From Candidatus Chloroploca asiatica (GTDB lineage Bacteria > Chloroflexota > Chloroflexia > Chloroflexales > Chloroflexaceae): a stretch of 64,000 nucleotides of DNA. Of this stretch, positions 1-64,000 are shown piece by piece (within the stretch, counting starts at the first letter, position 1; each line of letters starts with the position of its first letter). The stretch covers positions 62,001 through 126,000 of the forward strand of contig NZ_LYXE01000170.1 of the NCBI RefSeq assembly GCF_002532075.1, in the 5' to 3' direction. Position numbers and translations under genes: made by a program. The notes beneath the pieces were generated by a model that worked only from the letters and a program-made list of their open reading frames with translations, made no database searches and was not told the DNA's origin.

Positions 1-1207
1 TCATGCGGCGGGCAATGCCCGGCCATCCATATTCAGTGGCCCGTTGGTGGGCACCTGCACGAAGCTGTGCCGCCAGCAATGGCCTGTCGAGCACCCACGC
101 AATCCGTTCAGCCAGCGCGTGGTGATCATTAGGAGGGACGAGCAGGCCACTGCGACCATCTTCGATCGTCAGCGCAAGCCCGCCGGCATTCGAGGCAATC
201 ACCGGAACACCAGAGGCCATGGCTTCGAGCGCAACCAGACCAAAAGACTCGTAGTGGGAAGGAACCGCAACCAGATCGGCAGCCGCAAAATACGTTGGCA
301 GCAACTCTTGCGGCTGGGCACCAAGAAAACGCACCTGATCGGCGACCCCCAGGTGAGTACGGAGCGCATCGAGCCGACGCTGCTCGGCATTCCACGCCTG
401 AGGCCGGGTTTCGGGTTCCCCACCGATTAACACCACACGAAGCGCATCAGCATCTGGGCGACCCTGCTCGCGGAGTAACGCCAGCGCCCTGATCAGGGCG
501 TCCATCCCCTTCAACGGCTCCATGCGTCCAGCACAGAGCAACAGGCGTTCATTGGCAGGCAACCCAAGACGCTGACGCGCGGCAGCCTGATCAGAAGGTT
601 GAAAACGCTTCAGATCGACCCCACATGGAGTGACGTTGATCCGGTCGGCCTCGGCCCCATAATTCCAGACCATCTGGGCACGGTCGAGTGAAGTCGCAGC
701 GATAACTGCATCCACCTCATGCATCAAACGGCGCTCGATCGCGATCCGCTGGTTTGTCTCGGTCTCTTCCTTGCTGCGGGCAACGCTATTTTTCAGGGCA
801 CCGAGGGTATGGAACATATGCACGATTGGCACCCCCCAACTACGGCGGAGGCGAAGCGCTGCTTCACCTGACAACCAATAGTGACTATGGATCACATCAT
901 ACGACAGATCTTCGCCATCAGCGAAACAGCGCACGCGACTGACAAACTCGGGCAAGTGAACCTGCACCAGATTCTTATCGTACGGCGCAGCGGGGCCAGC
1001 ATGCAAATTGATCACCCGCACGCCACACGAGAGGGGTTCAATGGTTGGCGTCGCACGGCTCTGCGTACGGGTAAAAATATCAACCGGAATGCCGCGCCTC
1101 CCCAATTCACGGGCAAGCTCGCGGACATAGACATTCATCCCACCAGCCTCTTTACCCCCCAGACGGGCCAGCGGGCTACTATGAACACTCAACATTGCAA
1201 CACGCAC
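1..1207 (-). CDS. Glycosyltransferase family 4, MshA / sucrose-phosphate synthase-like (C-terminus cut by window edge)
   Basis: About 402 residues are visible and the reading frame is still open at base 1, so the gene continues beyond the left edge. The product opens MRVAMLSVHSSPLARLGGKE-AGGMNVYV, the hallmark start of retaining GT-B enzymes of the MshA/sucrose-phosphate-synthase type, in which the GG loop contacts the sugar nucleotide. The donor-site half has a CAGRMEPLKG segment and an ESFGLVALEAMASGVPV motif whose first Glu is the conserved E of the EX7E donor loop. I chose GTG at 1207 because AGGAG lies 9 nt upstream and the product then begins RVAMLSVH as in the family; ATG at 1195 is the alternative. 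It probably transfers a sugar in the cytoplasm for a glycolipid, sucrose or thiol precursor. The acceptor cannot be read from sequence. Confidence 0.85.
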   Translation of the reverse strand, partial: MRVAMLSVHSSPLARLGGKEAGGMNVYVRELARELGRRGIPVDIFTRTQSRATPTIEPLSCGVRVINLHAGPAAPYDKNLVQVHLPEFVSRVRCFADGEDLSYDVIHSHYWLSGEAALRLRRSWGVPIVHMFHTLGALKNSVARSKEETETNQRIAIERRLMHEVDAVIAATSLDRAQMVWNYGAEADRINVTPCGVDLKRFQPSDQAAARQRLGLPANERLLLCAGRMEPLKGMDALIRALALLREQGRPDADALRVVLIGGEPETRPQAWNAEQRRLDALRTHLGVADQVRFLGAQPQELLPTYFAAADLVAVPSHYESFGLVALEAMASGVPVIASNAGGLALTIEDGRSGLLVPPNDHHALAERIAWVLDRPLLAAQLRAGAHQRATEYGWPGIARRM

Positions 1208-1376
1208 GAACGCTCGCTCCTGATAAAAAGAGACGGAAGGGAGACAGGATCTACCTGCACCACATCCGCCCATCAATGGGTATATCGATGACAAAAGCAT
1301 AGTGGGCCAGGGCCCACCATGTAGAGTTATACCACTGTTTCGCTCTTCTCACAAGCAGCGCAGGGCTGATGCAACG

Positions 1377-1439
1377 TCTGCCTCCGGCGGTGGGGTGTAG
1401 AGCGGCGAAGTCGCTCCACACCCCACCGCCGGAGGCAGA
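1377..1439. terminator. 22-bp perfect palindrome abutting the AEC gene stop codon
   Basis: Arms 1377-1398 and 1418-1439 are perfectly complementary. The 19-nt loop holds a further 5-bp stem (1400-1404/1412-1416). It ends directly at the stop codon of the minus-strand permease, so it could act as its terminator, although no T-tract follows. It belongs to the window-wide palindrome family. Confidence 0.75.
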
Positions 1440-2345
1440 TCACAGCAAAACCAGCACAATCGCCAGCGTCAAAATGCTCACCACATTTGAGAACAAGACC
1501 GTTGCCGTCACAAATTCCGGTAACAGTTTATTCTCCATCGCAATGATCGAAACCAGCACAGCCGTAGGCATACTGGCCTGCAAAATCCCAACATTGCGTT
1601 CGAGGGCTGGCAGCATAAACCAACCGACCGTCGCAAACGCGAGCACTGGCCCGCTGATAAGCCGGATCGAACTCGAAATCAGCAGATCGGCACTGAGTTT
1701 AGGCACCCCGGCATTCGCTAGTTGCACGCCAAGCACAAGCAGCATCGTCGGGATCAGCGCCCCAGAGAGCAGATCAAGCGGGCGACTCACCACGGTCGGC
1801 AAGGCAATTCCCGACCAGTTCACGAGCAAGGCCGGAAACAGCGCAAGCAGAGCCGGGGTCTTGAAGACCTGAATGACAATGCGCATGCTAAACCCATGGC
1901 TAAAATTGGCTGCCGAGACACAGACAATAAAGGCAAGCACAAGATTAGCAAGGAAGTAGATCGTGGCAATGCCAAGCGCCTCGGGGCCTTCGGCAAATTG
2001 AATGATTGGCAGCCCAAAATTGCCAACATTGCCAAACGCTGCGATCATTACATAGGCTGCCGTCATCGCGGCTGAACGGCGTAAGAGACGTGCGGTGACA
2101 AAGGCGATGACAATTGAACCCAGGTAGACCAGGGTAATGAACCCAATCATTCGCCCTGCCAGCGCAGCTTCAATGCGGGTCTGGCTGAGCACATTGAAGA
2201 CAAATGCCGGGGTGAGAATAAAATAGGCCAGACGCGAAAGGGTACGTGCCTCGAATTGAAGCCGCGGCCCGGTGATGTAGCCAAGCAAGACAAGTGCAAA
2301 GACGGGCACAAGCACGTTGAGAAAGATTCCGGGCAACTGGGTCAT
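1440..2345 (-). CDS. AEC (auxin efflux carrier) family permease
   Basis: A 301-residue integral membrane protein with about ten hydrophobic segments in two five-helix halves, the usual AEC architecture and length. Family-like features are the early FLNVLVPVFALVLLGYI helix, the polar AFGNVGNFGLPI segment in the middle of the first half (typically crossing the membrane) and a similar region near ASMPTAVLVSIIA in the second half. AEC members export or exchange small carboxylates, amino acids or auxin-like acids; the substrate here is unknown. ATG at 2345 is chosen because CAGGAG lies about 9 nt upstream; a longer frame to 2405 has no ribosome-binding site and runs into the divergent promoter region. 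It is transcribed away from the response regulator gene. Confidence 0.85.
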   Translation of the reverse strand: MTQLPGIFLNVLVPVFALVLLGYITGPRLQFEARTLSRLAYFILTPAFVFNVLSQTRIEAALAGRMIGFITLVYLGSIVIAFVTARLLRRSAAMTAAYVMIAAFGNVGNFGLPIIQFAEGPEALGIATIYFLANLVLAFIVCVSAANFSHGFSMRIVIQVFKTPALLALFPALLVNWSGIALPTVVSRPLDLLSGALIPTMLLVLGVQLANAGVPKLSADLLISSSIRLISGPVLAFATVGWFMLPALERNVGILQASMPTAVLVSIIAMENKLLPEFVTATVLFSNVVSILTLAIVLVLL

Positions 2346-2375
2346 GATGATCTGCTCCTGCGGCAACCGTATCTT

Positions 2376-2421
2376 CGTGGGGCAACAACCTGTCAATGAT
2401 ACCATCAGTTATTGCCCCACG
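2376..2421. repeat. 10-bp inverted repeat in a divergent promoter region
   Basis: CGTGGGGCAA (2376-2385) is matched by TTGCCCCACG (2412-2421) with a 26-nt spacer, between the divergent AEC and response-regulator genes. No gene ends here, so a terminator role is unlikely; an operator or a member of the palindrome family is possible. Confidence 0.6.
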
Positions 2422-2448
2422 AATCAACGGCTTTTTTCTTTCTCTCTC

Positions 2449-2477
2449 TTGCCCGCACTTGCACGGTATGCTACAAT
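2449..2477 (+). promoter_or_regulatory. Sigma-70-like promoter for the response regulator
   Basis: TTGCCC (2449-2454) and TACAAT (2472-2477) are separated by 17 nt, about 76 nt before the response regulator start. Confidence 0.55.
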
Positions 2478-2553
2478 TGCTTTTACAAAAGGTATGGTTC
2501 GCTTGAGCGATCGAGACTGGCTGTAGAGTTGCCCGCAAAGTAGGAGTTGCGTC

Positions 2554-2937
2554 ATGCCTGATGGCTCTGGCCGCAATCCAGCAATCGTGCTCGTTGAAGA
2601 TGAGCCCGATATTCTGATCATTTTGCACCGTCTCATGCGTGATATGACCGGTGGCTACGACATTATCACTGTGAATGGCGGTGCCGATGCCCTGGCGCAG
2701 ATCGCCCTGCGTCCCGTTCCGCTGGTTATTACCGACTACAATATGCCAGGTATGAATGGCTTGCAGTTGGCCTCGGCCATCAAAGAGACATCGCCCGATA
2801 CTCGTGTGGTGATGATTACGGCTTATGCAACGCCGGAGCTTGAAAAACGCGCTCGCGAGCAGCGCGTTGATTATTATCTGCCCAAACCATTTGCCCTCGA
2901 TCGCCTTGAGCAGATTGTTCGTGATGTCCTTCGTTAG
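2554..2937 (+). CDS. Stand-alone response regulator receiver (CheY-like)
   Basis: A 127-residue single receiver domain with no output domain. Acidic pocket E15/D16, phospho-acceptor D61 in LVITDYNMPGMNG, the conserved Thr at 89 (VVMITA) and Lys111 (LPKPF) are all present, so it should be phosphorylatable. It presumably relays phosphate to, or allosterically controls, a partner by protein contact. No histidine kinase is adjacent. AGGAG lies about 9 nt before the ATG. A promoter with 17-nt spacing is upstream. The next gene is a small membrane protein in the same direction after 124 nt, so co-transcription is possible but not compelling. Confidence 0.9.
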   Translation: MPDGSGRNPAIVLVEDEPDILIILHRLMRDMTGGYDIITVNGGADALAQIALRPVPLVITDYNMPGMNGLQLASAIKETSPDTRVVMITAYATPELEKRAREQRVDYYLPKPFALDRLEQIVRDVLR

Positions 2938-3061
2938 GCGCTGTTTCAGATAGCACGTATTGCATCGTGTGACTGTGAGCACTCTGTCACGTTGTTCTCA
3001 TTGATTGCTTCCACTGCACCGAGTAGGATGCCTTCGCATGTTTAGATGCGGAGGTATCGTT

Positions 3062-3220
3062 ATGCAAAGTGTGATCAATCTCTTTCCGCTTATCTTGCTC
3101 GGGGTGATGTGTCTGTTGACCTTCATCCTCTTACCTTTAACCCGGGAAGAGACGCCGTATAGGCAAGAGGAACGCCAGCGTACTGATCGTTTGAAGGTAC
3201 CAGTGCGTGATGAGACTTAG
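3062..3220 (+). CDS. Small single-pass membrane protein, unknown function
   Basis: 52 residues: a hydrophobic helix covers roughly residues 5-26 (VINLFPLILLGVMCLLTFIL), followed by a strongly charged tail rich in Arg, Glu and Asp. ATG at 3062 is chosen for the GGAGG 7 nt upstream; a longer frame from 3005 lacks such a site. The stop lies 22 nt before the nitronate monooxygenase start, so the two probably share a transcript. I do not recognise the family. The layout resembles small inner-membrane accessory proteins, but nothing fixes a function. Confidence 0.6.
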   Translation: MQSVINLFPLILLGVMCLLTFILLPLTREETPYRQEERQRTDRLKVPVRDET

Positions 3221-3242
3221 TTGTATTGGCAGGAGAGAAGCT

Positions 3243-4661
3243 ATGTCAGCAGCGTCACTGCCTCCAATTATTCAAGGGGGAATGGGCGTCGCAATTTCGG
3301 ATTGGCGACTCGCCCGCGCCGTTGCACGCTGCGGTCAACTGGGGGTCGTCTCGGGGACGGGGGTTGATACGGTGTTGATGCGGCGGCTGCAGGATGGCGA
3401 TCCTGGCGGGCATATGCGTCGTGCTATGGCGCAGTTTCCGATGCCCCATGTCGTCGAGCGGATGCTCGAACGCTATTTTCTGCCGGAAGGCCGCCCCCCT
3501 AACACACCTTATGCCCTTTTGCCGATGTTTCGGCAAGAGACACCGCGTGCCCGCCAGGAGATCGCGATGCTCGGGGCTTTCGTTGAGGTGACGTTGGCGC
3601 GCGAGGGTCATCAGGGGCCGATTGGCATGAACCTGTTGACCAAGGTGCAATTGCCTAATCTCCCGATGCTCTATGGGTCAATCCTGGCTGGGGTTGATGT
3701 GGTTTTGATGGGGGCGGGCATTCCCCGTGATATTCCTGCGGCCCTTGATGCCCTGGCCCTTCATCAGCCTGCGACGATTGCCTTTGATGTCGAGGGGTTG
3801 GCGGCGGGGGCCAATGCGTTGCTGCGCCTTGATCCAGGTGAGTACTGGGAAGGCCCCAAGCCGACGTTGCGTCGCCCCGCTTTTTTGGCAATTATTGCGA
3901 GTAATTCGCTCGCAACGATGCTGGCGCGTAAGGCGAGTGGCCGCGTTGATGGGTTCGTTGTGGAAGGCCCGACCGCCGGCGGTCACAATGCGCCCCCCCG
4001 CGGCGAAATGCAGTTGAACGAGGAGGGTGAGCCAGTCTATGGCCCCCGTGATGCGGTTGACCTCGCGAAGATCCGTGAGCTTGGCTTGCCCTTCTGGGTC
4101 GCCGGTGGCGTTGGTACCCCCGAGGGCTTGCGGCAAGCCCAGGCTGCCGGGGCGGTTGGCATTCAAGTGGGCACCCTCTTTGCGTTTTGTGAAGATTCGG
4201 GCCTTGCTCCTGAATATCGAGCTTCGATTCTGACCGCTGCGGTGCGTGGTGAAGTGCAGGTACGTACCGATCCGCGTGCGTCACCGACCGGGTATCCCTT
4301 TAAGGTGGTGCATTGGTCAGACGATCCGGCGGCTGAAAAACCGCGCGAACGCATCTGCGACCTCGGGTATTTGCGCTCGGCCTATGTAACACCTGAGGGT
4401 GAGATTGGGTTCCGCTGCGCCAGTGAGCCGATTGCTGCGTTTGTGCAAAAAGGTGGGGCTGTCGAAGAGACCGAGGGGCGTAAGTGCCTCTGCAATGCGC
4501 TGATGGCCAATGTGGGCTTTGCCCAACGGCGCCGCGATGGCAGCATCGAGCCGCCTCTCTTGACGAGTGGCGACGATTTGCAGCATATTGGTGCCTTCCT
4601 CGGGGGGCGCACGAGCTACACAGCCGGTGATGTGATTGATTATCTGCTCGGTGAGCGTTGA
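3243..4661 (+). CDS. Nitronate monooxygenase / 2-nitropropane dioxygenase-like flavoenzyme
   Basis: 472 residues with an FMN-binding TIM barrel. It opens PPIIQGGMGVAISDWRLARA, the N-terminal flavin loop of the NMO/FabK family. The catalytic-His region reads VEGPTAGGHNAPP, and the phosphate-binding loops WVAGGVGTPEGL and GAVGIQVGTLFAF follow. Such enzymes oxidise alkyl nitronates or reduce quinones with FMN. It is longer than the common 320-350 residue form; the extra C-terminal part carries a Cys-rich KCLCNALMANVGFAQ segment seen in a long subgroup. ATG 3243 has AGGAGAG 6 nt upstream. The physiological substrate is not deducible. The end of the gene forms the 5' arm of a hairpin (4641-4679). 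Confidence 0.85.
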   Translation: MSAASLPPIIQGGMGVAISDWRLARAVARCGQLGVVSGTGVDTVLMRRLQDGDPGGHMRRAMAQFPMPHVVERMLERYFLPEGRPPNTPYALLPMFRQETPRARQEIAMLGAFVEVTLAREGHQGPIGMNLLTKVQLPNLPMLYGSILAGVDVVLMGAGIPRDIPAALDALALHQPATIAFDVEGLAAGANALLRLDPGEYWEGPKPTLRRPAFLAIIASNSLATMLARKASGRVDGFVVEGPTAGGHNAPPRGEMQLNEEGEPVYGPRDAVDLAKIRELGLPFWVAGGVGTPEGLRQAQAAGAVGIQVGTLFAFCEDSGLAPEYRASILTAAVRGEVQVRTDPRASPTGYPFKVVHWSDDPAAEKPRERICDLGYLRSAYVTPEGEIGFRCASEPIAAFVQKGGAVEETEGRKCLCNALMANVGFAQRRRDGSIEPPLLTSGDDLQHIGAFLGGRTSYTAGDVIDYLLGER

Positions 4662-4679
4662 ACGCTCACTGAGCAGATA
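4641..4679 (+). terminator. Palindrome whose 5' arm is the 3' end of the preceding gene
   Basis: 17-bp stem (one G-T wobble), arms 4641-4657 and 4663-4679, loop TTGAA. The 5' arm encodes the last residues of the nitronate monooxygenase and the stop codon (4659-4661) begins in the loop. It likely separates this gene from the convergent fused reductase. Confidence 0.7.
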
Positions 4680-4699
4680 GGCAAGACCGCGCCCTTACA

Positions 4700-6919
4700 T
4701 TAACGACGAACTTCTTCGTCACGGTTGGGTTGGGGCAGGCGACGGCTGATCTGGCTTCCAAGCGCCATGGCACCCTGGATCGTCCATTCGCGTACCTGGG
4801 TGCTAGCCTGGTGCCAGACCGATTCTTGCACGCCTTTCGCCGCTTTGGGCAGGCGCTGCAGTTTTTCGTGTGCCTCGGCCTGGGTGCGCTTGAACAGTGC
4901 AGGATCGGCGTGTAGACGGGCGGCAAGCGCACGTCGTTGCGCAAAATCCTCCTCGGTTACATACACTTCGAATGACCGCAAGCCGGCCAATTGAAAGTTG
5001 TGTTTCTTGAAGAGCCGGTAGATCTCCTTGACCCGCTCGATCGAAATATTGCGCCCGAGCGTATAGTCCTCGAAGCGTCCATCCATAGCAAGCAAGGCGG
5101 TTTCGGCAAGACAGGCGTACGCGGTGCCACGGGGCAGGCCAATGTCGTAGCCGATGTCGGTGACGCCCGGAATCAAGACCTCACCGCTCTCGATCACAAG
5201 CACATCCGGCCTGAGCGCGGCTTCGGCGGGGCTGATATCAGGTGGGCGCGCCACATCGCAGATCACGGCACCGGGTTTGCAGCGGCTAATATCAATAATG
5301 CGCTGCCCAAAAGCCGAGGTTGCCGTCACAATCAGATCACACTGCTCTACCATATCTTCCGTATGGGTCGCAATGACCACCCGCGAGCCGGGGGTTTCTG
5401 CTTCGATTGCACGTTTCAGGGCGATCAGCTTTTCGGGCTCGATCGAGACCAGTACTACATCATGAATCGCCTGCGCCAGCAGACGTGCACAGACCGACCC
5501 GATCGAACCGGTTGCCCCGATGATCATCGCTCGTCCGTGGGCAAGATCCGTCGCTCCCATCTTGATCACGGCCTGTTTGGCCGCTTCGAGGGTGGCCGCG
5601 ACCGTCAAACTATTGCCACTGGTGATCGCTATCTCGGCTTCGTGGGCCACCGTAATGCCAGCGTCGCCAACAACACTGGTAAACGCACCGAGGCCCATCA
5701 GGCGTGCGCCGAGGCGTTCAGACATCCGGGCGGCGATATTCAACTGGCGATAGGTAAACCGCTCGTGGTGGCGCATCATCTGGCGTGGGGTTGCCCCCAG
5801 GCTGATCAAGTGACCTTCGATCCGTTGATCCGTGGTGGGCGAGACTCCGCCCTTGATCTTGCCCAGATAGAGGGGCGGGAAATAGGCCGCCACAGCCTCC
5901 ACCAGACTATCAGGGAGATAGCGTGTCCAGCGAAACAATTTGTGCTGATGGATGAACTTCACGTTCAGTGGGTGGATGACAAAAGCAAAACGATTGATCC
6001 CTGCTTCACTTGCTTGCAACGGATAGACCGAGGGGGTCCAGTTCAATTCGGCCAGCAGATCAAGATACGTATCTTCGCGGAGGGGGGCATCGGGCGAGGG
6101 GCGTAGCGCGACGAGGGCGGCCTCGATAGCCGCCGCCGAGCTATGCCGTGGATCAGCCCCTTCAAGCAGTGCATCGAAGAGCGCAACCACCAGCGAAACC
6201 CCTCGGTCGCGCAAGTCAGCGCGATCTTCTTTGGTCACAGCGGTTGTCACCACAAGTTTGTGTTTGAGGTCGCGGGGGGCCCAGCGCCGGATCAGATCAA
6301 CATCACCGGCAAGCACATCGGCCCAGCGGAACTGGGCCGCTGCACGACGACCACCATTCGTGACCGTCGGATGCGCAAGCTGGGCAAAGCTGAGTTCGCG
6401 CAGACGGTCAAGGGTTGGCCCAGCCAGGCTATCGAGGGTGATACGACTCCCGATCCCAGGTAGGGCCGGCACCCCAAAATAGAGCACCGGATCGGCATAA
6501 CGGACGGCCCCGACGCGACGATCAAGCGCATGGCTGAGGCCTTCGTGGTTGAGGCCAGGCACCATCAGCACGCGTTTCTGGCTGAAGATGCCGGGTTGAG
6601 CTTTCTCGACCAAGGTCACGGCCCAGCGTTCGAGCATCGCCCGTGCCCCGCTGCCATCCACCGTGGGCGTATGGTGCGCCGCTGTCAGCAGCCGTTGACC
6701 AGGTGGATAGGCCCGGCTCGCATTGCCCAGGCGTAAACGGCCAGGCATCCCTTCAAGACCAATGGCATCTACCTGTCCATCGTGCGCGAGAATCAACTCA
6801 CGGGCCTGATCAAGATCACCGGCACACCCGATGCGGCGCATCGTTATCGCCTGCCCTAACAGTTTGACCGTAAGCTGCTCATCACCTCGACCCGGATGAA
6901 TAATCACGATCGTTTTCAC
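4700..6919 (-). CDS. Two-domain protein: quinate-5-dehydrogenase-annotated-like N-domain fused to a long-chain acyl-ACP reductase (AAR)-like C-domain
   Basis: 739 residues (numbered from GTG 6919; AGG lies 5-6 nt upstream; GTG 6925 is the alternative). Residues ~1-300 resemble a Firmicutes family that databases call quinate 5-dehydrogenase, with no catalytic proof I know of: a [16 protein letters not shown] segment, [28 protein letters not shown]. Residues ~308-655 match cyanobacterial acyl-ACP reductase: nucleotide loop [16 protein letters not shown] (about 467-482), and [19 protein letters not shown], whose Cys602 aligns with the AAR acyl-thioester Cys, then [23 protein letters not shown] reduces acyl-ACP/CoA to aldehyde with NADPH. 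The C-terminal ~85 residues are charged and helical. I infer an aldehyde-forming or related thioester reductase. No aldehyde-deformylating oxygenase is nearby, so alkane synthesis is not implied. Confidence 0.75.
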
Positions 6920-7086
6920 AGACACCTCATTGTATGTAAGCGGCCGACTCTCCAGCGTCGACCATATAGACGTATACCATCAAGCGTAACTGGTCGTATG
7001 TGGCTCAGGTGACGCCTATACCCGCTATATTGTACCCTCATTATCAACTTCTTGCGCAAGCGGGGCTGTTGCTTGCCAGACAAAAT

Positions 7087-7134
7087 ATCGCGCCCAGCGC
7101 CCGAGTTCCTGGGAACCCTGGCGCTGGGCGCGAT
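7087..7134 (-). terminator. 15-bp palindrome downstream of the subtilase
   Basis: Perfect 15-bp arms 7087-7101 and 7120-7134, starting 18 nt after the minus-strand subtilase stop. Position fits a terminator, though no clear T-run follows on that strand. Confidence 0.65.
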
Positions 7135-7151
7135 GAAACCGACAGGCGTTC

Positions 7152-10100
7152 TTACTGCTGGATAAAGGGCAAATAGGTGTTGATTTTCAACACACGGTCA
7201 GACTCACGACCAACGAGTGCATTACGATACATAAAGAGCAGGCCGGTCTGTGATGGCGACGCTGCAGCCCCCTCGGGGCTTGACGTCCACGCCACGTTGA
7301 CGCTGCCAGCAGGAGGCACATCAACAAAGCGGTCAGCTTCGGGGATGGCATAACGCGACAACCCAGGCGTGTACTGATACGATCCGCTACAAACGCCATT
7401 CACCTTGGGGGCACAATCCCAGAGCCCACCGAAGTAGGCATCAAAGGCGAAGACGCTGAAGCTGAAGGGTTGCCCTGGGGTGATCCCGATCGACGCGGCA
7501 TCCATCGGCAGAATAAAGTTCTGCGTATTGAACGTCGAGTCGATGAAGTAGGCGGGGAACAGGCTGTTATCAGAGAGGTCAACCACAAAGACCACGTTGC
7601 GTCCATCGCTGCCATTGAGCGCGAGATCGGCGTTGAAGATGACATAGTCATCGGTGCCGTCGTTATTCGCATCAATGTAGATGTCGATCTCGACCGGGTA
7701 CTGACTTGCCCGATACGGCTCATCCCAGAGGGTCACGGCAAACTCGAGGAAATCACTCGGGCTCACCGCCGTCGTTGTACGGACACCGATCTCTTTCAGA
7801 TCAACGATGGTCGTATTGCACCCGGGTTCAAAGCCAACCGAGGCACAGTCACCGACGGTAAAGCCATAATCATTGGCATCCGCGACGATGAGATCGAAGA
7901 TGTCAACGGTGCCGGTGATCGCCGCTGCGGCATTGTTGAGCATGGTCGTCTCGGAGAGCCAGTTGGTTGCGCTAAGTGACACGTCAGCCGCAGCCTTGGG
8001 CAGCACATGCCAGACGACATGGATCGGAGCCCCGCTGGTCGGCGTGATGGTCACGTGGCCATCGTACTCTTGGAACGTCAGGGCAGCGCCATTCGCCCCA
8101 AGCGAACCCTTATTCACCACCCATGGATGCAAGGTGGCGGGATCGATCGTCATCACCACAGGCACATCCACGGTACCATTGGCCGGAATGGTGACCTCTG
8201 ACTGCCCTGGCGTGACCACCACACCCTGATCGGCATCTTGCGCATAGCGGAAGACCGATGCGAGGGTCACGGTCTGTGCGGCATTCGCCAGGTTCTTGAT
8301 CGTCAGAGTTCGGGTCAAGGTCTGGTTCGCGGCAACCGGCTGATAGCCAAAGGACATACTGCCCGTCCAGGCCAGCGACGAAGCACTGGTGCTATCCCAG
8401 GCCACGAGCGTGCTCGAGTAGGCTGCACTTGCATCAACTTGACCGCCACCAATGCGGGTAATTGGCGCGAGCACCGTACCAGGATCGCCCTGCCAGATCT
8501 CCAGGTTGCCCGTATTCATCAGCAGCGCTTTGTACTGCTGCACGATCAGGGTATCCGTGTAGACCTGCTTGAGCAACGCGGCCACACCCGAGACCATCGG
8601 CGCGGCCCCAGAGGTACCACCAAACGGCCCGGTTGCGGCCCCGCCAGCAGCGATCGCCGAAATCGAAGCACCAGGCGCACCAATGTCGGGCTTGATCACA
8701 TTATCGTGATTACGTGGGCCACGCGACGAACTGCCGACGATCGTATTCGCCAGATTGATCGCATCGGCCGGATCGACCCCGGCAACCACGCTATTCGCAA
8801 TCTGCGCCTTGAGCAGGTTCGAGGCAGCCTGGCTGATAACAAACGATGGAATGGTGATGGGTCGGTCACCGCCATCGCCGAACTCAGAGGGGTCACCAGG
8901 GGCGATAAGGCCGATCAACGAGATCGCCGCACCAGCTGCCGATGCATTTACGGCTTTGAGGGTGAAAAAACACCCCCCGCGATCAGCCAGCACCACCGAA
9001 CCGGTCAGAGGGGTGGTATACGGCGCACATCCGTTGGTATTGGAACCATCCGGGTTGCCATAGACAACGGAACCTTGGATCAAGACATTCGGTGGGGGCA
9101 CTGACCAGTTCTGGAAGACAGCGGCATTGATCGTGCCACTGACCGTACTGCTCGCATAGAAGAGCGGATAGCGCGTCGCCGAGGGCACGGCGGTCTGCGC
9201 CACACTCAGCACCCCATCGCCCATCGAGGGGCTGCCCACGATGAAAGGCTTGTCTGCCGAGTTACCAGCCGACGCGACGACAATAATGCCCATGCCAGCC
9301 GCCCGATTCGAGAAGTAGGTGAGATCATCCTCGGGTTGCCCGTAAGGCGAACCGAGCGACATATTGATCACATCAACCGGATCAACGGTGGCGGGATCGC
9401 GGTCGAGATCGGCAGCATTGTCAACCGAAGCCAGCAACGCCAGACCGTTACATGCGGAACTGAACGACGCACAGGCCTTGAAGCCATAGATCTCGGCTTC
9501 AGGAGCGACACCGACACCCTTGGCGGGGTACGCACCATCTTCATTGGTGCCTGCCGGATAGCCAAGGCCACCGATGATGTCGGCGACGTGGGTGCCGTGG
9601 CCTTCAAAGTCAATCGGGTTGCTATCGGTGATAATAGTCGTATTGGTCGAACCATTCCACTGCTCACCGAGCCAGTCAAAGCCACCCTTGATGCGCGGGG
9701 CCGCCGGGCCAAAGAGCGCCGGATCGGCGGGTTGCGCATAGGCACAATCAGGATCGTGGGCAGCTGCGCGATCACAATCAGGGCTATCGCCATAGTAGGC
9801 GGCTTCCCAGCCAGCCTCGGTTCCTGGGCCACCAAAAGCCAGGTGGCTAAAGTCAATCCCCGAGTCAATGACGGCAACTTTGACCCCAGCACCGGTGACA
9901 TCTAGGCTTTGCAGCGTGCTGGCCCCGATGAAGGGCACCGTCTCGGTCAGGTCACGCGTGTAATTGCGCACATGCGACAGGCGCTCGACACCAGCGATGC
10001 GGCTCACGCGACCGGCAAGATTGGCCGGCATCTGCACGGCAATGCCGCTGCTGAGCGTCGTGAAACGATGGATCACCGTTCCACCAAGGGCCTCAATCTC

Positions 10101-10526
10101 ACTGCCGACCCGTGTCTGCACCTGCGCAATGCGGTTGGCATACGCCGTGCGCTGGGCCGCACTAATGCTCACCTGCTCGACCAAGGCGGGCATATCGAGA
10201 TAAACCACCACGTCAATCACCTCGTCGCCCAGCGCTTCGAGGGTGGGAATGGTGGTGTCCTCACCACGTTGGGCAGCCGGAATCACTGCACCACGAGGGG
10301 CGATCCGATCACGGGCAACCAGGCCAGCGATCAGCGCCGCATCTTCGGGGGACACCCGCTCATACAGGAATGCGTCCAGATCCACTTCTGAGACAGGGAC
10401 AATCCGTTCTGGCGCGGCGGTGAACGAACCGCTGCCCAGATTGCTTTGCGCAAACGTGAACGCAAAGCCCGACACTAGCATTGTCAAGGCTAGTGTGACC
10501 AATAACCAACGACCACGACCCACCAT
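7152..10526 (-). CDS. Secreted subtilisin-like serine protease (S8) with PA insert
   Basis: 1124 residues. A signal peptide spans about 1-27 (positively charged start, hydrophobic LLVTLALTMLVSGFAF, AQS cleavage zone). An inhibitor-like propeptide with a VVVYLDMPALV segment covers roughly 40-190. The catalytic triad is Asp221 (VAVIDSGID), His310 (HGTHVADIIGG) and Ser639 (GGTSGAAPMVSG). A protease-associated domain is inserted at about 480-575 (VVLADRGGCFFTLKAVNA), as in cucumisin-type and lactocepin-type subtilases. The remaining ~450 residues are beta-rich, Fn3-like, with no LPXTG or membrane anchor, so the enzyme is probably released or loosely cell-associated. ATG 10526 has AAGGAGG 6-7 nt upstream. 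It is monocistronic, bounded by palindromes on both sides. Confidence 0.92.
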   Translation of the reverse strand: MVGRGRWLLVTLALTMLVSGFAFTFAQSNLGSGSFTAAPERIVPVSEVDLDAFLYERVSPEDAALIAGLVARDRIAPRGAVIPAAQRGEDTTIPTLEALGDEVIDVVVYLDMPALVEQVSISAAQRTAYANRIAQVQTRVGSEIEALGGTVIHRFTTLSSGIAVQMPANLAGRVSRIAGVERLSHVRNYTRDLTETVPFIGASTLQSLDVTGAGVKVAVIDSGIDFSHLAFGGPGTEAGWEAAYYGDSPDCDRAAAHDPDCAYAQPADPALFGPAAPRIKGGFDWLGEQWNGSTNTTIITDSNPIDFEGHGTHVADIIGGLGYPAGTNEDGAYPAKGVGVAPEAEIYGFKACASFSSACNGLALLASVDNAADLDRDPATVDPVDVINMSLGSPYGQPEDDLTYFSNRAAGMGIIVVASAGNSADKPFIVGSPSMGDGVLSVAQTAVPSATRYPLFYASSTVSGTINAAVFQNWSVPPPNVLIQGSVVYGNPDGSNTNGCAPYTTPLTGSVVLADRGGCFFTLKAVNASAAGAAISLIGLIAPGDPSEFGDGGDRPITIPSFVISQAASNLLKAQIANSVVAGVDPADAINLANTIVGSSSRGPRNHDNVIKPDIGAPGASISAIAAGGAATGPFGGTSGAAPMVSGVAALLKQVYTDTLIVQQYKALLMNTGNLEIWQGDPGTVLAPITRIGGGQVDASAAYSSTLVAWDSTSASSLAWTGSMSFGYQPVAANQTLTRTLTIKNLANAAQTVTLASVFRYAQDADQGVVVTPGQSEVTIPANGTVDVPVVMTIDPATLHPWVVNKGSLGANGAALTFQEYDGHVTITPTSGAPIHVVWHVLPKAAADVSLSATNWLSETTMLNNAAAAITGTVDIFDLIVADANDYGFTVGDCASVGFEPGCNTTIVDLKEIGVRTTTAVSPSDFLEFAVTLWDEPYRASQYPVEIDIYIDANNDGTDDYVIFNADLALNGSDGRNVVFVVDLSDNSLFPAYFIDSTFNTQNFILPMDAASIGITPGQPFSFSVFAFDAYFGGLWDCAPKVNGVCSGSYQYTPGLSRYAIPEADRFVDVPPAGSVNVAWTSSPEGAAASPSQTGLLFMYRNALVGRESDRVLKINTYLPFIQQ

Positions 10527-10860
10527 TCGTGCCTCCTTCAATATACCCAACGAGCCAACATTGGCTGATGAGAGCAAGCGATGAAGCCTATCAGGTGGCA
10601 CAACTCCGCAGTTGTGGCACGTGACCAGCCTGGATGTTCACAACCCAGATGAATGCAGACTGCAAGGCAAGACTAATGAGCAGTACAATTCGACAACGTA
10701 CTGACATCTGAACGTGTGGAGTATAGAAATGATGATGTGTGAGGAGGGTAGAAACCATATGTTTGATGTGTATGGCAATCTGGTTGCCTATTGTACCATT
10801 ACTTGGTTCATTTTGGGAGAGCTTTGTTTTTTCTGGGGCCACAGGCCCCCAGGTATTCTG
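10527..10860. other. Intergenic region, no gene seen
   Basis: This gap between the subtilase start and the 10861-10911 hairpin is AT-richer than its surroundings. It holds a small GGGGCC-ACA-GGCCCC hairpin near 10835-10851 and a GAGGAGGG stretch followed by ATG at 10759. That frame runs through the hairpin into the antisense of the nucleotidyltransferase and is not believed. No convincing promoter pair was found for the minus-strand subtilase. Confidence 0.5.
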
Positions 10861-10911
10861 CTTGTGTGTGCCAAAACAGCCAGCTTCGCTGGCTGTTTTG
10901 GCGCGCACAAG
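10861..10911 (-). terminator. 24-bp palindrome with a UUCG-type loop
   Basis: Arms 10861-10884 and 10888-10911 pair throughout with two T-G wobbles; the apex CTTCG can form a C(UUCG)G tetraloop. It starts 5 nt after the stop of the minus-strand nucleotidyltransferase and is its likely terminator. Confidence 0.75.
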
Positions 10912-10915
10912 CAGT

Positions 10916-12514
10916 CTACATGTTCTGAGTGTCTGCTTCTGAACCCGCCGAGGCAAGCATGGCGCATGCGAGTTCAAGGGCCTGGTCGCGGGTGGTGATT
11001 TCGCCCGCCGCTTGCGCTTCGGCGATCGCATGGAGCAGTGTCCCGAGTTGTGGTCCCTGTTTTAGATTGCATGCAGCCATTAATTCATGGCCGTTGAGCA
11101 AAGGTTGGCGTTTTGTCATCGGGGGGGCATAGTAGTGTTGCAACAGCAGTTCAACCCAGGCCAGATGGGTCTGCCATCCTGCGAGATCGAGGTTTGGCCC
11201 TCGCGTTGCCAGGTGATCGGCGAGTTCATGGAGTAAGAGGTCAGGCCCGGCGTCACCGAGGTCACGGAAGAGGCGGGCAACCGCACGCATGGTAAGTACC
11301 TCACTGGTGCGGAGTTGGCCGGGGCGCATGTGTTCGCGGATGATCAGCGTGACGTAGCGGCCATCCCGCCGACTCAGGCGCAAACGCCGCACGGCCAGCG
11401 TGGCGCGCTCGGCACCGAGACTCTGGTGTCCATAGAAGGTAACGGTGCCGTCGGGATGGGCGACACGGGTCAGTGGTTTGGCATTGTCGTGCAAGAGCGC
11501 GGCCAGTTTGAGGAGCGCGGCGCGGCGGTAGTGCCCTGCACCACAGGGGGTGCCCAGCAACGGGGCCAATGTTTCAGCAAAGGGCAAGTTGCGCGTTATG
11601 CCCGGGTGCGTCTGCACCGCAACGGGAAGCCAGGCTGAACCAGGCCTGGCGTCCGTCGCTTCGCCAGCTTGATCATCTGTGTTATCGCCCAGGTCAGTGG
11701 TTCGCTCACCAAACAAACCACTGAGCAACCAATCAAGGGCGGCGACGGTTTCCAGGCTATGGGCCAGGACAGGCAGAAAGTGGACAATTGGTTGACTACA
11801 GGTACGGGCGGCTTCGAGTTCGGGCAAAATGACAGTGAGCGCACCGCAGGCATCGAGGTAGCGCAACCAGGGGGCAGACACCGGGGCATCGAGCAATTTG
11901 AGCAACTCGTCGCTGATGCGTTCAGCGGCCACGTTTACCAGCGCCGGGGCGGTGGCAAGCATGAGTGGAAGCAAAGATGCATGTGGTTGTACCCCGAGGC
12001 GCGCACAAAAGCGAGCGGCCCGGACAACACGCAGCGGATCATCAGCAAGACTTGTCGGGCTACACGGACGGAGCAACCCGGCCCGCAGATCGGCGAGCCC
12101 CCCGGTTGGATCGAGCCAGGCCGCATCGGGCACGCCATCAGCCAGGGCAGCAGTTGGCTGCTGCCAAAAGTTGAGGGGTAATGCCAATGCGTTGAGCGTA
12201 AAATCACGGAGCGCGAGATCTGCTTCGATGGTCGGCGCGCGCAGACCGGCCAGATCGAGCGTGAGCGGTTGTGCCCCAGTGATGACGACCCGACCAGTCG
12301 CCCGGGCTTCGTCAAGCCCGACAAACGAGGCCCCCCGCGCATCAGCATAGGCACGGGCAAGCCGATAGCCATCGGTTGCCACAGCAATGTCCAGGTCAGT
12401 GGGGACCTCACCACGAGCGAGATCGCGGGCGGCCCCCCCGACGAGCCATGCCTCAACGCCGTGTGCGGCACAGAAATGGGCCAGATCAGCAAGGTTTGTA
12501 TGGAGATCTTGCAT
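10916..12514 (-). CDS. CCA tRNA nucleotidyltransferase / poly(A) polymerase family protein with HD domain
   Basis: 532 residues. The class II nucleotidyltransferase head shows WLVGGAARDL (about 23-32) and the metal-binding pair TDLDIAV with D40 and D42. The RDFTLNALAL motif follows, and an HD phosphohydrolase domain around LAALLHDNAKPLTRV comes in the second half. The combination is usual for bacterial CCA-adding enzymes with 2',3'-phosphodiesterase activity, but CCA-adding, A-adding and poly(A) polymerase members cannot be separated by eye. The one tRNA in this window has CCA encoded, which favours repair. The start at 12514 lacks a good ribosome-binding site and is uncertain. It lies 26 nt downstream of a methyltransferase and probably ends the ABC-F/methyltransferase operon. 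Confidence 0.85.
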   Translation of the reverse strand: MQDLHTNLADLAHFCAAHGVEAWLVGGAARDLARGEVPTDLDIAVATDGYRLARAYADARGASFVGLDEARATGRVVITGAQPLTLDLAGLRAPTIEADLALRDFTLNALALPLNFWQQPTAALADGVPDAAWLDPTGGLADLRAGLLRPCSPTSLADDPLRVVRAARFCARLGVQPHASLLPLMLATAPALVNVAAERISDELLKLLDAPVSAPWLRYLDACGALTVILPELEAARTCSQPIVHFLPVLAHSLETVAALDWLLSGLFGERTTDLGDNTDDQAGEATDARPGSAWLPVAVQTHPGITRNLPFAETLAPLLGTPCGAGHYRRAALLKLAALLHDNAKPLTRVAHPDGTVTFYGHQSLGAERATLAVRRLRLSRRDGRYVTLIIREHMRPGQLRTSEVLTMRAVARLFRDLGDAGPDLLLHELADHLATRGPNLDLAGWQTHLAWVELLLQHYYAPPMTKRQPLLNGHELMAACNLKQGPQLGTLLHAIAEAQAAGEITTRDQALELACAMLASAGSEADTQNM

Positions 12515-12540
12515 TGTGTTTAGCCAAAATATCGATCAGA

Positions 12541-13314
12541 TCACGCTTTGTATGCATGATACACGATACGTGGCGCATCAACCGGGGCTGGCTCCCAGCG
12601 AGGAGTAAGGCGAGTGACGAGGGTAAGCCCAGCGGCAGTGATCGCGGCTTGAACGTCCTCGTCTGACCAGGCGCGCTCGGTATGGGTTTCGCTACCAGGC
12701 CACCAGCGCCCGGTATCATCACGGACAAACCAGCCAATGTGGCCTGTCGCAAGGCGACGATCTGGATCATAGTTGAGGCGATTATACACGAGGATGCCCT
12801 GGTCATCATAGACGACCTGATCGCTCTCGGTCCAGGTCTTGAATTCGTGCTCGGTATTGAGGTCGAAAAAGAGTGAGCCGCCAGGCTTGAGCAGATGGCT
12901 TGCCCTGGTCAAAACCTGAGCAAGTTCGTTATCAGCTGTCAAATAGTTGAGACTATCATAGAGACAGGTGATGAGGTCAAAGCTTGCGGGTTCGAGGGCT
13001 GATTGATGCGGTGAAGGGCCTGTTGGTGTACGAGAGGGCAACGCACGCAGATCGGCCTCGATCAGAGTCACCGCGAAACCGGCTGCCCGGGCACGGGCGT
13101 GAGCGAAGGCCAGCATCTGGGGCGAGCGATCAACGCCGACGGTTGTGATCCCGGCGGCAGCAAAGACGAAGGTAGCCGCCCCCGTCCCACAGGCAAGATC
13201 AAGCGCCCGTCTGGGCATGTGGGGCAACGCTGCCAGGATGCGCTTGGCAAGAGTGGCCGCAAAAGCGGTCTGGCCGATGGCATCATAGATAGATGCGTAG
13301 TCATGGTAGATCAC
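12541..13314 (-). CDS. Class I SAM-dependent methyltransferase
   Basis: 257 residues with a Rossmann methyltransferase core. Motif I LDLACGTGAATFVFAAAG gives the SAM glycine loop, VGVDRSPQML the acidic motif II, LIEADLRALP motif III and FDLITCLYDSLNYL motif IV; a beta-rich tail follows (WWPGSETHTERAWS). The tail resembles the small-molecule or rRNA-type methyltransferases often annotated only by fold; the substrate is unknown. It begins 3 nt after the stop of the ABC-F gene, so the two are translationally linked, which weakly suggests a ribosome- or translation-related job. Confidence 0.8.
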   Translation of the reverse strand: MIYHDYASIYDAIGQTAFAATLAKRILAALPHMPRRALDLACGTGAATFVFAAAGITTVGVDRSPQMLAFAHARARAAGFAVTLIEADLRALPSRTPTGPSPHQSALEPASFDLITCLYDSLNYLTADNELAQVLTRASHLLKPGGSLFFDLNTEHEFKTWTESDQVVYDDQGILVYNRLNYDPDRRLATGHIGWFVRDDTGRWWPGSETHTERAWSDEDVQAAITAAGLTLVTRLTPRWEPAPVDAPRIVYHAYKA

Positions 13315-13317
13315 GGC

Positions 13318-15258
13318 TTAGGCGGCGAGTTGCTCCCACTGGGCATATTTGGCGGCAAGTAGCGTCTCAAGCTCGGCGTATTGTGTGCCAAGGTCGGTGA
13401 TCTGCTTGATATTCTGGGCCACACTGGCGGCTTCTAGCTCGGTTTTGAGCCGCCCAAGCTCTTGTTCGAGCAGGGCAACTTCTTGTTCGAGCAGGGCAAG
13501 ACGTCGCTTCCGCTGACGTTCTTCGGGATTTTGGCGAATGGGCTCGGGCCGGGCCGCCTGCGACGTCGGCAAAGCTTTGGGTAACTCGGGTTCCCGTGGT
13601 TCGGGTTCCCGGGGCACCCGGGCCGCTTCAGCTTCACGGCTGGTAACAAAATCGGTATAACCACCGATATATTCCCGGACACGGCCCTGGTCGACGAACC
13701 AGATCTTATCGGCGAGCGCATCAATGAAATAGCGGTCGTGGGACACAAAGAGGATCGAACCGGGATATTCTTTGAGCACCCCCTCAAGCGCTTCACGGGC
13801 ACCGATATCGAGGTGATTGGTTGGCTCGTCGAGGATCAGCAAATTGCCAGGCAGCAACGTCAGTTGGGCGAGCGCCACCCGCGAGCGCTCACCGCCACTC
13901 AGGTCGCCGACCCGCTTGAAGACATCATCGCCACTGAAGAGGAAACGACCAAGCAGATTGCGGGCGGCAGGCTCGCCAAGGTTTGGACGAACCCTGGTCA
14001 ATTCTTCAATCACGGTCGCATTCCAATCGAGCACATCGTGGCCTTGCGCATAGTAGCCAGGGTGAACCTGGTGGCCGAGCCGCGGATGCCCTTGGAGGGG
14101 CTTGAGTTCATTGAGGATTGTGCGCAACAACGTTGTCTTGCCGCTGCCATTGGGTCCAAGGAGCGCGACCCGGTCGCCACGATGCATCGCCACATCATCG
14201 GCGCGGAGCAAGACGCGTGGCTCAGAGTCATTGGTGCGATCACCAGGGTACCCAATCACCAGTTTATCGAGGGCAAGTACAAGCTCACCGCTACGCAACT
14301 GCGTATCGAGGAAGAGGCGTAATTTGGCCTGATCCTTTGGGCGTTGCACCAGGCTATCACGCTTGAGACGATCGAGGCGTTTCTCACGGCCTTTCGCCTC
14401 GCGGGCACGCTGACCGGCCTTGTAGCGTCGAATAAAATCCTCTGTTTTGGCGATGTAATCCTGCTGCGCCTGAAATTCCTTGAGACGCCGCTCCATCCGT
14501 TCAGCCTTGAGTTCCAGATATTTATTGTAGGCAGCAGGGTACTCTTCGAGGCGACCGGCATCTATTTCGAGTGTACGTTTTGTCACGCGATCGAGGAAGT
14601 AGCGGTCGTGCGAAATAACGATCAGCGTACCGTCCCAATTGCGCAGAAACTGCTCGAGCCACTCGAGCGCCTGCATATCGAGGTGATTGGTCGGCTCATC
14701 GAGGAGCAACAGATCGGGGTCTGAAAGCAGCGTTGCCGCTAAGGCTGCACGGGTCTTCTGACCACCAGAAAACTGACTGAGGCGCTGTTGGTGCTGAGCC
14801 TCGTGAAAGCCCAGGCCCTGGAGGGTTCGCTTGATGCGCGGCTCGATCTCATAGCCGCCGCCGTGCTCAAAGCGTGCGCTTAACTCACCATACGCTTCCA
14901 TCGCCTCGGCCCAACCAGGGGCATCGGTCGCGGCAATGACTGGCTCGAGCGCAAGCATCTCGGCCTGCAGATCGGCCAGATTGCTCAGCGCCGCCTCCAT
15001 CTCTTCCCATAGCGTCCGGTCACCTTGAAAGCGCACCTCTTGGGCCAGATAGGCCACACGCAGGCCACGCGCCGCAGCGACCTGACCACTATCGGCTGCC
15101 TCGAGACCACCAATGATTTTGAGCAACGTACTCTTGCCGGCACCATTGACGCCAACAAGGGCCACTTTATCACCACGGGCAACCTGAAAGCTCAGATCCT
15201 GAAAGATCTGCTCGGCACCATAATACTTGCCCAGATTGCCAACACTTAACAACGTCAT
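13318..15258 (-). CDS. ABC-F family ATPase (translation factor / antibiotic-resistance type)
   Basis: 646 residues, two tandem ABC cassettes with no membrane domain. Walker A motifs GVNGAGKSTLL and GPNGSGKTTLL, signatures SGGQKTRAALA and SGGERSRVALA, Walker B LLLLDEPTNHLDM and LLILDEPTNHLDI are intact. The inter-domain linker is long and charged (about residues 235-325), which in this family reaches the ribosomal P-site tRNA, and a C-terminal coiled coil (about 560-640) resembles the Uup-type tail. ABC-F proteins bind the E site and rescue or tune translating ribosomes. ATG 15258 is preferred over a frame starting at 15291; only a weak AGG precedes it. A methyltransferase follows after 3 nt. 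Confidence 0.9.
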   Translation of the reverse strand: MTLLSVGNLGKYYGAEQIFQDLSFQVARGDKVALVGVNGAGKSTLLKIIGGLEAADSGQVAAARGLRVAYLAQEVRFQGDRTLWEEMEAALSNLADLQAEMLALEPVIAATDAPGWAEAMEAYGELSARFEHGGGYEIEPRIKRTLQGLGFHEAQHQQRLSQFSGGQKTRAALAATLLSDPDLLLLDEPTNHLDMQALEWLEQFLRNWDGTLIVISHDRYFLDRVTKRTLEIDAGRLEEYPAAYNKYLELKAERMERRLKEFQAQQDYIAKTEDFIRRYKAGQRAREAKGREKRLDRLKRDSLVQRPKDQAKLRLFLDTQLRSGELVLALDKLVIGYPGDRTNDSEPRVLLRADDVAMHRGDRVALLGPNGSGKTTLLRTILNELKPLQGHPRLGHQVHPGYYAQGHDVLDWNATVIEELTRVRPNLGEPAARNLLGRFLFSGDDVFKRVGDLSGGERSRVALAQLTLLPGNLLILDEPTNHLDIGAREALEGVLKEYPGSILFVSHDRYFIDALADKIWFVDQGRVREYIGGYTDFVTSREAEAARVPREPEPREPELPKALPTSQAARPEPIRQNPEERQRKRRLALLEQEVALLEQELGRLKTELEAASVAQNIKQITDLGTQYAELETLLAAKYAQWEQLAA

Positions 15259-15360
15259 AGCACGCCTGAAAACTTTCTCGTACGGATACAATCACCATCA
15301 CGTATCATTATACCATTGCCCGTGCCAAACACCGGCCTTTGCCCCATGCCACTCGACCTT

Positions 15361-15401
15361 CTGCGCTGGTTTGGCGAGCTTTGCTCGCCAAGCCAGCGCA
15401 G
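15361..15401. repeat. 19-bp palindrome between divergent genes
   Basis: Arms 15361-15379 and 15383-15401 pair fully with one T-G wobble and a TTT loop. It lies between the divergent ABC-F (minus) and TsoY-like (plus) genes, so it terminates neither. Confidence 0.8.
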
Positions 15402-15513
15402 AATATCTACAAACCCTGTAACCTTTTTGTGCAACGCTGCATCATATCAGCAAAGAAGCGTGCAAAGCGCACAACTGGAAACAAAACGTCTCGATTCTAG
15501 GAGGATGGTCTGT

Positions 15514-16761
15514 ATGTTGAATGTTGCACAACGTTGGTTTGGTCTGCGGCGGGATCTTGGTGAGCGCTATTCACCCCTCTATTTTCTGGCCTCGCTGGGG
15601 AACGGAGGCATGGCGGTTGCGTTTTTCATTTATCTGAACTTCATGGTACCGCACCCCCAGACGCCGATTGTCACCTTCGATAGCATTGCGGCGTTCTTGA
15701 ATGGTGCTGGTGTCGTACAGAGCTTCCTGGTCTTCTTGGGCATGGCAGCCATTCTCTTCTTTGCTTTCCGCCATCTGCGCCTGCTCTTCTGGAATTTGCG
15801 CGAGTACGCTGCCTTTCGCCGCACGCCGGCCTACGAGCGGATGTTGAACAACAACAGCGCTGTTGCGACGATGGCCCTGCCATTGACGTTGGGCATGACG
15901 GTGAACGTGCTCTTTGCAACCGGGGCCGTCTTTGTGCCGGGTCTCTGGAACATTGTCGAGTATCTCTTCCCCTTCTCGTTGACCGCTCTGCTGCTGGTTG
16001 GCATTCTGGCCCTGCGGATCTTCATGAACTACTTTGGCCGGATGCTGATGGCAGGCAACTTTGATTACGACAAAAACAACAGCTTTAGCCAGCTGCAGGC
16101 GGCGATGGCCTTCTCAATGGTAGCCGTTGGTCTGGCTGCACCTGCCGCAATGAGTGGCAACAAGATCACGATTACGGTCAGCATTCTGGCCTCAATGCTC
16201 TTCCTTGGTGCCGCCGTCTTGATTGGCCTGCCCAAGATGATCCTCGGCCTGCGTGGGATGCTGCTGAACGGTCTGAACCTCGAAGCTGGTGCAAGTCTCT
16301 GGATCCCCATTCCAATCCTGACGCTGGCGGGGATTGCCCTGCTGCGCATCAGCCACGGTCTGCATCACGGCTTTGGCCTGCACACCACCGAGCCGGGGAT
16401 GATGTTCTTGCTGACGGGCTCGATCCTGATGTTGCAGCTGAACTTTGCGGTGGGTGGTTTCATTGTCCTGCACAAAGTCGGCTACTTCCGCACCTACCTG
16501 ATGGGTGAAGGCCGCAGCCCGGCGAGCTATGCGCTGATCTGCCCCGGTGTCGCCCTCTTCGTCTTCGGAATGTTCTTCTTGCACGTTGGTCTGGTACAGA
16601 ACGGCGTCGTTGACAAGTTCTCGTTTGGCTACTATGCCGTGCTTGCACCGCTGGTTGCCATCCAGATCGTCACAATTGCCTCAATTTTCCAACTGGATAG
16701 CAAGCTCATCCGACCTGAGGTCGCGGCTGCCCCGGCGGTTGATCCTGTCGCAGCGCGATAA
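15514..16761 (+). CDS. Polytopic membrane protein, TsoY-like
   Basis: 415 residues with about ten to eleven transmembrane helices. The N-terminal YSPLYFLASLGNGGMAVAF, the PHPQTP loop after helix 1, and a C-terminal SYALICPGVALFVFGMFF segment resemble the family databases label TsoY (some members are selenoproteins); I make this link from memory. Cys343 in the ICPGV motif is the only Cys and may be a functional residue. There is no in-frame UGA. ATG 15514 has AGGAGG 8 nt upstream. It is flanked by palindromes at 15361 and 16775 and is probably monocistronic. It may be a transporter for a sulfur/selenium species or an organic anion, but the sequence does not settle this. Confidence 0.55.
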   Translation: MLNVAQRWFGLRRDLGERYSPLYFLASLGNGGMAVAFFIYLNFMVPHPQTPIVTFDSIAAFLNGAGVVQSFLVFLGMAAILFFAFRHLRLLFWNLREYAAFRRTPAYERMLNNNSAVATMALPLTLGMTVNVLFATGAVFVPGLWNIVEYLFPFSLTALLLVGILALRIFMNYFGRMLMAGNFDYDKNNSFSQLQAAMAFSMVAVGLAAPAAMSGNKITITVSILASMLFLGAAVLIGLPKMILGLRGMLLNGLNLEAGASLWIPIPILTLAGIALLRISHGLHHGFGLHTTEPGMMFLLTGSILMLQLNFAVGGFIVLHKVGYFRTYLMGEGRSPASYALICPGVALFVFGMFFLHVGLVQNGVVDKFSFGYYAVLAPLVAIQIVTIASIFQLDSKLIRPEVAAAPAVDPVAAR

Positions 16762-16774
16762 TCTGTGAAGTACT

Positions 16775-16839
16775 ATGGTGCTTCGTGACAGACAAGCAGG
16801 CCAGCTTAGCTGGCCTGCTTGTCTGTCACGAAGCACCAT
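16775..16839 (+). terminator. 31-bp perfect palindrome with 3-nt loop
   Basis: Arms 16775-16805 and 16809-16839 are exact reverse complements with a TTA loop. It starts 14 nt after the TsoY-like stop. This is the longest perfect palindrome seen in the window and far exceeds an ordinary intrinsic terminator; no T-run follows. Confidence 0.85.
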
Positions 16840-16917
16840 GACGCAAAGGTCATGTTACAATAGCGAGAATGCTGGTCGTTGTTGGCTCGACCACGCTAGG
16901 TTTCGATCACAACACCT

Positions 16918-18039
16918 ATGGACGCTGTGCTGGTGCTTGAGGATGGACGGGTGTTTCCGGGGCGTTCGTTTGGGGCGACCGGTGAACGCATTGGTGAGGT
17001 TGTTTTTCATACGGGGATGACTGGCTATCAGGAGATCCTGACTGATCCGTCGTATAGCGGGCAGTTGGTGACGATGACGGCCCCCCATATTGGCAATACT
17101 GGGGTGAATGATTTTGATCCCGAGTCGTTCAAGCCCCAGGTGGCTGGTTTCATTGTTCGTGCGTATAGCGAGGATTATAGTTCGTGGCGCGCCCGCGGCA
17201 GCCTGGCGCAGTTGCTGCGCGACCACCAGATTGTGGCGATTGCCGAGATTGATACACGCGCTCTGACCCGCCATATCCGTACGGCAGGGGCCATGCGCGG
17301 CATTCTTTCAACCACTGGTGAGGCGGTGGCAACCCTGCTTGCCAAGACCCGCCAGGCCCCTTCTATGGAAGGCCTCGATCTGACGAGGGTGGTGACCTGC
17401 GATGAGTCCTATGGTTGGAGTGAAGGGTCGGCCCCGTTTGGGCCAGATTATGGCACGACACTGCTGCCACCCCTGACTCGCCATGTGGTCGCGTATGATT
17501 TCGGGCTCAAGCGCACCATTCTGCGCCGCCTGGCCGATCACGGCTGTCGGGTCACGGTTGTTCCGGCGCAGACTCCGGCCAGCGAGGTGCTGGCGATGCA
17601 GCCTGATGGGGTCTTCTATTCCAATGGGCCGGGTGATCCTGCAGCGGCAGCCTATGCGGTCGAGACGCTACGCGGGTTGCTCGGCAAGGTGCCCGTCTTT
17701 GGCATTTGCCTGGGGCATCAGTTGATGGGGTTGGCACTCGGCGGGCGCACCTACAAACTTCCGTTTGGGCATCACGGGGCCAATCATCCCGTCCGCTATC
17801 TGCCCACCGGGCGGGTCGAGATTACGTCGCAAAACCATGGGTTTGCTGTTGATCCCGACAGTTTGCCAGCCGAGGTGGAGATTACCCACATCAATCTGAA
17901 TGATCAGACGGTCGAAGGGTTGCGCCATCCTGGTCTGCGCTGTTTCAGTGTGCAGTACCATCCCGAAGCCGGGCCCGGCCCGCACGATGCAACGTACCTC
18001 TTCCGCGACTTTGTCAGCATCATGGAGGGCAAAGGTTGA
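16918..18039 (+). CDS. carA: Carbamoyl-phosphate synthase small (glutaminase) subunit
   Basis: 373 residues, the usual CarA length. The N-terminal CarA domain has the [18 protein letters not shown] and [14 protein letters not shown] signatures. The class I glutamine amidotransferase domain has the nucleophile Cys in [15 protein letters not shown] and the His-Glu pair in [10 protein letters not shown]. It supplies ammonia to CarB for carbamoyl phosphate in arginine and pyrimidine synthesis. No carB is present in the window. The ATG at 16918 has no clear ribosome-binding site. A weak TACAAT at 16856-16861 could be the -10 element. Its stop overlaps the TTG start of a DNA methyltransferase. Confidence 0.95.
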
Positions 18040-18881
18040 CTGAGACGCCAGAGGGCGACGTTGATCCGCGGAACCGCCTGAATGAGTTGACGGGGCGCGA
18101 GTGGGTCTATGCGTTGCGTTCGGTGATCAGTACGGCGTATCCAACCAGCGGACCCGAGAGCTATGCCCACGATCTGCGGCGGAAGCACCCTTCGCCCAAG
18201 CCACCGCAGTTGTTGGCCGAACTGGTGCGTTTTTTTACACGACGTGATGGGCGCGTGCTTGATCCCTTTGCCGGCGTGGGCGGTACCTTGATCGCCTGTT
18301 CCCTCGAAGGACGGCAGGCGGTAGGGGTTGACCTGGAACCGCAGTATGGCACGATCTACCAGGCAGTCTGTGAACGCCTCGGTCTCGCTCCACAACCCTA
18401 CCTGATTGGGGATGCCCGGCGTCTGACGAGCATCCCCGAGGTGCAGGCAAAACCGTTTGACCTGATTCTGACGGATCCGCCGTACGCTGCGATGCAGGCG
18501 CGTGCGAAGACCGGGGAGCGCAAAAAACGGGGGCAAGGTGCCGCAACACCCTTTACGCATTCACCCGACGATCTGGGCAACCTCGCGTATAACGCCTTCC
18601 TCGACGCCTTGCACGACATCGTGGCAGAGGCCCTCACCCTGCTCAAACCCCGCGGGCACCTCGTCCTCTTCACCAAAGATCTCCAACCAACCGCCGAACA
18701 CCACAACATGCTGCATGCCGACATCGTTGCAAAGCTGCGCCAGCTCCCAGCGCTAGAATATCGTGGCTATCGCATCTGGCACGACCAGAGCATGAACCTC
18801 TACCCGTTTGGGTATCCCTTTGCGTTTGTTGCCAACCAGCACCATCAGTTCATCTTGATCTTTCGCTATCTCCCAGCATAA
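18036..18881 (+). CDS. Orphan DNA methyltransferase (N4-C/N6-A type), translationally coupled to carA
   Basis: 281 residues. A motif X-like HPSPKP (51-56) precedes motif [12 protein letters not shown] (74-84) and motif [10 protein letters not shown] (146-153), the catalytic motif of amino-methyltransferases. The order X-I-IV differs from the common beta class (IV-X-I), so this is a permuted arrangement; a tRNA/rRNA guanine methyltransferase is an alternative because those also have DPPY after motif I. The TTG start at 18036 overlaps the carA stop (TTGA) with GGAGGG 6-9 nt upstream, so translation is coupled. No restriction endonuclease or specificity subunit lies nearby. Target sequence unknown. 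Confidence 0.75.
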
Positions 18882-18981
18882 GGGCAAGGCACCCGCTTCA
18901 AAGAGTTTGACGCAGAGGCGCAGAGGTTTGTGGGGTATCGCTCTGCGCAGGATTGCGTTGCGCGATTGTGCCCGGCCCGTA

Positions 18982-20247
18982 CTACGGTGGCGTGATGCGT
19001 TCCCAGCGTGATTGCATCGTCGCCTGGCTCGGATGCGTCAGATCGAGCGTGGCTGTCCAGCGATAGGAACGGGGCCATGCGGTGAAATCAGCGGCCATCA
19101 AGTAGATCAACTGCACGGTCCATTTTGACTCATTCGGATACCAGCCGCCACTGGGGATTGCTTCGAGCGTGACCGTTGACCCCTGACGCTTCAGCGCATA
19201 CTCGCCAATCACCTGGCCGACGCTCGGGTCTGCCGCGATGGTAAAGATGCCCGACGTTGAGGCCCCCTCAGCTAGATTGACCAGATTGGGCAACGGGGGT
19301 GTAAAAGCAACCGTGACTTCGTGGTCGTTGAAACTGCGACGTAGCTGCGTAATCTCGGGTTGGCCCTGATTATCACCGAGCTCAACGGTGAGCTCACCGA
19401 GCCGCGCCTCGGTCGCGCTGAGGTGTTCGAGGGGCGTCATGGGGCCGTCATAGGCCGGGTTGAGCGTGGCGATGACGGGATCAGGGCTATAGCGCATGAA
19501 ATACATCCGCGTGCCATCAATCGGTACGGGCATTTTATCAGGCGTATGGCTCTTCCCATCGATCAGCAGCGTGACCTCGGTTGCGGCCTGGCGGACAAAA
19601 TAGAAGTCATGCAGCAACACGAGCGGCAGGGCTGAAGGCGACGTTGCGGCCTGGCCCATTGGTGCAAGCAGGCCAAAGGGACGTCGTGGCGCGGGGTTAC
19701 GTTCGCTAATCGCCACTTCAATCGAGCGCCCTAACGCATCCTCAAAGGCAAACGCGGCTTCGACCCCGGTTTCCGTGACACGAAAAGAGGCGTCAGCCAG
19801 GGGGCGTTCGAGCATCAGATTCAGCCCATCGCCAGCAATCGCGTAAGTCGCAGGATCAAGCCGCACGCCGGGTTGGTGGTAGACGTCCACCTTACCATCA
19901 ACCCGCCAGGCAATCACAATCAAACCAGTGCCATGGCGTTCATCATCAAAAACTTGTGGTTCAAAGCCCAGATAGATCGCATCCGGATCTTCGCCAAAAT
20001 TGATCAGCAGCAAGCGCTGCATCGGATCAATCTCAAGCTGAAACGGCGTATAGAGTGGCCCGGTTGCGGTACCAGCATAGATTGACGGAGGGTTTGTTGT
20101 CGTCGCAGGTATAGGAACAGGCCGTGTACGCGCACGCAACACATATGTCACAAGCGCACTGATACTCAGCACACCAACAATAACCATGAGCAGCAAGAAG
20201 CGATGACGACTACGACGTGGGCTATGGTTAGGCGTAGCTTGAATCAT
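18982..20247 (-). CDS. Membrane-anchored extracytoplasmic protein, unknown function
   Basis: 421 residues. A basic N-terminus followed by a hydrophobic helix at about 17-38 (FLLLMVIVGVLSISALVTYVL) acts as an uncleaved anchor or signal; the rest is a predicted extracellular beta-rich domain with no Cys and no recognisable catalytic motif. Segments such as GLIVIAWRVDGKVDVYHQPG and TWLS-free lipocalin-like beta strands suggest a carotenoid/lipocalin-like fold, but this is weak. ATG 20247 is the only reasonable start (GGAAA-rich sequence upstream). It is divergent from the large membrane protein at 20611, across an inverted-repeat element, and convergent with the methyltransferase. Confidence 0.6.
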   Translation of the reverse strand: MIQATPNHSPRRSRHRFLLLMVIVGVLSISALVTYVLRARTRPVPIPATTTNPPSIYAGTATGPLYTPFQLEIDPMQRLLLINFGEDPDAIYLGFEPQVFDDERHGTGLIVIAWRVDGKVDVYHQPGVRLDPATYAIAGDGLNLMLERPLADASFRVTETGVEAAFAFEDALGRSIEVAISERNPAPRRPFGLLAPMGQAATSPSALPLVLLHDFYFVRQAATEVTLLIDGKSHTPDKMPVPIDGTRMYFMRYSPDPVIATLNPAYDGPMTPLEHLSATEARLGELTVELGDNQGQPEITQLRRSFNDHEVTVAFTPPLPNLVNLAEGASTSGIFTIAADPSVGQVIGEYALKRQGSTVTLEAIPSGGWYPNESKWTVQLIYLMAADFTAWPRSYRWTATLDLTHPSQATMQSRWERITPP

Positions 20248-20610
20248 AGCGGTAGATTTCCTTTCGTACTCGGGAGAGGTGGGAACCTACGGTTCCAAAT
20301 ACCCCGCCAGAGAGTCGGCCACAGGCTCGCGCTTAGGCTCAGTATACACGATAAAGTTTGGGTGATGAGCCACCTTAATGGTCTTTCAGGGCATAATCCG
20401 GTATGCGCGGCACGGGCTAGACCTCACAGGTCTGTTAGACCTTGTGTGAGAGGCCGCCCTCCCCCGCTGGGCAGGCGCGCCGAAACGAAAGATCTGTGAG
20501 GTCTGGTCGAGCGGATTCATTTCTGGAAGACCATTAAGGCGGGCGAGGGACGGTGCTACAATGAGGCGTTGGGTTCATGGCATATTTGATGGGCTGATGA
20601 AAGGTCTGTC
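20248..20610. repeat. Divergent intergenic region with a nested inverted-repeat element (20373-20539)
   Basis: No gene is seen. An outer inverted repeat CCTTAATGGTCTTTCAG (20373-20389) is matched by the complement at 20523-20539 (16 of 17). An inner one, AGACCTCACAGGTCT (20419-20433), is matched at 20490-20504 (14 of 15). A small GGAACC-TAC-GGTTCC hairpin lies near 20287. The 167-nt unit could be a MITE-like element or a folded RNA. A TACAAT near 20557 may be the -10 box for the gene at 20611. Confidence 0.6.
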
Positions 20611-23600
20611 ATGCTGATAGTGCAAGCGCTGCTTTTTAGTGCCGTGCAATGTTGCCTTCTGATCTTCTGCGGTCTTGGCTTGGCGATGCTGGTGTTGCCA
20701 GCAACGTTGCGTGACCATGAAATGACCCTGGCGCCTGCGTTCGGGCTGGCGTTTCTGGCGATCATAGGGTTCTATGGGACAATCACTGGTTTTACGCTGC
20801 GCATGATCCTGCCGGTCGCGCTGCTAGTTAGTGGCGGTTTACTGGTTAGCGCAATGATGACCCGGAAGCACAAACGGCTTCCAGGAATCTTGCCAGTAGG
20901 TGAGCTACTGCCCTTGCTTGGAATCAGCATGGTGTGCTGGCTGCTCTGTGTTGCGCCTGCATTGGCTTTTGGGCGTCTGATGTCGTTTGGCTATGGGCTC
21001 GATGTTGAATTTTATATGTCGCTGGCGGCTTATCTCAAAGAGTATAGCTATCCGACGCTGGCCACCGCCCCGGCTGGCCCGCTCCGTTCATTGCTGCTGA
21101 ATCAGCCCATTCATCTGATCGCGTTTGGCGCAACCTATGCCCAGGGCATAGCCGATCTTGTTGGGGGATGGGAGAGTTGGGATAGCTGGATGCCGTTTCA
21201 GGCTACCCTGCGGAGCGTTGGGTTGCTGGCGCTCTATGCGTTGCTGCGAGGTGCCCTCGGTGTGCAACGAGCAGGTGCGTTGCTGGGGGTAGCCTTGACG
21301 GCCCTGAGTAGTCTGTTGCTCTGGTTGACCTATAACAACTTTAGCGCGAGTCTCGCTGCGCTGGCTGTATTGCCCGCGGCGCTTGCCGTGACGCTGCTGG
21401 CCCTGCAAGAGGGTGGTAAGCGAACAATCTTTGGAGCTGGTTTGTTGATGGGCGGGCTCACCTGTCTCTACTGGCCGATCCTGACGGCTTTTGGGGCGCT
21501 GGGGCTAGGATTGGGGCTTGCAGCGCTCATTGCCCGTCGCGATGCGCCTGGAGCAATCGTGATGCGCGGCGTTGCGTTGCTGGCACTTGGCGGGATCATT
21601 GGGTTGGTGCCGAATCTGCGTGCGCCCGAGGCTTTCCCTGGGATGTTTGAGGCGGAAGCCCCGTTTATGGGGATCGACTTTCTTGTGCCACCACCGATCC
21701 TGGCTGGCTGGCTGCGTTTTACCCATCCCGAGCCAATCGATCCGACGGGTACTGAAGTGGGGCTAGGCTGGCTGGCCCTGGTCGCAGGCGCACTGCTGCT
21801 TGGGCACGGTGTCTGGCGTGGTACAACGCAGCGTGGGGCAACGCTTGGACTCGCCCTATGCGCGCTGATCTATCTGCTGGGGTTGCGTTTTGTGGTCGCC
21901 TATCCGTATGGCTACTTTCGTGGGGCAAGCTATATGGCCCCACTGCTGCTTGGGTTAGCCGGTGCCGGCATTGGCGCAACTGGTGCCGCAGTCGGTCAGC
22001 GCCGCGTGGTTCAGGTCGTCGGTGCGATGTTAGCATTGGTTGTGCTTGTGGCAAGCAGCACGGCTAGCCTCGGGACAACACGAACGTATGCGAGTGGGCC
22101 ACGGGGCTATAGCCTTGCGACTGATGATCTGCGCCATCTTGCGACCGATCTCGTGCAACCCGGCCCGGTCTTCTTCTCACCAGCCGCAGCTACCGCACTC
22201 TGTGGCACGACGCAGGGGGCCTGGGCCTACTGGTTGCGTGATCGTCCGCTGGAGGGGTTCGTGCGGGGGACTTTTGCCTCAAGTGACAATCCACGCGGCG
22301 CGGCAATGCCCGCCTACGCGGTTCTGCTGCATGACGAAAACCCGCTCGACCACGGCTTTGCAACCCAGGCCCTCTGGCGCGATGAGTTGGTCGCAGTCTA
22401 TCCTGCCCCCGCTGAACGCATCGCCTGGCTAAGCGGCCTGAAACCGTATCACGTCGCACCGGCCTGCCCCGCAACCGTGACGAATCGCTTCCGCGCCAGC
22501 CACGGGCTGGGAGCGTATATAGCTGCGGCACCTGAAGAGCCCCTGGAGATCTATGCTTCTGCTGAGAGCTTGAGCCTTGCCCCGGTCTCTGATCTCACAC
22601 CAGCCAAAAATAACTTTGAATTGGCGCTTGTCTCGCTGATCACCCAGACCATCGATCTCACGATAGGCAACGAAACGCAGCGTCTTAACCTCACGCCCGG
22701 GCTGAACATTTATCAGACCGGCACCATATCAGTGCCAGTGCGCGTTGTCTTGCAACCAGCCGCTGAACCCGTGCAGATGCACTGGGCCGCTCTCGAAAAG
22801 AGCAAGCTCAAAGCCTCTAGCCTCAAACCTGCCCGCAATCGGCTCATCCTTGATGTCACGACCAGCACGAGCCCGCTTGAGACCGAGGCCGAGATTGATC
22901 TGCGCATACGTAATCAGAGCACGCAACAGTTACGGCTTGCCATCGAGATCTACGAAGAAGTCACAGGCTACCGTGGAACCCCCGGTCATTATGCCGGCAC
23001 AACAATGACCCTGCCCGATGATGGCGACTACCAGCTGCGCCTTGATCTCCAGACCCCGGCGGCGGATCTCGATGGCACAGATATCGATCTGCAAGCCATT
23101 GACCTGCGCGACGGGCAATACTTCGCCAGTCTCTGGGTGTACCAGGGCGAACAGATACGCCGGTTCATTCCGCTCGTCGCCTTTGCGCGGCGCAATGGCC
23201 TGGTCGAAGATATCGAACCACTGAGTGCCAATACGGTAGCGGTAACGATTGACCCACCCGCGCAGACGCTTGAAGCCACCTTTGGCGCGCTTGCCTCGCT
23301 GGAAGGCTACGAACTGAGTGAAGAACGGCTGCGTGGTGGCGACAACCTGCGGCTCAGCTTGCTCTGGCGGGCCGAGGCACCGGCAACGCAACCCTACCTC
23401 GTCTTTGTACAACTGCTTGACGCCAACGAGCAAAAAATCGCCCAATGGGACGGATTAGCCGGTGGCGACTGGCGGCCCATCAGCGTATGGCAACCGGGCG
23501 AACGACTTTGGCAAGACATACCTCTGACAATCGCACCGGATGCACCTCCGGGCCGTTATCGTGTTGTCATCGGATTATATGATCCGGGAACGGGTGAACG

Positions 23601-23679
23601 GCTTGCGCTTGACAACAACGGCGACATGCTAACCCTGACTGAGGTAGAGGTGAGCGACGTATCTGCTCGGCCACAGTGA
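20611..23679 (+). CDS. Large polytopic membrane protein with C-terminal beta domains (GT-C/DUF-type glycosyltransferase-like)
   Basis: 1022 residues. Roughly the first 490 hold about 13-14 hydrophobic helices; the first long external loop (FGRLMSFGYGLDVEFYMSLA) has acidic residues where GT-C lipid-linked sugar transferases keep their catalytic Asp/Glu. The C-terminal ~500 residues are soluble and beta-rich. The last ~135 residues (LEGYELSEERLRGGDNLRLS, then LLWRAEAP) form the domain often found at the ends of Chloroflexota GT39-like proteins. I infer a role in glycosylation of a surface polymer, without proof. The ATG has AAAGG 8 nt upstream. It reads divergently from 18982-20247. Confidence 0.6.
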   Translation: MLIVQALLFSAVQCCLLIFCGLGLAMLVLPATLRDHEMTLAPAFGLAFLAIIGFYGTITGFTLRMILPVALLVSGGLLVSAMMTRKHKRLPGILPVGELLPLLGISMVCWLLCVAPALAFGRLMSFGYGLDVEFYMSLAAYLKEYSYPTLATAPAGPLRSLLLNQPIHLIAFGATYAQGIADLVGGWESWDSWMPFQATLRSVGLLALYALLRGALGVQRAGALLGVALTALSSLLLWLTYNNFSASLAALAVLPAALAVTLLALQEGGKRTIFGAGLLMGGLTCLYWPILTAFGALGLGLGLAALIARRDAPGAIVMRGVALLALGGIIGLVPNLRAPEAFPGMFEAEAPFMGIDFLVPPPILAGWLRFTHPEPIDPTGTEVGLGWLALVAGALLLGHGVWRGTTQRGATLGLALCALIYLLGLRFVVAYPYGYFRGASYMAPLLLGLAGAGIGATGAAVGQRRVVQVVGAMLALVVLVASSTASLGTTRTYASGPRGYSLATDDLRHLATDLVQPGPVFFSPAAATALCGTTQGAWAYWLRDRPLEGFVRGTFASSDNPRGAAMPAYAVLLHDENPLDHGFATQALWRDELVAVYPAPAERIAWLSGLKPYHVAPACPATVTNRFRASHGLGAYIAAAPEEPLEIYASAESLSLAPVSDLTPAKNNFELALVSLITQTIDLTIGNETQRLNLTPGLNIYQTGTISVPVRVVLQPAAEPVQMHWAALEKSKLKASSLKPARNRLILDVTTSTSPLETEAEIDLRIRNQSTQQLRLAIEIYEEVTGYRGTPGHYAGTTMTLPDDGDYQLRLDLQTPAADLDGTDIDLQAIDLRDGQYFASLWVYQGEQIRRFIPLVAFARRNGLVEDIEPLSANTVAVTIDPPAQTLEATFGALASLEGYELSEERLRGGDNLRLSLLWRAEAPATQPYLVFVQLLDANEQKIAQWDGLAGGDWRPISVWQPGERLWQDIPLTIAPDAPPGRYRVVIGLYDPGTGERLALDNNGDMLTLTEVEVSDVSARPQ

Positions 23680-23694
23680 TCCGTTCATGCTCTG

Positions 23695-23723
23695 TTGCCA
23701 GAATTGTAAAGATGATGTATAGT
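23695..23723 (+). promoter_or_regulatory. Promoter for glutathione peroxidase
   Basis: TTGCCA (23695-23700) and TATAGT (23718-23723) with 17-nt spacing, each one mismatch from consensus, 80 nt before the start. Confidence 0.65.
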
Positions 23724-23802
23724 GTATGCACAGGTATTGCACAATATCTTCACAGATACGTTATCGTGGAAAATAGTGAATAGAGAGAAAGAAGAAACAC
23801 CC

Positions 23803-24306
23803 ATGCAGATCTATGATTTTGAAGCACCGTTGTTGGACAACACCCCACAGTCGCTTGCCGCCTATCAAGGCAAAGTCGTCCTGATTGTCAATGTTGCCAG
23901 CAAATGTGGTTTTGCGCCGCAATACGCTGGGCTCGAGGCGTTGTATGAGCGGTATAAAGATGATGGCCTGGTCATCCTTGGGTTTCCGTGCAACCAGTTT
24001 GGCTTTCAAGAGCCAGGCAACGCCGAAGATATCCAACAGTTTTGTTCGATGACCTACGGGGTCAACTTTCCGATTTTTGCCAAAGTTGACGTGAATGGCC
24101 CGACGGCCCATCCGCTCTATGACTACCTCAAGCGTGCCCAACCTGGCTTTCTGGGGAGCGAGGCAATCAAATGGAACTTCACCAAATTCCTGATTGACCG
24201 TAACGGAACCGTTCGGCGGCGCTATGCCCCGACCGACACCCCCGAAGCGATTGAGCGCGACCTTATCGAACTCTTGAAAGCCAAGGCCCCCGAAGCCGTG
24301 CTATAG
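23803..24306 (+). CDS. Glutathione peroxidase family (thioredoxin-type peroxidase)
   Basis: 167 residues. Peroxidatic Cys35 in NVASKCGFAPQYAGL replaces selenocysteine; Gln69 (FGFQEPG), Trp124 and Asn125 (KWNFTKFLID) complete the tetrad. Cys81 sits where yeast Gpx3 keeps its resolving Cys, so a Cys35-Cys81 disulfide recycled by thioredoxin is likely rather than glutathione use. It reduces hydrogen or lipid hydroperoxides in the cytoplasm. ATG 23803 is chosen because the product then begins MQIYDFEAPLLD as in the family; the upstream AG-rich tract is a weak ribosome-binding site. It has its own promoter and a strong palindromic terminator. Confidence 0.93.
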   Translation: MQIYDFEAPLLDNTPQSLAAYQGKVVLIVNVASKCGFAPQYAGLEALYERYKDDGLVILGFPCNQFGFQEPGNAEDIQQFCSMTYGVNFPIFAKVDVNGPTAHPLYDYLKRAQPGFLGSEAIKWNFTKFLIDRNGTVRRRYAPTDTPEAIERDLIELLKAKAPEAVL

Positions 24307-24312
24307 ATGCAA

Positions 24313-24361
24313 GAGGGTAACGCAAAAAGGCCAGCAACGCTGGCCTTTTTGCGTTGCCCTC
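24313..24361 (+). terminator. 23-bp palindrome with T-run in the 3' arm
   Basis: Arms 24313-24335 and 24339-24361, one wobble, loop AAC; it contains CCAGC-AAC-GCTGG with a TTTTT stretch in the 3' arm. It lies between convergent genes (GPx and 24370-24636) and can serve both. Confidence 0.8.
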
Positions 24362-24369
24362 GACAAAAC

Positions 24370-24636
24370 TTACCCCTTGACGCGACGCATGATCGCCTCA
24401 ACATCAAGGCCAGCCTGTTTCGCAAGACGGATCTGCTCAAGCAGACGTGCTTCAGCTTCAGCTTTGCGCGTCTCGGCATCAGTGAGGCGGCGTCGGTCGT
24501 CGTCAGCTATCAGCAAGCGATCCTCGCGGGCCTGATCTTCAGTCCACTTCCACACTTGCTCAAAAAAGAGGCCAGTTTCACGAAAGAGTAGCGTAAAGAT
24601 CCCGGTATTATTCTCACCGACCGGACGATTGCTCAT
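24370..24636 (-). CDS. Small coiled-coil protein, unknown function
   Basis: 88 residues. A folded-looking N-terminus (about 1-35, TLLFRETGLFFEQVWKW) is followed by a strongly charged helix with heptad-like Leu/Ala spacing (LLIADDDRRRLTDAETRKAE) that should form a coiled coil. ATG 24636 is chosen for AAGGAG 7-8 nt upstream over an upstream in-frame ATG without one. It is convergent with the peroxidase. I do not recognise the family. Confidence 0.55.
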   Translation of the reverse strand: MSNRPVGENNTGIFTLLFRETGLFFEQVWKWTEDQAREDRLLIADDDRRRLTDAETRKAEAEARLLEQIRLAKQAGLDVEAIMRRVKG

Positions 24637-24743
24637 AACACGCTCCTTGAAATCAAGCTCCGCTGCCCCTATTGTATGACGTGGGAGGCAAAAAGTCAAC
24701 GCAAAGAACGTGACCGGTTGTGAAACTACACCACTCTTTTATA

Positions 24744-24772
24744 TTGCATTTGCGTAGATGTGATGCTATAAT
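24744..24772 (+). promoter_or_regulatory. Promoter for the DUF1997-like gene
   Basis: TTGCAT (24744-24749) and a perfect TATAAT (24767-24772) with 17-nt spacing, 40 nt before the chosen start. Confidence 0.7.
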
Positions 24773-24812
24773 CCAGCGAGCAATGGTTTGCATATATGAA
24801 ATGGGGGCAGCA

Positions 24813-25394
24813 ATGAGGGCATTGCACCAGTTTCGTTCACCGATGGCTCAGACGGCAGCGAGGCGTTATATTGATCTCGGTGGGCAAGCGGTTCATATCT
24901 TTCAATTTGCTGCACCTGTCGATCTGGCGTATGAATACTTCTGCGATGTCCCAGCCGTCTTCGAACTCTTGCCCGATGCCCTGAGTTGTTATCCGTATGG
25001 GCCAGACCGCTATCGTTTGACCGTCGGGGCAACTGACGGGCATGGACACAATATGGCGGCGGTCTTTGATCTCTATGCACACCACGAGCCTGGCAAGGCT
25101 ATTCGGATCCATCCAGCCAAGGATGGACCCCCTCTTTCTGCCGACGAGGGCCTGTTCCACGGCTCACTCTCGGCCGATGCGTTCTTTCGGCCAGGGCGTG
25201 ATTGTACCCTCATTGAGTATGCCGTTGAGATTGACATGTCGATCCCGGTGCCCAATGTGCTGCGGATGATGCCAACGACCCTGCTTCAGTCGATTGGCGA
25301 ACGCACGATGTCTTTCAAGATGACCCAGATGCTCAATGGTTTTACCCGCGGCATTACCAATGATTTCCATCTCTGGGCCAATGGGGTAGCCTAA
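24813..25394 (+). CDS. DUF1997 / SRPBCC-like protein
   Basis: 193 residues. The HIFQFAAPVDLAYEYFCDVPAVF segment followed by LLPDALSCYPYG is the opening strand-helix grip of a START/SRPBCC-like fold, and the VLRMMPTTLLQSIGERTMSF helix is the typical long C-terminal helix of DUF1997, a family best known in cyanobacteria and plastids with no firm biochemical role. These folds bind hydrophobic ligands. ATG 24813 is chosen on a GGGGGCAGCA upstream; ATG 24801 and longer versions overlap or approach the promoter. Cytoplasmic; apparently monocistronic. Confidence 0.65.
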   Translation: MRALHQFRSPMAQTAARRYIDLGGQAVHIFQFAAPVDLAYEYFCDVPAVFELLPDALSCYPYGPDRYRLTVGATDGHGHNMAAVFDLYAHHEPGKAIRIHPAKDGPPLSADEGLFHGSLSADAFFRPGRDCTLIEYAVEIDMSIPVPNVLRMMPTTLLQSIGERTMSFKMTQMLNGFTRGITNDFHLWANGVA

Positions 25395-25418
25395 AACGAA
25401 AGCCTGGCTCCTGCGATG

Positions 25419-25457
25419 AAGAAGCGGCGCGAGAACCTCGTTCTCGCGCCGCTTCTT
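25419..25457. terminator. 18-bp bidirectional palindrome
   Basis: Arms 25419-25436 and 25440-25457, loop CTC, between convergent genes. Confidence 0.8.
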
Positions 25458-25473
25458 GCTTCCCACGCATGCG

Positions 25474-25812
25474 TTACCAGCGCGAGCCACCACCAACCTG
25501 ACGCTCAGCAAGGCTTTCAAGCGAAGCTTTGAAGGTCACCGTGCCAAGCGTGATCATGCTTCCTTCTTCGATGCGTTGCTGGGACGTGACTGGTTCGCCA
25601 TTGACAAAGACGGTAGCCCGAGGATCAAGCGGCACAATAAACCAGCGATCAAGGATCGTCCGCAATTCGGCATGAAGGGGCAAAATGAGGCGATCCAGCA
25701 AGATCATGTCACATCCCGGGGTAGAGCCGATAATGGTACTACGACCAGTTACAACGGTTGTTTCGCCAACACGTGAGCCTGAAACACCAAGCAATGCGAG
25801 TGCGCGTGCCAT
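25474..25812 (-). CDS. FHA-like domain protein
   Basis: 112 residues consisting of one forkhead-associated-like beta sandwich: STIIGSTPGCDMILLD, LPLHAELRTI, DRWFIVPLDPRATVFVNGEP and the EEGSMITLGTVTF strand. The FHA core usually has GR-X-SR-H; here the first Gly-Arg is Gly-Ser (IIGS) and the Ser before His is Pro (LPLHAEL), so phosphothreonine binding may be weakened. FHA domains bind phosphorylated partners, usually kinase substrates; no kinase is adjacent. It is convergent with the DUF1997-like gene and divergent from the tRNA. Confidence 0.75.
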   Translation of the reverse strand: MARALALLGVSGSRVGETTVVTGRSTIIGSTPGCDMILLDRLILPLHAELRTILDRWFIVPLDPRATVFVNGEPVTSQQRIEEGSMITLGTVTFKASLESLAERQVGGGSRW

Positions 25813-25914
25813 GTCACTCTACTTTCTACCAGAGGAAAATTTTTGTTGTGGATCTTTAACTACTATAGTGCCGGCGTGTGTTGATGTCAAGATGGAACGA
25901 AGGAATAAACTTTG

Positions 25915-25943
25915 TTGACGCTTATTGGTGCCCATGGTACAAT
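25915..25943 (+). promoter_or_regulatory. Promoter for tRNA-CAU
   Basis: TTGACG (25915-25920) and TACAAT (25938-25943) with 17-nt spacing place initiation just before the tRNA 5' end. Confidence 0.75.
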
Positions 25944-25954
25944 GTCGTGCGCTG

Positions 25955-26029
25955 GTCGGGGTAGCTCAGCGGTAGAGCAAACGGCTCATAATCGTTAGGT
26001 CGCGGGTTCAAATCCCGCCCCCGACACCA
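25955..26029 (+). tRNA. tRNA with CAU anticodon (Met elongator or Ile2), CCA encoded
   Basis: A complete cloverleaf: acceptor GTCGGGG pairs perfectly with CCCCGAC, D-arm GCTC/GAGC, anticodon stem AACGG/TCGTT with loop CTCATAA, T-arm GCGGG-TTCAAAT-CCCGC, discriminator A, then CCA (26027-26029). It has no initiator features (C1-A72 mismatch or three G-C pairs in the anticodon stem are absent). The anticodon arm resembles bacterial tRNA-Ile2 (whose C34 is converted to lysidine) about as well as tRNA-Met. The following gene is tilS, which makes that lysidine. Confidence 0.93.
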
Positions 26030-26035
26030 CCAAGA

Positions 26036-26065
26036 CGATGGAACGTACCTACGTTCCATCGTTTT
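26036..26065 (+). terminator. Intrinsic terminator of the tRNA
   Basis: A perfect hairpin CGATGGAACGTA...TACGTTCCATCG (26036-26061) followed by TTTT, 7 nt after the tRNA CCA end. tilS begins 12 nt later, so its expression may depend on read-through. Confidence 0.85.
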
Positions 26066-26077
26066 CATCTTTAGCTT

Positions 26078-27499
26078 ATGCACGAGCCGCTTCATCATCA
26101 TGTACGCACGGTGTTGCGTCGGTACCACCTCGACCATCCTGAGGTGCTGCTGCTCGTCGCTGTGTCGGGTGGCCCCGATTCGCTGGTCTTATTGCACGTG
26201 CTGACCAGGTTGCGTGCGCAGGGTGGCGCGCAGCTCCATGTTGCCCATCTTGATCACGGGATTCGCCCCGAGGCTGCTGCCGAGGCTCAGTATGTTGCGA
26301 TGCTTGCCGCAACTTGGGGCGTGCCTGCAACCTTGGCCCGCCGCGATGTGCCAGCCCTCGCGAAGGCCCACGCCGAAGGTTTGCCTGCGGCCGCACGCCG
26401 TGCCCGCTATCACTTTCTGGCCTCAACAGCGATGGAGATCGGGGCAGGCGCGGTGCTTGTCGCCCATCACGCCGACGATCAGGCCGAAACGGTCTTGCTC
26501 CATCTCCTCCGTGGGGCCGGTCTCGCCGGGCTGCGCGGTATGCGCGAAGCGGTTTCCTGGGATGCATGGGCACCCTCTGAGCGCTCACGTCCCACGCAGG
26601 ACGGGCCGGCGCTCCTCCGCCCTCTGCTTGCTATTCCTCGTGAACAACTGCTCGCCTACGTGGCCCACCAGGGCCTCGAACCGGTTGATGATCCGAGTAA
26701 CCGCGCTGAACGCTATGCTCGTACGCGGATCCGTCAGTTGTTGCCGATCCTTGCCAACGAGAATCCCCAACTTGTCGCCGCTCTTGGGCGTACGGCCCAG
26801 ATCCTGGCCGATGATTATGCCTTTATCCAGAGCCAACTTGATCAGGTCTGGCCTGACCTCGCCACGGTAGGTGAAGGGTTCGTGGCCTTGCAACGCGAGC
26901 GCGTGCTTAACCTGCCGCTGGCCTTGCAACGCCAGGCCCTGCGTCGTGCCGCCGAACACCTTGGGGTCACTGATCTGAGCCTGACGCTGATCGAGGCGGT
27001 GCGTGAGGCAATGTCCCACGTCGGACGTCAGTTTCAACTTGGGCATGCGCTCGCGCTTGAGGTGGAATATGCTACCCTGCTGCTCTATCAACCGGGCTAT
27101 CGGCAGACTGCTGATGTTCCCCAATTGAGCAACGATGAAATCCACTTGCCCGTTCCGGGTGTCGTCGAACTGGGCAACGGGTGGCGGTGCGTTGTCCAGG
27201 AAGAACCGCCCCCTGAACCAGATGCGTGGTGGGTCGCCCTGGATGCTGACCGGCTCGCTGGATCACTCATCCTGCGCCGTCGACGCGCCGGGGATCGGTT
27301 TCGTCCCGTCGGTGGGCCGGGCAGCCGGAAAGTGCAAGATTTTATGGTTGACCGCAAACTGCCGCGCCGCCTGCGGGATAGCTGGCCGCTGCTCGCTACC
27401 CCGACAGCAATTGTCTGGCTTGCCGGGTTGCGTGCGGATGAACGCTTTCTTGCCAGCCCAACGACTCAGCGTACAATATGGGTAGGGCTTGTTTCATAA
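26078..27499 (+). CDS. tilS: tRNA(Ile)-lysidine synthetase
   Basis: 473 residues. The PP-loop ATPase motif SGGPDS (30-35) defines the N-type ATP pyrophosphatase domain, followed by LHVAHLDHGIRPEA, VAHHADDQAETVLLHLLRGAGL and DDPSNRAERYARTRIR, all typical of TilS. The C-terminal tRNA-binding domains end in RPVGGPGSRKVQDFMVDRKLPRRLR, the TilS C-terminal signature. It adds lysine to C34 of tRNA-Ile2(CAU), changing both codon recognition and aminoacylation. The ATG at 26078 has no recognisable ribosome-binding site. Downstream come hpt and ftsH, the arrangement found in many bacteria. Its 5' position directly behind a CAU tRNA is notable. Confidence 0.95.
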   Translation: MHEPLHHHVRTVLRRYHLDHPEVLLLVAVSGGPDSLVLLHVLTRLRAQGGAQLHVAHLDHGIRPEAAAEAQYVAMLAATWGVPATLARRDVPALAKAHAEGLPAAARRARYHFLASTAMEIGAGAVLVAHHADDQAETVLLHLLRGAGLAGLRGMREAVSWDAWAPSERSRPTQDGPALLRPLLAIPREQLLAYVAHQGLEPVDDPSNRAERYARTRIRQLLPILANENPQLVAALGRTAQILADDYAFIQSQLDQVWPDLATVGEGFVALQRERVLNLPLALQRQALRRAAEHLGVTDLSLTLIEAVREAMSHVGRQFQLGHALALEVEYATLLLYQPGYRQTADVPQLSNDEIHLPVPGVVELGNGWRCVVQEEPPPEPDAWWVALDADRLAGSLILRRRRAGDRFRPVGGPGSRKVQDFMVDRKLPRRLRDSWPLLATPTAIVWLAGLRADERFLASPTTQRTIWVGLVS

Positions 27500-27551
27500 C
27501 GGATACGCAGGTTTCCCGGCCAGGGAATGCCGGGGTGAGAAGAGGAGTTCA

Positions 27552-28094
27552 ATGCGCGATGACATTGCTAGGGTCTTGATTCCATCCGATCAAATCCAGT
27601 CACGGGTTCATGAGTTGGCAAGGCAGATTACTCAGGATTATGCCGAGTGTGACACCCTCTTGCTGGTGGGGGTGCTCAAGGGATGTGCGACCTTTATGGT
27701 GGATCTGGCACGTGCCATTGACCTGCCCCTGTCGATAGACTATATTGCCATTGCGAGCTATGGTGCCAGCACCGAGTCGAGTGGCGTTGTCCGGATGCTC
27801 AAGGATCTCGAGACGGATATTGCCGGTCGCCATATCTTGATTGTCGAGGATATTATTGATAGCGGTCTGACCCTTGCCTATTTGTGTGCCCAACTTCAGC
27901 GGCGGAACCCCGCCAGTCTGCGTATCTGTACCCTGCTCAATAAGCCCGAACGCCGCAAAGCCGAGGTCAAGGTTGATTATCTGGGCTTTGATATCCCCAA
28001 TGAGTTTGTGGTTGGCTATGGCCTGGATTATGCTGAACGTTACCGCAATCTCCCTTATATCGGCATTCTGCGCCCCGAAATCTATGCCGAGTGA
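27552..28094 (+). CDS. hpt: Hypoxanthine phosphoribosyltransferase
   Basis: 180 residues, family-typical length. The purine-PRPP motif HILIVEDIIDSGLTLAYL carries the acidic pair that binds PRPP, and VGVLKGCATFMVDLARAI is the conserved LKG loop. It converts hypoxanthine or guanine and PRPP to IMP or GMP in the cytoplasm. ATG 27552 is preferred for AGGAG 7 nt upstream over a frame from 27489 that overlaps tilS. It lies in the tilS-hpt-ftsH cluster. Confidence 0.95.
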   Translation: MRDDIARVLIPSDQIQSRVHELARQITQDYAECDTLLLVGVLKGCATFMVDLARAIDLPLSIDYIAIASYGASTESSGVVRMLKDLETDIAGRHILIVEDIIDSGLTLAYLCAQLQRRNPASLRICTLLNKPERRKAEVKVDYLGFDIPNEFVVGYGLDYAERYRNLPYIGILRPEIYAE

Positions 28095-28127
28095 TCTAGA
28101 TTACAAATATGGTGTGATCTGGTTCCC

Positions 28128-28156
28128 TTGAAGCAGGCGCATCACTCTGTTATACT
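28128..28156 (+). promoter_or_regulatory. Promoter for ftsH
   Basis: TTGAAG (28128-28133) and TATACT (28151-28156), 17-nt spacing, about 180 nt before the start codon. Confidence 0.6.
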
Positions 28157-28218
28157 GCAATATACGTTCACAATGCCTCCGGTTAGGGTGTTGGGGCCTA
28201 CGGCCCCCAAAAATTGAG

Positions 28219-28269
28219 TTGTAGTTGGTCAACAACACCAGCTGTGCTGGCATTGTTGACCAACTACAA
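28219..28269 (+). repeat. Palindrome in the ftsH leader
   Basis: 24-nt arms 28219-28242 and 28246-28269 with one 2-nt internal mismatch and a TGT loop; a shorter GGGGCC-TAC-GGCCCC hairpin precedes it at 28193-28207. Both fall between the inferred ftsH promoter and the gene, so they would be in its 5' leader and may attenuate or stabilise the RNA. Confidence 0.7.
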
Positions 28270-28338
28270 TACGGGTTTGAAAGACTCCCGAGTTGGCACG
28301 GAGAGAGCACAGAGCTTTTGGAAGGGTAGAAGTAACAT

Positions 28339-30276
28339 ATGGGTGACAATCGCTGGCTGAAAAATAGTTTTGTCTATCTGATCATTCTGGTCGCGGCTCT
28401 GGCGCTCTTCTTTCAGTATTTTGGTGGCTCAACAACCCAAAATAATGAAAAAGGTATCGCCGAAGTCATTACTGATATCGAGGCTGGGCGCGTTGCAACA
28501 ATTCAAGCCCAGGCCGGTGATGAGCAGATCATTGTCCAATATCGTGATGGGAGTGAGTATCGCTCGCGCCTCGAGACTGGTGATAGTGTGATGTCGCTGC
28601 TGGCAAGCTATGGTATTCCTTTGAATAGCAATGATGGCGGGCCGGTGAGTGTTCAGGTTGCCCCTGCACCAGCATGGGGTGGTCTGCTGAGCATCTTTAC
28701 GATCTTGTTGCCAACCTTGCTGCTGATTGGTTTCTTTGTCTTCTTTATGCGCCAGGCGCAGGGTTCGAATAATCAGGCGATGTCGTTTGGCAAGAGCCGC
28801 GCACGCATGTTTGCCGGTGATAAGCCAACGGTGACCTTTGCCGATGTCGCCGGACAGGAAGAGGCGAAACAGGATCTGACCGAGATTGTCGAGTTCCTGA
28901 AGTTCCCTGATAAGTTTGCCGCCCTCGGTGCCCGTATTCCGCGTGGTGTGCTGATGGTTGGCCCTCCCGGCACAGGCAAGACGCTCCTGTCGCGTGCGGT
29001 CGCCGGTGAGGCTGGGGTGCCTTTCTTTAGCATCTCTGGTTCTGAGTTTGTCGAGATGTTTGTTGGTGTTGGTGCGTCGCGTGTGCGTGATCTCTTCGAT
29101 CAGGCCAAGCGCAATGCGCCGTGTATCGTTTTTATTGATGAGATCGATGCGGTTGGCCGTCAGCGTGGGGCCGGGCTCGGTGGTTCGCACGATGAGCGCG
29201 AGCAGACGCTCAACCAGATCCTGGTCGAAATGGATGGCTTCGATACCAATACCAATGTGATTGTGGTCGCCGCCACCAACCGGCCCGATGTGCTCGATCC
29301 GGCGTTGATCCGGCCCGGTCGTTTCGACCGTCAGGTTGTGCTTGATGCACCCGATGTCCGTGGCCGCATTGATATCCTCAAGGTGCATACCAAGGGCAAG
29401 CCACTGGCTGATGATATCAACATGGAGATCATTGCCCGTCTGACGCCTGGCTTCTCGGGGGCTGATCTGATGAATGCGGTCAATGAGGCCGCCATTCTGG
29501 CCGCCCGGCGCTCGAAGAAGAAGATCGGGATGTCTGAACTTCAAGACTCGATCGAGCGTGTTGCGCTCGGTGGCCCCGAGCGCCGCTCACGGGTGATGAC
29601 TGACCGCAAAAAACTGGTGGTTGCGTACCACGAGTCAGGACACGCGATTACTGGTGCGGCCATGCCCCGCGCCAATCGCCTCCAGAAGGTGACGATTATT
29701 CCGCGTGGTCGCGCCGGTGGGTATGCCCTCTTCTTGCCGGATGAGGATAACCTGGGCCTGCAGAGCCTGGCCTACTTCAAAGCTGATATGGTTGTGGCGA
29801 TGGGTGGCCGTGCCGCCGAAGAGATTATCTTTGGGCCAGAAGAGATTACGACTGGGGCGTCGGCTGACCTGGTCAGTGTGACCCGCACCGCTCGCTCGAT
29901 GGTCACGCGGTATGGTATGAGTAATAAACTCGGGCCAATCGTCTTTGGCGAAAAGGAAGAGTTGATCTTCCTGGGCCGCGAGATTAGCGAGCAGCGCAAC
30001 TATGGTGATGAGGTTGCCCGCCAGATCGACTCGGAAGTGCATCGCCTGGCGACCGAAGCCTACGAGACGGCCTATCAGGTTCTGATCAATAACCGTGATG
30101 TGCTCGACGATATGGCGAATGCCTTGCTCGAGTTCGAGACGGTCGAAGGTGAACAACTCGCTGAGTTGATGAGCCGGGTCAAGCCGATGGTGATTGATAT
30201 GACCCGTCAGAATGGCACTCGGCAGCAGAATACACCTTCGCTGCCACCGCCTGCTTCAGGGACGTTGCCCGCGTAA
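28339..30276 (+). CDS. ftsH: ATP-dependent zinc metalloprotease FtsH
   Basis: 645 residues. Two membrane helices (about 10-28 and 115-137) flank a short periplasmic domain. The AAA domain has Walker A GPPGTGKT (208-215), Walker B-like [13 protein letters not shown], and the second region of homology with [18 protein letters not shown]. The zinc-binding HESGH is at 431-435, with a downstream protease domain. FtsH forms a membrane hexamer that degrades misfolded membrane proteins and regulated substrates. A GGAAGGG tract lies upstream of the ATG. Palindromes fill its 5' leader and its 3' flank. The tail is Pro-rich and low complexity (SLPPPASG). Confidence 0.97.
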
Positions 30277-30293
30277 CGTCTCGCAGAAACACT

Positions 30294-30327
30294 AACGCAA
30301 AGGGGGCCACAAGGCCCCCTTTGCGTT
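30294..30327 (+). terminator. ftsH terminator
   Basis: 15-bp perfect arms 30294-30308 and 30313-30327, loop ACAA, with TTTTT at 30334. Confidence 0.85.
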
Positions 30328-30354
30328 GCTGCTTTTTACTCTGTAACCTAATTG

Positions 30355-30398
30355 CTGCTCTGGTGCCGAAGCCAGTGCTCCCTTCGGCACCAGAGCAG
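30355..30398. repeat. 17-bp palindrome
   Basis: Arms 30355-30371 and 30382-30398 with a 10-nt loop, between convergent ftsH and aldehyde dehydrogenase. Confidence 0.75.
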
Positions 30399-30447
30399 CA
30401 GACGTACTTCACAAACTACTTGTCTTATACCAATTCCGCCTGAAGGA

Positions 30448-30490
30448 GCCGCATGGTCATGCTGAGCGCAGCGAAGCATGACCATGCGGC
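30448..30490. repeat. 16-bp palindrome within a dispersed repeat
   Basis: Arms 30448-30463 and 30475-30490; loop GAGCGCAGCGA. Its surroundings (about 30421-30505) match segments at 51060-51110 and, in reverse, 51444-51472. It lies just downstream of the aldehyde dehydrogenase stop. Confidence 0.7.
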
Positions 30491-30512
30491 CTCCTCAACG
30501 GTAAATGGTCTT

Positions 30513-32009
30513 TTAGTCGGCGTTGTCAATCTGCGCCCGCTGCAAACTACCACTATAGTCGACATAGACGCTCTTCCACTCGCTAAACACATCAAGCATT
30601 GTCGGCCCCGCCTCGCGGTGGCCGTTGCCGGTCGCTTTTACCCCGCCAAAGGGCAGGTGTATTTCGGCGCCGATCGTTGGTGCATTGATGTAGACAATGC
30701 CTGCTTCGAGTTCGTGCATTGCCCGGTAGGCTGCATTGATGTCCCGCGTATAGATCGACGAAGAGAGCCCATACGCGACATCGTTGGCGACGGCAAGGGC
30801 TTCATCAAGGCTCTCAACTTCGATGACACTCAAGACCGGCCCAAAGATCTCCTCGCGGGCAATGCGCATCGTCGGACGTACCCCTGTAAAGATCGTCGGC
30901 TGCACAAACCAACCGTTGGCATACGATCCTTCGGTGAGCCGGTTCCCCCCACAGCGCAGCGTCGCCCCCTCGGATTTGCCCACCTCGATATAGCCAAGCA
31001 CCCGCTCGAGTTGCGCTTCATTGACCAGTGGCCCCATGTCGGTCGCGGGGTGCAAGCCGTTGCCAACGCGCAACGCCTGCGCACGGCCCACCAGGCGCTC
31101 GATCAAGGCCGCGGCGACCTTGCGATGGACAATGACGCGGCTGGTTGCTGTACAGCGCTGCCCTGTCGTGCCAAAGGCCGCCCAGACGACGCCCTGCTCG
31201 ACCAGATCAAGGTCGGCATCGTCCATCACGATCAGCGGATTCTTGCCACCCATTTCGAGGCTGACCCGCTTGATCTGCCTGGCACCCAACTCGTAGACCA
31301 GACGCCCAACTTCGGTGCTGCCGGTAAAAGAGAGCACCGGCACATCGGGATGCTCGACCAGGGGCTGACCGGCACTCGGCCCGTGGCCGGTCACAATATT
31401 GACGACCCCCGGCGGCAAGCCTGCTTCAACGAGGCACTCGACCAGGTTAAAGGTACTGATTGATGCATCTTCACCGGGTTTGATCACCACCGTATTGCCA
31501 CAGACGAGCGCAGGCAACATCTTCCACGACGCAATCGCCATCGGGAAGTTCCACGGCGTAATCATGCCAATCACGCCAATCGGCTGGCGCATACTCATCT
31601 GAAACTTGTTGGGCAACTCTGACGGCGTGGTGACCCCGTGCATCCGGCGTCCCTCACTGCCGGCGTATTGTGCCATACCAATAGCTTCGACAATATCGCC
31701 GCCCGCCTCAAAGAGCGGCTTGCCCATTTCACGGGTCAAATCGTGGCTATAGCGGTCTTTGCGGGCCAGGAGCAGATCGGCAGCCCTCAGCAAAATCTCG
31801 CCGCGGCGAGGTGCCGGCACCTTGCGCCAGGTTGCATAGGCCGCCTTGGCCGCAGTAACGGCGGCCTCAACATCATCGGCATTGCTATCCTGAAAGATGC
31901 CGACGACATCAGCGGTATCCGCCGGATTGCGCCGCTCAAACGTCTTGCCACCCAGACTCGGCACAAACTCCCCATTAATAAAATTCATGAACAGACGCGC
32001 CTCAGACAT
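30513..32009 (-). CDS. NAD(P)-dependent aldehyde dehydrogenase (ALDH superfamily)
   Basis: 498 residues. The catalytic Cys286 ([13 protein letters not shown]), general-base Glu252 ([13 protein letters not shown]) and transition-state Asn154 (TPWNFPMA) are present, with the GSTEVGR cofactor loop. The sequence ([16 protein letters not shown] near the end) resembles the alpha-ketoglutarate-semialdehyde and aminoadipate-semialdehyde group, but the substrate is uncertain. ATG 32009 is chosen for AAGGAG about 6 nt upstream. It is divergent from the Uma2 gene and convergent with ftsH across several palindromes. Confidence 0.93.
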
Positions 32010-32082
32010 CCTTGTCTCCTTCTTCTTCAAACGAGCCTGGGTCTATGGTACCATATGGTCAAAGCTCAAAAATCAACCCTAA

Positions 32083-32121
32083 CATGTGACTGCTGGCGAC
32101 TATGCCGCGAGCAGTCACATG
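32083..32121. repeat. 12-bp palindrome between divergent genes
   Basis: CATGTGACTGCT (32083-32094) and its complement (32110-32121) with a 15-nt spacer, between divergent ALDH and Uma2. Confidence 0.7.
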
Positions 32122-32179
32122 ACCCTTGCCCCATTCTTTAGGCCTGCGATAGCAAGCATGGAACAAACGAGGCTTCCCG

Positions 32180-32857
32180 ATGCGTGTTTCTCCACCTGAA
32201 CAAGCGTTATTAGATCAATTGCTGCATTCACCACGTTTACCCGTTGTTGCCCAGCAGCTCGAGGCGATGCTTGCTGAGGAACGAGCGAAGCGACAACAGT
32301 TCATTGATGCGATTAGTGAAGCTGAAAAAGCCGAGTTTATTAATGGAGAGAAGATCGTGCATTCCCCAGTACGTTTACGTCATAATATTACTGCAAAGCG
32401 TCTGCTGATTTTGCTTGACACCTATGTCGGCAAGCACGATCTCGGGTATGTTGGCTATGAAAAGATGATGATCTCGCTGACACGCAATGACTATGAGCCG
32501 GATATCTGTTTCTTCAAGGCAGCGACTGCGAGCGGATTTGAGCCTGATCAGATGCGTTTTCCGGCTCCAGATCTGATTATCGAGGTTCTTTCGCCATTAA
32601 CGGAAGCCAATGACCGAGGCGTGAAGTTTGATGACTATGCGGCTCACGGGGTTGATGAATACTGGCTGCTTGATCCGGTAGCCGAAATCATCGAGCAGTA
32701 CTGGCTCGTTGATGGGCAGTACGAACTTGCCATCAAAGCACGCTCTGGGGAGATACGCAGCATTGTACTCAGTGCGTTTGTGATTCCCGTGCGGGCGCTT
32801 TTTGATGATGCCATCAACCGTGAAACGCTGCGTAGGCTAGTGCAAGGAGAAGGATAA
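32180..32857 (+). CDS. Uma2 family (DUF820) predicted endonuclease
   Basis: 225 residues. The PD-(D/E)XK core is seen as YEPDICFF, APDLIIEVLSP and KFDDYAAHGVDEYWLLDP, spaced as in the Uma2/DUF820 family that is greatly expanded in Chloroflexota and cyanobacteria. An N-terminal helical extension of about 45 residues (QLEAMLAEERAKRQQ) precedes it. The biological role of the family is unclear; it is likely a nuclease. GAGG lies 7-8 nt before the ATG. It is bounded by palindromes on both sides and looks monocistronic. Confidence 0.85.
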   Translation: MRVSPPEQALLDQLLHSPRLPVVAQQLEAMLAEERAKRQQFIDAISEAEKAEFINGEKIVHSPVRLRHNITAKRLLILLDTYVGKHDLGYVGYEKMMISLTRNDYEPDICFFKAATASGFEPDQMRFPAPDLIIEVLSPLTEANDRGVKFDDYAAHGVDEYWLLDPVAEIIEQYWLVDGQYELAIKARSGEIRSIVLSAFVIPVRALFDDAINRETLRRLVQGEG

Positions 32858-32892
32858 GCCCGAAGCACGCTCTGCGGGCCTCGGGCTTGCTT

Positions 32893-32939
32893 GCCTTGCG
32901 CACAAAAAGCCAGCTACGCTGGCTTTTTGTGCGCAAGGC
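32893..32939. terminator. 22-bp perfect palindrome with UACG-type loop
   Basis: Arms 32893-32914 and 32918-32939 around GCCAGC-TAC-GCTGGC; T5 lies in the 3' arm. Bidirectional between convergent Uma2 and carboxylase genes. Confidence 0.85.
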
Positions 32940-32952
32940 GGTGTTTGGTATT

Positions 32953-34506
32953 CTAAAGCGGAATATTGCCATGCTTGCGTGTAGGCATACTCTGGCGTTT
33001 GGTACGGGCGATTTTGAGGGCTTTGATCAGGGCGGGGCGTGTTTCGCGTGGTTCAATGACCGCATCAATGTAACCCCGTTCGGCGGCGACATAGGGATTC
33101 GCAAAACGGCTCTGGTAATCATTGATGAGTTCCGCCAGGCGTTGCTGCGGATCGCGAGCTTCGGCAAGCTCTTTGCGGAAGATGATGCGGACAGCGGCAT
33201 CCACGCCCATCACGGCAATCTCGGCAGTCGGCCAGGCAAAGTTGAAGTCGGCGCGGATATGCTTCGAGGCCATCACATCATAGGCCCCGCCATAGGCTTT
33301 GCGGGTGATCACGGTCAGCTTAGGCACCGTTGCCTCACAATAGGCATAGAGCAACTTGGCACCGTGGCGAATAATGCCGCCATACTCTTGCTGCGTCCCC
33401 GGCATAAAACCCGGCACATCGACAAAGGTCAGCAGGGGAATATTGAAAGCGTCGCAGAAGCGCACAAAACGCGCCCCCTTGACTGAACTATCAATATCGA
33501 GGGTACCTGCCATCTGCATCGGCTGGTTGGCCACGACGCCGACGACATTGCCATCGAGGCGGGCAAAGCCGATCACAAGATTGCGTGCCCAGTAGGGCTG
33601 CACCTCAAAGAAGAAGCCATCGTCAACCACGGCTTCAATCACGCTGACCATATCGTAGGCTTTGCGCGGATTATCAGGAACAATCGTCTGCAACGCCTCG
33701 TCCATGCGCTCGGGATCATCTTCGGGGGCCTGGTAGGGCGGATCTTCCATATTGTTCGAGGGCAAGAACGAGAAGAGCAACCGCATCTGTTCGAAGCTCT
33801 CTTCTTCGCTATCGGTGGCAAAATGGGCCACACCACTGCGCGAATTGTGGGTCATCGCGCCGCCAAGCTCCTCAAAGCCGACTTCCTCACCCGTGACCGT
33901 CTTGATGACATCGGGGCCAGTAATAAACATCTGGCTAGAGCCTTTGACCATCATAATGAAGTCGGTCATAATCGGCGAATAGACCGCCCCACCGGCACAC
34001 GGCCCGGCAATAATCGAGAGTTGCGGAATCACCCCGCTACTCAAGACATTGCGGTAGAAGATCTCGGCATAACCCCCAAGACTCACCACACCCTCTTGAA
34101 TGCGTGCGCCGCCCGAGTCGTTGATGCCAATGCATGGCACACCCATGCGGAGGGCAAGATCCATCACCTTGCAGATCTTCTCGGCAAAAACCTCGCCGAG
34201 ACTCCCGCCAAAAATCGTAAAATCCTGGGCAAAGACACAGACCGGGCGCCCATCAATGGTGCCATGGCCGGTTACGACGCCATCACCAAGCGGCTTGCGG
34301 CGTTCCATACCAAACGCAGCGGTGCGATGCACCGCAAACGCATCAAGTTCAACAAAAGAACCTGGATCAAGCAAGAGATCGATGCGTTCACGGGCCGTCT
34401 TTTTGCCACGCTCATGCTGCTTCTCGATGGCCTGGGGATCACCGGTCTGGGCTTTTTCGCGTCGTTGGCGTAGCTCTTCGATCTTTTCTGCGGTCGTCTG
34501 TGACAT
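32953..34506 (-). CDS. Acyl-CoA carboxylase, carboxyltransferase beta subunit (acetyl/propionyl-CoA type)
   Basis: 517 residues, the standard length of PccB/AccD5-type subunits. Two crotonase-like halves are visible: N-half with [11 protein letters not shown] and a [15 protein letters not shown] loop, C-half with [18 protein letters not shown] and [15 protein letters not shown]. It transfers CO2 from carboxybiotin to acetyl-, propionyl- or another acyl-CoA. In Chloroflexia such subunits serve the 3-hydroxypropionate bicycle or propionate metabolism, which is a suggestion only. No biotin carboxylase or carrier gene is in the window. ATG 34506 has GGAG 7 nt upstream. Its first 68 nt overlap the 3' end of the upstream WecG gene. 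Confidence 0.9.
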
Positions 34507-35281
34507 CAGGATACTCCGTGAACATACGAGGGTTCGCACCCTCCAACCTATAAGCAGTAGACATGACACGCCAGCAAAAATAGGGGACGGCATCAATGAT
34601 ACGTCGCCAGCGACGTGGCTGGGAAACAAGACGATAGAGCCATTCTAAACCAAGCTGGCGTACCCATGCGGGCGCAAAAGGCACCCGTCCGGCAAGATAG
34701 TCAAAGACACCACCGACCCCCACGGCGACGGGAACCTGGAGGATCGGTTGATTACGGGCAATCCAGAGATCCTGTTTGGGGTGACCATAGGCCACGAGCA
34801 AGATATCAGGGCGAGCGGATCGGATCACCTGTTGCAAGAAGGGCTCGTGGTGCGGGGCTGGCGAACCCGCCACACAGCCGACAATCGTGAGGCCAGCATA
34901 GGCTGCCTGCAAGACCGCAGCGGCCTCTTCGGCCACCCCGGGTGCTGCGCCAAGCAAAAAGAGCCGATACCCACGTTCAGCGGCGAGTTGGGCGAGGCGA
35001 TGGGTGAGCCTGACACCGGTCACGCGACCGCGCAGAGGCGTCCCAAGATAACGTGCGGCGAGCAAGACCCCTATGCCGTCGGCGGTACAGAGATCCGCCT
35101 GGGCAAGTACCTCGGCAAAGCAAGGATTGCGTGCGGCCTCATTGATGAATTCAGGGTTGACCGTACAGATCTGGTGGGCACCTCCGCTTTCAAGCATCGC
35201 GGCAATCCGCGTGACGGCCTCCGCTTCGATCACATCGTCAATCGCTACGCCAAGGATCTGCACTCGTCGTGGATGCGTCAA
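34439..35281 (-). CDS. WecG/TagA/CpsF family glycosyltransferase
   Basis: 280 residues. The family core is clear: [70 protein letters not shown] and [19 protein letters not shown]26 enzymes add N-acetylmannosaminuronate or similar sugars to lipid-linked GlcNAc in surface polymer synthesis, at the inner membrane. The chosen TTG (35281) has a weak AAGG about 9 nt upstream; GTG at 35263 is possible. The unusually hydrophilic last 35 residues ([19 protein letters not shown]) are encoded inside the carboxylase gene start in another frame. Confidence 0.88.
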
Positions 35282-35555
35282 GACGTTTCTACCTTCATCT
35301 TCATCAGTCCGCTAGCGTGTGTCTTAACTGGCGTTTTGACCAATTAGACAAAGTTCGCAGGCACTTGACAGTTTGCTCCCTACGGAGTGCCGACTTCAGG
35401 CGGCTGAGGCCGCCTGAAGTCGGCACTCCGACGGTCACGCAAGCATACCCCATTCTGAAACATGCCTTAAGACACGACTCTTGAGGTTCGCAGGCCCCAA
35501 GCCCCTCGCCGGAGGGCGAGGCCCGGCTGGCATAATTATAGCGTATCCTTGCCCG
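35282..35555. repeat. Dispersed palindromic element and its flank, copy 1
   Basis: No gene. The conserved flank 35343-35382 leads into a perfect 22-bp palindrome (35383-35404 / 35409-35430) with loop TGAG. About 38 of 43 flank bases match copy 2 at 51313-51352. A small CCCCTCGCC-GGA-GGGCGAGG hairpin follows near 35503-35522. It lies between the divergent WecG and aspS genes. Confidence 0.8.
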
Positions 35556-35564
35556 TGTTATAAT
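35556..35564 (+). promoter_or_regulatory. Extended -10 promoter for aspS
   Basis: TGTTATAAT (35556-35564) is an extended -10 with perfect TATAAT and no good -35 box, 32 nt before the aspS start. It excludes an upstream in-frame ATG at 35563, which lies inside it. Confidence 0.65.
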
Positions 35565-35595
35565 GAGGATTGTTTCGGTAAAAAGAGGAGAGTCT

Positions 35596-37356
35596 ATGTT
35601 TCGCTCGCACACCTGCGGCGAGCTGCGCACTGAGCATATCGGCCACGAGGTGACTCTGGCGGGGTGGGTGCATCGCCGCCGCGATCATGGTGAACTGATC
35701 TTTCTCGATTTGCGCGACCGCTATGGCATTACCCAGGTGGTTTTCGATAGCATTACGGCAATGGCCCATAAAGTGGCCGAAGAGTCGCGCTCTGAGTATG
35801 TCCTGCAGATTCGTGGACGTGTACGTGCCCGTCCGGCTGAGGCTGTGAATCCACATCTTGGGACCGGAACCATCGAAGTTGAGGCCCTCGAAGCCGAGGT
35901 TCTCAATCCTTCGCGCACCACCCCGATCTATATTGCGCAAGAGGGTGGCGAAGATGAGATGATTCGCCTCAAGTATCGCTATCTTGATCTGCGCCGCGAA
36001 CGCATGCAGCGTAACTTGATCTTGCGCCATCGGGTCATCAAATTTATGCGTGATTTCCTTGACCAGGAGGGTTTTCTTGAGATCGAGACGCCGATCTTGA
36101 TCAAGTCAACGCCCGAAGGTGCCCGTGATTATCTGGTGCCTTCACGGGTGCATCCCGGCAAGTTCTATGCCTTGCCTCAGAGCCCCCAGCAACTCAAGCA
36201 GTTGTTGATGGTCGCCGGTTATGATCGCTATTTCCAGGTCGCACGCTGCTTTCGCGATGAAGATCTGCGTGCCGATCGCCAGCCCGAGTTTACGCAGCTT
36301 GATATGGAGATGAGTTTTGTTGATCAGGAAGATGTGATCCAACTGATCGAACGCCTCTTTATTGAGCTCTGCCGCGCCGTCGTGCCCCACAAGCACGTGC
36401 CGACACCCTTTCCGCGCCTCACGTACGCCGAGGCCCTGGCCCGCTATGGCAGCGACAAACCCGATCTGCGCTATGGGCTTGAACTGATCAACCTGAGTGA
36501 TCTGCTTACGGCAACACCGTTTCAAGTCTTTCAGCAGGCTCTCGCCAATAGCGGTGAGGTCAAGGGGCTCTGCATTCCCGGCTGTGGGAGCTACTCGCGC
36601 AAGCAGATTGATGAGTTGACCGAGTTTGCGAAGATCGGTGGGGCCAGAGGGCTCGCCTGGGCGATTGTCCCTGCTGATGGTGGCGAGGTGCGCTCCTCTT
36701 TTGGGAAAAATCTGGGCGAAGGCGAGATGAGTGCCATCGTCGAACGGATGGCTGCCAAACCTGGCGATCTGCTGTTGATCGTCGCTGATCAACCATCCGT
36801 CGTGGCCGCAGCGCTCGACCGCCTGCGTCGCGAGTTTGCCCAGCGCCTCAAGCTCGCTGATCCCAATACGCTCAATTTTTCCTGGGTGCTCGACTTCCCG
36901 CTCGTCGAATGGAATGAGGACGAAGCACGTTGGGACGCTGTTCACCATCCCTTCACTGCGCCGCAGGATGCCGATATGCATCTGATGGCAACTGATCCCG
37001 GCAAGGTACGAGCCAAAGCCTATGACCTGGTGCTCAATGGGTATGAGGCCGGGGGTGGCAGCATCAGAATCCATCGCCGCGATGTGCAACAACAACTCTT
37101 TGATCTGCTTGGCATTACCCCCGAATTGGCCCAGGCACAATTTGGGCATATGCTCGAAGCCTTTGAGTATGGCGCCCCTCCTCACGGTGGCATTGCCCCT
37201 GGCATCGACCGCATCGTGATGATCCTGGCCGATGAAAGTACGATCCGTGAAGTGATGGCCTTCCCCAAGACCCAGCAGGCCGTAGATCTGATGACCGCAG
37301 CCCCATCGCCAGTCGATGAGCGGCAACTCAAAGAGTTGCATATCAACCTGCGGTAG
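35596..37356 (+). CDS. aspS: Aspartyl-tRNA synthetase, bacterial type
   Basis: 586 residues including the bacterial GAD insertion (about 290-415). The N-terminal OB fold has [20 protein letters not shown]; class II motif 2 [20 protein letters not shown] and motif 3 [15 protein letters not shown] follow. It charges tRNA-Asp in the cytoplasm. His31 in RRRDHG is the residue that in Pseudomonas AspRS favours the non-discriminating form, which also charges tRNA-Asn. If so here, Asn-tRNA would be finished by GatCAB. ATG 35596 has AGAGGAG 6-8 nt upstream; the -10 box overlaps the alternative start. Confidence 0.96.
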
Positions 37357-37382
37357 GGGCACGGCGGCACCGTACCCGTACG

Positions 37383-37411
37383 GTGGGGGCACGGCAACGC
37401 CGTGCCCCCAC
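37383..37411 (+). terminator. 13-bp palindrome after aspS
   Basis: Arms 37383-37395 and 37399-37411, loop AAC; a related imperfect GGGGCACGGC segment precedes it. Confidence 0.65.
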
Positions 37412-37517
37412 GAAGTAATGGCGTTTCACCCTCAGAGTGCGTTATACTACCAAGACAATACGCGGGCGTTGATCCGTTGTCTGCCAGGACACGTTCGTGA
37501 TCCTAGGGGTATGCCAT

Positions 37518-38504
37518 ATGTTGAAGCGCATTCTGATTGTTGATGACGATTCTAATATTCGCCGGATCGTTGCGATGGCGCTTACTGATGATTCGCCGTA
37601 TGAGGTTCATGCGGTCTCTTCAGGTGAGGCGGCCCTGCTGGCGATTGCACGTCAGCCAGTCGATCTGCTCTTTACCGATATTCGGATGCCGGGGATGAGT
37701 GGGCTCGAACTTGTCCAGCACGTCCGTGAGCTTGACCCCAAAACAGCCGTGATTGTCTTTACGGTAAGTCCCGAAGATCTGACGCCTGAACGAGCCGCTG
37801 AACTCCAGATTGATTGCTTGCTCGAAAAGCCGATTTCACCTGAACGGATGCGGCTTGCGGTCGATCTCTTGCTCGATCCAATCAAGCTCTTGCCTCGCCC
37901 GTCGCAGCGCCGTGGTGCCGAGGGTACGTCTCCCCCGTCCACTGCACCTACGCGCGCTCCTGCTGCGCCACCTCAACCACCAGCACCAAAAATGCCCCCG
38001 CCTTCATCCACCCGACCAGTGTCGCCTCTCCCCGAACGATCAGGCGATCAGGGCGCACCGGTGACGATGCAACTCCCGACCGGGCGCCCGAGTTGGCGGG
38101 GGCGTACGTATTCGAGTGCGCAGATCCACGCGATGCGGCTGGCCCTCAAAGAGATCGTGATGGAGCCAGATGTCCAGTGTGTGCTGCTGGCCGATATCAG
38201 TGGCATTGTGCTCACGCATTGGAGCCGACGGCGCGATATTAATGTCACGGCTGTTGCGGCACTGGCCGCTGGCAATACGCAGGCGTTTGCCGAGATCGGG
38301 CGCAATCTTGGGCAGCGCCAACTGGGACATCTGGTGATTCACGAAGGCCCCGAGCAGAGTATCATTGTGGTGACGGTTGCCAAGCTTTTGTTGTTGATTG
38401 CCATTGGTCCGACGGTCTCGCTGGGTTGGGCCCGCCTGGCGACCCTGCGTGCCTGTGACGAAATTCTACACGTTGTCCGTGATGGTTCAGATAAGGAGCA
38501 TTGA
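37518..38504 (+). CDS. Response regulator receiver fused to a Roadblock/LC7 domain
   Basis: 328 residues. Receiver domain 1-120 has acidic pair D9/D10, phospho-acceptor D54 (LLFTDIRMPGMSG) and Lys104 (LLEKPIS). A Pro-rich low-complexity linker (about 130-190) joins it to a Roadblock/LC7-like fold (about 205-320): MRLALKEIVMEPDVQCVLLADISG and VVTVAKLLLLIAIGPTVSLGWA. Roadblock domains regulate small GTPases such as MglA, so phosphorylation may control a GTPase or a polarity/gliding device; no GTPase is adjacent. The ATG 37518 has AGGGG 8-10 nt upstream. The next gene begins 2 nt after the stop. Confidence 0.88.
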   Translation: MLKRILIVDDDSNIRRIVAMALTDDSPYEVHAVSSGEAALLAIARQPVDLLFTDIRMPGMSGLELVQHVRELDPKTAVIVFTVSPEDLTPERAAELQIDCLLEKPISPERMRLAVDLLLDPIKLLPRPSQRRGAEGTSPPSTAPTRAPAAPPQPPAPKMPPPSSTRPVSPLPERSGDQGAPVTMQLPTGRPSWRGRTYSSAQIHAMRLALKEIVMEPDVQCVLLADISGIVLTHWSRRRDINVTAVAALAAGNTQAFAEIGRNLGQRQLGHLVIHEGPEQSIIVVTVAKLLLLIAIGPTVSLGWARLATLRACDEILHVVRDGSDKEH

Positions 38505-38506
38505 GT

Positions 38507-39241
38507 ATGACCAGTCCCGCTGATGAGCGACGTACCGTTCTGGCTGTTGTCGCCCATCCCGATGATGCCGAATTTAGTTGTGGGGCCACCCTCGCGGCCT
38601 GGGCGCAAGAAGGGTGGGAGGTGACCCTGGTGGTCTGTACGGATGGCAGCGGGGGCGGGCCTGATGATGCCATTGATGTGGGTTCAGCAGAGCGTCGTCG
38701 GATCAGCAACATACGCAAGGTTGAACAACGCGCCGCAGGCGAGGTGATGGGCCTCAAGGAGGTTGTCTTTCTCGATTACCCCGATGGGATGCTCGAACCT
38801 AGTCTTGCGCTGCGCCGCGATATTGTGCGGCAGATCCGTCGTACCAGGGCCTATCGCTTTGTTTGTCAGTCACCTGACCGGGTCTGGACGCCGGGGTATG
38901 TGATTGGACGTTACCATCCCGACCATCTGGCTGCTGCCCAGGCGAGCCTGGCAGCGGTCTATCCGGCAGCCCAGAATGGCTGGGATTTCCCCGAGTTACT
39001 GGCCGAGGGTTTGCCCCCGAGTCGCGTCAAAGAACTCTTTGTCGTGGGGGCGCCGCACCTCAATTATGCGGTTGATATTTCAACGACTTTCGAGTTGAAA
39101 CTCGCGGCTCTGCGCTGCCATGTGAGTCAGCTTGGTACCGATCAGGCGGAACTGGCTGAACTGATCCGCCAGTGGGCCATTGAACGCGGCGAGCCGTTCG
39201 GTCTGCCGATGGCCGAAACCTTTCACCGCGTCGAGAATTAG
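38507..39241 (+). CDS. PIG-L family N-deacetylase-like protein
   Basis: 244 residues. The zinc site AHPDDAEFSCGATLAAW and the second ligand region RYHPDHLAAAQ identify the PIG-L/LmbE family (GlcNAc-PI, mycothiol and bacillithiol deacetylases). It hydrolyses an N-acetyl group from a glycosidic GlcNAc or similar substrate. ATG 38507 has AAGGAG 8 nt upstream; a TTG 6 nt earlier is too close. It begins 2 nt after the receiver-roadblock gene, so they form one operon. Its last bases overlap the convergent selA stop. If the glycosyltransferase at 1-1207 were MshA-like, a thiol pathway might be imagined, but the two are far apart. Confidence 0.88.
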   Translation: MTSPADERRTVLAVVAHPDDAEFSCGATLAAWAQEGWEVTLVVCTDGSGGGPDDAIDVGSAERRRISNIRKVEQRAAGEVMGLKEVVFLDYPDGMLEPSLALRRDIVRQIRRTRAYRFVCQSPDRVWTPGYVIGRYHPDHLAAAQASLAAVYPAAQNGWDFPELLAEGLPPSRVKELFVVGAPHLNYAVDISTTFELKLAALRCHVSQLGTDQAELAELIRQWAIERGEPFGLPMAETFHRVEN

Positions 39242-40617
39242 CTCGCGTCACGTAGCCGCGTCACGAGCGCATCAGTTTCATCTTCACCAACGGTACGCAG
39301 GTCAAAGAAGAGTTGCTCGTCGTTGATGCGCGCAATGACTGCAGGCTCGCCAAGGCGCAAACGTTGCATCAGCACTTCGGCCCCGACTGGCCCTGGCAAG
39401 ACGGCGACGCCAACGCTTGCCAGGGTCTCGCCGGGCAGCGAGCCTCCGCCGATGGCACTGCGACACGGCGTAACGCTGGCGGCGATGCCCGCCGCTTGCA
39501 GTGCTGCGGCGAGCGCCTCGGCACGCGCCTGGAGGCGAGGCAAGGGGGCGCTGATCATCTGCCACACGGGGATCTCGTCGAGCGCCTGTCCACGGACGTA
39601 GCTGCGCAAGGTGGCTTCGAGGCCGGCAATCGTCGTCTTGTCGAGGCGTAGCGCACGGGCGAGCGGATGCCGTCGGAGTTGGGCGATCAAGGCTGCGCGG
39701 CCTACCAGTAGACCGGCCTGTGGCCCGCCAAGCAATTTATCACCGCTGAAGGTCACGAGATCAGCCCCGGCTGCGATGCTCTCTTGTACCATTGGCTCGG
39801 GGGCGAGGCCAAAGGGGGCAGTCGGCAAGAGGGTTCCACTGCCAAGATCGTCAACCAGGGGTACCCCGTGAGCCTGTGCGACGGTCGCTAGTTCAGCGAG
39901 GCTTGCCTCGTGAACAAAGCCAACCAGGCGAAAATTGCTACTATGCACACGCAGCAGCATCGCGGTGCGCTCAGTGATGGCTGCGTCATAGTCACGCGCA
40001 TAGGTGCGATTGGTCGTGCCTACTTCAACGAGCGTTGCCCCACTCTGGCGGAGAACGTCGGGGATGCGAAAGCCGCCCCCGATCTCGACCGCCTGGCCGC
40101 GTGAGACAATCACCTCGCGCCCGGCAGCCAGTGCAAGCAGCGCCAGATAGACGGCCGCCGCATTATTATTGACGGCCAGCGCAGCCTCGGCCCCGGTTAA
40201 CCGGGTCAGTAGGGTTTCGAGGTGAACATTGCGACTGCCCCGCTTGCCGTCAACGAGATCATACTCAAGATTGCTATAACCAGGGGCAACCGCGTGCATG
40301 GCAGCGCGGGCCGCCGCACTGAGCGGGGCACGTCCCAGGTTGGTCTGAATAATTACCCCGGTCGCATTGATCACCGGGCGCAGACTGGGGCGAAGTTCGG
40401 TGGTAATGCGTGCGATAACCTGTTCAGCCAGGGTACGCAACAAGGCCTCGGGAGGCGCGGCCTCACGTTCTTCCCCAGCCTGCAAGCGCCCACGCAGATC
40501 ATCGAGTTCGGCGCGTACCGCCTCACGGAGCAACGCGCCAGGCCACGTCGGATCGGCCTCGGCCCGCACCACCTGGAGCAACCGATCCACACTGGGTAGA
40601 TCACGTCTGGTCAGCAT
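39238..40617 (-). CDS. selA: L-seryl-tRNA(Sec) selenium transferase
   Basis: 459 residues, typical SelA length. The PLP-binding Lys294 in FSGDKLLGGPQAG, the NATGVIIQTNLGRAPL signature and the LVDDLGSGTLL motif are present. SelA converts seryl-tRNA(Sec) to selenocysteinyl-tRNA with selenophosphate, so the organism probably decodes UGA as Sec; selB, selD and tRNA-Sec are not in this window. ATG 40617 has GTGAGGCG 5-7 nt upstream and lies 14 nt after the GlmU-like stop. It is the last gene of the minus-strand operon and its stop codon overlaps that of the convergent PIG-L gene by 3 nt (TTA/TAG). Confidence 0.92.
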   Translation of the reverse strand: MLTRRDLPSVDRLLQVVRAEADPTWPGALLREAVRAELDDLRGRLQAGEEREAAPPEALLRTLAEQVIARITTELRPSLRPVINATGVIIQTNLGRAPLSAAARAAMHAVAPGYSNLEYDLVDGKRGSRNVHLETLLTRLTGAEAALAVNNNAAAVYLALLALAAGREVIVSRGQAVEIGGGFRIPDVLRQSGATLVEVGTTNRTYARDYDAAITERTAMLLRVHSSNFRLVGFVHEASLAELATVAQAHGVPLVDDLGSGTLLPTAPFGLAPEPMVQESIAAGADLVTFSGDKLLGGPQAGLLVGRAALIAQLRRHPLARALRLDKTTIAGLEATLRSYVRGQALDEIPVWQMISAPLPRLQARAEALAAALQAAGIAASVTPCRSAIGGGSLPGETLASVGVAVLPGPVGAEVLMQRLRLGEPAVIARINDEQLFFDLRTVGEDETDALVTRLRDAS

Positions 40618-40630
40618 CAACGCCTCACTC

Positions 40631-41974
40631 TCAGCCTGCAATGGCTTCCTGCTCAGCCTGCGCCAGGGCACGGGGCGAAGCATATTCACGCCGTGAAACA
40701 GGGGCCTGGGCGACTGCCCCACGGCTCGCCCGGGTCAACTCAAAGGCTGCCCGCAGCAACGCCTCATAATCGGAGGTCAACGCACGCTTGCGCCGTCCCA
40801 TCACCGTGCGTGTGACGCCAATCATGCCATCAATGCGATACTCACGCAGCGTATCGCCGCCCCAGGTGAAATGGGGAATATTTTTGGGAATGTTCTGAGA
40901 TCCAAAAACATTGCTGCCTGTGCCAATCATGGTGCCGCCATTGAGCAACAGACCAATGCCGAGTTTCACATGATCGGCGAGGAACATCCCGAGTTTGATC
41001 ACCCCACTATCAAACTGCCCAAGATCTTCGAGGCTGACCCGAATATTGCCATAATTATTTTTCAGATCGCTATTGGTGGTCATCGCCCCGATATTGACCC
41101 ATTCACCGAGCCAGGAATGGCCGAGAAAGCCATCGTGATGTTTATTGCTATAGCCCTGAATAATGCTCGCTTCGACCTCGCCCCCGATACGGCAAACCGG
41201 GCCAATCGCCGTTTCGCCACGAATACGAGCGCTGGAAATCAGGCTCCCCCGGCCAATATAGGCTGGCCCCTGCAGAAAACTAAAGGGCTCGATATGGGCC
41301 TCGGCCTCGATAAAGATCGGGCCATCGCGAGCATCCAACACCAGGGGTCCATCGAGGCGGGCGCGTGGATCAACATAGATCCGTTCGCCGCGTACCACGA
41401 CATTGGGCATTTCGGTCGTGAGCAACGGTAACCGTTGTTCGAGGAGTGGCAGATCGCGCACCAGTTGCTCACCCGACTGATTGATCAGATCCCAGGGAAA
41501 GCCAAGCAGCAGGGGTGCCTCATCGGGGCCAAGGTCATGCACTTGCGCAAAACGCAGCAACTCATCACGCGCATCGCTCGTGTGCTGTGACTGGACAAAA
41601 TAGAGCACGGCACTTGCCAGGGCCGGTGAGAGGTAGGCAGCGAGGAGAGTATCGCCGGCGAGGTAGACCGTATTCAACGGCTCGGCCAGCAAGCGGGGCA
41701 GCCAGGCCAGATCGAGCGCACGGCCATTGATCAGGATGACCGGCTCACCAGCCTGAAGAAACGCCGTCAACCCTGTGGAGGGACCGAAGCACTTCATCAA
41801 ATGAGGCCGTGCCATCCCCAGGGCCGCTGTCTCATCGCGCCGCAACGAGCGTACAGTCGCCTCGATCCGCTCACGCACCGTATAGCCACCAATGCGCAAT
41901 TCAAAGACAGGGCGGGCCTGCACAAGCGTTGCGAAGCGTTGCCACAACTCATCTTCAAAGACAATGAGGCTCAT
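40631..41974 (-). CDS. Alternative GlmU-like sugar nucleotidyltransferase/acyltransferase
   Basis: 447 residues. The opening LIVFEDELWQRF...ARPVFELRIGGYTVRERIEA matches the alternative GlmU group rather than E. coli GlmU, whose LAAGxGxRM motif is absent. The C-terminal half is a left-handed beta helix of hexapeptide repeats (YIGRGSLISSARI, AIGPVCRIGGEVEASII, GFLGHSWLGEWVNIGAMTTN). By family it would make UDP-GlcNAc or a related nucleotide sugar from a sugar-1-phosphate and acetyl-CoA. AGGGG lies 6-8 nt before the ATG. Only 3 nt separate it from the upstream YvcK-like gene. Confidence 0.8.
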   Translation of the reverse strand: MSLIVFEDELWQRFATLVQARPVFELRIGGYTVRERIEATVRSLRRDETAALGMARPHLMKCFGPSTGLTAFLQAGEPVILINGRALDLAWLPRLLAEPLNTVYLAGDTLLAAYLSPALASAVLYFVQSQHTSDARDELLRFAQVHDLGPDEAPLLLGFPWDLINQSGEQLVRDLPLLEQRLPLLTTEMPNVVVRGERIYVDPRARLDGPLVLDARDGPIFIEAEAHIEPFSFLQGPAYIGRGSLISSARIRGETAIGPVCRIGGEVEASIIQGYSNKHHDGFLGHSWLGEWVNIGAMTTNSDLKNNYGNIRVSLEDLGQFDSGVIKLGMFLADHVKLGIGLLLNGGTMIGTGSNVFGSQNIPKNIPHFTWGGDTLREYRIDGMIGVTRTVMGRRKRALTSDYEALLRAAFELTRASRGAVAQAPVSRREYASPRALAQAEQEAIAG

Positions 41975-41977
41975 GTG

Positions 41978-43171
41978 TCACCCCTGGCGTAAGAGCGCAA
42001 GAATAGCTCGGCTCAACTTCTGATTATCGTGGCGCAACACACGTACCGCACGTTGTTCGGCGGGATTATTGAGCGAAGCCGTATACTGGATCACCGACGA
42101 AGCGAGATCTGCCTCGATCACCAGACTACCCTCAATCATCACCCCACGGAGGCCTGCGGGGCCTCCATTCGTCCCCGTCACAAGAGCCGTCTCTTCATAC
42201 TCTTCAGGGGACAGCACCACCGGCGACTGCAACGCGGCGGCATAGAGCCGATAGACTTCGGGGTCAATGCGTTGGGCATTGACCAGGACAACATCGGGGG
42301 TAAAATTACCAAACGTCTTGATCGTCCGAATATGATCCGCCACACTGAACCCCGTAGTTCGTCCGGGCTCGGTCATCAGATTGCAGACATAAATCTTGCG
42401 TGCCTTGCTGCGTACAAGCGCTTCACGCAGATCATCAATCAACAGATTAGGGACAATACTCTCGAAGAGGCTTCCGGGGCCAAGGATAATCGCATCGGCC
42501 TCACGGATCGCCTCGAGGGCGAGGCGGGTGACCTGAATCGACTCAGATGTAGGGTTGCGTGTGAGGTGAAGATCCACGACGTGGCGTGGGGCAATCTGCT
42601 GATTCAAAGAGAGGTGCCGCACATCAATTGAGGTGCCATCGTCAAGGTGTGCCATCACCTGGATTGGCTCGGGGGTTGGCACCACATAATAGACATTCTG
42701 GGTCGCAAAGAGTCCCGAGGCACGATAGTAATATTCAACCGGATCTTGCACCGGAACAATGCAGGTCAACTGGCGCACCTGTTCGCCCATCGCGCTGAGA
42801 ATCAGCATACCGGGGCCACCCGAGAGGACGACCAACTTGGGGGGGGCATCGCGGCCATACCCGAGCACCACATCATCGCTTCCATCGGTCTCACCCTGGC
42901 GGAGCGGGATAATCATCACCCCGCTCAATTGCCAGAGGCCAAAGGCGAGCACACCAACCCCAGCCCCACTCAACAGCACTGCGCGCCAGGGGCGCGGCAT
43001 AAATTGCAGGGTCAGGATCGAAAAGAAGGTGGGCAGATCCTCGAGGGAACGGTAGAGGTGAATGAACAGATACGCGACACCCAGTGACAGCAGCACGACA
43101 CCCACAAACGTCAGTGCCAGGGGGGCCGTCAAGTAACCGAGTGAAGCAAACCGACGAATAATATTACGCAT
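41978..43171 (-). CDS. Membrane-anchored YvcK/CofD-like protein with altered ligand loop
   Basis: 397 residues. Two N-terminal membrane helices (about 15-38 and 63-85) precede a YvcK/CofD-type domain. The second half is well preserved: ALEAIREADAIILGPGSLFE, IYVCNLMTEPGRTTGFSVAD. In the first half, however, the canonical GGGTG loop reads SGGPG, and the VADDGGSSGRLR nucleotide/phosphate loop reads VQDPVEYYYR. YvcK binds UDP-GlcNAc and controls carbon flow to peptidoglycan; this variant may bind a different ligand or act as a sensor. The ATG at 43171 has no obvious ribosome-binding site (TTG 43189 is possible). It lies in the phosphohexomutase operon. Confidence 0.75.
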   Translation of the reverse strand: MRNIIRRFASLGYLTAPLALTFVGVVLLSLGVAYLFIHLYRSLEDLPTFFSILTLQFMPRPWRAVLLSGAGVGVLAFGLWQLSGVMIIPLRQGETDGSDDVVLGYGRDAPPKLVVLSGGPGMLILSAMGEQVRQLTCIVPVQDPVEYYYRASGLFATQNVYYVVPTPEPIQVMAHLDDGTSIDVRHLSLNQQIAPRHVVDLHLTRNPTSESIQVTRLALEAIREADAIILGPGSLFESIVPNLLIDDLREALVRSKARKIYVCNLMTEPGRTTGFSVADHIRTIKTFGNFTPDVVLVNAQRIDPEVYRLYAAALQSPVVLSPEEYEETALVTGTNGGPAGLRGVMIEGSLVIEADLASSVIQYTASLNNPAEQRAVRVLRHDNQKLSRAILALLRQG

Positions 43172-43203
43172 AAAAATTGGCCGAAGCAAGCGACCAGGCT
43201 TGC

Positions 43204-44346
43204 CTAGGGTTTGAGCAACTGTTCACGCTGGGCATCAATCAAACTACGCAGATTGCCACCACTGCGCGCAACCATCTCGATACAGACCAGACCGGCCAGA
43301 ATCGCATCAGCGTACCCTGCATAGCGTCCGATAATAATTTCACCGTCGGACGTAGCCCCAACCACTGGGCGTTGACGAGGAAGGGCAAGCAATTCAACGA
43401 GGCGCTCGGCCGGATCACGCAGCCCTTCGACCCGCAGACCAGTCTGTTCTTCCCAAGCCGTGACGCGTGGCAGACCAGCGAGCGGCGAAGGCAGGTCGGG
43501 GGGAGGAATGACCACAGCCCCGCGTTGACGATACTGACGAGCCATATAGGTTGCAATCAACAGCGCCGTCTCGGCCGGGTCAAGTTGCTCACCATTCTTA
43601 TCAACGAGGGCCAGCGCAGTTCCATCAGCTGAAATCGCCAGACCGAGGTGTGAGTCACTTTCACGGACGAGCTTTTTCAACCGATTGAGCCCGGCGGTCA
43701 CCGGGGCGGGGGTACTGCGCCCGAAGAGCGGATCTGGTTCGCGGTTAATTTCAATCGCCCGGGTCTGCCCACTATCACTCAAGAGGGCGGGCACGACCCC
43801 GGCTGCCGTCCCATTCATTGCATCAACAAAAATGGTCAGGGAGGTACGGCGGATCAGGTCAAGATCAATTGCCTCACGGAGCGCCGCAAAATAGGGAAGC
43901 CGCAGATCAACGAGTTGATCTGCGGGTAACGGATCAGGTTGAGGAAAGAGCGGTGTCGTCACCTGGGCTGGATCTGGCTCAAGCGAAAGTTGGACCGAAC
44001 CATCGGTGAGGAGCGCAAGGCCATTGTAGTAATAGGGCCGATTGCATGCCGACACATAGAGCGCACAGTGGGCGAGATGCTCATCGAGCGCGTGATGCAG
44101 GGCGGGCAACGGCATATGCGAACTGGCGAGGCTAGCCTCAACGCCGTGTGCTTGCAAGATCTCGAGGCAATCACGGGCAAAGAGCGGTCCCATAAACCGC
44201 GTATCATACGCCACGAGGCAACTCAGATTGCGGGCACCCAAGCCACGCGCCAGCGTCATCACTCGCTGACGCACCTGATCAAGGGTAAAATCTGCGCTAT
44301 AGATAGCCTGCCAGGCCAATGCATACGGACGGTAACGCTGGGTCAT
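43204..44346 (-). CDS. Degenerate phosphohexomutase (probable pseudoenzyme)
   Basis: 380 residues, homologous to the next gene upstream but shorter. The phosphoserine loop TASHNP reads SACNRP (99-104), so Ser is Cys101 and His/Asn are changed. The metal loop DGDGDR is SADGTA (239-244), losing two of three Asp ligands. The sugar loop GELSGH reads ATSDGE. The C-terminal phosphate-binding domain is missing. Fold-bearing segments remain (LTIFVDAMNGTAAGVVPALL, LALVDKNG), and the frame is intact over 1.1 kb, so it is a retained pseudoenzyme rather than a decaying gene. Its ATG overlaps the phosphohexomutase stop (ATGA). It may act as a regulatory or scaffold subunit. Confidence 0.8.
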   Translation of the reverse strand: MTQRYRPYALAWQAIYSADFTLDQVRQRVMTLARGLGARNLSCLVAYDTRFMGPLFARDCLEILQAHGVEASLASSHMPLPALHHALDEHLAHCALYVSACNRPYYYNGLALLTDGSVQLSLEPDPAQVTTPLFPQPDPLPADQLVDLRLPYFAALREAIDLDLIRRTSLTIFVDAMNGTAAGVVPALLSDSGQTRAIEINREPDPLFGRSTPAPVTAGLNRLKKLVRESDSHLGLAISADGTALALVDKNGEQLDPAETALLIATYMARQYRQRGAVVIPPPDLPSPLAGLPRVTAWEEQTGLRVEGLRDPAERLVELLALPRQRPVVGATSDGEIIIGRYAGYADAILAGLVCIEMVARSGGNLRSLIDAQREQLLKP

Positions 44347-45716
44347 AGGCGCCTTCGGAATTCGTCCACGACACCCATCATCAGATCGCGGATGGCCTGC
44401 GCTCGTTCCATCGTCTGGGCTTCAAAGCGATTGGTTAGCGCCGGTTCAGTATTCGAAGCACGGAGCAGGCCCCAGCCATCGCCAAAATCAACTCGTACGC
44501 CATCAACATCAATCACCGGGTGTGTGGCACGGAAATATTCGTACACATGCTCAATCACGCGAAACTTATCTTCCTCAGCACAAGGGATGCGCCCTTCGTC
44601 AATCGAAGGCAAGATCGGATACGGGGCGAGAACCTCGCGCAGGTTTGTCCCAAGTTGATGCAACGCATAGAGCAGATAGGCCCCGGCAAAAGCTCCATCA
44701 TCAAAGTAGTGACCCTCTTCGGGAATAATCGTATGGCCGCTGAGCTCGCCCCCGAGGACCGCATTCGTTTCACGCATTTTGGCCGAAAGGTTGGTATACC
44801 CTGTCTTCCACAACACTGGCGTCCCCCCCAGACTATGAATCGCCTGAGGCAGGGTCGCACTACATTTTACATCAAAAATCACTGACCCTTTGCGGCGACC
44901 AAGCAGATACGTGGCGAGCGCAATCAGGTAGCGATCGGCAAAGACGATGGTTCCATCGCCATCAACAACACCGAGGCGATCGCCATCACCATCGAGCCCG
45001 ACCCCGAGATCAGCCTGATGCTCACGCACTGCCACAATCAATTGTTGCAGATTCTCGGCCTTGAGCGGATCGGGATGATGGTTCGGAAAGGTACCATCTG
45101 GTTCAATAAAGAGAGGGATAACGTCAAGGCCAAGTGCCTCATACATTGCCATCGCAATAGGTCCGGCCACCCCATTCCCTGCATCGAGCACAACGCGGGG
45201 GCGTTTCCCGGCAAAACCGAGCAAACCGGTCACATTCTGCAGATACGCCTCATCAACCGAAAGGCGGGTCACACTTCCTTTGCCCTGCACCACATCACCC
45301 ATCAAGGCAAGTTGCCCGACCTCCTGGATCATCTCCGAAGGGGCCGGTTCGCTCCCATACACGGGATGGGCAAGGCGCAACTTCAGGCCATTGAAGGCTG
45401 GAGGATTGTGGCTCGCCGTCACAATCGCCCCGCTATCGGCGCGCAAATGCTCGACGGCAAAATACATGACCGGCGTAGGTGCCTGCCCAATATCAAGCAC
45501 ATCACAACCGGTTGAGCACAAACCATCAATCAGCGCGGCGGCAAAACGGGGCGAACTGAGCCGTGCATCACGGGCGACCACGACACGCTGGCCGCCTCGC
45601 CGACGGATCAAAGTACCGGTTGCCTGACCAAGTTGGGTATAGACCGCTTCGTCGAGATCCACATCTACAATGCCACGAATGTCGTAAGCGCGAAAAATTG
45701 TCTGATTTAGGCCCAT
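44343..45716 (-). CDS. Phosphomannomutase / phosphoglucomutase
   Basis: 457 residues, full four-domain length. The phosphoserine loop VTASHNPPAFNGLKL, the metal-binding LDGDGDRLGVVDGDG, the sugar-specificity loop GGELSGHTIIPE and the C-terminal phosphate site RASNTEPALTNRFEA are all intact. It interconverts hexose-6-phosphate and hexose-1-phosphate, supplying precursors for nucleotide sugars. ATG 45716 has GGGAG about 7 nt upstream; an upstream ATG at 45779 runs into the promoter region. It is the first gene of the minus-strand operon with a degenerate copy next. Confidence 0.93.
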   Translation of the reverse strand: MGLNQTIFRAYDIRGIVDVDLDEAVYTQLGQATGTLIRRRGGQRVVVARDARLSSPRFAAALIDGLCSTGCDVLDIGQAPTPVMYFAVEHLRADSGAIVTASHNPPAFNGLKLRLAHPVYGSEPAPSEMIQEVGQLALMGDVVQGKGSVTRLSVDEAYLQNVTGLLGFAGKRPRVVLDAGNGVAGPIAMAMYEALGLDVIPLFIEPDGTFPNHHPDPLKAENLQQLIVAVREHQADLGVGLDGDGDRLGVVDGDGTIVFADRYLIALATYLLGRRKGSVIFDVKCSATLPQAIHSLGGTPVLWKTGYTNLSAKMRETNAVLGGELSGHTIIPEEGHYFDDGAFAGAYLLYALHQLGTNLREVLAPYPILPSIDEGRIPCAEEDKFRVIEHVYEYFRATHPVIDVDGVRVDFGDGWGLLRASNTEPALTNRFEAQTMERAQAIRDLMMGVVDEFRRRL

Positions 45717-45784
45717 GCTACTGCTCCCAACGCAAAAGATGTGCGTTGAGATCCTAACGTAAAGGGGCGGTTCCGTCAAGGTTC

Positions 45785-45813
45785 TTTACAACTACGCAGA
45801 CACCCGCTATAAT
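45785..45813 (+). promoter_or_regulatory. Promoter for greA-lysS
   Basis: TTTACA (45785-45790) and perfect TATAAT (45808-45813) with 17-nt spacing. Confidence 0.75.
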
Positions 45814-45868
45814 TGGCATATGTAACGGTTGCAAGAAGCCGGTGCTAGGCCGTGCGAGCCGTCAACTC

Positions 45869-45891
45869 AACTGAGAGTACTGCTCTCAGTT
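45869..45891 (+). promoter_or_regulatory. 9-bp hairpin in the greA leader
   Basis: AACTGAGAG (45869-45877) and CTCTCAGTT (45883-45891) with loop TACTG, about 55 nt into the transcript. GreA leaders are often attenuated by GreA itself; that a similar control operates here is a guess. Confidence 0.45.
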
Positions 45892-45992
45892 TCTTCATTT
45901 TGCATCGCCCGGGAGCAGGGATCGCCCCCAGGCGACCCTTCCATACTGTCGCTCCTATGGGCCAACGTGACAGGACTAAAGGCAGCGAAATT

Positions 45993-46466
45993 ATGACAGA
46001 CAAGCCGACATATTTGACCCGTGAGGGCCGCGTAAAGCTCGAAGCTGAGCTTGAAGAACTTTCAACAGTTGAGCGCAAGCAGGTTGCCGAGCGTATTGCG
46101 GCAGCCAAAGAACTTGGTGACATCTCGGAGAGTGGTGAATACGAGGATGCAAAAAAGTCGCAGGCCCTCCTGGAAGGCCGCATCCGCGAATTGCGTAGCC
46201 TTCTTTCACGCGCCGAGACGATTGATGAAGACCAGATCAGCAATGGTGAAGTACGCGTAGGATCTTCGGTGACCGTACGCTTCGAAGAAGACGGTGAAGA
46301 AGAGACTTGGACGATTGTGGGTAGTGCCGAGGCAAGCCCGCGTCAAGGTCGTATCTCCAACGAGTCGCCGATCGGGGCTTCGCTCCTTGGGAAGCGCGCC
46401 CGCAATAAAGTGACCGTGCAAACACCTTCAGGTGTGATGAAACTCACCATTGTGAAGGTTCGGTAA
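45993..46466 (+). CDS. greA: Transcription elongation factor GreA
   Basis: 157 residues. The N-terminal coiled coil ([20 protein letters not shown], ending near 75) carries acidic residues [16 protein letters not shown], the GreA tip that reaches the polymerase active site. The C-terminal FKBP-like domain ends [20 protein letters not shown]. It rescues backtracked RNA polymerase by stimulating transcript cleavage. ATG 45993 gives the family start; only AAGG about 12 nt upstream. lysS follows after 49 nt, and greA-lysS pairing is frequent in bacteria. Confidence 0.96.
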
Positions 46467-46515
46467 CGAACAAGCTGCTGCGCGTCAGCGTTTGCTGCAG
46501 GGTAATCGTGAACTG

Positions 46516-47988
46516 ATGGAATTAAACGATCTTCAGGCTCAGCGTGCGGCTAAACTTGAACGCCTCAAATCCGCCGGTGTCGAGCCTTATCCAACCCGCG
46601 CCCACCGTAGCCATACTCTTGCCGAGGTCATGGCTCATTTTGATACGTTGCAGGCTGAGCAGACTGAGCTTACGGTGACCGGACGCATTGTGGGTGCCCG
46701 TCGCATTATGGGCAAACTCGCGTTTGCCCATATCGAGGACGGCACGGCAACGCTCCAGCTCTGGCTCAGCCGTGCTGACCTTGGTGATCACTGGTTTGAG
46801 CGCTTTCGCGACGATCTTGACACCTTCGATATTGTGCAGGCGACTGGTACGCTGCGCCGGACGAAGACCGGTGAGGCGTCACTCTTTGTGATGAGCCTGA
46901 CGATGCTTGCCAAGGCCCTCAATCCTCCTCCCGAAAAGTGGGCCGGGCTGGCTGATGTTGAAGAGCGCCATCGTCAGCGTTACCTTGATCTGATCGTCAA
47001 TGCCGAGGTACGTGACGTCTTTCGGGCACGGGCGGCTGCCGTGACGGCGATGCGCCGGGTGCTTGATGAGCGGGGGTTTCTCGAAGTAGAAACGCCGGTG
47101 CTTCAGCCGCTCTATGGGGGGGCCGCTGCACGACCGTTCAAGACCTTCCACAATACCCTTGGCCAGGAACTCTACCTGCGTATCGCAACCGAGCTCTACC
47201 TCAAGCGCTTGATCGTAGGCGGGTTTCCCGGGGTCTACGAGATCGGCAAAAACTTCCGCAACGAGGGGGTCGACCGTAGTCACAACCCCGAGTTCACCAT
47301 GATGGAATGTTATCAGGCCTATGCCGATTATCATGATATGATGGATCTGGTCGAGGCGTTGATGCGTGCGATGGCAATTGCCGTGACCGGAAGCCCGCAG
47401 GCTACCTATCAGGGCCAGGTGATTGATTTCGCAGGTACCTGGCCGCGGCTGTCGATGACGGCGGCGCTTGTCGAACAGACCGGGATTGATATCAGTGAGG
47501 CTGATGATCTCGCAACGCTTCACCAGGCCATCACTGCCCGCACCCTGAAGGTCGAACGCAAAGAGACCTGGGCGAAACAGGTTGATGAGTTGTTCAGCGT
47601 CTATGTGCAACCCTTGCTGATCCAGCCAACCTTTATCATTGATTATCCAGTGGCGCTCTCGCCGCTGGCCAAGCGCAAGCCTGACGAACCAGCCTTCACT
47701 GAACGCTTCGAGGCTTTTGCGGTCGGTATGGAACTGGGCAATGCCTTTACCGAATTGAACGACCCCTTTGACCAGGAACAGCGTTTTCTCGATCAGGGGC
47801 GCGATTTTGCCGCCGGTGATGACGAAGCCCATCAGATGGATCGTGACTATCTGAACGCTCTGATGTATGGGATGCCGCCAACGGGTGGCCTCGGAATGGG
47901 GATTGACCGCATCCTCATGGTGTTAACTGACCGTCCTACTATTCGTGAGGTCATTCTCTTCCCCCATATGCGTCGGCGCGAATCATAA
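46516..47988 (+). CDS. lysS: Lysyl-tRNA synthetase, class II
   Basis: 490 residues. OB fold [20 protein letters not shown], class II motif 1 around [20 protein letters not shown], motif 2 [20 protein letters not shown] and motif 3 [19 protein letters not shown] are intact. It attaches lysine to tRNA-Lys in the cytoplasm. ATG 46516 is chosen as the first family-like start; the AGGG upstream is far, so the start is moderately certain. It is co-directional with greA and is followed after 15 nt by a small toxin-antitoxin-like pair. Confidence 0.96.
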
Positions 47989-48003
47989 GGGGAGGTGGCG
48001 TGA

Positions 48004-48219
48004 ATGCCACGATCGTTTACGATTGAGCGTGAGAATTTGCCGGCCGTTGTGCAAGGCTGGCTTCGTGCCGCAGGGCTTGGTGAAGAGGAACTCGTTGAGT
48101 TGATCTTTACCGAGCAAGAAATTTTGCTCCGTCGCCCGATGAGCCCGCAGTTGCGCGATTGGGCAAAAGGTGTGAGTGATAAATACGACCAGGCGTTTCG
48201 CCAAATTACTGGCTTGTAA
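48004..48219 (+). CDS. Small AbrB/MazE-like protein, probable antitoxin partner
   Basis: 71 residues. The N-terminus (LPAVVQGWLRAAGL, LVELIFTEQEILLRRP) resembles the SpoVT/AbrB swapped-hairpin antitoxin fold, followed by a charged C-terminal tail (DWAKGVSDKYDQAFRQI) that would bind the toxin. GGGGAGG lies 7-9 nt before the ATG. Its stop overlaps the start of a Doc-like gene (TAATG), the arrangement of type II toxin-antitoxin pairs. Such proteins neutralise the toxin and repress their own operon; no operator is evident between lysS and this gene, so it may be read from the greA-lysS promoter. Confidence 0.65.
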   Translation: MPRSFTIERENLPAVVQGWLRAAGLGEEELVELIFTEQEILLRRPMSPQLRDWAKGVSDKYDQAFRQITGL

Positions 48220-48623
48220 TGATCCACTATCTGACCAAAGATGATCTGCTTGATCTGCATGCGTATGCCGTAGAACGCTACGGGGGTCTTCTGGGCATCA
48301 AGAGTCAGGATCGTCTCCAGACCGTATTGAGTGCGCCGCAACAAGAGATGTTCGGGGCTGAACTCTATCCTGATTTGTGTAGCAAAGCTGCCGTGCTTGT
48401 CTATATGCTGGTCAAGAGCCATCCCTTTGTGGGGGCAAATGATGCAACTGCATTGTTGGTTCTGTTGCGGTTTCTTGAGATCAATGGGGCCGCATTGCAG
48501 GCAGCGATCGGGGCGGCAGAACTGGCGTGGATCTTTCGGGCCTTGAATCACTCTGATCTTGATAAAGCGGGCCTCGAGCAGTGGCTGCGCGAAAGCGTCG
48601 TACAGCCTGAGGGGGCAGCATGA
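48219..48623 (+). CDS. Doc/Fic-like protein with a degenerate Fic motif
   Basis: 134 residues, Doc size. Helical core LTKDDLLDLHAYAVERYGGL and VYMLVKSHPFVGANDATALL match the death-on-curing family. The Fic motif HxF(D/E)(A/G)N(K/G)RTA here reads HPFVGANDATA (68-78): His68 and Asn74 stay, but the acidic position is Gly72, Lys is Asp75 and Arg is Ala76. The catalytic His is present but the residues that bind the nucleotide phosphates are lost, so phosphorylation of EF-Tu is doubtful. One-base overlap with the antitoxin-like gene and a 4-nt ATGA overlap with the epimerase mean it sits in the lysS operon. Confidence 0.75.
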   Translation: MIHYLTKDDLLDLHAYAVERYGGLLGIKSQDRLQTVLSAPQQEMFGAELYPDLCSKAAVLVYMLVKSHPFVGANDATALLVLLRFLEINGAALQAAIGAAELAWIFRALNHSDLDKAGLEQWLRESVVQPEGAA

Positions 48624-49618
48624 CAAGGGTTTTGATCAATGGGATCGATAGTCACCTGGGGGCACAGGTGGCGCAGCGGCTCAGTGTCTTTCCTGAGGTG
48701 AGCATTATTGGGGTAGGACGCAAAACGCCGCCTGCCCCAGTTGGTCGCGCTGACTGGCTTCTTGCCCATTTGAGCGGTTTGCAGATGGTCGAATTGCTTC
48801 GCGCCGAGGCGGTTGATGTTGTTGTCCAGCTTGCCTTCGTTGAAAATGGGGCCAGTCGCGAAGAAGCTGTCCAACAGAATGTGCTCGGCTCGATGGAGTT
48901 GCTAGGGGCCTGTGCTAAAGCTGACGTGCAGCGCGTGGTGTTGCGTAGCCATACGGCCCTCTATGGGGCGAGTCCGCTGAATCCAACGTATATCACTGAA
49001 CATCGCCCGCTTGCCAAAATCAATAGCCCGGGTTGGCTCCGCGATGTTTCGGAAGTGGAACACTTTAGCGCAGAGTTTGCCGCCCGCCATCCGCAATTGA
49101 TGCTTGTGCCGGTGCGCTGTGCCCCACTGATTGGTGAGACCTCCCCCCTGGTTACGTATCTCCGGCAGCCTAACCCATCTATGCTCGCTGGATTCGACCC
49201 CTGTTTGCAGTTGCTACATCTGGAAGATGCCGCTGCTGGGTTCGCGCTGGCGGCGTTATCACATGCGCCGGGGCCCTTCAATCTCGCCTCGAGCGATACG
49301 ATCTGTCTTTCGCAGGCGATCAAACTGGCCGGTGGAAGACCAAACATGGTTCTTGAGCCAGTAGTCGCATTGGCCCTCGCGATGGGGAACCGGGCGATCC
49401 TCGGTCGCTGGCCGTTTGAGTTGAGTTTCTTACGCCATAGCTGCATTGTTGATACCTGCCGTGCCCATGGTGACCTCGGGTGGAACCCAGAGCATAGCGC
49501 AGTCGATGCGTTGATGGCCTTGCAAGCTGATGAGCCTGATCTGGCACGCCGTGAACTGGCCGCCGAAGCCTTGCGTGCCTTTTTAGAGCGTCGGAGCGAA
49601 GGAGTGCATGATGAGTGA
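48620..49618 (+). CDS. NAD-dependent epimerase/dehydratase (extended SDR)
   Basis: 332 residues. The Rossmann glycine loop INGIDSHLGAQVAQRL (about 6-21) is unusual for the family's GGxGxxG (Gly-Ile-Asp-Ser-His-Leu-Gly), and the usual YxxxK pair is not obvious. HTALYGASPLNPTYITEHRPL and SPGWLRDVSEVE fill the substrate-binding half. The overall fold is SDR, but catalysis may be altered or absent. ATGA overlap with the Doc-like gene upstream and an 8-nt overlap with the acyltransferase downstream indicate translational coupling. A similar epimerase-acyltransferase pair occurs in actinobacteria. Confidence 0.75.
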   Translation: MTRVLINGIDSHLGAQVAQRLSVFPEVSIIGVGRKTPPAPVGRADWLLAHLSGLQMVELLRAEAVDVVVQLAFVENGASREEAVQQNVLGSMELLGACAKADVQRVVLRSHTALYGASPLNPTYITEHRPLAKINSPGWLRDVSEVEHFSAEFAARHPQLMLVPVRCAPLIGETSPLVTYLRQPNPSMLAGFDPCLQLLHLEDAAAGFALAALSHAPGPFNLASSDTICLSQAIKLAGGRPNMVLEPVVALALAMGNRAILGRWPFELSFLRHSCIVDTCRAHGDLGWNPEHSAVDALMALQADEPDLARRELAAEALRAFLERRSEGVHDE

Positions 49619-50966
49619 TGACGTGCGTCAAAACCAGCGGCCTGAAGAGCAGCCTGGTGAGATCGAGGAGGAGATCTCGGTCATGAGTGCGCCCCCACCG
49701 CCTGCGCCTCGCAAGCCTGCAGCATCGGGCAAGCGGAATACGCCACCACCTAAACCGCCCGTACTTGCCGAAGAAGAAGAGGAGATCGTCGTGACGACCC
49801 CCCCTCCACCCGTGCAACGTGTGCGCACACCGACGCCTCCTCCCTTCTGGAGTGATCGGCAGAATGATCACGCGCCTGATGATGATGTGCCGATTAGTGG
49901 GGCGAGTGCCAGCAGTCTCTATGAGAACGAGCTTGAATTGCGCAATCTTGCCGAGCAGACCAATACCAATGTGGATGCAATGGGCAAACTCGCTGCAGGC
50001 ACCCTCAAGTTGATTGCTGATAATATGCGCCAGATGACTGACCAGCAGATCGAGCGGGTCAACGAGATGCTGCGCGGTATTGATCTGAAGGATTATCTCG
50101 ATCCGGCCTTCTGGGAGGGCATCGGGATGATTTTGCGGTATCAGGTTGATGAGCAGGTGGCCTTTATCAAACGACGGATGAGTGGTCAGTATGAGACTGA
50201 TGCGTACGGCATGGATCGCGAAATCATCGATCTTGTCCGCCCGTCACTGATGTTTCTCTACCGTACCTGGTGGCGCGTCTCGGTCGAAGGGCTTGAGCAT
50301 GTGCCCGCTGAGGGTCGAGCGCTACTGGTGGGCAACCATAGTGGTGTGTTGCCGTGGGATGGTGCGATGATTGCCACGGCGGTCGCCGAAGAGCATCCGG
50401 CCCAGAATCAGCGCATTGTGCGTAGTATGCATTTGCACTGGTTTAGCACCCTGCCGTTTGTGGCTCCCGCCCTCGCTGCGCTCGGTCAGGTGCCCGGTCT
50501 CCCCGAAAATGCGATCCGGTTGCTCGAACAGGATGAACTGGTCAGTGTCTTTCCCGAGGGCTTGAAGGGGGTAGGCAAGCTCTTCAAAGATCGGTACAAA
50601 CTGGCGCGCTTTGGGCGCGGTGGCTTTGTCCAGGCGGCGATTCGTGCTCAGGCTCCGATTGTGCCTGTGGCGGTCGTCGGGGCCGAAGAGATCTACCCGA
50701 TGTTTGCCAATGCCGAGAATCTCGCGAAATTGCTGGGGATGCCCTACTTCCCGTTGACGCCCTTCTTCCCGTGGCTCGGGCCGCTCGGCTTTATTCCTTT
50801 GCCAACTCGCTGGAGCATTACTTTCTGCGAGCCGCTACGCACCGATATGTATGACCCTGCGGAAGCTGATGATCCGCTGACCGTGCTTGGCCTCTCAGAG
50901 CTCGTGCGGACGACGATTCAAGAGACGATCGATCGTCGCCTCGAAGAACGATCCTCGATCTTTTGA
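49611..50966 (+). CDS. Lysophospholipid acyltransferase (PlsC-like) with disordered N-terminus
   Basis: 451 residues. The first ~95 are Pro- and Glu-rich, low complexity (SAPPPPAPRKPAAS), probably disordered. A helical segment (about 100-195) precedes the acyltransferase domain with LLVGNHSGVLPWDG (catalytic His, Asp in the longer NHSGxxPWD form) and FPEGLKGVGK (acyl-acceptor FPEG motif). It likely acylates a glycerolipid or lipid-linked sugar at the membrane. ATG 49611 has AAGGAG 6 nt upstream (ATG 49608 also possible). It ends the greA-lysS transcription unit and is followed by a long hairpin. Confidence 0.85.
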   Translation: MSDDVRQNQRPEEQPGEIEEEISVMSAPPPPAPRKPAASGKRNTPPPKPPVLAEEEEEIVVTTPPPPVQRVRTPTPPPFWSDRQNDHAPDDDVPISGASASSLYENELELRNLAEQTNTNVDAMGKLAAGTLKLIADNMRQMTDQQIERVNEMLRGIDLKDYLDPAFWEGIGMILRYQVDEQVAFIKRRMSGQYETDAYGMDREIIDLVRPSLMFLYRTWWRVSVEGLEHVPAEGRALLVGNHSGVLPWDGAMIATAVAEEHPAQNQRIVRSMHLHWFSTLPFVAPALAALGQVPGLPENAIRLLEQDELVSVFPEGLKGVGKLFKDRYKLARFGRGGFVQAAIRAQAPIVPVAVVGAEEIYPMFANAENLAKLLGMPYFPLTPFFPWLGPLGFIPLPTRWSITFCEPLRTDMYDPAEADDPLTVLGLSELVRTTIQETIDRRLEERSSIF

Positions 50967-50996
50967 GCCCTCGTTCTCCCAAAACATCCACCAAAC

Positions 50997-51038
50997 GCAC
51001 CCAAAAAATACCAGTTCATGCTGGTATTTTTTGGGTGC
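50997..51038 (+). terminator. 18-bp perfect palindrome with T6
   Basis: Arms 50997-51014 and 51021-51038, loop TTCATG, with TTTTTT in the 3' arm; likely terminator of the acyltransferase operon. Confidence 0.8.
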
Positions 51039-51500
51039 AAAACACGCCTTCAGACAGCGCCTCTTATACCATTTACCGTTGAAGAGGCCACATGGTCACC
51101 CTGAGTACCACGTGGCCCACGGGCCAGTGATGCCGTGAGCAACCAGGGTGTTGCACCGGCCCGCCCATGTCACCCCGAACCCTTCGACTGCGCGCAGGGT
51201 CCACTCCGTGAGGGGTCTTCCATGACGATCAGGGCAGATTCCTCACGGCGCCTGCGGCTTCGTGAGGAATGACCGCGGAGGCGTTGCGCTCCGACCATGA
51301 GGTTGTGTTGCTTGGACAAGGTTCGTAGGCACTTGACAGTTTGCGCCCTACGTAGTGGTAGTGCCGACTGTAGTCGGCTGAGGCCGACTACAGTCGGCAC
51401 TACGTCTTAGGAGCGCAGTGAAGGGTCGCAGGCTTCTCAACGGCAGCGATGCTTCGCTGCGCTCAGCATGACAAAGCGGTACCTTCAAGCGTCATTGGTA
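51039..51500. repeat. Mosaic of dispersed palindromic repeats, incl. copy 2 of the TGAG element (51313-51404)
   Basis: No gene. The flank 51313-51352 and the palindrome 51358-51378 / 51383-51403 (loop TGAG) match copy 1 at 35343-35430 with compensatory arm changes. 51060-51110 matches 30421-30464, and 51444-51472 matches the complement of about 30457-30484. Sequences around 51176-51270 contain a CCCTTCGACTGCGCGCAGGG-type repeat and a self-complementary CTCACGAAGCCGCAGGCGCC-type stem. The block lies between the acyltransferase and the convergent phosphatase. Confidence 0.7.
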
Positions 51501-52409
51501 TCACTCGAGCAGAGCAATGCGCAACTGCGCCAGATCCTCCTCTTGCAAACCAAGCCCCTCACGGACATAGGCATCAAATGAGCCGTAGATGCGATCAATT
51601 GTCGCAAACGCTGTTTGTAAATAGGCGGCTTCAACCCCAAGAAGTTGCCGCACGAGGCTCGCGGCATGCTCGCCACGGGTCAAGCGAATCAACGCTAACT
51701 CACGCCGGCGTGCGCTGATGGTATACTCATTCGACCGCAAATAGTCGGCCAGAATCGTCTCGCCAGGGACACCGAGCAAGTGCAAGGTGAGGGCTGCCGC
51801 AAAACCCGTGCGGTCTTTGCCCGCAGTACAGTGAAAGAGCAACGGTGCGCCCTCAGTCGTCTGGACTGTCTGAATAAATTGGCGAAATGACGGTGTAAAG
51901 CAGGTAATAAACTGTTCGTTGGCTTCGCTGAGCAGCGCAGCGGGATCAATGCCATCAAGGTCTCCGCGCTCAAAACGTTCGCGGAGATCAGCCATCAGGC
52001 TGCTCGTCTCTTCGAGAATGGGAATTTCGACGACGTTGATGCCATGTTTGGCTGGCAAACGGTTGGGTTGCCGTACACGCTCGGCCTCGCTGCGCAGATC
52101 AATCAGGGTGACCAGGCCCAGTTGCTTCAGCACCTGCTGATCACGACGGCTCAGATGGTGCAGGTGATCGGAACGATAGAGCGACCCCCAGCGAACCCGC
52201 TGCCCGTCGTGGGTAGGATACCCACCCAGATCGCGCAAATTAGCGACACCGGCAAGCTTGATGCGTCGGTGAGCCTCGCGACGCTCAGGCGGCATGGCTG
52301 CCGGATGCGTAACTAGACGCTTCCTCCCCCGGTTGAACCTGTGCAGGAGCAGCCCCATAACCGCCAACCCCATGCTTAAAACAGTTGTAGAACGGAGCAA
52401 TGTGTGCAT
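51501..52409 (-). CDS. Tyrosine/serine phosphatase (DSP/PTP-like), membrane-anchored
   Basis: 302 residues. A short N-terminal hydrophobic stretch (LLRSTTVLSMGLAVMGLLL, about 4-22) may anchor it. The P-loop signature is HCTAGKDRTGFAAAL (Cys nucleophile, Arg), with LRDLGGYPTHDG and YRSDHLHHLS typical of the bacterial tyrosine-phosphatase/lipid phosphatase family (PF13350-type). The Lys-Asp in the P-loop is often seen in phosphoinositide-capable members. AGGACA lies about 8 nt before ATG 52409. It is divergent from the GntR-PBP gene across a perfect 10-bp inverted repeat. Confidence 0.88.
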   Translation of the reverse strand: MHTLLRSTTVLSMGLAVMGLLLHRFNRGRKRLVTHPAAMPPERREAHRRIKLAGVANLRDLGGYPTHDGQRVRWGSLYRSDHLHHLSRRDQQVLKQLGLVTLIDLRSEAERVRQPNRLPAKHGINVVEIPILEETSSLMADLRERFERGDLDGIDPAALLSEANEQFITCFTPSFRQFIQTVQTTEGAPLLFHCTAGKDRTGFAAALTLHLLGVPGETILADYLRSNEYTISARRRELALIRLTRGEHAASLVRQLLGVEAAYLQTAFATIDRIYGSFDAYVREGLGLQEEDLAQLRIALLE

Positions 52410-52495
52410 GGTGATGTCCTGATTTGTTGTCTGATGTTGCTTCATTTTACCATTGTACCAGTTTACCGGTAGATAAGGCGCAGGGTAGCGTGGGT

Positions 52496-52526
52496 GCATG
52501 TTTGGTAGCGAAACCGCCAAACATGC
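52496..52526. promoter_or_regulatory. 10-bp inverted repeat in the divergent phosphatase/GntR-PBP region
   Basis: GCATGTTTGG (52496-52505) and CCAAACATGC (52517-52526) with an 11-nt spacer. It could be the operator for the adjacent GntR-type regulator or another palindrome of the family. A TTGACA lies at 52546 but no good -10 follows. Confidence 0.5.
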
Positions 52527-52590
52527 ATTCAATCTGTGGTATGATTGACACTGTTGTCACTATGATATCTATGCCAATGATGGTGCCTCA

Positions 52591-53706
52591 ATGGAGTGGT
52601 TACACCTCGACCGCCATGCTGCCGAACCGATGTATCGGCAGATTGTGGCTCAGGTCAAAGCAGCGTGTGCGCGTGGTCAGTTACGGCCAGGTGATCGTTT
52701 GCCAACGATACGCGCCCTTGCCGAACACCTCGGGCTGCATCGCAATACGGTGCTGCTCGCCTATCAAGAACTGAGTAATCAGGGCGTGATTGAAAGCCGC
52801 CCTGGGCGCGGGGCCTCTATTGCTGAACCCGTACGCTCACCTGAGGCAGCCGTTCGCCTTCAGGCAACTGTTGAGACCCTGGTGCGCGATGGCTTGGCTG
52901 CGGGGATCAGCCTCGAGGCTCTGACCACGCTGGTACGCGAAGAGGGTGAGCGCTGGCGTCCTGCGTCGCTCCCCATGCGGCAAGCGGTGACAGGGAACGA
53001 GCGACAGGTACGCTTCGAGGGGAGCCACGACTTCTCGCTTGATCTGCTCGGGCGCGAGTTGCACAAACTCGATCCTGGTCTTGACCTGAAATGGCAGGCG
53101 GTGGGGAGCATGGCAGGACTGCGGGCACTCGTGAATGGTGAAGCAGATCTGGCGGGGATGCATCTGCTTGACCCCATCACGGGAACCTACAACCAAGCGG
53201 CGATCGCGGCGCTTGCACCTGCTGGCACCATTCAACTGATCACCCTGGCCGAACGCGAGCAGGGCTTGATTGTCCGCCATGGCAACCCCTTCGGACTACG
53301 CACTATCGCAGACCTGGCCCAACCAGGGCTGCGTTTTGTCGCACGCCAGCCAGGATCGGGGACGGCGGCACTCTATCACCACCTGCTCACCCAGGCTGGC
53401 CTCACACCTGGACAGCTTGAGCCTCCCGTTCGCACGGTGACAACCCACCTTGCGGCAGCCGCAGCGGTTGCCTCGCACCGTGCCGATGTCGCCCTGGGCC
53501 TGCATACTGCGGCAAAAGCTATGGATCTCGCTTTTATCCCCTTAACCATCGAACGTTATGACCTTGCTGTGCGCACGAGTGATATGGACACCCCGTGGTT
53601 TGCCTCATTGCTCGAAACGCTCGTAACACCTGCATTGCATTCTGCCATTCAGGCGCTGCCCGGATATGATGCGATGCATACGGCGTGGATGCCTCATATG
53701 CCATAG
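52591..53706 (+). CDS. GntR-type HTH fused to a PBP-like domain, tungstate/molybdate regulator
   Basis: 371 residues. GntR winged helix 1-70 (EPMYRQIVAQVKAACARGQL, LPTIRALAEHLGLHRNTVLL); residues 75-120 form a helical linker. The C-terminal ~240 residues are a periplasmic-binding-protein-like domain (PF12727 type) with FSLDLLGRELHKLDPGLDLK, GSMAGLRALVNGEADLAG, LTLAEREQGLIVRHGN and RQPGSGTAALYHHLL. The PBP domain should sense the oxyanion directly. It is followed after 94 nt by tupA in the same direction, so it most likely controls oxyanion uptake. GGTG lies before the ATG. Confidence 0.85.
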   Translation: MEWLHLDRHAAEPMYRQIVAQVKAACARGQLRPGDRLPTIRALAEHLGLHRNTVLLAYQELSNQGVIESRPGRGASIAEPVRSPEAAVRLQATVETLVRDGLAAGISLEALTTLVREEGERWRPASLPMRQAVTGNERQVRFEGSHDFSLDLLGRELHKLDPGLDLKWQAVGSMAGLRALVNGEADLAGMHLLDPITGTYNQAAIAALAPAGTIQLITLAEREQGLIVRHGNPFGLRTIADLAQPGLRFVARQPGSGTAALYHHLLTQAGLTPGQLEPPVRTVTTHLAAAAAVASHRADVALGLHTAAKAMDLAFIPLTIERYDLAVRTSDMDTPWFASLLETLVTPALHSAIQALPGYDAMHTAWMPHMP

Positions 53707-53733
53707 GTTGAGGGTTGGATCCCTCAACCTATG
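53702..53733 (+). terminator. 13-bp palindrome overlapping the regulator stop codon
   Basis: Arms 53702-53714 and 53721-53733, loop TTGGAT; the stop TAG (53704-53706) is inside the 5' arm. A GGGGC-TAC-GCCCC mini-hairpin follows at 53738-53750. Confidence 0.7.
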
Positions 53734-53800
53734 ACGAGGGGCTACGCCCCAAACGTACCTGCTTTCGCTGGTGTGTTCGACTTTTGAAAGGAGTATGCGC

Positions 53801-54676
53801 TTGAGCAAAACCGGATCTCTTCTGGCTATCCTGATCATGCTGGTCGCATTGGTTGCTTGCGGTACGCCACCTCAGGTTCCCCATGCAGAACCTGCAGCGC
53901 CACAGGTGTTGCGTTTGGCGACGACAACCTCGACCGCCGACTCGGGTCTGCTTGAGGCGATCTTGCCCGATTTTGAAGAGCGCTTTAATGCACGCGTCGA
54001 AGTGATTGCGGTTGGCACAGGCCAGGCACTGGCGCTTGGGCAGAGTGGTGATGTTGATGTGGTGCTGGTGCATGCCCGTGCCCGTGAAGATGCTTTTGTG
54101 GCCGAGGGCTATGGCATCAATCGTCGCGATGTGATGTATAACGATTTTGTGGTCGTTGGCCCTGCGGCTGATCCCGCCGGGATTGCGGGTATCGCAACTG
54201 CGGCTGAGGCCTTCGCGATGATTGCCGAGACGGGATCAGTATTTGCCGCACGGGGCGATGACAGCGGTACTTCAACCGCTGAACTGGGGATCTGGCGATC
54301 AATCGGAATCACACCGACGGCTGAACTAAACTGGTATCGTTCACTCGGGCAGGGCATGGGTGAAACATTGATTACCGCAAACGAGCAAGAAGCTTATACG
54401 CTCACTGATCGCGGCACGTTTCTTGCGATGCGTGACAGTGTGCCCGACCTCACGATCCTGGTTGGTGGAGCGACGGTCGCCGAGAATCAGGATCCGCGTT
54501 TGCGCAATCCGTATGGCGTTATCCCTGTCAATCCAGAACGACACGAAGGCCTTCAGGCGGCCCTGGCTGAAGAGTTTGCGACCTGGCTCACCTCACCCGA
54601 AACGCAGGTGATGATTGGTGCGTATGGTACCGAGCGTTTTGGGCAACCGCTCTTTTATCCTGCAGCAACGCAATGA
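53801..54676 (+). CDS. tupA: Tungstate/molybdate ABC transporter substrate-binding lipoprotein
   Basis: 291 residues from TTG 53801. A lipobox VALVAC (Cys about 22) follows the signal helix. The oxyanion-binding LATTTSTADSGLLEAIL, EVIAVGTGQALALGQSGDVD, VMYNDFVVVGP and FAARGDDSGTST segments are TupA-typical, including the two loops of Thr/Ser residues that hold tungstate. ATG 53795 has AAAGGAG only 1 nt away, so the TTG 7 nt after GGAG is preferred, though other annotators may take ATG. It works with TupB and TupC. Confidence 0.9.
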   Translation: MSKTGSLLAILIMLVALVACGTPPQVPHAEPAAPQVLRLATTTSTADSGLLEAILPDFEERFNARVEVIAVGTGQALALGQSGDVDVVLVHARAREDAFVAEGYGINRRDVMYNDFVVVGPAADPAGIAGIATAAEAFAMIAETGSVFAARGDDSGTSTAELGIWRSIGITPTAELNWYRSLGQGMGETLITANEQEAYTLTDRGTFLAMRDSVPDLTILVGGATVAENQDPRLRNPYGVIPVNPERHEGLQAALAEEFATWLTSPETQVMIGAYGTERFGQPLFYPAATQ

Positions 54677-54694
54677 GTCTCTGAACGAGGTCTG

Positions 54695-54745
54695 GTTGCC
54701 CTCCTGAGCGTGCGAGCCAGAGGCCCGCACGTTCAGGAGGGCAAC
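54695..54745 (+). terminator. 20-bp palindrome between tupA and tupB
   Basis: Arms 54695-54714 and 54726-54745 with one wobble and an 11-nt loop, between two genes of the same operon. It may reduce downstream transcription or protect the tupA mRNA so that more binding protein than permease is made. Confidence 0.7.
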
Positions 54746-54760
54746 ATCAGAAAAGATAGC

Positions 54761-55453
54761 ATGAACTACTGGCAAGAAGCGATCAATCTGCTGGTTGGTG
54801 GCAACAGCGATGTCTGGGCGATCATCATCCTCTCTTTGCAAGTTTCGGGGGTGGCATTGCTGATCAGTGCGATCATTGGTGTCCCGCTTGGTTCTTTAAT
54901 TGGTTTGCATACCTTCCCAGGGCGCCAACTGGTCATTGCCATAGTCTATACGGGGATGGGGTTCCCCCCAGTCGTGATCGGCTTAGCCGTCTTTCTTTTG
55001 CTTTCGCGTTCAGGCCCGCTCGGTTTTCTTGGTTGGCTTTTCACCCCGAGTGCAATGGTGCTTGCCCAGGTCATCCTCGCGCTCCCCCTGGTGATTGGCT
55101 TTACGATGTCGGCTGTGCTTGCGGTAGATCCGGCGCTACGCACACAGATCCGCGCCCTGGGGGCCAGTCCAACCCAGACGACGCTTGCTATGCTCTGGGA
55201 AGCGCGGGTAGGCGTGCTGGTAGCGCTGATCGCCGGTTTTGGTGGAATCATCTCGGAAGTAGGTGCGGTGATGCTGGTTGGGGGCAATATCCAGGGTTCA
55301 ACGCGGGTGCTGACGACTGCGATTGTGCTCGAAACGCGCAAAGGCGCGTTTGATGTTGCGATCGCGCTTGCCCTGGTCTTGCTCGGCATTACGTTCGTGA
55401 TCAACCTGGCGCTACTGCAACTCCAGGGTACATTGCTCAAAGCCAAGCAATGA
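54761..55453 (+). CDS. tupB: Tungstate ABC transporter permease
   Basis: 230 residues with about five to six hydrophobic segments. The ABC permease EAA loop, which contacts the ATPase, lies at RALGASPTQTTLAMLWEARV. The family hallmark SEVGAVMLVGGNIQGSTRVL is present. ATG 54761 gives the family start; the ribosome-binding site is weak. Its stop overlaps the tupC ATG (ATGA). Confidence 0.9.
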   Translation: MNYWQEAINLLVGGNSDVWAIIILSLQVSGVALLISAIIGVPLGSLIGLHTFPGRQLVIAIVYTGMGFPPVVIGLAVFLLLSRSGPLGFLGWLFTPSAMVLAQVILALPLVIGFTMSAVLAVDPALRTQIRALGASPTQTTLAMLWEARVGVLVALIAGFGGIISEVGAVMLVGGNIQGSTRVLTTAIVLETRKGAFDVAIALALVLLGITFVINLALLQLQGTLLKAKQ

Positions 55454-56175
55454 ACACCGAATCAATCTATCAACTTGAGGCCATCCAGCAACGCTACGGT
55501 GAACGACTGGTGCTCGATATCCCATCGTTGCAGATCGAACGAGGCGAGTTACTGGCGCTCGTGGGGCCATCGGGGGCGGGTAAAAGCACCTTGCTGCGCA
55601 TCCTCAACTTCCTTGAGACGCCTACGCAGGGTCAACTCCGTTTTGCGGGCCACACGCTTGGCTCACGGGTGCCGCTTGAGTTGCAACGACGGGTCACAAC
55701 CGTCTTTCAACGACCTGCGTTGCTTAGTGGCAGTGTCCTTGACAATGTTGCCTATGGGTTACGCTTGCGACGACATCCACAGGTGCGCGAACGTGCGCGT
55801 GAAGCCCTGGCAGCAGTGGGCCTGGGCCACCTGGCGCGCGCAGCAGCGCATACGCTTTCGGGGGGCGAAGCGCAACGGGTTGCCCTTGCACGGGCGCTCG
55901 TCATTACGCCAGACGTGTTGCTGCTTGATGAACCAACGGCCAACCTTGATCCAGCGAATGTTGCGGCGATCGAGCGCACGGTTGCCGAGGCACACCGCCG
56001 TGGCACGACGATCATGCTCGTCACGCACAACATCTTTCAGGCACGGCGCCTCGCCCAGCGTGTCGCCCTGATGCTCGACGGGCGCATCATCGAACTTGCC
56101 CCCACCGAAACCTTTTTTGAAACCCCACACGACCCCCGGACAACGGCCTTTATCAAAGGGGACATGCTGTATTAA
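55450..56175 (+). CDS. tupC: Tungstate ABC transporter ATPase
   Basis: 241 residues. Walker A GPSGAGKSTLL, Q-loop FQRPALL, signature LSGGEAQRVALARAL, Walker B LLLDEPTANLD and the H-loop VTHNIFQ are complete. It powers TupB. Overlap of ATGA with tupB. The stop codon (56173-56175) forms the start of a palindrome that continues into the intergenic repeat region. Confidence 0.92.
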   Translation: MNTESIYQLEAIQQRYGERLVLDIPSLQIERGELLALVGPSGAGKSTLLRILNFLETPTQGQLRFAGHTLGSRVPLELQRRVTTVFQRPALLSGSVLDNVAYGLRLRRHPQVRERAREALAAVGLGHLARAAAHTLSGGEAQRVALARALVITPDVLLLDEPTANLDPANVAAIERTVAEAHRRGTTIMLVTHNIFQARRLAQRVALMLDGRIIELAPTETFFETPHDPRTTAFIKGDMLY

Positions 56176-56211
56176 GCGTATGCGGCCAGCAAAGCTGGCC
56201 GCATACGCTTA
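56173..56211 (+). terminator. 18-bp palindrome that includes the tupC stop codon
   Basis: Arms 56173-56190 and 56194-56211, loop AAA, with core GGCCAGC-AAA-GCTGGCC. The TAA stop is the first three bases of the 5' arm. Confidence 0.8.
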
Positions 56212-56328
56212 CGGCCGGTAGGGGTCTGCGGCCTGCGGCTTGCTTCGCTGGCCGCAGGCCGCAGGCCGGTGGGGGCCTGCGGCTTGCTTCGCTGGCCGCA
56301 CGCGTTTTAGGCCGGTGGGGGCCTGCAG
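56212..56328. repeat. Imperfect ~46-51 bp tandem units
   Basis: Three copies of a segment starting GGCCGGTRGGGGYCTGC at 56213, 56264 and 56310, two of them with a self-complementary GCGGC...GCCGC part. They sit between tupC and the 38-bp array and look like a decayed earlier amplification. Confidence 0.65.
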
Positions 56329-56551
56329 CCTGCAAGCATCGTGCCTATGCAGGTGAAAACGTGCGGCCTGCAAGCATCGTGCCTATGCAGGTGAAAACGT
56401 GCGGCCTGCAAGCATCGTGCCTATGCAGGTGAAAACGTGCGGCCTGCAAGCATCGTGCCTATGCAGGTGAAAACGTGCGGCCTGCAAGCATCGTGCCTAT
56501 GCAGGTGAAAACGTGCGGCCTGCAAGCATCGTGCCTATGCAGGTGAAAACG
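56329..56551. repeat. 38-bp tandem repeat array (5 full units plus 33 nt)
   Basis: Identical units start at 56329, 56367, 56405, 56443, 56481 and 56519; the last is cut after 33 nt by the palindrome core. Each unit contains CGTGCCTATGCAGGTGAAAA (plus CG) and can form a short CCTGCA/TGCAGG hairpin. There are no spacers, so it is not a CRISPR. Confidence 0.93.
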
Positions 56552-56588
56552 ACCAGCGAAGCTGGTCGTTTTCACCTGCATAGGCACG
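56530..56588 (-). terminator. 28-bp perfect palindrome, moaA 3' end
   Basis: Arms 56530-56557 and 56561-56588, loop GAA, ending 8 nt from the moaA stop. Its 5' arm (plus-strand order) is the last unit of the 38-bp array; the single 3' arm can pair with any of the six array copies. Confidence 0.9.
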
Positions 56589-56595
56589 GATTTCT

Positions 56596-57657
56596 CTACC
56601 CACCAAGTTGCGACATGCCACGCACGGTCGGCAGGACACCCTCGGGCAAACCGTGGCCCCAGGGTTTGATCTGTACGGCGTGGCGGACGATCTGTTCGAT
56701 CTCGGTGACCGTCGCGCCATTGCGGATGGCCGAACGAAGATCAACCTCGTCGTCACGCAACAGGCAGAGGTGCAGCCGCCCATCAGCCGTGAGGCGCATC
56801 CGATTGCACGTTGCACAGAAGGGATCGGTGACGGCACTGATAAAGCCAAGTTTGCCGGGGGCACCGGGGATCCGATAACGCCGGGCTGGATCGGCCGGAT
56901 CTTGACCATACGGGGTCAGCGCACCAAAATGAGCCTCGATGCGGGCAATCAATTCAGCCGTACTGATGACACCCTCTTCCGCAAGACCAGCCACGCCCGT
57001 CAGCGGCATCACCTCGATAAAACGGAACTCCCAGGGATGCCGGGTCGTCAGGGCCGCGAGTTGGACGACTTCATCGTCATTCATGCCCCGCACAATGACA
57101 GCATTGAGCTTGATTGGGTGGAGGCCAGCCTCATCAGCGGCCTGAATACCTGCCCAGACTTCATCCAGATTGCCACCGCGGGTCATCTGACGAAACTTGA
57201 CGGGATCGAGGCTGTCAATGCTCACATTGACCCGGTCGAGGCCAGCTTCTTTGAGTGGCCCGGCGAGGCGACGGAGGCGCAGCGCATTCGTCGTCATCGC
57301 CACATGCTCAATGCCTGGCACTGCTTTCATCGCCGCGATCAGCTCGACGATATCCTGACGCAGCGTCGGTTCGCCACCGGTCAAGCGGAGCTTGCGGAAA
57401 CCGGCTGCGGCAGCCGCCTGGATCACCAGCAACAACTCGTCGTTGGTCAGCAACTCGGGGCGCGGGGCAAACTGCATCCCAACGGCCGGCATGCAATAGA
57501 CACAGCGCATATTGCAGCGATCAGTCAGGGAAACCCGCAGATAATCAATGCGCCGCCCAAAGCTATCACGGGCCGGCTCATCGGTCGCATAGGTCGGGAT
57601 CTCCCGTGGCTCAAAAAAGGTCAACGGGATTGTTGCCTTGATGGGATCACGTTCCAT
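56596..57657 (-). CDS. moaA: GTP 3',8-cyclase (molybdenum cofactor biosynthesis)
   Basis: 353 residues, family length. The radical SAM Cys triad C48-C52-C55 lies in TDRCNMRCVYCMP; the second [4Fe-4S] site is in DPFCATCNRMRLTADGRLHL with a following Cys. LRLTGGEPTLR binds SAM. It converts GTP to 3',8-cyclo-7,8-dihydro-GTP, the first step of molybdopterin synthesis. The C-terminus ends MSQLGG, close to the usual GG tail. GAGG lies about 9 nt before the ATG. It is convergent with tupABC, so uptake and cofactor synthesis are neighbours. Confidence 0.95.
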   Translation of the reverse strand: MERDPIKATIPLTFFEPREIPTYATDEPARDSFGRRIDYLRVSLTDRCNMRCVYCMPAVGMQFAPRPELLTNDELLLVIQAAAAAGFRKLRLTGGEPTLRQDIVELIAAMKAVPGIEHVAMTTNALRLRRLAGPLKEAGLDRVNVSIDSLDPVKFRQMTRGGNLDEVWAGIQAADEAGLHPIKLNAVIVRGMNDDEVVQLAALTTRHPWEFRFIEVMPLTGVAGLAEEGVISTAELIARIEAHFGALTPYGQDPADPARRYRIPGAPGKLGFISAVTDPFCATCNRMRLTADGRLHLCLLRDDEVDLRSAIRNGATVTEIEQIVRHAVQIKPWGHGLPEGVLPTVRGMSQLGG

Positions 57658-57692
57658 GGCTGCATGACCTCATTGTCACTTGTATCCACCGG

Positions 57693-57745
57693 GTGCATTG
57701 CTCGCGTTTGTGGCGATGGTACGGTCACAAACGCGGGCAATGCAC
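57693..57745 (-). terminator. 20-bp palindrome between mrp and moaA
   Basis: Arms 57693-57712 and 57726-57745 (one mismatch), 13-nt loop, beginning 10 nt after the mrp stop on the minus strand. Confidence 0.75.
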
Positions 57746-57754
57746 CACACATCC

Positions 57755-58846
57755 TCAGGCTGCGACAAATTTCAACACACTGATCCTGGCAGCGAGCTTG
57801 CGGGCAACATCGCGGAACCGATCGGCATAGGCATCATCGGCATCGCTGATCACCGCTGGCGCACCAGTATCACCACCAGCGCGCACAGCCATGCCCAGGG
57901 GGATCTGACCGAGCAACGGGACACCCAGTTGCTCAGAGAGACGCGCCGCGCCACCGCTCCCAAAGATATCATAGCGCGTCCCGGTATCAGGCGCCTGGAA
58001 ATAGGCCATATTCTCGACAATGCCGAGCAACGGCACATTCACCTTTTTGAACATCTCCATCGCCTTGACGACATCAACCGTCGCAACGGCCTGCGGCGTC
58101 GTGACAATGAGGCTCCCGGTGAGGGGCAGGCTCTGGGCGAGGGTTAGCGCGATATCACCGGTACCGGGGGGCATATCAATAATCAAATAATCGAGCGGGG
58201 CCCACTCCACATTGTAGAGAAACTGCCGCAACAACTGGCTGACCATCGGCCCACGCCAGATCACCGGCTGGGTCTCATCAATCAGGAACCCGACCGAGAT
58301 CAACTTGATGCCGTGGCCGGTGAGCGGGATCATCATTGCTTCGCCCTGCTCATTCTGGAAAGCCTCGGGCTGACCTTTGACACCCAGCATCAGGGGTAAA
58401 CTCGGGCCGAAGACATCCGCATCGAGCAAACCAACCTGAGCACCCTCTTGCGCGAGGGCCACAGCCAGATTCACGGCAATGGTACTCTTGCCCACCCCAC
58501 CTTTGCCAGCGGCGACTGCGATCACATTCGCCACGCCGGGAATAGGGGCCTGCTCGGGAATGCCTGCCGGACGACGGGTATTTGCCGTAAACTCGATCGT
58601 GACCTCTTCAACACCAGGAATGGTACGTACCGCAGCTTCGGCCTCGGCATGGATTTGATCTTTCAGCGGACAGGCCGGGGTCGTCAATTCAATGGTGAAA
58701 TTGACGCTGCTACCATTGATGCGTACATCTTTGATCATACGCCGCGAGACAAGGTCACCACCAAGCTCGGGCTCTTGAACGGTACTCAACGCCGCTAGTA
58801 CCTGTTGCTCGGTCAGCGGCGCACTTTGCTGTGAAAAAAGACCCAT
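57755..58846 (-). CDS. Mrp/NBP35-type iron-sulfur carrier ATPase
   Basis: 363 residues. An N-terminal MIP18/DUF59 domain (about 10-85, ELGGDLVSRRMIKDVRING) precedes the P-loop ATPase with deviant Walker A GKGGVGKST, GLLDADVFGPSLPLMLG and DYLIIDMPPGTGDIALTLAQ. Canonical members bind an Fe-S cluster with a CPxC motif in the ENMSYF region; here it reads FQAPDTGTRYDIFG, so both Cys are missing, as also in some cyanobacterial members. It may assist Fe-S insertion into MoaA or molybdoenzymes. GGAG precedes the ATG by about 12 nt. Confidence 0.9.
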   Translation of the reverse strand: MGLFSQQSAPLTEQQVLAALSTVQEPELGGDLVSRRMIKDVRINGSSVNFTIELTTPACPLKDQIHAEAEAAVRTIPGVEEVTIEFTANTRRPAGIPEQAPIPGVANVIAVAAGKGGVGKSTIAVNLAVALAQEGAQVGLLDADVFGPSLPLMLGVKGQPEAFQNEQGEAMMIPLTGHGIKLISVGFLIDETQPVIWRGPMVSQLLRQFLYNVEWAPLDYLIIDMPPGTGDIALTLAQSLPLTGSLIVTTPQAVATVDVVKAMEMFKKVNVPLLGIVENMAYFQAPDTGTRYDIFGSGGAARLSEQLGVPLLGQIPLGMAVRAGGDTGAPAVISDADDAYADRFRDVARKLAARISVLKFVAA

Positions 58847-58925
58847 AATGGGAAACGCTCCACGTACGATTGCGAACTATCTCAAGGGGTTGGTTTCATT
58901 ATACCAGATTGTGTGCTGAAGCTCT

Positions 58926-60038
58926 TTAGAGGAGGCTCTGGTAGACGGCGAGCGTTGCTTGGGCCGCTCGTTGCCAGGTGAACCGGGCGGCGTGCGGTGG
59001 TCCCCGCCGCGCCAAAGCGGTGCGTGCGGCTTCATCATGCCAGAGCGAGGCGATTGTGTCGGCCCAGGCCACCGGATCCTGTGGCGGGACACAGATCCCG
59101 GCCTTGCCGACAATTTCGGGCAGGCTGCTTGTGTCAGCCACGATCGTCGGTGCCCCACAGGCAAGTGCTTCGAGCACAGGCAGGCCAAAGCCTTCGTAGA
59201 GCGAGGGATTGAGGTAGAGGCGACAGGCATTGTAGAGCCAGATCAACTCGTCGTGCGCCACTTTGCCCGTAAACCAGACATGCTCAGCCAGGTGCAACTC
59301 GCGCACGAGGCGATAGATCGGCGCATCGAGCCAACCTGGTGCGCCGGCAGCAACGAGTTGGTAGGGGCCACCGGGATCGCGATCGAGCAGGAGGCGAAGC
59401 GCGTGGAGCAGTGTTTCCAGGTTCTTGCGTGGTTCGATCGTGCTCACAAAGAGCAGAAAGCTCGTTGCGGTCAGTTGACGCCCATTGATGGTGCGAGTGG
59501 CGTCAGGCCTCAGGCCAAGTGGTTGAAAGCTCGGATCGGCTGCTTCATAGATCACCGTGATCTGTTCGGCGGGCAGATCGAGCAGACTGACGATATCATT
59601 GCGTGTTGCTTCCGAGACCGTAATGACGCCATCGGCATCGTGGGCTGCAGCGCGGATCTGGGCATAGAAGCGGCGCGCATCAGCATCGAGAATGTCAGGA
59701 TAATGCAGAAACGCCAGATCGTGGATCGTGATCACCGCCGGGCAGCGCCGCCTGCGAGGGGCAATGAAATCGGGACAATGCAAGAGTGACAGCCGGTGCG
59801 GCCAGAGCTCAAACGGAAGACTCAGTTGCTCGTAGCGATGATGGGGCGGCGTGATCATCGTAGCACGGCGGAGATTGGGGCCAACGGCGAGCGGCTCGCG
59901 TTGACGATAGTGCTGGAGCGCGACAAACTCAAGGTCGGGCGCGAGCGCCGCCATTGCGCCGAGTAACTGGCGGGTATACTGGGCAATGCCACCTTGACGA
60001 TACGCATTGAGGCGTGCATCAACGCCGATCCGGGTCAT
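58926..60038 (-). CDS. Glycosyltransferase family 4 (GT-B, mannosyltransferase-like)
   Basis: 370 residues. DARLNAYRQGGIAQYTRQLL is the usual N-terminal acceptor-side loop, HDLAFLHYPDIL and ITVSEATRNDIVSLL follow, and the donor-side EX7E motif is in PSLYEGFGLPVLEALACGAP. Segment VSTIEPRKNLETLLHAL binds the nucleotide. It transfers a hexose, most often mannose, to a lipid or polysaccharide. Its ATG overlaps the MBL hydrolase stop (ATGA), so the two are co-translated. Confidence 0.9.
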   Translation of the reverse strand: MTRIGVDARLNAYRQGGIAQYTRQLLGAMAALAPDLEFVALQHYRQREPLAVGPNLRRATMITPPHHRYEQLSLPFELWPHRLSLLHCPDFIAPRRRRCPAVITIHDLAFLHYPDILDADARRFYAQIRAAAHDADGVITVSEATRNDIVSLLDLPAEQITVIYEAADPSFQPLGLRPDATRTINGRQLTATSFLLFVSTIEPRKNLETLLHALRLLLDRDPGGPYQLVAAGAPGWLDAPIYRLVRELHLAEHVWFTGKVAHDELIWLYNACRLYLNPSLYEGFGLPVLEALACGAPTIVADTSSLPEIVGKAGICVPPQDPVAWADTIASLWHDEAARTALARRGPPHAARFTWQRAAQATLAVYQSLL

Positions 60039-60796
60039 AGTTCCACCTGAACTTCCAACCCATCATAGGCAAACGCCACCCCCTCGGGCAAGTCGAGGCT
60101 GGCAAGCGCGTGGTCAATGTTGTGGTTCATATGGACAAAGAACGCACGGCGCGGCTGCAGGGCGGCGACAACTTCGAGGGCCTGCGCAACCGAATAGTGC
60201 GTCGGATGGGGTTCGTAGCGTAACGCATTGAGCACCAGCACATCAAGATCCCGCAGCAGCGTCCAGGCTGTCGGCGACAGCGCACTTGCGTCGGTGATAT
60301 AACCAAGCCGGCCCACCCGATACCCTGTGATCGTCCAGCTTCCGTGCAGCACATCAAAGGGTTGAATCGTCAGCGAGCCGACCGTAAATGGCTCCACGAC
60401 TGGGCGCAGATCAAGACTCGGGCGCGTCGACCCGGCCGATGTGTCGGTAAACGCATAGGCAAAGCGCGCACGCACATCACCGAGCGTCTGGGGACTCCCA
60501 TAGAGCGGGATGGCCCTCCCACTCCAGCAGAGGGGCCGGAGATCGTCGATGCCTGCGGTATGATCAAAGTGGGAATGGGTAATCAAGACCGCATCAAGCT
60601 GACAGAGATCTGCGATCAGGGCCTGTTCACGAAAATCGGGGCCCGCATCAATCAGAATAGTCTCGGTACCAGTGGAAAGCAAGGCTGCCGTGCGGAGACG
60701 CCGATTGCGCGGATCAGACGATGTACAGACGGCGCACTTGCACCCAATGACCGGCACCCCCATCGAGGTACCAGTCCCCAAAAAACGTAGCCACAT
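60035..60796 (-). CDS. MBL-fold metallo-hydrolase (PhnP-like)
   Basis: 253 residues. The metal motif THSHFDHTAGIDDLRPL (HxHxDH) and a late HMNHNIDH ligand are clear. An early GCKCAVCTSSDPRNRR segment is a Cys-rich structural zinc site of the PhnP/cyclic-phosphodiesterase subgroup. It likely hydrolyses a cyclic phosphodiester or related substrate. GAGG lies 8-9 nt before the ATG. It is coupled to the downstream glycosyltransferase. Confidence 0.88.
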   Translation of the reverse strand: MWLRFLGTGTSMGVPVIGCKCAVCTSSDPRNRRLRTAALLSTGTETILIDAGPDFREQALIADLCQLDAVLITHSHFDHTAGIDDLRPLCWSGRAIPLYGSPQTLGDVRARFAYAFTDTSAGSTRPSLDLRPVVEPFTVGSLTIQPFDVLHGSWTITGYRVGRLGYITDASALSPTAWTLLRDLDVLVLNALRYEPHPTHYSVAQALEVVAALQPRRAFFVHMNHNIDHALASLDLPEGVAFAYDGLEVQVEL

Positions 60797-60876
60797 ATGG
60801 TGATCCTCAATGGCTGATAGACATGTGTACAGTATAGCATGCAGGCAGACCGAGGCGCATCATGCGGAATTTATAC

Positions 60877-60882
60877 TATAAT
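60877..60882 (+). promoter_or_regulatory. TATAAT -10 box for the regulator at 60913
   Basis: Perfect TATAAT 31 nt before the chosen start; no good -35 box is seen, so other control is possible. Confidence 0.5.
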
Positions 60883-60912
60883 GAGACCCAACTGTTGCCA
60901 ATGGGAGTGGTT

Positions 60913-63900
60913 ATGCTGGTGGTGACGCTCTTTGGTACGCCGAGGCTTGTGCGCGATGGGCTTGCCGTTGAGTTACCTCGCCGCCGCGCCCGGGCACTCG
61001 TCTATTACCTGGCAGCCCAGACTGCGCCGGTGAGCCGTGAGCAGTTGCTGGGTCTCTTCTGGTCTGATCATGACCGTAGCGGGGCTCAGCAGTTGTTGCG
61101 TACCACGTTGCACGCGGTGCGGCGTGCGCTTGGCCCGGCCCTGGTGTCTGGTGATTACCAACTTGGCTTGGAGGCTGATGTTGATTATCGCACGTTGTTG
61201 GCGACGATCCAGAAGCCTAGTGCTGATGAGGCTGCCCTTGCCTGGGCCTTACGTGGCTATCGTGATGATCTGCTGGCCGATTTCAGTCTTGCCGATGCTG
61301 AGCCGTTCGAGGATTGGCTGGCCGCCGAGCGTGAACGAGCGCGGATGCTGGCAATTCGTGGCTTCACCCGCCTGGCACGACTCGCCGAAGGCCGCGAAGC
61401 CTATCAGGTGGCGCTTGATGCGCTACGTCAGGCCCTTGCTTTTGATCCGCTCCAGGAAGATTTGCAACGTGATGCGATGCGTCTCCACTATTATGCTGGC
61501 GATCGGGTCGGCGCGATCCGGCGCTACGAGCAGTTGCAGGATCTGCTTGATGCCGAGGTGGGGGTGCCGCCGATGCAGGCAACCCGTGAACTCTATGATG
61601 CGATTATTACCGATGCGCTTGTTCGGCTTCCTCCTGAACATGGTGCCGTCGAGTTGTCGCGGGCAGGCGCACCGTCCCTGGTCACGCGGGCGTCTGCACC
61701 GGCACCGCTCCAGTCACCGACGTTGCTTGCCTTGCCATTTATTGGGCGGCAGACAGAACTGGCGCTGATCGCCGAGGCGGTGACGCAAGGGCAGTTGGTC
61801 TTGATCGAGGGTGAACCGGGGCTTGGCAAGACGCGGCTGGCGACCGAGTTCCTGGGGCAACATGTTGCCGAGCATGGTCTGGTGCTTGTTGGTGCTGCGC
61901 GTGAACTCGAGCAGAGTCTGCCGTATCAACCGGTGATCGCCGCATTGCGCATGCTTGCAACTCACCCCAGGTGGCCTGCGCTCCGTGCTCAGCTTGATCT
62001 GGCTCCTGTCTGGCTGCGTGAAGTTGCGCGCCTGGTGCCCGAACTGGCAGAGTCGCTCCCTGGTCAGCCGATAGCGCTGGGCAATGCTGAAGAGGCCCGT
62101 CTGTGGGAGGGTGTTGCGCAACTGGTGATGGCGCTGGTTCGTCATGTTCCGGTCGGGCTGTTGTTTGACGACCTGCACTGGGCCGATGCCAGTACGCTCG
62201 GTCTGGTGGGCTATCTCCTTCGGCGTAGCCAGGACACCCAGGTTAGCGTGCTGGCGACGACGCGCCCAGTTCGCCCTCGTCATGCGCTGGCAACCCTGAT
62301 GACTGGCCTGACGCGTGAGAACCATCTGAAGAGGCTGGCGCTGCAGCGCCTTCTCCCAACGGAAACGGTCTTCCTGGCCCAGCAACTCTGCCCCCATGAT
62401 GCGGAAGTCACGGCAGCCTGGATTCAACAAACGACTGAAGGCAATCCGTATATTCTGGTTGAAGTGCTTAGCCACGCGCTCGCTACCGGGATGCTTGGCC
62501 CTGATGGGCATCTGCACCTCGATGGCGCAACGGCTCCAATCGTTCCCCCTACCGTCTATAGTTTGATTGAAGCGCGCCTCACGCGGCTTGCCGAAGGTGC
62601 TCGACGGGTGCTTGATGCGGCTGTGGTGGCCGGGCGCGAATTTGAGTTTGAAGTCGCCGCCCGCGCAGCCGCGCTCTCTGAGCAAGCGGCCCTTGATGCC
62701 CTCGACGAATTGCAAGCGGCTCGCTTGGTCGAGCCGCTTGATGAGGGACGGTACCGTTTTGACCATAGCCTGACCGTCGAAGTCGCAAGGCACGAGCTTG
62801 GGATTCCGCGTCAGCGCAGTCTTCATCGCCGGATCGCTGAGGCAATGGAGGCGCTGCATCGCAACGAACTCGATGCCGTGGCGGGGATGATCGCGTGGCA
62901 TTTTGCTCAGGGTGGCGCGCCCGAACGCGCCGCCGAGTATGCCTTGCGCGCTGCACGCAGGGCCACTGCGGTTGCGGCATGGAGCGAGGCAACGGCTCTG
63001 TTTGAGCAAGCCCTGGCGGGGAGCCAGTCTGTTGAGCGTTTTGCCATTCTGCTTGACCTCGGCGAGGCGTTGGCGCAACAGGGTGAAGGTGCCCGCGCAG
63101 CCGAGCGTCTCCGTGAAGCGCTGGCTTTGGCCTCCAATGGGACGCAGGCCAACCATGCGCGCCTCAAGCTGGCCGGGGTACTTGTCGCACAGGCGCGTTA
63201 TGCTGAGGTGATCGACCTGGTACGCGATCTGGCGACCCAAGGCGCTCCCGGCGAACGTGCGCAGGCGCTCTTCCGGTGGGGCACAGCGCTCTCGTTGGAA
63301 GGCGCCGATCTCGCTGAGGCTGCGCTGCGTCTCGGCGAAGCCGAGCGGCTCGTGATCGCGCAGGCCAGCCTCGACCAGATGGTGCTGGCTCAGGTACGCT
63401 TTGAGCTCGGCAGCGTGGCGGCGCAACAAGGCGACTTGGCGCAGGCCGTCGCCTATTACCACGAAGCAATGCGCGTCGCTGATGCGGTCTCAGATGCACC
63501 AGACAGATTGAATCAGGCCATGATGTGGCGCATTCTGGCCCGTAACAATCTTGCCTACCATTTGCACCTACTTGGTGAACTTGAAGCAGCGGAAGGCTAT
63601 CTTGCCGAAGCACTCAAGCTCGCTGAAGCCGCCGGCTTCCTTGGTTTGCAACCCTATCTGCTCTCGACCCAGGGTGAACTTGCCCTGGCCCGAGGGGATC
63701 TAGAGGCTGCCGAGCAGGCCTTTAGCGCTGGCCTAGCGCTGGCCGAACGCCTTGATGTCCCCGAGCGCATCGCGGGCCTGGTTGCCAACCTCGGCCTGGT
63801 TGCGCTGCGACGGGGCGAAACGAGTCTCGCGATTCACCGGCTTTCGACGGCTCAGGCGCAAGCCGATGCGCTTGGCACCCATCATCTGGCCGCACAGATC

Positions 63901-64000
63901 CGCATCTGGCTCGCGCCGCTCTTGCCGCCCCATGAAGCGCGCACCCTTTTTGCCGAAGCCCGCGGGATTGCCGAAGCAGGGAAGCGCCAGCGTCTGCTCA
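60913..64000 (+). CDS. BTAD-domain transcriptional regulator with ATPase and TPR regions (3' end beyond window)
   Basis: About 1029 residues are visible and the frame is open at the right edge. Residues 1-90 are a winged-helix DNA-binding domain (LVVTLFGTPRLVRDGLAVEL), 95-250 a bacterial transcriptional activator (BTAD) helical domain (FDPLQEDLQRDAMRLHYYAG). The AAA/STAND module begins with FIGRQTELALIAEAV and Walker A GEPGLGKT (300-307); TPR-like helices occupy the C-terminal part (LAEALKLAEAAGFLGLQPYL). Such SARP/LAL-like proteins activate neighbouring metabolic genes on binding a ligand. ATG 60913 has GGGAG 5 nt upstream; ATG 60901 is an alternative without one. Confidence 0.88.
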   Translation, partial: MLVVTLFGTPRLVRDGLAVELPRRRARALVYYLAAQTAPVSREQLLGLFWSDHDRSGAQQLLRTTLHAVRRALGPALVSGDYQLGLEADVDYRTLLATIQKPSADEAALAWALRGYRDDLLADFSLADAEPFEDWLAAERERARMLAIRGFTRLARLAEGREAYQVALDALRQALAFDPLQEDLQRDAMRLHYYAGDRVGAIRRYEQLQDLLDAEVGVPPMQATRELYDAIITDALVRLPPEHGAVELSRAGAPSLVTRASAPAPLQSPTLLALPFIGRQTELALIAEAVTQGQLVLIEGEPGLGKTRLATEFLGQHVAEHGLVLVGAARELEQSLPYQPVIAALRMLATHPRWPALRAQLDLAPVWLREVARLVPELAESLPGQPIALGNAEEARLWEGVAQLVMALVRHVPVGLLFDDLHWADASTLGLVGYLLRRSQDTQVSVLATTRPVRPRHALATLMTGLTRENHLKRLALQRLLPTETVFLAQQLCPHDAEVTAAWIQQTTEGNPYILVEVLSHALATGMLGPDGHLHLDGATAPIVPPTVYSLIEARLTRLAEGARRVLDAAVVAGREFEFEVAARAAALSEQAALDALDELQAARLVEPLDEGRYRFDHSLTVEVARHELGIPRQRSLHRRIAEAMEALHRNELDAVAGMIAWHFAQGGAPERAAEYALRAARRATAVAAWSEATALFEQALAGSQSVERFAILLDLGEALAQQGEGARAAERLREALALASNGTQANHARLKLAGVLVAQARYAEVIDLVRDLATQGAPGERAQALFRWGTALSLEGADLAEAALRLGEAERLVIAQASLDQMVLAQVRFELGSVAAQQGDLAQAVAYYHEAMRVADAVSDAPDRLNQAMMWRILARNNLAYHLHLLGELEAAEGYLAEALKLAEAAGFLGLQPYLLSTQGELALARGDLEAAEQAFSAGLALAERLDVPERIAGLVANLGLVALRRGETSLAIHRLSTAQAQADALGTHHLAAQIRIWLAPLLPPHEARTLFAEARGIAEAGKRQRLL

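What the first reader, a model, noticed from the sequence alone, without database searches (positions are those of the whole stretch)
4700..6919. Fusion of a quinate-5-dehydrogenase-annotated family to an acyl-ACP-reductase-like enzyme
The C-domain keeps the AAR nucleotide loop and the acyl-thioester Cys (Cys602), features typical of cyanobacterial aldehyde formation. It is covalently joined to a ~300-residue domain of a family usually annotated as quinate 5-dehydrogenase with little evidence. The pairing suggests that the N-domain supplies, binds or senses the acyl substrate, and that its database name may be wrong. I do not know of a characterised fusion.
Basis: partly seen in the sequence, partly recalled or inferred. 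Interest (0 to 1): 0.65.

Follow-up and report, generated by a model that had tools for sequence, protein, structure and literature searches.

The report
Fatty-acyl reductase with conserved partner domain
The gene fuses an enzyme that probably turns activated fatty acids into fatty aldehydes with a poorly named partner protein that many other bacteria encode right next to that enzyme, making it a good candidate for the unidentified step that supplies fatty alcohols for waxes in these bacteria.

Summary
ORF 4700-6925 (-), more probably starting at GTG 6919, is a real two-domain protein; the Cys is 605 (603 from the inner start), not 602. The C half (~308-675) belongs to the acyl-ACP reductase (AAR)/PigE-type thioester reductase superfamily: Z 33 to AAR and TAD against 14 for the next entry; Cys in 108 of 112 C pieces, the rest being one Ala and three fragments. 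The N half has no Pfam or NCBIfam match. Its confident model is closest to AAR itself (Z 12.1-12.8; next 9.6), but sequence comparison does not support homology. N looks like a Cys-less AAR-fold partner, not a quinate dehydrogenase. The two are a pair: in Bacillota they are adjacent genes, N then C, in 103 of 131 genomes entered with C. Both trees allow one fusion event, then paralogues A (window; tail-anchored in most species) and B. In one sister genus a wax ester synthase gene overlaps the end of A by 4 bp in 3 of 3 genomes. Best reading: a fatty-acyl reductase module feeding wax ester or fatty alcohol synthesis; the role of N is inferred. New variant of a known kind.

The parts
4700..6925 (-). 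Fusion A open reading frame, 741 aa from GTG 6925; likely start GTG 6919 (739 aa)
6014..6919 (-). N domain (residues 3-304), AAR-like fold by structure, invariant D49, G50, G91, D145; lacks the Cys and the GxxGxxG loop
   Evidence: model pLDDT 92.7, Z 12.8, conservation in 133 N pieces
4901..6004 (-). C domain (residues 308-675), acyl-thioester reductase of the AAR/PigE superfamily
   Evidence: NF053554 6.6e-52 and TIGR04058 1.2e-16, both far below their cut-offs; Z 33
5498..5518 (-). GATGSIG nucleotide-binding loop (residues 470-476)
5111..5113 (-). Cys605, aligned with the catalytic Cys of AAR (Cys294) and PigE (Cys296); those two numbers come from papers
4703..4900 (-). C-terminal tail of paralogue A (676-741): KGV linker and helix; in most A proteins a hydrophobic segment plus basic end (tail anchor), eroded in this genus
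   Evidence: 17-residue Kyte-Doolittle maximum 0.21 here; 1.41-2.45 in 19 of the 21 full-length A rows
4641..4679 (.). Near-perfect inverted repeat between the convergent genes, probably a shared terminator; it overlaps the last codons of the + gene and no T-run was called
   Evidence: MFE of 4630-4705 -32.3 kcal/mol, z -4.9; not called by the pattern scan
3207..4661 (+). Convergent neighbour, nitronate monooxygenase/PfaD-like; no relative seen next to the fusion in the other contexts, so not taken as part of the system
   Evidence: PF03060 7.6e-18

Best explanation
The protein is a two-part fatty-acyl-thioester reductase. The C half takes a long acyl chain from acyl-ACP or acyl-CoA onto Cys605 and reduces it with NAD(P)H held at GATGSIG, releasing a fatty aldehyde (chemistry inferred from AAR, PigE and TamH; conserved residues and fold shown here). 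The N half is a dedicated partner with an AAR-like two-lobed fold but no Cys and no glycine loop. It most likely docks on the reductase and handles the aldehyde or acyl chain in its own acidic cleft, as ADO or an aminotransferase does for other AAR-type enzymes (inferred). The product, as fatty alcohol, goes mainly to wax esters: in a sister genus the gene is coupled to a wax ester synthase. Most paralogue A proteins look held at the membrane by a C-terminal anchor, which this genus has largely lost.
For: C half: PDB profile hits PigE 9.7e-60 and AAR 2.6e-47; Z 33 to AAR/TAD against 14 for the next; Cys in 108 of 112 pieces. The TamH and PigE papers report AAR-type reductase domains with a conserved Cys (passages: PMC9594044, PMC8341465). 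N and C as a unit: the fused group is one side of a branch in both trees (support 99 for N, 76 for C); N then C on the same strand, gap 11-180 nt, in 103 of 131 Bacillota genomes entered with C; C found in 24 of 25 genomes of named N-bearing loci. Wax: WS/DGAT overlaps the end of A by 4 bp in 3 of 3 sampled genomes of genus g4; in the order, WS/DGAT in 4 of 7 genomes with A and 0 of 22 without. Elimination: no decarbonylase (PF11266) above cut-off in 301 genomes; in the order, HMGR (parent family of FcrA) is single-copy in 57 of 60, double in 1, absent in 2; strong PF07993 hits (over 150 bits; the domain of FarA and AcrB, as I recall) are absent from Chloroflexus, this genus, g4 and Roseiflexus G166. 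Roseiflexus and Chloroflexus wax esters are reported (passages PMC4400912, PMC12542760). Lipid link elsewhere: AAR domain fused to PlsY (PF02660) in 3 of 3 Meiothermus.
Against: This genus (G000, G253, G260) has A but no WS/DGAT, and the window neighbours give no pathway link. Chloroflexus has only B and no WS/DGAT. Outside g4 none of the fusion contexts I held has WS/DGAT, though several were short; Roseiflexus has one about 30 kb away. The WS/DGAT test ignores shared ancestry. In f13 the lone AAR gene lies in a signalling cluster. No sequence-level support for N being an AAR relative: hhalign score 14.6 against a shuffled mean of 16.4. The structural alignment of N is loose (rmsd 4.5-5.1). 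No activity has been measured here, and purified PtTamH gave no product with C12-CoA (passage).
Confidence: 0.5

Rival explanations
1. N is a second catalytic site: it reduces the aldehyde to alcohol, so the fusion is one alcohol-forming reductase.
For: D49, G50, G91 and D145 invariant in 133 of 133 N pieces and E268 in 131, more like an active site than a dead scaffold; WS/DGAT needs alcohol.
Against: The GxxGxxG dinucleotide loop is not kept; no NAD(P)-binding family matches N.
Confidence: 0.25
2. N is a purely structural or regulatory pseudo-subunit that stabilises or controls the reductase.
For: AAR-like fold without Cys or loop; fused and gene-pair forms both occur.
Against: N also occurs away from C, often in two copies per genome in f13, next to PAP2 and NTP-transferase genes or an SCP2-like gene, which suggests a function of its own.
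Confidence: 0.25
3. The fatty alcohol is for bacteriochlorophyll c (stearol) or ether lipids rather than for wax.
For: BChl c of Chloroflexus-type bacteria is mainly esterified with stearol (PMC9066304, passage); B is present in the Chloroflexus genus g3 and in this genus.
Against: A and B also occur in Roseiflexus, and B in Herpetosiphon, which as I recall lack BChl c; WS/DGAT is coupled to A only.
Confidence: 0.25
4. The reductase acts on a polyketide-like or other special thioester, as in prodigiosin or tambjamine synthesis.
For: Best NCBIfam match is PigE; the nearest fold includes TAD, annotated as part of an adenylation-domain protein.
Against: No assembly-line or aminotransferase gene among the fusion neighbours that I annotated; P0001 has no aminotransferase domain.
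Confidence: 0.1
5. It is an ordinary quinate or shikimate dehydrogenase fusion.
Against: That hit is in the Rossmann region of the C half only; C aligns along its whole length with AAR at Z 33 while shikimate dehydrogenases reach about 13.
Confidence: 0.02

Closest known systems
Cyanobacterial acyl-ACP reductase (AAR; TIGR04058; PDB 6jzq, 6jzy)
   Same: Fold of the C half (Z 32-33), GxxGxxG loop, catalytic Cys position
   Different: 61 bits against an equivalog cut-off of 449.7; fused to an N partner; no decarbonylase above cut-off in the sampled phylum
PigE and PtTamH (thioester reductase plus class III aminotransferase)
   Same: Fusion of an AAR-type domain to a partner that can use the aldehyde; conserved Cys
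   Different: Partner is not an aminotransferase; PigE score 176.9 against a cut-off of 850
TAD of the carmabin pathway (PDB 9e4s and others; known to me from PDB titles only)
   Same: Fold of the C half, Z 33; best fold match of the N half too, Z 12.8
   Different: Annotated as part of an amino acid adenylation domain protein; 18% identity
Fatty acyl reductases of wax ester makers: FarA, AcrB, FcrA (PMC11948995, passages)
   Same: Proposed role: fatty alcohol precursor for WS/DGAT
   Different: Different families; strong hits or extra copies were not seen in Chloroflexus, this genus, g4 or Roseiflexus G166
deino9.00587 family, 'annotated as quinate 5-dehydrogenase' (PMC9425974, passage)
   Same: Possibly the N family (present in Thermus group, function unknown)
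   Different: Not matched by sequence here

Membership tests
AAR/PigE-type thioester reductase superfamily (C half) | Catalytic Cys at the AAR Cys294 position | tested here: met
   108 of 112 C pieces; exceptions L151 (Ala) and three fragments of L126
AAR/PigE-type thioester reductase superfamily (C half) | GxxGxxG nucleotide loop | tested here: met
   GATGSIG in the window and in 84 of 112 pieces; other variants listed
AAR/PigE-type thioester reductase superfamily (C half) | AAR fold over the whole domain | tested here: met
   Z 31.6-33.2, 324-347 residues aligned, next entry Z 14.1
AAR/PigE-type thioester reductase superfamily (C half) | Thioester reduction to aldehyde | not testable with these tools
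   needs an assay
Cyanobacterial AAR proper (TIGR04058 equivalog) | Score above the equivalog cut-off | tested here: not met
   61 bits, cut-off 449.7
Cyanobacterial AAR proper (TIGR04058 equivalog) | Partner aldehyde-deformylating oxygenase (PF11266) | tested here: not met
   0 of 301 genomes above cut-off, 5 weak matches below it, none in the window's order; control Synechococcus elongatus rings
PigE/TamH (aminotransferase-thioester reductase) | Class III aminotransferase domain in the same chain | tested here: not met
   no PF00202 in P0001
Quinate/shikimate dehydrogenase (N half) | Match of the N half to PF01488 or shikimate dehydrogenase models | tested here: not met
   P0001 hits only at 458-571; lone N proteins: 0 families in Pfam (L034) and in NCBIfam (L139, L113, L128, L034)
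AAR superfamily (N half) | AAR-like fold | tested here: met
   Z 12.1-12.8, 231-259 residues aligned, next entry 9.6; rmsd 4.5-5.1
AAR superfamily (N half) | Sequence homology to AAR or to the C half | tested here: inconclusive
   hhalign E 0.44, score within shuffles, though colinear over 211 columns; no AAR or TAD hit in the PDB profile search
AAR superfamily (N half) | Catalytic Cys | tested here: not met
   Asn 64, Asp 34, Ala 33, Ser 1, gap 1 of 133 at the hhalign-equivalent column
FarA/AcrB fatty acyl-CoA reductase | PF07993 domain | tested here: not met
   absent from the P0001 Pfam table

The most novel reading that the evidence does not exclude
The N-C pair is a previously unrecognised two-component fatty-acyl reductase, built from two AAR-fold proteins (one catalytic, one Cys-less), widespread as a gene pair in Bacillota and other phyla, fused once in Chloroflexota. 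It makes the fatty alcohols for wax esters (and perhaps BChl c stearol) in wax-forming bacteria that lack FarA, AcrB and FcrA.
Probability: 0.3. Interest if true: 0.75.

Novelty: new variant of a known kind. Interest (0 to 1): 0.55.

Why it matters
Wax esters of Roseiflexus and Chloroflexus are used as hot-spring biomarkers (passages in PMC4400912, PMC12542760), and I found no paper in the held library naming their fatty-acyl reductase. A 2025 paper reports FarA, AcrB and FcrA in 1%, 31% and 26% of bacteria with WS/DGAT, which leaves room for other reductases (PMC11948995, passage). This fusion is a concrete, testable candidate. It also gives a first functional lead for a widespread family with no Pfam or NCBIfam match: the gene next to it is an AAR-type reductase in 103 of 149 Bacillota genomes entered with N.

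Tried and rejected
Homology of N and C by sequence: hhalign on two pairs of alignments gave scores at or below shuffled and reversed controls; only the colinearity over about 211 columns and the structure match point to kinship, so I claim a shared fold, not proven descent.

Window neighbours as pathway clue: the PfaD/nitronate monooxygenase-like gene and the S8 peptidase give no pathway link and the former has no relative in the other contexts, so they were set aside.

The PDB sequence search with the N profile gave only chance hits (E 0.07 and worse). Foldseek alone gave TM-scores (query-normalised) of 0.24-0.47 in the 50 rows shown; AAR was not among those rows, TAD was at rank 16. Other families listed at Z about 9 (glutamate dehydrogenases, malic enzymes, sugar-binding proteins) share a common two-lobed arrangement and are not excluded as relatives.

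Name of the N family: tblastn on annotated plasmids found nothing. PF03982 wax synthase search in 31 relatives: 4 weak matches just over cut-off, none in this genus.

Counts to read with care: one search used the matches printed; both print-outs were truncated, and I left out the printed C rows below about 187 bits (mostly fragments in long frames, such as the aminotransferase fusions), so 103 of 131 refers to the 133 C rows that I entered. Of 149 genomes with N entered, 32 had no C entered. The 112 C and 133 N pieces contain some loci fetched twice.

Full report
What is there. The ORF at 4700-6925 (-) codes for 741 residues. Homologues start at the inner GTG, 6919. Residues 3-304 form the N domain, 308-675 the C domain, and 676-741 a tail. 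Cys605 and GATGSIG (470-476) lie in the C domain. The genome also holds a paralogue, B, 51% identical. A near relative is Candidatus Chloroploca sp. Khr17 (97% in the N domain), so the window probably comes from that genus.

C domain. Pfam sees only weak Rossmann hits, Shikimate_DH being best at 1.2e-5. NCBIfam gives PigE 6.6e-52 and AAR 1.2e-16, both well below their equivalog cut-offs. A profile of 29 C domains finds PigE at 9.7e-60, AAR at 2.6e-47 and TAD at 1.5e-12 in the PDB. In the full-length model (mean pLDDT 84.3, pTM 0.70) the C half matches TAD and AAR at Z 31.6-33.2; the next entry is at 14.1. The Cys is kept in 108 of 112 C pieces; the others are L151 (Ala) and three fragments of L126. 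This is an AAR/PigE-type thioester reductase domain, though not an orthologue of cyanobacterial AAR, and there is no decarbonylase above cut-off in 301 genomes of the phylum.

N domain. It has no Pfam or NCBIfam match. The family is broad: of 476 confirmed stretches one search kept the best 80 loci, from Chloroflexota, Bacillota, Armatimonadota, Deinococcota, Actinomycetota and others. The model is confident (pLDDT 92.7, pTM 0.92). Among 1000 Foldseek-ranked chains, the best nine entries are TAD and AAR, Z 12.1-12.8 over 231-259 residues, and the tenth is at 9.6. The alignments are loose (rmsd 4.5-5.1 A), and sequence profiles give no support: hhalign score 14.6 against a mean of 16.4 for 40 column shuffles. 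N lacks the Cys (Asn, Asp or Ala at the equivalent column) but keeps D49, G50, G91 and D145 in 133 of 133 pieces and E268 in 131. My reading is an AAR-fold partner with a site of its own.

N and C are a pair. Of the 53 loci L109-L161, all but L151 carry separate N genes, and many have C directly downstream. In Bacillota the usual order is dus, a small HTH protein, N, C, greA, lysS. Over 249 genomes of that GTDB phylum N is found in 187. Of 131 genomes with a C row that I entered, 103 have N upstream on the same strand, 11-180 nt away, median 30. Of 25 genomes of named N loci, most chosen because C was not adjacent, 24 still have a C match. The fused rows are one side of a branch in the N tree (support 99) and in the C tree (76), as one fusion would give, followed by duplication into A and B. 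L151 from a Myxococcota MAG is a fused but long-branched copy that lost both Cys and loop.

Where the product goes. In genus g4 of the same family a WS/DGAT gene (PF03007/PF06974) overlaps the end of A by 4 bp in all three sampled genomes. In the order, 4 of 7 genomes with A and 0 of 22 without A have WS/DGAT; in the phylum sample it is 6 of 9 against 22 of 292 (relatedness not corrected). The window's own genus has no WS/DGAT. B is followed within 200 nt by an alpha/beta-hydrolase in 16 of 26 distinct loci. Known fatty acyl reductase families are not evident in Chloroflexus, this genus, g4 or Roseiflexus G166: best PF07993 scores there are about 43 to 69 bits against 196 to 221 in Herpetosiphonaceae, and HMGR, the parent of FcrA, is single-copy in 57 of 60 genomes of the order. 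Wax esters are reported for Roseiflexus and Chloroflexus (passages). A is the simplest candidate for Roseiflexus; for Chloroflexus only B is available.

Membrane link. In 19 of 21 full-length A rows the tail has a hydrophobic 17-residue stretch (Kyte-Doolittle 1.41-2.45), mostly followed by a basic end; the window (0.21) and one Oscillochloris row (0.27) do not; B proteins end 12-27 residues from aligned position 672. Most A proteins therefore look tail-anchored. In Meiothermus the AAR domain is fused to PlsY, a glycerol-3-phosphate acyltransferase, in 3 of 3 genomes, which again places AAR-type domains in lipid synthesis.

Shown and inferred. Shown: the fusion, the AAR residues of C and its fold in the model, the N-C pairing, the WS/DGAT overlap in g4. 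Supported: AAR-like fold of N, membrane anchoring of A. Inferred: aldehyde chemistry, alcohol product, wax ester role in the window's genus, and what N does.

Noticed in passing
L067:5198-19899 and seven similar loci (L045, L046, L048, L063, L065, L066, L068): Lone AAR-like gene of Chloroflexota sits in a signalling cluster: DUF4388 protein, MglA/Ras-like GTPase, alpha/beta-hydrolases, V4R protein, response regulator with GGDEF, and a ~2,470-aa multi-GAF histidine kinase.
   Followed up: partly
L162:3418-5325, L185-L187: AAR domain fused to a PlsY-type glycerol-3-phosphate acyltransferase (PF02660) in three of three Meiothermus genomes.
   Followed up: partly
L042:8018-10567; L165, L166, L167, L168: AAR domains fused to class III aminotransferases, in both orders, in Chloroflexota and Bacillota.
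   Followed up: no
L139:6462-6992 and 18 relatives: Small HTH protein (~176 aa, no Pfam family at 1e-4) conserved just before N-C in Bacillota, a likely regulator of the pair.
   Followed up: no
L113:8001-10667 and similar loci: In Desulfotomaculum relatives N is followed by an SCP2-like lipid-binding protein and an amino acid permease while C is elsewhere in the genome.
   Followed up: no
L034:9548-12096: Lone N genes of Chloroflexota next to a MobA-like NTP transferase and a PAP2 phosphatase.
   Followed up: no
L151:1-1989: Myxococcota MAG copy of the fusion that has lost both the catalytic Cys and the nucleotide loop, apparently a double pseudoenzyme.
   Followed up: partly
L088:8850-11421: Thermoflexales fusion A followed by an SDR/epimerase-like protein and a PlsC-type acyltransferase.
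   Followed up: no
L126:8004-10119: Herpetosiphonaceae KatS3mg057 copy is broken into several short frames, probably sequencing errors or a pseudogene.
   Followed up: no

Follow-up and report, generated by a model that had tools for sequence, protein, structure and literature searches.

Our results indicate that the tandem array between the convergent genes tupC and moaA of Candidatus Chloroploca asiatica is a recent minisatellite, probably neutral, that appears to have been seeded at a terminator-type hairpin. We give this explanation, taken as a whole, a probability of about 0.78. The array lies in the window, by which we mean the whole stretch of DNA analysed (64,000 nucleotides of contig NZ_LYXE01000170.1, positions 62,001 to 126,000), and the species is represented by one genome, a 5.84-Mb draft in 199 contigs. 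Two congeneric genomes, G001 and G002, were used for comparison, and the array was also searched for across 41 genomes of the family. The relevant features, in window coordinates, are these:

55450 to 56175, plus strand: gene for a tupC-like ABC transporter ATPase, the upstream convergent gene and the last of a tup-like operon
56173 to 56211, plus strand: second core-type hairpin, its arms 18 bp long, which overlaps the stop codon of tupC; missing from both sister species
56230 to 56333, no strand: diverged repeat, 2.3 copies of 44 bp, with GGCCTGCGGCTTGCTTCGCTGGCCGCA hairpins; private to this genome
56324 to 56551, no strand: tandem array, 6.0 copies of the 38-bp unit TGCGGCCTGCAAGCATCGTGCCTATGCAGGTGAAAACG, with one mismatch in the first copy
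56530 to 56588, no strand: perfect palindrome, two arms of 28 bp around a GAA loop, resembling a terminator when read in either direction (A4, then the CGACCAGC stem, then T4); kept in the sister loci L010 and L011
56550 to 56572, no strand: core stem of this palindrome, CGACCAGC-GAA-GCTGGTCG and then TTTT, belonging to a dispersed set of CCAGCNNNGCTGG hairpins
56596 to 57657, minus strand: moaA, GTP 3',8-cyclase (TIGR02666, 385 bits against a cut-off of 284), the downstream convergent gene

The convergence of the two genes, 55450-56175 on the plus strand facing 56596-57657 on the minus strand, is as an earlier note on this DNA had described it. The operon name 'tup' is likely rather than certain, because the family matches of TupA and TupB score below the curated cut-offs; the closest named relatives of the ABC ATPase come mostly from Chloroflexota MAGs, at 58-61% identity.

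Tandem Repeats Finder delimits the array at 56324-56551, with a period of 38, 6.0 copies, 99% matches and a score of 449. The earlier note had reported six identical copies, which holds for a 34-nt core, GCCTGCAAGCATCGTGCCTATGCAGGTGAAAACG, found exactly at 56328, 56366, 56404, 56442, 56480 and 56518; the full 38-mer occurs exactly five times, from 56362 to 56514, and the first copy carries a single mismatch (97%). A minisatellite is defined by a unit of 10 to 100 bp repeated head to tail in near-identical copies, as is seen here. A genome search found no further copies of the unit elsewhere, and this result, together with the repeat score, excludes a chance origin. A CRISPR array was rejected, given that the copies abut without spacers. 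A coding array, which the earlier note had named, together with an invariant copy number, as a refutation, was likewise rejected, as the 38-bp period is not divisible by 3 and a gene call based on codon statistics returned no gene; the non-coding status of the region thus holds.

Of the 28 bases in the palindrome's 5' arm the unit covers the outer 22, preceded by 16 bases from the left flank, so that the proposal that the repeated segment is exactly the arm has to be given up. Its right end lies two bases inside the CGACCAGC core stem. The palindrome at 56530-56588 is real, its arms (56530-56557 and 56561-56588) being 100% complementary around a 3-nt loop, and the last copy of the array stops inside the 5' arm, as had been claimed. 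The core stem consists of 8 bp followed by TTTT on both strands, and the stem then continues past TTTT to 28 pairs. A terminator scan, which needs at least five T after the stem, left the palindrome unflagged because only TTTT follows the core stem and no T-run follows the full 28-bp stem. Comparison with known RNA families gave only sub-threshold matches, mostly to miRNA models, as expected of any long hairpin, and no phage, plasmid or viral matches were found. When the loop is compared between L011, L010 and the window (56558-56560), it reads GAA in two species, whereas the third has the reverse complement TTC, the pattern that an inversion of the centre would leave.

In G001 and G002 the gene order is the same as in the window, nucleotide identity is mostly 88-97%, and nearly all breaks in the alignments are intergenic. 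Both sister species carry the palindrome at the same locus without the array, and their arms show paired compensatory changes; judged from these alignments, the palindrome is therefore the older part. In G001 there is a single 38-bp unit, 89% identical, that continues directly into the palindrome of that genome, and in G002 only 24 bp of the unit are present. In no other genome among the 41 of the family searched was an array found. On this comparison, the stretch 56178-56528 is a gain in this genome, and the array was therefore gained in this species, or else is an assembly feature of the draft. The recent expansion that the earlier note had read from the identity of the copies is in this way borne out by the single-copy state of the sisters.

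The palindrome belongs to a set of hairpins dispersed through the genus. Counts of the CCAGCNNNGCTGG core in the three congeneric genomes are 234, 258 and 226, compared with 25-28 for a reversed control, and the longer AAAACGRCCAGCNNNGCTGGYCGTTTT, with up to two mismatches allowed, occurs 62 times against none. The hairpin survey drew on sampled stretches of the three genomes that add up to about 1.2 Mb, in which hairpins with arms of at least 13 bp number 84 in 21.9 kb of convergent gaps, 107 in 83.9 kb of tandem gaps and 34 in 46.5 kb of divergent gaps; some stretches had been picked for carrying such hairpins, which affects the overall density and should not affect the contrast between convergent and divergent gaps (p = 5e-18). 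Hairpins of the CCAGC type are distributed in the same direction (26 convergent, 26 tandem and 8 divergent; p = 1e-7 for convergent against divergent). Of 66 CCAGC core stems, 38 are followed within 12 nt by a run of at least four T, compared with about 3% of intergenic positions, and an A-run on the opposite side mirrors it.

Orthologous hairpins of the window hold their position while their arms change, with both sides altered and pairing retained in 23 pairs, and one side altered in 13. Counts of G-U and A-C at the hairpins do not separate selection at the RNA level from selection at the DNA level, since the two are the same mismatch read from opposite strands. Both placement at gene 3' ends, seen as convergent enrichment, and conserved pairing, seen as compensatory change, are found here. 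The set to which the palindrome belongs thus bears the marks of bidirectional intrinsic terminators, and its members would be expected to terminate transcription. As part of the explanation to which the joint figure above applies, the palindrome itself is probably an old hairpin of this type that ends the tup operon and moaA. A search of the literature on terminators in Chloroflexus, or on terminators of convergent genes with tandem repeats, found nothing direct. At window positions 24313-24361, 16775-16839 and 10868-10904, the hairpins and their orthologues are perfect or nearly perfect palindromes in the sisters, with rewritten arms: at 24313 the arms in G002 are of largely different sequence and still perfectly paired, and at 10868 the inner hairpin is missing in G002, the outer palindrome alone being kept.

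We propose that the palindrome would have served as a bidirectional terminator-type hairpin at the ends of the tup operon and moaA before the array arose. Replication may then have stalled inside the hairpin, in this species only, and the new strand may have slipped back 38 bases, which would have duplicated the flank and the first 22 bases of the arm. From two copies, the number could have grown to about six through ordinary slippage, or through unequal recombination of the identical repeats, and the outcome would be a young, probably neutral minisatellite in the 3' region of the tup transcript. That the unit's right breakpoint falls within the stem of the hairpin, at a place where replication would be expected to stall, supports slippage. 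Polymerase pausing at template hairpins followed by strand slippage has been established in vitro, in work showing deletions (PMC4134008). In Escherichia coli, template switching at imperfect palindromes makes these palindromes more perfect (PMC7202029). Clear microhomology is missing from the junction of the duplication in the array, a part of which, AAAACG/TGCGGCC, is similar to 56294-56307 in reverse complement; for both reasons the first step may have been a template switch and not simple slippage. A broader idea, which we consider doubtful, is that the terminator hairpins of the genus act as mutational engines at the DNA level, in which template switching from arm to arm would rewrite the arms and keep the palindromes perfect, and a stall would occasionally amplify flank and arm into a minisatellite, as here.

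Two other accounts of the array bear on its origin. It may be an assembly feature, with a true copy number that differs or with the whole array misassembled around a hairpin that short reads cross poorly, which we regard as unlikely. Besides the fragmentation of the draft, an N run breaks another tandem array in G001 (L152), and G000 contigs stop within two bases of CCAGC-family hairpins at the end of C89 (328624-328650 of 328652) and at the start of C23 (2-28), from which it follows that these hairpins probably break assembly and that the assembled copy number may be wrong. Against this, the array has unique flanks on both sides, in synteny with those of the sister species, the edge copy has a private mismatch, and an array of 228 bp is short enough for long or paired reads to cross; it is more plausible that the copy number is wrong than that the array is false altogether. 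That the hairpin is a mobile palindrome, REP/REPIN-like or a MITE, which inserted and brought the repeats with it, seems very improbable. Hundreds of copies of the core are scattered across the genus and the genome has genes of the Y1 transposase family, but none of its five such loci (Y1_Tnp) has a CCAGC hairpin in its flanks, and REP/REPIN membership, which involves association with a RAYT gene, is not supported for this reason. Moreover, the palindrome is in the same place in all three species, as many other hairpins are conserved in place, the core is common while the arms differ between places, and placement favours convergent genes.

The earlier note had instead read the array as a switchable, length-variable structure in which one distal arm has six possible partners. 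Worked out for RNA or DNA, this reading would have the distal 3' arm pair with one or another of six copies of the 5' arm, so that the number of copies would adjust termination or read-through between the two operons. The complementarity that this requires is present: over 22 nt, the 3' arm has a 100% complementary partner in every one of the five upstream copies, and in the tup direction the array precedes that arm in the transcript. The predicted pairing, however, is local. In the partition function of a 448-nt RNA in the tup direction, the 3' arm pairs with the adjacent arm at a mean probability of 0.997 and with every other copy at 0.000, the local hairpin alone, with 28 bp around a 3-nt loop, having an energy of -55 kcal/mol. 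When a distal partner is imposed, the best energy rises from -283.1 kcal/mol to -264.1 or -267.2 kcal/mol, a penalty of 16-19 kcal/mol. Prefix folding has the array copies paired among themselves, with the local hairpin closing once the 3' arm appears; in the moaA direction the array lies past the hairpin and would not be transcribed before it; and the sister species manage without the array. The folding models thus do not support the switch, which was rejected as the leading reading and to which we assign a very small probability.

The amplification of an arm, as in the recent minisatellite that we favour, is not a general habit of the hairpins sampled. Such a habit was rejected, given that only ten arm matches were found in 294 sampled hairpins and four of them are at this locus, where two matches in the window were counted a second time in L125; the others belong to unrelated GGGCACCC- or AGCTTCC-type repeats. 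Among the sampled hairpins, it is only here that a repeated unit includes a portion of a core-type hairpin's arm. Other intergenic arrays in the genus do abut hairpins, for example at L152:11996-12196 in G001, where arrays of 16 bp x 4.7 and 17 bp x 5.5 stand side by side before a CCAGC hairpin, the 17-bp array being 6 bp away. A second type of repeat, GGGCACCCGCAAGGGGTGCCC with variants, forms intergenic arrays in the genome of Candidatus Chloroploca asiatica at L177:17424-17737, L135:11408-11607 and L185:2278-2371.

Taken together, the array would represent a minisatellite caught soon after its birth, with the ancestral single-copy state kept in the sisters and the unit boundary within a hairpin stem, and it offers a clean natural example of a tandem duplication associated with a hairpin. 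The perfect, covarying hairpins at gene ends throughout the genus are of more interest than the array itself. Compared with known systems, the array resembles a bacterial minisatellite or VNTR produced by replication slippage, being intergenic, made of near-identical head-to-tail copies, present in one species and not in its sisters, and situated beside a strong hairpin; it differs from the usual case in that the unit boundary falls inside a palindrome and the last copy forms most of one hairpin arm. The palindrome is like a bidirectional intrinsic terminator in its GC-rich stem, its flanking A-run and T-run, its place between convergent genes and its conserved position, although its stem runs far past the T-run to 28 perfect pairs and the run has four T only. 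The hairpin set, finally, shares with REP/REPIN elements the character of dispersed extragenic palindromes in hundreds of copies, whereas its members are single hairpins and not doublets, none stands beside genes of the Y1 transposase family, and their positions are conserved between species.
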